Notes under the pieces: generated by a model | The model's database searches: none | Told to the model about the DNA's origin: nothing | The model's input: the letters and a program-made list of their open reading frames with translations, nothing else | NCBI GenBank assembly: GCA_900404475.1 | Contig: OUQQ01000524.1 | Coordinates: 1 to 14,699, forward strand | Direction of reading: 5' to 3' | DNA: 14,699 bases | Origin: Spongospora subterranea | Taxonomy: Eukaryota > Endomyxa > Phytomyxea > Plasmodiophorida > Plasmodiophoridae | Program-made: the position numbers and the translations under genes | In this document: positions 1 through 14,699 of the stretch, piece by piece | How positions within the stretch are numbered: position 1 is the first letter of the stretch | Layout of the letters: each line of letters starts with the position of its first letter

Positions 1-12
1 CACACACACACA
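1..12. repeat. (CA)6 microsatellite
   Basis: Six CA units open the window. On the coding strand this is a TG run inside the intron that follows the donor at position 49 of the RCC1/coiled-coil gene. It may extend to the left outside the window. Confidence 0.8.
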
Positions 13-3000
13 GTTCACCCAACGCAAACCCAGCGACGACAACATTCACCGTTCGATTCGGCCAAGGCCTCGGCTGAGTCAATCGCCCGAATTAGCGATA
101 ATAAACCCTCTTGGACAAACACCAGTTTCTGGTTCATCTGTTCGACCTCGTTCCGTCGTCTGACCATCGTCAACGTCACCTGAACCACCGATCGCAATCA
201 GCTCCGAAAAACCCGACCAGATATCTGTCGAGACGACCTCGCGATATTTCTCCTGGAGTTGGTCGACGTCTTTCCATTTCGAGTCGACGACCGTGTTCTT
301 CTGCTCCTCGAGGGTGATCATCGACACGGTCTTCGCCTGATAACCGCTGGTGTCAGACGACGCGCTCGCGATATCACAGCACAGCCCCCATTTACCGTTT
401 TCAATCGGGCGATGACCGCTTTATGAGCGGCGATCTCCTCCTTCAGCTCCCGGTCGATCTCCTCGTTGAAATAGAACTTGTCGATGATGTCCTGCGGGTC
501 GCTGAGCCCCGTCACCAGCTTGATCTTGTGGAATCGCTCCTGGAACCGGTCGTGTCAATTGACGGAGACCGCCGCCCCGATCCCCCATTCGTCGGTCGAC
601 CCACCTCGTAATATTCCAATTGCGCCACGAGATCCTGTAATTGCTGTCGATATCCGTGACCTTCCTCGATGATCTTGTCGCACTCGCTCTTCATTCGCTG
701 AATCCGTTCCCGTTTCCGCTCCTCGCTGCGGTTGTTCTTCTCGCGAACCTTCCGCTCCTGCTCGCGGCTATTGCTGATCTTGTTGATCAATATCTGGTCA
801 CCGCATCAGATTTCCCCGACCGATCTCGCCGAACCAACGAACAGCACCTGGTGATAGCTTTTCAACTGGAACGCGAAGAAGTTCCGGAATCCCTCCATAT
901 CCGCCTTGAACTTCACGATCTCGGCGTCGACCGAGTTCTTCTCGGCCAACACCCGTTCCGACATCGCCGACACCTTCGCGTACAATCGTTCGTGTTCCGC
1001 TAATAATCCCCTGAACGATCAGATTCAGAATCGCCGCCGCGTCCCATGACGTCGAGATCGCGCAACAACACAACATTCACCTCAACGACTCGATCTTCTT
1101 CGACAATTCCAGTCGTTCGTCCTTCATCCTCAGGATATTCAGCTCGTAGTTCTTCTTGTTCTCCTCGGCCTCGATCTGGCGCGTGTTCAGCGTTAGCAGT
1201 TTCATGTTCAGCTCCTTGATGTGTGCCTCGCGTTTCGCGGCCATGGCCAGGTCCTGTCCCAATTCACAGAACGCCCCATTCAGAAACACGGTTCCATCCG
1301 CCCGCCGTCGTCGCGATCCAAACCTCGGGCGCCGGTTTCATGAACTTGTACACCGATTTCAGCTCGGCCAATCGCTGCGTTTTCCGGCGAATATCGTCCC
1401 GAAGCTTGTCGAGTCGCTCCCGATTGCGGAAGATCTGCTCGACGTTGGTGTTGTCGACGACGTACTGCGGCGTCTCCTTCTCCAGCGACGCCTTCACCAA
1501 TCGCAGCGCCGACGACGCCTTCTCGAAGAACAGGATTCGCGAGACCAGTGGATTCCCTGACACACTGTCGTGTGAGAAACAACGCCAGTCGTCGTCGTCG
1601 GAAAAACCCGATCAAACAACAAACCATCGACGGTGGCGCTGCGCTTCTGCAAATCGGATGTGCTTTTGCCCTTCTTCAACGGTTTCGCTGGAGATGGACT
1701 CGTCTGCCCATTTCCACCAGATACTGTCAGGGTTGTACCAACGGTCGTCGTCGTCGTCGCCGTCGCTCCGGTTCCCGTTGATCCAGCAGCGATCCCTGCG
1801 TCGCCGCCGATCCGGTTCTGGTCCTTCTTCTTGCGCCGGACGAACAGGTTATCGGTGTTCTCCTCGCCGTCGTTCTGTTTGAGTTTGGGTTTCGACGCCG
1901 TCGCTGAACCAGCCTGTAAAACACGACGACGACCTGAGTGGATTGATCGCGACACACAGAGAGAAACCGGAGCGGAATTCACTTTCAGAGCTGGCGATGA
2001 CGATGACCCCTTCATTGATTTATCGACCTTCATCCCATGTCCTTTCACGATCGAATCTCGGGCGACGTTTGGCAGAACCAGATCCTCCGTCGTCGTCGTT
2101 GTCGGATTTTGTCTCGGAACCGACGGCTTCATCGACACCATCTGAAGAGAATCCCCCGAACAAACAAAATCAACAACAGGATGAACGTTCTTTAACACCC
2201 TGGGCCCGTTCAAACCTCTTCCGCGTCCAAATTCATCTGATTATCGACCTGAACACTGATATCTTGGGCGGTCTTAATCGTGGCCAATCGGTCGACAATG
2301 GTCCCGGCTTCCTCGATCTGCAATAGCCCCATCTTCTCCTCGTGTTTCTGTCGAATCTTCTCCCGCGCCATCTCCACCTGAATGATCTCCTTCGATTTCA
2401 ATCCTGACCAGCGGTGGTTGTGGTCAGCGATCACGATCGTTTGTTTCGTTTGGGAGTCGGATTCCCATCAACACACACCTGATGGCGATCGTCGCAGAAG
2501 GAGTTTCTTCAATCGCAGCTCTTCGTCCTCCAATATCTTCCAGAACAGGACGTCCTACGCGCGACGATATCACCGCTGAAACCACAAAAACGAAAACCCA
2601 ATTGGCACCGACCGGCGATACGGTCGGGTAGTAGGACGACGTTAGCGCCATGGTATGGTGTTCCCCACACGATATCTGCCCGACCACATTCCCCAACAGC
2701 GCGTCCACGATCTTCGGGAAGATCTCGTTGTCGACGGAATTGTGGCCTGTTCAGGGCGGATCAGGTTCCGTCCCGCTATCGGCTCGATCACAGGTAATCT
2801 GTGTTTACCCAGTTGACCGGACTCGCCACAGCCCCAGGCGTATAATGCACCATGGGCGGTCAAACACATCGAATGGTATCGACCGGCGGCGACGTTGTAG
2901 ACGCTCTTCCCTTTCAGCACCAATCGCGGCACACGAATATTGGACGTGGATCCATGGCCGATCTGCCCTTCGCTTCCGCTCCCATAGCAGTAGACGTCAC

Positions 3001-4393
3001 CTGATTAGCCGATCAGATCGTGGTCGTGGTGTGTGTGTGTGCGATTTGGCCCAAACGTTTATCGGTCAACATGACGACATGTGATTGACCACACGCGATC
3101 TGCAGCACCTTCTCCTTGAACCGAACCGCTCGTGGCTCGAAGAAGATATTGGCCTGATCCTTCGGGTGCAGATTCTCCCCGAATCCCCAAACGTATAATT
3201 GCCCTAAAACCGGACGCGTTCGCTCCTGTCAATCACAACGCCGCGCGCGGAAAACAGCCAATTATTTTCATTCGGGCGAGAACCGACCTGAATCAGTGAT
3301 CGCCGCAGTGTTTGTGGCGCCGCACGAGACCTGAATGATTCGAGTCGACGACAGCGCCTCGACCAGTTTCGGTGAGATGACGTCGTCGCCGGCGCCATGG
3401 CCCAACTGGCCGTGCTCGCCGCCGCCAAAGGTCAACAGTTTCTGGCGTTTGGTGATGATGGCCGTGTGGCGATCGCCGCACGATATGGCGATGGGTCCAC
3501 CACATGAACTGACCAGATCTGTGCAAAAAGTCGATCGTCGTCACTGATCGACAACAACGACGAGAATTGGATCAGATCGTACTGGGGTCTAACTCGACGA
3601 GTTTCGGATATCGCTCGTCAAATCTGGCGCCATGGCCCAGTTGGCCATATTTCCCGTTGCCCCAGGTGTAAACCGTCTCGTGATCGGATAGGACGGCGGT
3701 GTGATATTGACCACAGGCGATGGAGATGATGGATATGGACAGGGAGACCTGAGATCGGGGGTTAAAGGACGGCGAGAGGGATCCAGGGGACGGGACCGAC
3801 CAATCGATCGACCAGGGCGGGGATCGGCCTCATATTGTGCTGTTTGTCCAAACTGCCCAATTGGCCCATACGACCATCGCCCCACGTGTAAACATCGCCC
3901 GATTCTGCACCAGATCTATCGTTCAGCGAACCAGAACCCGATGCGATGGCCGAACACGGGCCAGACCGGTCAACGCGGCGGAATGGAATCCACCACAGCT
4001 CACTTGGATGATCGGACAATCGAACTCGACCGTCGTCGGGACCTGATCATCACGACGACGATGAGAAATCCGAGATCAGGCGGGCGATTCTATCCCTGGT
4101 CATCCCACCTTGGCGCAACGATCGGTCCCTCGTCCAACGCGGCCGAGTTGCCCGTAGAACCCGGCGCCAAACGTGTAAACCAACGTCCCAGATGGGCCCT
4201 GGGTTTGCGCCCCTTTCCGGCCGCGCTTGAACGAGCGCAGATCGCGAAGGTTTTCGAAGCTGTCGAAAAGCAGTTCGCGTCGCTTGAAATCGAGGGCGAT
4301 GTTGCGGGACGATTTCGGTTGAAGGTTGGCGGGTTTCGCCATGGAATCTGGAGTTGCGCCAAGTCCATCTGTGTTGGTCTCCGCCAAGACCAT
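1..4393 (-). CDS. RCC1 propeller fused to ODA-docking-like coiled coil (3' partial)
   Basis: The protein begins at ATG 4393-4391 and runs off the left edge; about 1,061 residues are visible. The exons I infer from GT-AG sites and frame are 4393-4109, 4042-3967, 3904-3801, 3748-3583, 3518-3288, 3203-3057, 3000-2809, 2746-2622, 2554-2479, 2403-2216, 2141-1968, 1913-1625, 1556-1324, 1253-1081, 1010-848, 793-605, 539-396, 336-238 and 179-50. The donor at 49 opens an intron that leaves the window. Residues about 65-442 form seven RCC1 repeats. Residues 443-530 are a charged coil, 531-685 a Ser/Thr/Lys-rich low-complexity linker, and the rest a long coiled coil with the motif VTGLSDPQDIIDKF. That motif resembles the ATG-S/D-type segment of ODAD1/ODAD3 (CCDC114/CCDC151) outer dynein arm docking proteins. 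I infer an axonemal role. An alternative start is ATG 4342, residue 18, in a good context. Exact borders of introns 4 (3519-3582) and 11 (1914-1967) are least certain. Confidence 0.82.
50..1556 (-). other. ODAD/CCDC114-CCDC151-like coiled-coil half (exons 13-19)
   Basis: The spliced product is almost continuously helical, rich in E, K, R, L and Q and without prolines over long stretches. Examples are LKTLNTRQIEAEE-type heptads around 1253-1081, a very basic/acidic stretch (REQERKVREKNNRSEERKRE) at about 775-700, and LQDLVAQLEYYE followed across an intron by ERFHKIKLVTGLSDPQDIIDKF at 539-470. The TG-SD-F motif followed by a further coil is the feature that points to the outer-dynein-arm docking complex family, known from cilia of algae, protists and animals. 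Assignment to ODAD1 versus ODAD3 cannot be made by eye. Other axonemal coiled-coil families remain possible. Confidence 0.6.
1625..2141 (-). other. Ser/Thr/Lys low-complexity linker with ACG-repeat tracts
   Basis: Exons 11 and 12 (2141-1968, 1913-1625) encode a disordered linker between the RCC1 propeller and the coiled coil. It contains two threonine runs coded by tandem ACG triplets (about 2102-2088 and 1758-1744) and a basic cluster RRKKKDQ. The intron at 1914-1967 is 54 nt, divisible by three and free of stop codons, so retention would add 18 residues without breaking the frame. Confidence 0.6.
2622..4200 (-). other. Seven-repeat RCC1 beta-propeller (exons 1-8)
   Basis: After splicing, seven blade signatures are readable in order: LVYTFGAGFYGQLG, DVYTWGDGRMGQLG, TVYTWGNGKYGQLGHG, KLLTFGGGEHGQLGHG, QLYVWGFGENLHPK, DVYCYGSGSEGQIGHG and ALYAWGCGESGQLG. 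They alternate with the companion strands VSCGGFHSAALT, IACGQYHTAVLS, ISCGDRHTAIIT, VSCGATNTAAIT, IACGQSHVVMLT, VAAGRYHSMCLT and ISCGEHHTMALT. Seven repeats is exactly one closed propeller. The fifth blade has lost its GQLG turn. RCC1 folds act as Ran exchange factors or as general protein, chromatin or lipid docking platforms. Nothing here indicates nucleotide exchange, so a scaffold role is more likely. Introns fall in or next to nearly every repeat, which scrambles the reading frame on unspliced DNA. Confidence 0.9.
3029..3041. repeat. (GT)6 microsatellite inside an intron
   Basis: A short GT run lies within the sixth intron (3001-3056) of the RCC1 gene. The same intron keeps a branch-like CTAAT just before its CAG acceptor. 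A shorter GT tract occurs at 4402-4410 in the 5' leader of the same gene. Confidence 0.75.
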
Positions 4394-4856
4394 GTCTGTC
4401 AGTGTGTGTGTTTTTTAGGGGCGTTTGTTTGGTATTGTGATCAGGATCATATATCAGTACTATTAGCTAATATCGACATGTACAACGAGGGGCTAAATAT
4501 GGGGGGGAGATCAGATACGGGTCGTCGACCATGGCCAGGTGAACGCGACGGCAGTCCAAAGTTCATGAACGCCCCACGGTTTGAAATCGGGAAACACCTC
4601 AGCCAGCTGGCGTCGCCGAGTGCAGAATCAGACGAAAAAACAAAACACCATCTGAACATGATTAACAAGCTCTTTGAAGTTGGCGAAACACTGTAGCAGA
4701 TCTATACACGAAAAAAAAAAACGGGGCATTGTTCTGGAACGAATCGCTTCACAACTAATGTAGATTTTCCCGAATTTATGTGTTGACGCAAGTTTGGATG
4801 TGGGCAAGGGTGACGACATTGTAGATGATATTATATTCTAAATATGAAATTCTTGT
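4394..4856. other. Spacer between PIEZO and the RCC1 gene
   Basis: This stretch holds the 3' flank of the PIEZO gene and the promoter and leader of the RCC1 gene, both on the minus strand. I see an A11 run at 4710-4720, an AT-rich AATATAATAT-like patch near 4830-4840 that might serve 3' end formation, and an ATATATGATC-like patch near 4445-4455 upstream of the RCC1 start. None is a convincing TATA box or canonical AATAAA. I find no coding exon or RNA gene here. Confidence 0.5.
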
Positions 4857-6726
4857 TCAATCGAGCTTCAGTTTGTCACGACGTTTTGTTGATTGGATGA
4901 GGGAATCTGGCGACCTGAACAGTCGAATCAGCGATCGATAGAGCGCTTCTTCCAGCTCAAACTCCTTCTGTTTTCTTGCCACAAATATTCCTATCAATAT
5001 CGATTATTATCAACAAACGCCATGCGAAATTAGACTGCGCTAGTAGGAACCTTCACAAAGCAGCATCAGGTCGCTAACATCGTGAATATCGGTGTACATA
5101 ATCGAGTAAACTTGGTTCTGTACGACAGAACGGAGCAAACGTCCAACAGCCAGCACAATTGTGACGTAGATGGTGGTTATCGACATGGCGATAACAGCCG
5201 CTAGCAGACCAGACTGGATAGTGACAACGTGATCAGCATAGGAATGTGCGAATCGTCAACAATACTCACTGTTGTCGTCTCAGACACAGTGATTGTGCTC
5301 AATCCGGATCCGTCAGCCTTTCTCAGATCCCACCAGCTAACGCCATCCTGCGTTTGGAGCTGCAAAAACAATGTGGAGGCTTTGTCAACGTAGATCGGAG
5401 TGGTCGTTGACTTTGACGATAGCTTCAAATATGTAGGAATGAATTCTCCAGTAATCACTACTGGTTCTGTGGATTCCTTTAGAAGCATGGCGAGCATTGC
5501 ATCCATATCTTTCCTTGTCATATCTATTTGATGCAATTACTGTCTGAGGCCGTCCCAAGAAACTCTCGACGAATACGCACCGGAACTTTTACCAATCGAT
5601 ATCTCAGACGTGGACGCGTCAGTATGAACAAACGAAAAACGAATGTTAAATCGTAATAAAGTATTGGTATCTTTCAGAGTTTGCGTGAAAGAAGCGAGAC
5701 TAGGAGGGGAAAGATTCCAAGGAGAATCCGAATATCCTTTGGCAATCACTGACTGAACCGACCTACTGTCAACATTGCTTCCAAGTTTATCTGTGATACT
5801 CTTAGACGCCACTGCTATGGACAGCGATGTAGTTTCCAATAAGTTAAACTGTAATAGGAATTTGAGTGAAAGCAAAGACCAGGTATATCGCGGCTTACGC
5901 TGATCGTGGAGGTCTGAGCCTGATTTCCTGGTGTCAAAAACAACGTGATTGACCCTCGTTCCACGTTGTTTACTTCATTCGTAACTGGGGATGCAGTTGA
6001 GAACAAAAGAAGTGGCAAACAGATTACAAGCAATAATCCAATAAATAAGAGCGTCCCGTTTGTGAACTTTGTGAGTGAGGGAAACGGCTCGCCTCGTCGA
6101 TGCTCTCGTTTATAAATTAGCTGACCCTTAATGATGTATAGGTTTGAATAAATATCTTCAAGTTTGAACGTCTCTAAGGTTTCAATCTTAGAAATCAGAC
6201 TCTACAGAGAGTCGCAACAACAAACCGAATAAATCTAACGAAGTTTCAATGCTGACCCAATCCAGGAGAACCTGAACGAGGATCAAAAGGTGGCGAAACC
6301 ATGAGGCCATTCATTTCATATTTACAGTACCTCAAGCTCGGCTACAAACGGAATGATCCGATAAATTTTAAATATAAGCAGCCGCGTCTTTGAGGCACGA
6401 TTGAATAACGCACGGTGATGTAGAGTATAGGCTGGATAGCCAGCTCGAATTTGCAAACAGCTTAACCACCAATATGCAGACTTAAACAAGAAAAACAGAA
6501 CCAGATAGCCATTTGAAGAGAATCCGGATTGACGATTCTGAGAACAAAATATGAGTCATTGAAATATGACGAGATTGACGATTACCTTCGGCCATGCATA
6601 AAACATGAGGTACGAAAAGAATATCACTTGGATATATTGGTGCAGAAGCTTCAACGAAACGGAGCGATACAGAAAGTTGAGCCGATCCCAAACTATGAAT
6701 AAAATTTGGGAAAACAGAACTCCGAC
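4857..6726 (-). other. PIEZO pore module (anchor, outer helix, cap, inner helix, C-tail)
   Basis: Exons 4-11 encode the most conserved part. Visible landmarks are DRLNFLYRSVSLK (about 2190), SAYWWLSCLQIRAGYP, then the family signature PF-X2-E-X6-W with P2288, F2289, E2292 and W2299. These are followed by LEDIYSNLYIIKG, the outer helix at about 2350-2372 (LLFIGLLLVICLPLLLF), the extracellular cap about 2373-2575, the inner helix about 2576-2602 (AVIAMSITTIYVTIVLAVG), and a tail with YSIMYTDI, LCEGIFVARK, FELEEALYRSLIRLFRSP. Each has a positional counterpart in animal PIEZO1/2. Intron 5 (6272-6330) cuts the PF-X2-E-X6-W motif, and intron 6 placement (6174-6225) restores the same spacing from DW to ED as in animal PIEZO. 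Confidence 0.93.
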
Positions 6727-9700
6727 CTAAGCGAGACGAAATATCACAACTTGACTTACATTAGCGCAGATACGTACCATCACGCCTTGAAAGGTTTGAG
6801 AGCGTATTTGATCTTGATTGGGATTAGCAGACGCTGTAAGAACATTCCAGCCAAAAAGAATGTAAACCGCTGAGAGCATTTCAATTATGAACGACGGAAC
6901 ATAGTAAGATCGTCCAGGTTTCACTGTGGGATCAGTTGTCCCGGACGGCGTAAGCGCTAACAATCGCGATATAAAGTTGGCCACTCGAACTGGAAGATGA
7001 CTCAGAACAACGGCGACTGGTTCTAGATGTTTATCCTCGATTTGATCTTTACTGTCATTTTCCATTACCAAATCTGGCTCGCTTCGTTTGCCATCAGATT
7101 GTTCCGATACACGACGCTGATCAGAAAATACTACGGATTTCTGTGGCGATGAGTCTAAAGGTTCCTGGGGAGATACCAGAACCGAAACAGAGTTGCTTCG
7201 GAAAGTTGGACTCTGGATGTTAACTGGCGATACTGGCACTAACGCTTCGAATATTTCATCTTCGCATTCATGACAAGTATGATCGATCCCTTGACGCCAT
7301 AATATATGAAGATGACCCGCTGCGCACAGTAGACATATAAAGTCTAGTGCAACGAAGGCAGAAGCGCTCATATCTTGTGTATTCAAAACACCAAAAAATT
7401 GAGCCCATCCTAACGATTGGCTGCCCTGCAATGTGTCGGTAATGGGAGCATCTGGATGCATAGGCGTTGAAGGGACCAGAAACATCAGCAACAGCTTCAG
7501 GCAAATGACGAATTCAGAGAACGCAATACTGAAACTCCAAAATCGCGGGGGTACACGAGGCCTTTCCAGTAATCCATAAAGGAACAGGCCTGTTGGGACT
7601 ACTAGGGATACGAGTGTACCATTAACCATGAGGTTCAACAGAAAGAATGAGACACATATTGACTGGGTATGGCTCAAAAGAAAACGAAAAAGCAGCGCAA
7701 AAAACCCAATGTGTGCATTGGGAGCCGCAGGCCCAGGATTAGCCGCCACGAAATTGTCGACTGATTGAGACAACCCTGAAGGGCTAGCAAAAGCGAAATC
7801 CTCTGGTTTCGGTTCGAGCGTGATGACGTGATTGGTGAAGTTCGACATCTTCGTCTTGACCATTTTGAGGACGGTTTTGAAAAACGATATTGTCACATCT
7901 TCGACATGATGCCTGTTCAGAGAAATTTGCATGGCAATGAGAGCGTCTTCTGAATCGTGAACCGGCTCAATGGTAACTTCAACAACAAACGCTGTTCCAG
8001 CAACAGAATGTGCCTCAGAATTCGCATCATCTCCGTTCGCGGGCAGCCAAGAACTCAGCGTAGCTAAGAGTGACTTGATTTGGATGAGGCCGCCTGATAC
8101 GGCCATTTCGTGGACTGCATTAGCAACTCTCTCGCGGTCGTGATCGTTACGAAAGTGATCGGAGAGTGACGTTCCTAGAATTGATTTCTCCTCGGCGCGA
8201 GCGTCGATCATGTCAATAAACGCTTCCGAATATGCAATAATAGTGTTGCCATCAACGGCTATACGGATCGCTGCAGCGTTGATGTTAAGGATACCGTTAA
8301 CTACCTCGGTGGAGCTATCGTACGTCTTGAAAATTGCGGAAGCATTTGTAGTTTGTGCTTGGCTAGTGGCGTTCAACGTGACATCGAAAACACTTCCCGC
8401 AGAAACTGGGGCCATGAAGAATACTACACCACATATTGTCCCGTCTCCATCGGTGAACGGGGTTACCCAAACCTCTATCTCGATCTGGAGCCGACTCTCC
8501 CTAAATGGTAATTTGAATACTTGGCCTCAAATTTACAAAAACAACACTCACTTTTTAACGAAAGATAGCCTCTGTGTGTCAATATTTTGGGCATCTCGGA
8601 AGCTTTTTGATCGGATACATCTTTTGGCAAGTGCTTTAATATTCGACGCATATTGTCGCGGGAATATATCAGACGCTCGCAAGCCGATAGCATCGGTAGC
8701 GTCCCACTGGGTGAGCAACGAGACTGCGGCATTCCATTCTACGATCTTCCTCTCTTTGTCAACTGTAAAATGTGCAGTTCGCTCAGGGGGAAGCGAAGGC
8801 CACACCTCGGTGTCTTCTAGTTTTTCAAGACCCAGCCGTCGCGTATCTGAGAGCAGGAAATGTAACTGGCGCCGCAATTCAGCTTGAACATGTTTCATCG
8901 AAACAACTTCAGCGATCCTGTTCCGCTTGAAGATTGCCTTAGCAATCTCGAGCCTTGCTTGACCCAGAGCCGACCAACGCTCACGCTGTGCATCTATTTT
9001 CGATAAAGAGACAGGACGGCGAATGCTACGATATACGTCCAACACAGCAAACACAATCAGGAACGAAATGAATCCACCAGGCGACAATGCTTCACCCACA
9101 TTCTTGAAATATCGAAACCCTAAATTGGAGTCAGCAGTTTTGCTGAAAACGGTCTTGGATGTCCACCGTGGAAATGGGGTCTGATAAACTAGCAGAAGAA
9201 AAAATGCAGCAAAATTGAATGCTCTAAGCCAATTCCATGCAGCAGGTTGGTTTGATCCTCGAGCAAAAATCAAAATAGTGTTCAGCATAAGCATCAAGTG
9301 AATCAGATCAGCAAACAGCGACACCCCAATAAACAGCACGACAATCAAAATATGTGGTAAATATGGAAGGATTATGTCAGCGTAATTATCGCTTTTGACA
9401 GTGGTGATTCCAGGGGCTGCTTGTGGGATAGAATTCGGGAAGGACAATGGTGAATAACGGCACAAGGACAAGATCCATAGAGCAGAATACGAAAAAATGA
9501 TATCTGATGAATTTTCGACCAGCAGCGAAAACCAGATGCGAGTGTCCCGGTCCAAGTCAAAATCTGGGAGCGATACAGCTTGCCATGGAGACGGCCCCAA
9601 TGATACCCAGCCTTCGAAAACCGTGATCATGAAGAGTGCACTTCGAGTCAACCTCCAAGAACGAGCACTTAAACCCGAAGAAAACACATAGAAAGACCCC

Positions 9701-12700
9701 CACAGAACGTATAACAGCAGCAACAACAAGTTTCTCCTTGAGGCAACGGAACAAAATATCACGATTGCGGCGCCTTCTAAACCGATGTGGAAGGGGCGTT
9801 CGGAATCCAATATATAGATGATGACGGTTGGCAGCTTGGCAGCTAATCCCAACAAAAAACTTAACAGGATTTTTCGAAGTCGCACCAGTCGACTAATAGG
9901 TTTATCATCGATCGGAATCTCTGATGACGTGCCAGATGGTGAGTTCTCTCGATCGTTCATTGGGACGGCAAGCGTATGGCTTTGCACTGGCCCGCCAGTG
10001 GGGATGGCAACGTCCGCGAAAGCATGCTGGTCTTCGACCTCAATTTCTTTTGCCAGAAAAGAAAGTTTTGCAAAATACCTTTGGGTAAAAATGCAAAAAA
10101 GCAGCATAACTTCGCCACGGAAACCATCGTTTTGCAATAATCCGCCTCGCACAACGTTGAAACCCAGATAGTCGGCAGTAGCACCTGACAGACGAGTTTG
10201 GATTGGCTGTATCTGAAAAATATACCTCGAAAAAGTTGATATCGACACAAGGACGAGCTCTAATAACCACACATGGCGAAATCCACGGTAACGGAGCATC
10301 AAAAATGTGGCTCCAAACACATAGAAAAAACTCACTACTGACGGGTGAATGCAAAATGCGACAAGTGGAAGGAGAGCAACAATTTTCGAAACATGCTTAG
10401 AGCAAATAGAAAGCCTCTTCGATCCTTGACGAATCATTAAGTAGGTCCATGTAGATAAGGAATTTCTCGTGGTATATGCGCCAAAGTAATTGATCCGAAA
10501 GAAGGAAACAGTTAGAAAAAAAACGGTCAACGCTGGAAGTAAGTGCAAAAATAAAGAGTCGGTGACAGTGTTGATTTTAGGCATCCCAATACTATCAAGA
10601 CCAAGGGCATATTCTCGCTGGACTGGATCGTAAATTATACGTATAATATTTTCCACAAGAGACGAAACAACGTCGTACTGAACAGCATACTGTAAAAAGA
10701 CCACACTTGCCGTGTATGCAACTGAGAATGACCAAAGAAGCTGGGAGCGTCGTCTGGCTTGCCCACTGGTCAATGCAGCCATGAGTAATGCAGCTAAACC
10801 CAAGATAAGATAACCGCAGTTGAATAACGTCGGCGACTCCAGCATAGAAATCAGGAATAAAGCTCCACAAACTATCAGAGAGCCAAAATTGAGGAACGCT
10901 TGATTAAAAACGGAAGAGAAGTTAACCACGTATTGGATGCCAGAGGTATTCCAGGACGAGCTTGACTCTTCCCAAATGGATCGTTGACGTTCATTGATGA
11001 AATGAAGTTGGGATATACAGAAAGCGGTTGCTAACGCCGGAGCGAAAAATGACGCGAAAAAAGGATCTAATGGGATTAAGCCGATCGATTGGAAAATAGT
11101 GTTCAACTTCCCATCAGGAGCAATGTTGACTACAGTAGCTCCATACTGGCATAGAAGAGCCGCTGCACAAAACATAGCTAAAGGTAGCCATTTATCTCTA
11201 CGGGTAGAGAGTTTCGGCATCGAGACATAAAGAAGCGCGATTAGAACGTATCCAATGTGAAGTAGGTCAATTTTGGACAGGCCAACAAAAAAGACGATCA
11301 ACAGTGCGATCTTTGCGCCATAAAGAATTAGAGCTGCCTTGATCATTCGCCTGATTTTCGACCAGATATCGGAGAGTTGCTCTTTCATCGATTCCCAACT
11401 GAAAAGAGGTTTCTCTGTGTTCTCAACTTGTTGAGACTCCCAGCGATGGCTGGTGTCTGCACCGTATCTCAGTAACAGCTTCGTTATTCGCGAATGCGTC
11501 GATAACTCCAACGCGGAACGCCCATCAGCATCTAAGACATTAAGAAGAGAAACGCCGCCACGATGAAGAACGATTTCAACGGACTCAATGTGAGAATGAA
11601 GCACAGCACTATGGAGCGCAGTTCGACCGCGCTCATCCACAGCAGAAACAAAAAAATCTCGATCGCGAGCTAATGCCATGTCTATGAAATTTTCGTCTCC
11701 CTCAATAGCGGCGTGTATGATACTGTCAACAGAAAGCGGCGCTCTGGCAAGTGCTCGCCGGTTGGCGCTGCCACGACAGTATAAAGATAAAATCAGCGGG
11801 GGACACACAAACAACAGCATTCGGAATGGAATAGCCCATGTACTTCTGGTAATACCAAGAAATTCAATTGACTGGAGATTTAGATCGTAAAGCCAAGGAA
11901 CAGAGAAGAAAATGAAAGCACAGCAAGCGAAGATAACAGCCACAGGCACAAGGAAAGTGGGGGCAATTTCGGAAAATCTTCGATTACCCATAAGTAATCC
12001 GAAAAAAACAAATACCATCAATGCTAAATTAAACCCGTTGCGATGAAAGGCAAACACTACTACAAGTGCGAAGATACAGATTGAGATTTCAAAGTTCCGC
12101 AAAACTGAAGTGATCATCATCGAAATTCCTGCAGAGACATTTCGCTTATGATCTTCAAATACAGAGCTTCCCTCACGAATATGTAGCCTATCGGGTGCAG
12201 ATCCCGCTCGCGCGATCTCAGGCATCGCCAAATTGGCATGGGGTTCAACAGCTGGAATAACATCTGTTATCACTTGGTCTGGTCGAAATCCAAAGCTCCG
12301 CTGGTCTTCGTTCTCCAATGCTAGAGGCCTAGGCCTTCTTTCAGGACTATGATCGCTTCCATTCTGGATTGAAGGGCGAGACCCTATACCATTATCGTCG
12401 CTAATGTTGTTATCAGGAGATATTGGTCTGGTTAAGAGTATGCTCGCTCTGGGTTCCGGTCGATCTTGGCTTTCCGCAACATTCGGGATGGGGACCGGGT
12501 CTGTTTTGGCGCGCAATAGCGGATGAATTGGGCCAACATTTCCAATCTCATTTCTATCTGCCGCCCTTGTTTGAGCAGCATGCCTGAAATATGCTCGCGA
12601 AAATATCATAAACAGAAATATGTGGATAATCATGGATAGAAGAAGAAACCAATCCTCTTGATCCCATTCAGTCCCTCGATAAGGTAAAATTCCCAGAAAT

Positions 12701-13417
12701 TGTCGAATTACAAGAGGAAATGCTCCGAACAACGAGCTGATGCGCAAAATCGAGATGACGATGATGTGACAGCATGAATAAAACAGCAATATTTGCCTAA
12801 AGGGACTTAAGTCGGCTTTAGTCAAGGAGTATACCCCTTTTCGCAAGAAAGAAGTAAGACGGTGATACTCAATGGCATTGAGAACCACCACGACGCCAAA
12901 CAGCAAGGCATATGGTATTCGGAAGACATTGGGTGAGATTATACAAGCAGTGAAGCTGCCAATGGTAAAAACGAAAACCTAGCCACAATAATGTCAAACA
13001 GATGATTAATTAAATGATTGTATAAACAATTACCCTGAAACGCCCAATCTCTTCAGAATCGTCAGAGCCACTGTCCGTAATGGATACTTTTGAGCCAGAT
13101 TTGCTGATTATTTCGATCAGAGAGCAAATAAGTGCAGTCACTGTTGCCACTGTGAAGATTATGACATCCCAGTTCCACGAGATGGCGTAATTGAATATTT
13201 CCCAATGATTGGCACTCAAAACTCCTGATGGTGTCGCGATAAACACGAGTAGACCGATCAGCCATGCTGTGGTGGCAAACGCTGTAAGTATCGGCCACGC
13301 CCGGGAATGCGATACCGATAAGCGGCAAAACGCAATGAGCAGGAACAGAACCGAAACGGCTCCTTCAGATGCGACACCAGCGACAAACACAGACAATACA
13401 GCCAGCAACGCTAGCAT
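4857..13417 (-). CDS. PIEZO: PIEZO-family mechanosensitive channel with ankyrin and tandem PAS domains
   Basis: The complete gene encodes 2,673 residues, within the 2,100-2,900 usual for PIEZO. Inferred exons: 13417-13034, 12978-8552, 8500-6778, 6726-6586, 6537-6331, 6271-6226, 6173-5899, 5848-5581, 5523-5270, 5213-5051 and 4990-4857; all phases agree and the stop is TGA 4859-4857. An in-frame TAG (13456-13454) lies 13 codons upstream of the ATG. About 38 hydrophobic segments can be counted, as in PIEZO blades plus pore. Order: blade helices 1-540, ankyrin repeats 543-640, blade helices to about 1445, charged beam-like helix 1450-1520, PAS1 1525-1640, PAS2 1673-1800, a block with LSHTQSICV (about 1879) typical of PIEZO, then anchor, outer helix, extracellular cap, inner helix and tail. 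PIEZOs form homotrimeric, tension-gated cation channels in plasma or ciliary membranes. The family call is firm. The effects of the extra domains are inference. Confidence 0.95.
7912..8295 (-). other. PAS-like domain 2 in the PIEZO channel (residues about 1673-1800)
   Basis: The segment starts INAAAIRIAVDGNTIIAYSE, continues with AEEKSILGTSLSDHF and HDRERVANAVHEM, and ends in two strands, FVVEVTIEPV and DALIAMQISLNR. This strand-strand-helix-helix-long helix-three strand order is the PAS pattern, including the dG.ii..s..f start and the ilG.sl.d.f turn. A roughly 20-residue polar insertion (LPANGDDANSEAHS) lies in the loop before the last strands. No LOV-type GXNCRFLQ cysteine motif is present. 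The ligand is unknown. It is coded within one exon. Confidence 0.75.
8392..8790 (-). other. PAS-like domain 1 in the PIEZO channel (residues about 1525-1640)
   Basis: The segment reads AHFTVDKERKIVEWNAAV with the PAS hallmark W1543-N1544, then ATDAIGLRASDIF, a helical part with two arginine-rich turns, and after a 51-nt intron (8501-8551) the strands RLQIEIEVWVTPFTDGDG and ICGVVFFMAP. The hallmark WN, the IG..-D-F turn and the P-F-D-G hairpin all sit where PAS domains have them. It follows the beam-like charged helix with only a short linker, so any conformational change here would be next to the PIEZO gating lever. No heme, flavin or LOV signature can be assigned. Confidence 0.82.
11443..11736 (-). 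other. Ankyrin repeats in a PIEZO blade loop (residues about 543-640)
   Basis: Three consecutive units are readable: SVDSIIHAAIEGDENFIDMA, DERGRTALHSAVLHSHIESV with EIVLHRGG, and DADGRSALELSTHSRITKLL with LRYGAD. The middle unit has the full D-x-x-G-x-T-A-L-H consensus. The third is slightly degenerate (S-A-L-E) and the first lacks the TALH start. The block sits between hydrophobic segments around residues 520 and 675, so topology puts it in a cytoplasmic loop of the blade. Ankyrin repeats normally bind partner proteins or act as springs, as in NOMPC-type TRP channels. Confidence 0.85.
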
Positions 13418-13427
13418 ATATCTCAGT

Positions 13428-13451
13428 GAATCGCCCGCTTGGGGGCGATTC
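13428..13451 (-). promoter_or_regulatory. 9-bp perfect hairpin 10 nt upstream of the PIEZO start codon
   Basis: The arms GAATCGCCC (13428-13436) and GGGCGATTC (13443-13451) are exact reverse complements around a six-base loop. If transcribed, this GC-rich stem would lie immediately before the ATG and could slow initiation; as DNA it could be a dyad binding site. Function is unproven. Confidence 0.45.
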
Positions 13452-13804
13452 TGCTAAACGAGCACGACTCAGCGATTCGGACTCTGATCAGACTTAGAAG
13501 GAGGAGGTCGCGTAGTCGTAACGAATAATCAGGCCAAGACGGGCGATGAGGGAAACTCAACAGGTCAACGGGTCTCTGCGGACTGCAGCTCATGGCCAAT
13601 GGTACTCCGACTCGCCAGACCAGGGCAGCGAAATAGGTAAGCATATTGAGCTGGGTGGACCTCGATGCCTACAAGACAACCTCTACAGATGTCTTTGAGG
13701 GTTGACAGGTGATAACCGAACTCTGTTAAATAGAGGACGAAGTATTCCTGAAAACTTGGCACTGATCAGACGGTGCGGGGTTATGCACTGTACTGTGTTG
13801 CTAG

Positions 13805-13829
13805 ATTATCAGTAAACGATGCTGATAAT
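13805..13829. repeat. 8-bp inverted repeat with 9-nt loop
   Basis: ATTATCAG (13805-13812) and CTGATAAT (13822-13829) are exact reverse complements. It lies 135 nt past the stop codon of the TPR gene, so it may be a 3' UTR hairpin or a chance AT-rich dyad. Confidence 0.35.
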
Positions 13830-13963
13830 TACAGAGAATTGTTGCAATAGATCTGGATGTGAGAAAAATACAGTTTACAGAAAAACATTCGTTTATCTGT
13901 AGACCTTTATGCAAATAAATGTTGAGATCGTGATGACCTACGATACAATGAATCAGCAGATAT

Positions 13964-14690
13964 CTAAGGGTCGGCTTTATTTGAAGTGTCTGTTCCTGGT
14001 TTTCCTTTTTCAGCTGCAGCTTTATCGAGATCTTTATCGAGATCCACCCCAACGGTCGCTCTGTCACACCAGCCACCAAAACGCTGTGCCTATTGTAGAA
14101 GGTTATATTCCTTACAGCTTAAAGTGGCAACGGAAATGTACCTGCTTTCTTTGGGATTGTACTAATACACGCTTGACTTGGGTGCACATTGCCTGCAAAC
14201 TCGTAGAATCAGGGTCGACAACAAGAGCTTTCTCGATATCAACAAGGGCAAGCTCAGCGTGTAATGTATGGATATACGCTTGAGCTCGACGATAAAGAGC
14301 CTTTATATTGGAGGGATCTAGCGCGAGCACCTTAGATGCCAAAACAATCGCCTAAACTCAACTGAGAAATCCGATTGAGTCAAAAATCTGAAGCACCTCT
14401 GAGAAATCTTTTCTGTTCAGCTTGATGATAGATAAATTATTAAACGCATCAATTTTAACAATTTTGGCTAGTTCTGGAATTGATGTTTCTCCTTCATACT
14501 CTACGAACTCCAAGGCGCGATTGTATAATCGCTCGGCTCTGTCAATATGCTTACTTTTGAAAGCCAAATTGCCTCGATCCTAAAAACCTGTCATTGCTCA
14601 GAAGAGTTGAAAAAGGAACTTGCATACCTTGCAGCATAAACCGAACTCGCTTTTTTCTTCCGCAGACATTTCCCACTTCAATGTCCCTGC
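13964..14690 (-). CDS. TPR co-chaperone domain, FKBP-immunophilin type (5' partial)
   Basis: Exons inferred are 14690-14628 (preceded by a TTTTTTAG acceptor at the window edge), 14579-14397, 14351-14142 and 14089-13964, ending with TAG 13966-13964. All introns are phase 0 and 45-52 nt. The product opens with LKWEMSAEEKSEFGLCCKDR and GNLAFKSKHIDRAERLYNRA, then NLSIIKLNRKDFSEAIVLA, LALDPSNIKALYRRAQAY and DIEKALVVDPDS. That is the three-TPR array and the leading W-E-M...K...GN..FK helix seen at the C-terminal end of FKBP51/52-like proteins, which bind the EEVD tail of Hsp90/Hsp70 using clamp Lys/Asn/Arg residues such as those in GN, NLS and KALYRR. The C-terminal tail is short and Lys/Ala/Asp-rich. 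The isomerase domain, if any, would lie beyond the right edge, so another TPR co-chaperone cannot be excluded. Confidence 0.8.
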
Positions 14691-14699
14691 CTAAAAAAT

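Follow-up and report, generated by a model that had tools for sequence, protein, structure and literature searches.

In human PIEZO1, the beam, the lateral plugs, the latch and the clasp, as well as a disordered segment, all belong to the linker that joins THU7 to THU8 (PMC12308237). In PIEZO2, deletion of the disordered latch-to-clasp sequence leads to a higher single-channel conductance, which the authors credit to unblocked lateral portals, and deletion of the clasp-to-THU8 sequence alters velocity sensitivity (PMC8924262). Among ion channels with a PAS domain, the KCNH (EAG/hERG) potassium channels are the most fitting precedent; their cytosolic PAS acts through contacts between intracellular domains; unlike the protein described here, these are voltage-gated tetramers, unrelated to PIEZO, with one PAS located at the N-terminus. 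The PAS of hERG binds another cytosolic domain as well as other PAS domains, and added PAS inhibits hERG currents (PMC8693265).

No report of PAS domains or ankyrin repeats in a PIEZO was found in the titles and abstract openings of the open-access papers searched, in line with the initial annotation of this DNA, which knew of no description of such an architecture. In three papers combining the terms Piezo, PAS domain and mechanosensitive, the passages that mention PAS deal with hERG, with photoreceptors or with the PAS family in general, not with PIEZO (PMC8421374, PMC12346119, PMC8584932). Here, we analyse a stretch of 14,699 nt of Spongospora subterranea DNA, hereafter the window, whose predicted PIEZO is otherwise complete and carries two PAS domains, the second lower-scoring, in the interval from the beam end to the helix preceding THU8, together with ankyrin repeats in the blade. 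We consider this anatomy close to certain.

Gene model and PIEZO identity

The minus strand of the window encodes, according to predicted splicing, a complete PIEZO gene running from 13417 to a stop at 4857, with 11 exons and a product of 2673 amino acids (Table 1). Its 10 introns, whose GT-AG sites are predicted from the sequence, measure 48-60 nt each; the start codon was picked by position and constitutes the least certain part of the gene model. The long frame of exon 2 (4427 nt) stayed open in none of 2000 base shuffles of this exon. The sole predicted splice junction of the PAS region lies inside PAS1 (8551-8501), and exons 2 and 3 each carry PAS and PIEZO sequence without a break; a separate PAS transcript is thus very unlikely, as it would require breaking exons that already hold PIEZO sequence. 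The codon make-up of the PAS region, when compared with the remaining gene, gives no sign of a recent foreign origin, with GC3 values of 0.470 for PAS1 and 0.447 for PAS2 against a mean of 0.445 (sd 0.048, windows of 115 codons).

The identity of the protein was established with Pfam profiles. The spliced C-terminal part exceeded the cut-offs of Piezo_THU9_anchor (209.4 bits for a cut-off of 28) and Piezo_cap (167.5 bits for 26.9), and exon 3 that of the THU8 model THU_Piezo1 (68.3 bits for 27.2). The blade profile Piezo_TM1-24 reached 26.5 bits (E 2.8e-6), slightly below its cut-off of 28.8; it is no strict criterion of a PIEZO, since two of the homologues presented below (P0001 and P0004) are also without a match. 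The PFEW motif (PF..E......W) conserved among PIEZOs (PMC3681921) is present as PFVAELEVLLDW at residues 2288-2299, the motif spacing being judged by eye. A simple hydropathy threshold yielded 34 peaks, one of them within PAS1, for a PIEZO expectation of about 38 transmembrane helices in 4-helix units. The predicted gene product is a true PIEZO subunit. As in animal PIEZO1 and PIEZO2, a beam-like helix, THU8, the THU9-anchor region, the cap and the PF..E......W motif are present in the same order; in contrast with these proteins, in which the linker is intracellular and consists of a largely disordered latch-to-clasp sequence, S. subterranea has PAS1 and PAS2 at this place, plus the ankyrin repeats of the blade.

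Two further coding features flank the gene on the same strand. Downstream, in a higher-GC stretch, an RCC1-repeat protein spans 3829-2642, with three open frames over the RCC1 cut-off, and just upstream, near the contig end, a tetratricopeptide-like repeat is found at 14339-14142 (TPR_1 2.7e-5, below cut-off). A scan of the window with Rfam gave no match.

Table 1. Features of the PIEZO gene in the window, with the evidence on which each was placed
Feature	Positions	Strand	Basis
Entire PIEZO gene (11 exons encoding 2673 aa)	4857..13417	-	GT-AG splicing; Pfam Piezo cap and THU9-anchor
Exon 1, first blade helices	13034..13417	-	predicted gene model; start codon by position
Exon 2: blade, ankyrin repeats, beam and initial part of PAS1, one open frame	8552..12978	-	4427 nt
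Ankyrin repeats (about 3), residues 545-638, within the blade and preceded by 11 TM-like helices as detected	11449..11730	-	Ank_2, E 7.7e-9; simple hydropathy
Beam-like charged helix ("beam" by analogy), residues 1455-1527; EVWP motif (8808-8797) near its end	8782..9000	-	alignment with relatives
PAS1, residues 1528-1642, interrupted by intron 8551-8501	8386..8781	-	PF00989, E 1.7e-10
51-nt GT-AG intron within PAS1, with in-frame stops	8501..8551	-	gene model
Exon 3: remainder of PAS1, PAS2, into THU8, one open frame	6778..8500	-	gene model
PAS2, residues 1684-1797	7921..8262	-	PAS_9, E 1.5e-4, under the curated score; forms the second of the two stretches matched by the tandem
Amphipathic clasp-like helix ("clasp" by analogy), residues ~1805-1830, before THU8	7822..7899	-	alignment with relatives
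THU8, residues ~1878-2008	7288..7680	-	PF23188, E 8.2e-19
THU9 and anchor, including the PF..E......W motif	5998..6921	-	PF24874, E 6.9e-62
Cap, inner helix and C-terminal domain, bounds approximate	4857..5899	-	PF12166, E 6.7e-49

The PAS pair and the ankyrin repeats

The spliced sequence of PAS1 scored 41.3 bits with PF00989, above the cut-off of 22.6, and also matched PAS_4 (2.6e-7) and PAS_9 (3.4e-6). Taken alone, PAS2 reached 22.4 bits with PAS_9, under the curated cut-off of 27; further backing comes from its tandem position and from its alignment with the PAS-like stretch of two sister proteins (see below). In tandem, PAS1 and PAS2 matched PAS_9 at 8.4e-12 over two stretches and exceeded the cut-off of the NCBIfam model sensory_box (1.1e-5). 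The Pfam profiles and the continuity of the exons confirm what the initial annotation had proposed, namely a PAS pair between the beam and THU8 of an otherwise complete PIEZO, and the interval it gave for the pair, 7912-8790, agrees by residue count with ours (8781-8386 for PAS1 and 8262-7921 for PAS2). The search of the spliced protein with Pfam models, which it had suggested as a check, placed PAS1, THU8, the THU9-anchor region and the cap over their cut-offs and PAS2 and Piezo_TM1-24 below theirs; its domain inventory was right about the PAS pair but overlooked the ankyrin repeats at residues 545-638.

A sequence search of the PDB with PAS1 returned phytochrome chains for all seven matches at E up to 1, six of them being phytochrome B (E 0.004-0.01), with no individual stretch significant alone; the same search with PAS2 gave three weak matches, none of them a PAS. 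AlphaFold2 models computed from the single sequence had a pLDDT of 34 for the pair and 37 for PAS2 alone, too low to be used, and when short pieces were aligned to relatives of full length, the short row came out scattered, so that these alignments were kept out of folding. The PAS2 model displays the element order strand-strand-helices-strand-strand, which carries no evidential weight at a pLDDT of 37, and Foldseek found no match to it at E <= 0.001. As the structure models are unusable, the PAS fold rests on the profiles. Binding of flavin by LOV photoreceptors involves a cysteine motif, GxNCRFLQ; by eye, it is absent from both PAS1 (GLRASDIFPRQ) and PAS2 (GTSLSDHFRND), and inspection of the pair revealed no clear heme site of the FixL type.

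The ankyrin repeats, searched as an isolated piece, exceeded the cut-offs of both Ank_2 (36.4 bits for 27.3) and Ank (3.6e-8). Provided that one helix escaped detection, they would lie near the boundary between the third and fourth blade units. Ankyrin repeats also occur in mechanosensitive channels of the NOMPC/TRPN type; unlike in the present protein, with its approximately three repeats within the blade, the pore is there unrelated and some 29 repeats are N-terminal.

The assembly that holds the PIEZO contig (20.6 Mb, 679 contigs) was searched exon by exon, a procedure with which the PAS_9 profile missed the pair of the PIEZO gene itself. At E <= 0.001, PF00989 had a single match, the PIEZO gene, and PAS_9 and PAS_3 had none, a scarcity of PAS elsewhere in the assembly that is suggestive only; Ank_2 had 86 matches. 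A second, divergent PIEZO is located on contig C315 (~43800-49970), where four stretches in or beside the gene, covering it in part, gave neither PAS nor ankyrin hits at E <= 1.

Linker domains among related PIEZOs

Homologues were collected via three protein searches, each of which scored only the ~8000 candidates sharing the most words with the query. Exon 3 as the sole query identified no homologue at E <= 0.001 among 7992 candidates scored, the pore side of the S. subterranea PIEZO identified 20, and the pore side of P0001 (Cercozoa sp. M6MM) identified 12 including itself, for a total of 31 proteins. The best relative found was P0021 (EukProt 846875_1), with ~32% identity to the S. subterranea PIEZO over the C-terminal third. 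In the precomputed Pfam lists of the 31 homologues, PAS is absent throughout, ankyrin appears in three (P0001, P0022 and P0023) and fn3 in two (P0007 and P0027).

The full-length sequences of twelve of these proteins (P0001-P0004, P0006, P0007, P0021-P0023 and P0026-P0028) were rescanned, matches being admitted up to an E of 1. A PAS match was obtained in one of the twelve, P0001 (best E 0.078), and none in P0021; ankyrin was detected in four, namely P0001 (Ank_2 5.2e-8), P0021 (Ank_2 4e-5, below cut-off), P0022 and P0023, at the same blade site as in S. subterranea. The beam-to-THU8 linkers of six proteins were then scanned in isolation. PAS was the best match in both P0001 (PAS_8 0.0042, PAS_9 0.0048) and P0021 (PAS_9 0.027) and was found in none of the four control linkers (P0022, P0023, P0002 and P0003) at E up to 1; one control linker had a chance match, at 0.022, to an unrelated family, which is comparable to the PAS_9 value of P0021. 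Shorter pieces of the two sister linkers gave PAS_9 values of 0.0022 (P0001) and 0.0072 (P0021). Searched with phmmer against the 31 homologues, PAS1 and PAS2 matched nothing beyond the window's own translation, neither P0001 nor P0021 being recovered, and only two columns are invariant among the four aligned PAS pieces. The full-length alignment places the PAS-like stretch of the sister proteins over PAS2; it is bounded on one side by the motif at the beam end (EVWP in S. subterranea) and on the other by the conserved amphipathic helix before THU8. P0001 and P0021, which are about 32% identical to the S. subterranea PIEZO on the pore side, hence resemble it in having ankyrin matches at the corresponding blade site and a PAS-like match in the linker, but this PAS-like match is single, weak by score and degenerate, and is persuasive mainly by its shared position. 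With regard to PAS and Piezo within one protein in other protists, a combination that the initial annotation had suggested looking for, these weak single matches in P0001 and P0021 were obtained, PAS being absent from all 31 precomputed lists.

The same linker accommodates other folded domains elsewhere. Between the beam and THU8, the oomycete PIEZO of Phytophthora pseudosyringae (P0027, residues 1565-1796) has fn3 (3.9e-14) and PH (1.9e-6, over cut-off), and that of Aphanomyces astaci (P0007, residues 925-1152) has fn3 (1.1e-11) and a PH match below cut-off; unlike the S. subterranea protein, neither displays a PAS or ankyrin match. By eye, the linker appears disordered in P0022 and P0023. 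The initial annotation, which took described PIEZOs to be blade plus pore without small-molecule sensor domains, was too categorical as regards additional domains, two oomycete proteins carrying fn3, one of them with PH over its cut-off as well. That the linker takes different domains in different lineages leaves less room for calling the S. subterranea protein unique and adds to the interest of the pattern.

A tree of 23 pore-side sequences groups the S. subterranea PIEZO with P0001 and P0021 at 82/62, which is not strong; this trio is nested in a six-row set, completed by P0022, P0023 and P0002, at 95/98. The tree contains several long branches, and the program flagged an unlike letter make-up in 13 rows, including P0001. 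Judged by the grouping with P0001, the host is probably a cercozoan. Ankyrin models are matched by each of the five proteins of the six-row set that extend over the ankyrin site, in P0021 with a score under the cut-off; the sixth, P0002, is a partial protein without residues there. The ankyrin-bearing PIEZOs thus seem to form a wider clade than the PAS-bearing ones. The simplest history would be an ankyrin insertion first, then the acquisition of one PAS in the branch of S. subterranea, P0001 and P0021, followed by the gain of a second PAS in the S. subterranea lineage or by the loss of one in the others. Among possible related loci, 21 pattern matches in genome contigs and 91 in viral contigs were obtained, none of which was confirmed.

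Possible roles of the PAS pair

We favor, with a probability of roughly 0.6, a PIEZO with an intrinsic cytosolic modulator of gating that would operate in the manner of the PAS of KCNH/hERG channels. Because the linker of animal PIEZOs holds the plug, latch and clasp elements and because PIEZO2 deletions in it alter the channel, a folded PAS pair would be well sited to set the coupling between blade and pore. With three subunits assembled, six PAS domains would come to lie under the pore and next to the beam, plug and latch, where contacts between PAS domains or between PAS and channel may determine how easily movement of the beam reaches the pore, and thereby threshold, inactivation or conductance. 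The ankyrin repeats, for their part, may bind a partner on the blade, possibly of the cytoskeleton. Modulation through contacts is preferred over cofactor sensing owing to the KCNH/hERG precedent and to the lack, by eye, of a LOV or clear heme signature; that the pair acts without any bound cofactor has, in our estimate, slightly less than an even chance. Against a gating modulator, we weighed the score of PAS2 below its cut-off, the weak matches of the sister proteins, the 82/62 node and the second PIEZO of the assembly, devoid of PAS or ankyrin matches in the scanned stretches.

Alternatively, as in part of what the initial annotation had proposed, the pair could bind a small molecule or cofactor (a metabolite, heme, flavin, or a redox or light cofactor) that tunes or gates the channel, which would then register force and chemistry jointly as a coincidence detector. 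PAS domains often bind ligands, the PDB sequence matches of PAS1 are all phytochromes, albeit with no single stretch significant alone, and, by eye, PAS2 retains a histidine close to the beginning of the helix that serves for heme binding in PAS of the FixL type. However, neither domain has a motif resembling the LOV GxNCRFLQ, and the matched PAS pair of phytochromes is distinct from the bilin-binding GAF; we judge such a role unlikely. Slightly more doubtful again is the wider proposition that a cercozoan lineage evolved a polymodal PIEZO: the PAS pair, located where beam and pore are coupled, would bind a ligand or cofactor and thereby tune or gate force sensing, and the ankyrin repeats of the blade would anchor the channel to a partner; were it true, this lineage would possess a natural, chemically tunable force channel.

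The PAS domains could also be structural filler, either a folded spacer or a relic in a linker tolerant to insertions, with little effect on gating. This would fit a linker that, on visual inspection, looks disordered in P0022 and P0023 and that is filled with fn3 and PH in oomycetes, as well as the degenerate PAS matches of the sister proteins and the sub-threshold score of PAS2. Yet PAS1 scores 41 bits in a protein whose best relative, P0021, is only 32% identical over the C-terminal third, and there are two copies of PAS rather than a loss, which makes mere filler improbable. Lastly, an artefact of gene model or assembly, in which the PAS exons of another gene were fused to PIEZO, would draw on splice sites that are predictions but is hardly credible, a chimera or separate PAS gene being ruled out by the single junction inside PAS1, with both flanking exons running from PAS into PIEZO uninterrupted, and more weakly by the PAS-like matches that P0001 and P0021 have in the corresponding position.

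Returning to the favored modulator of gating, the presence of PAS and ankyrin domains in a PIEZO hints at a force channel that carries its own means of regulation, and a PAS-bearing PIEZO offers a template for engineered force channels under regulation. How movement of the blade is passed on to the pore of PIEZO remains a matter of debate, and folded, transferable modules in the beam-to-THU8 linker constitute a natural experiment on this question. With PAS in the lineage of S. subterranea, fn3 and PH in oomycetes and disorder in animals, a general pattern may emerge in which this linker is the place where evolution adds control to PIEZO.
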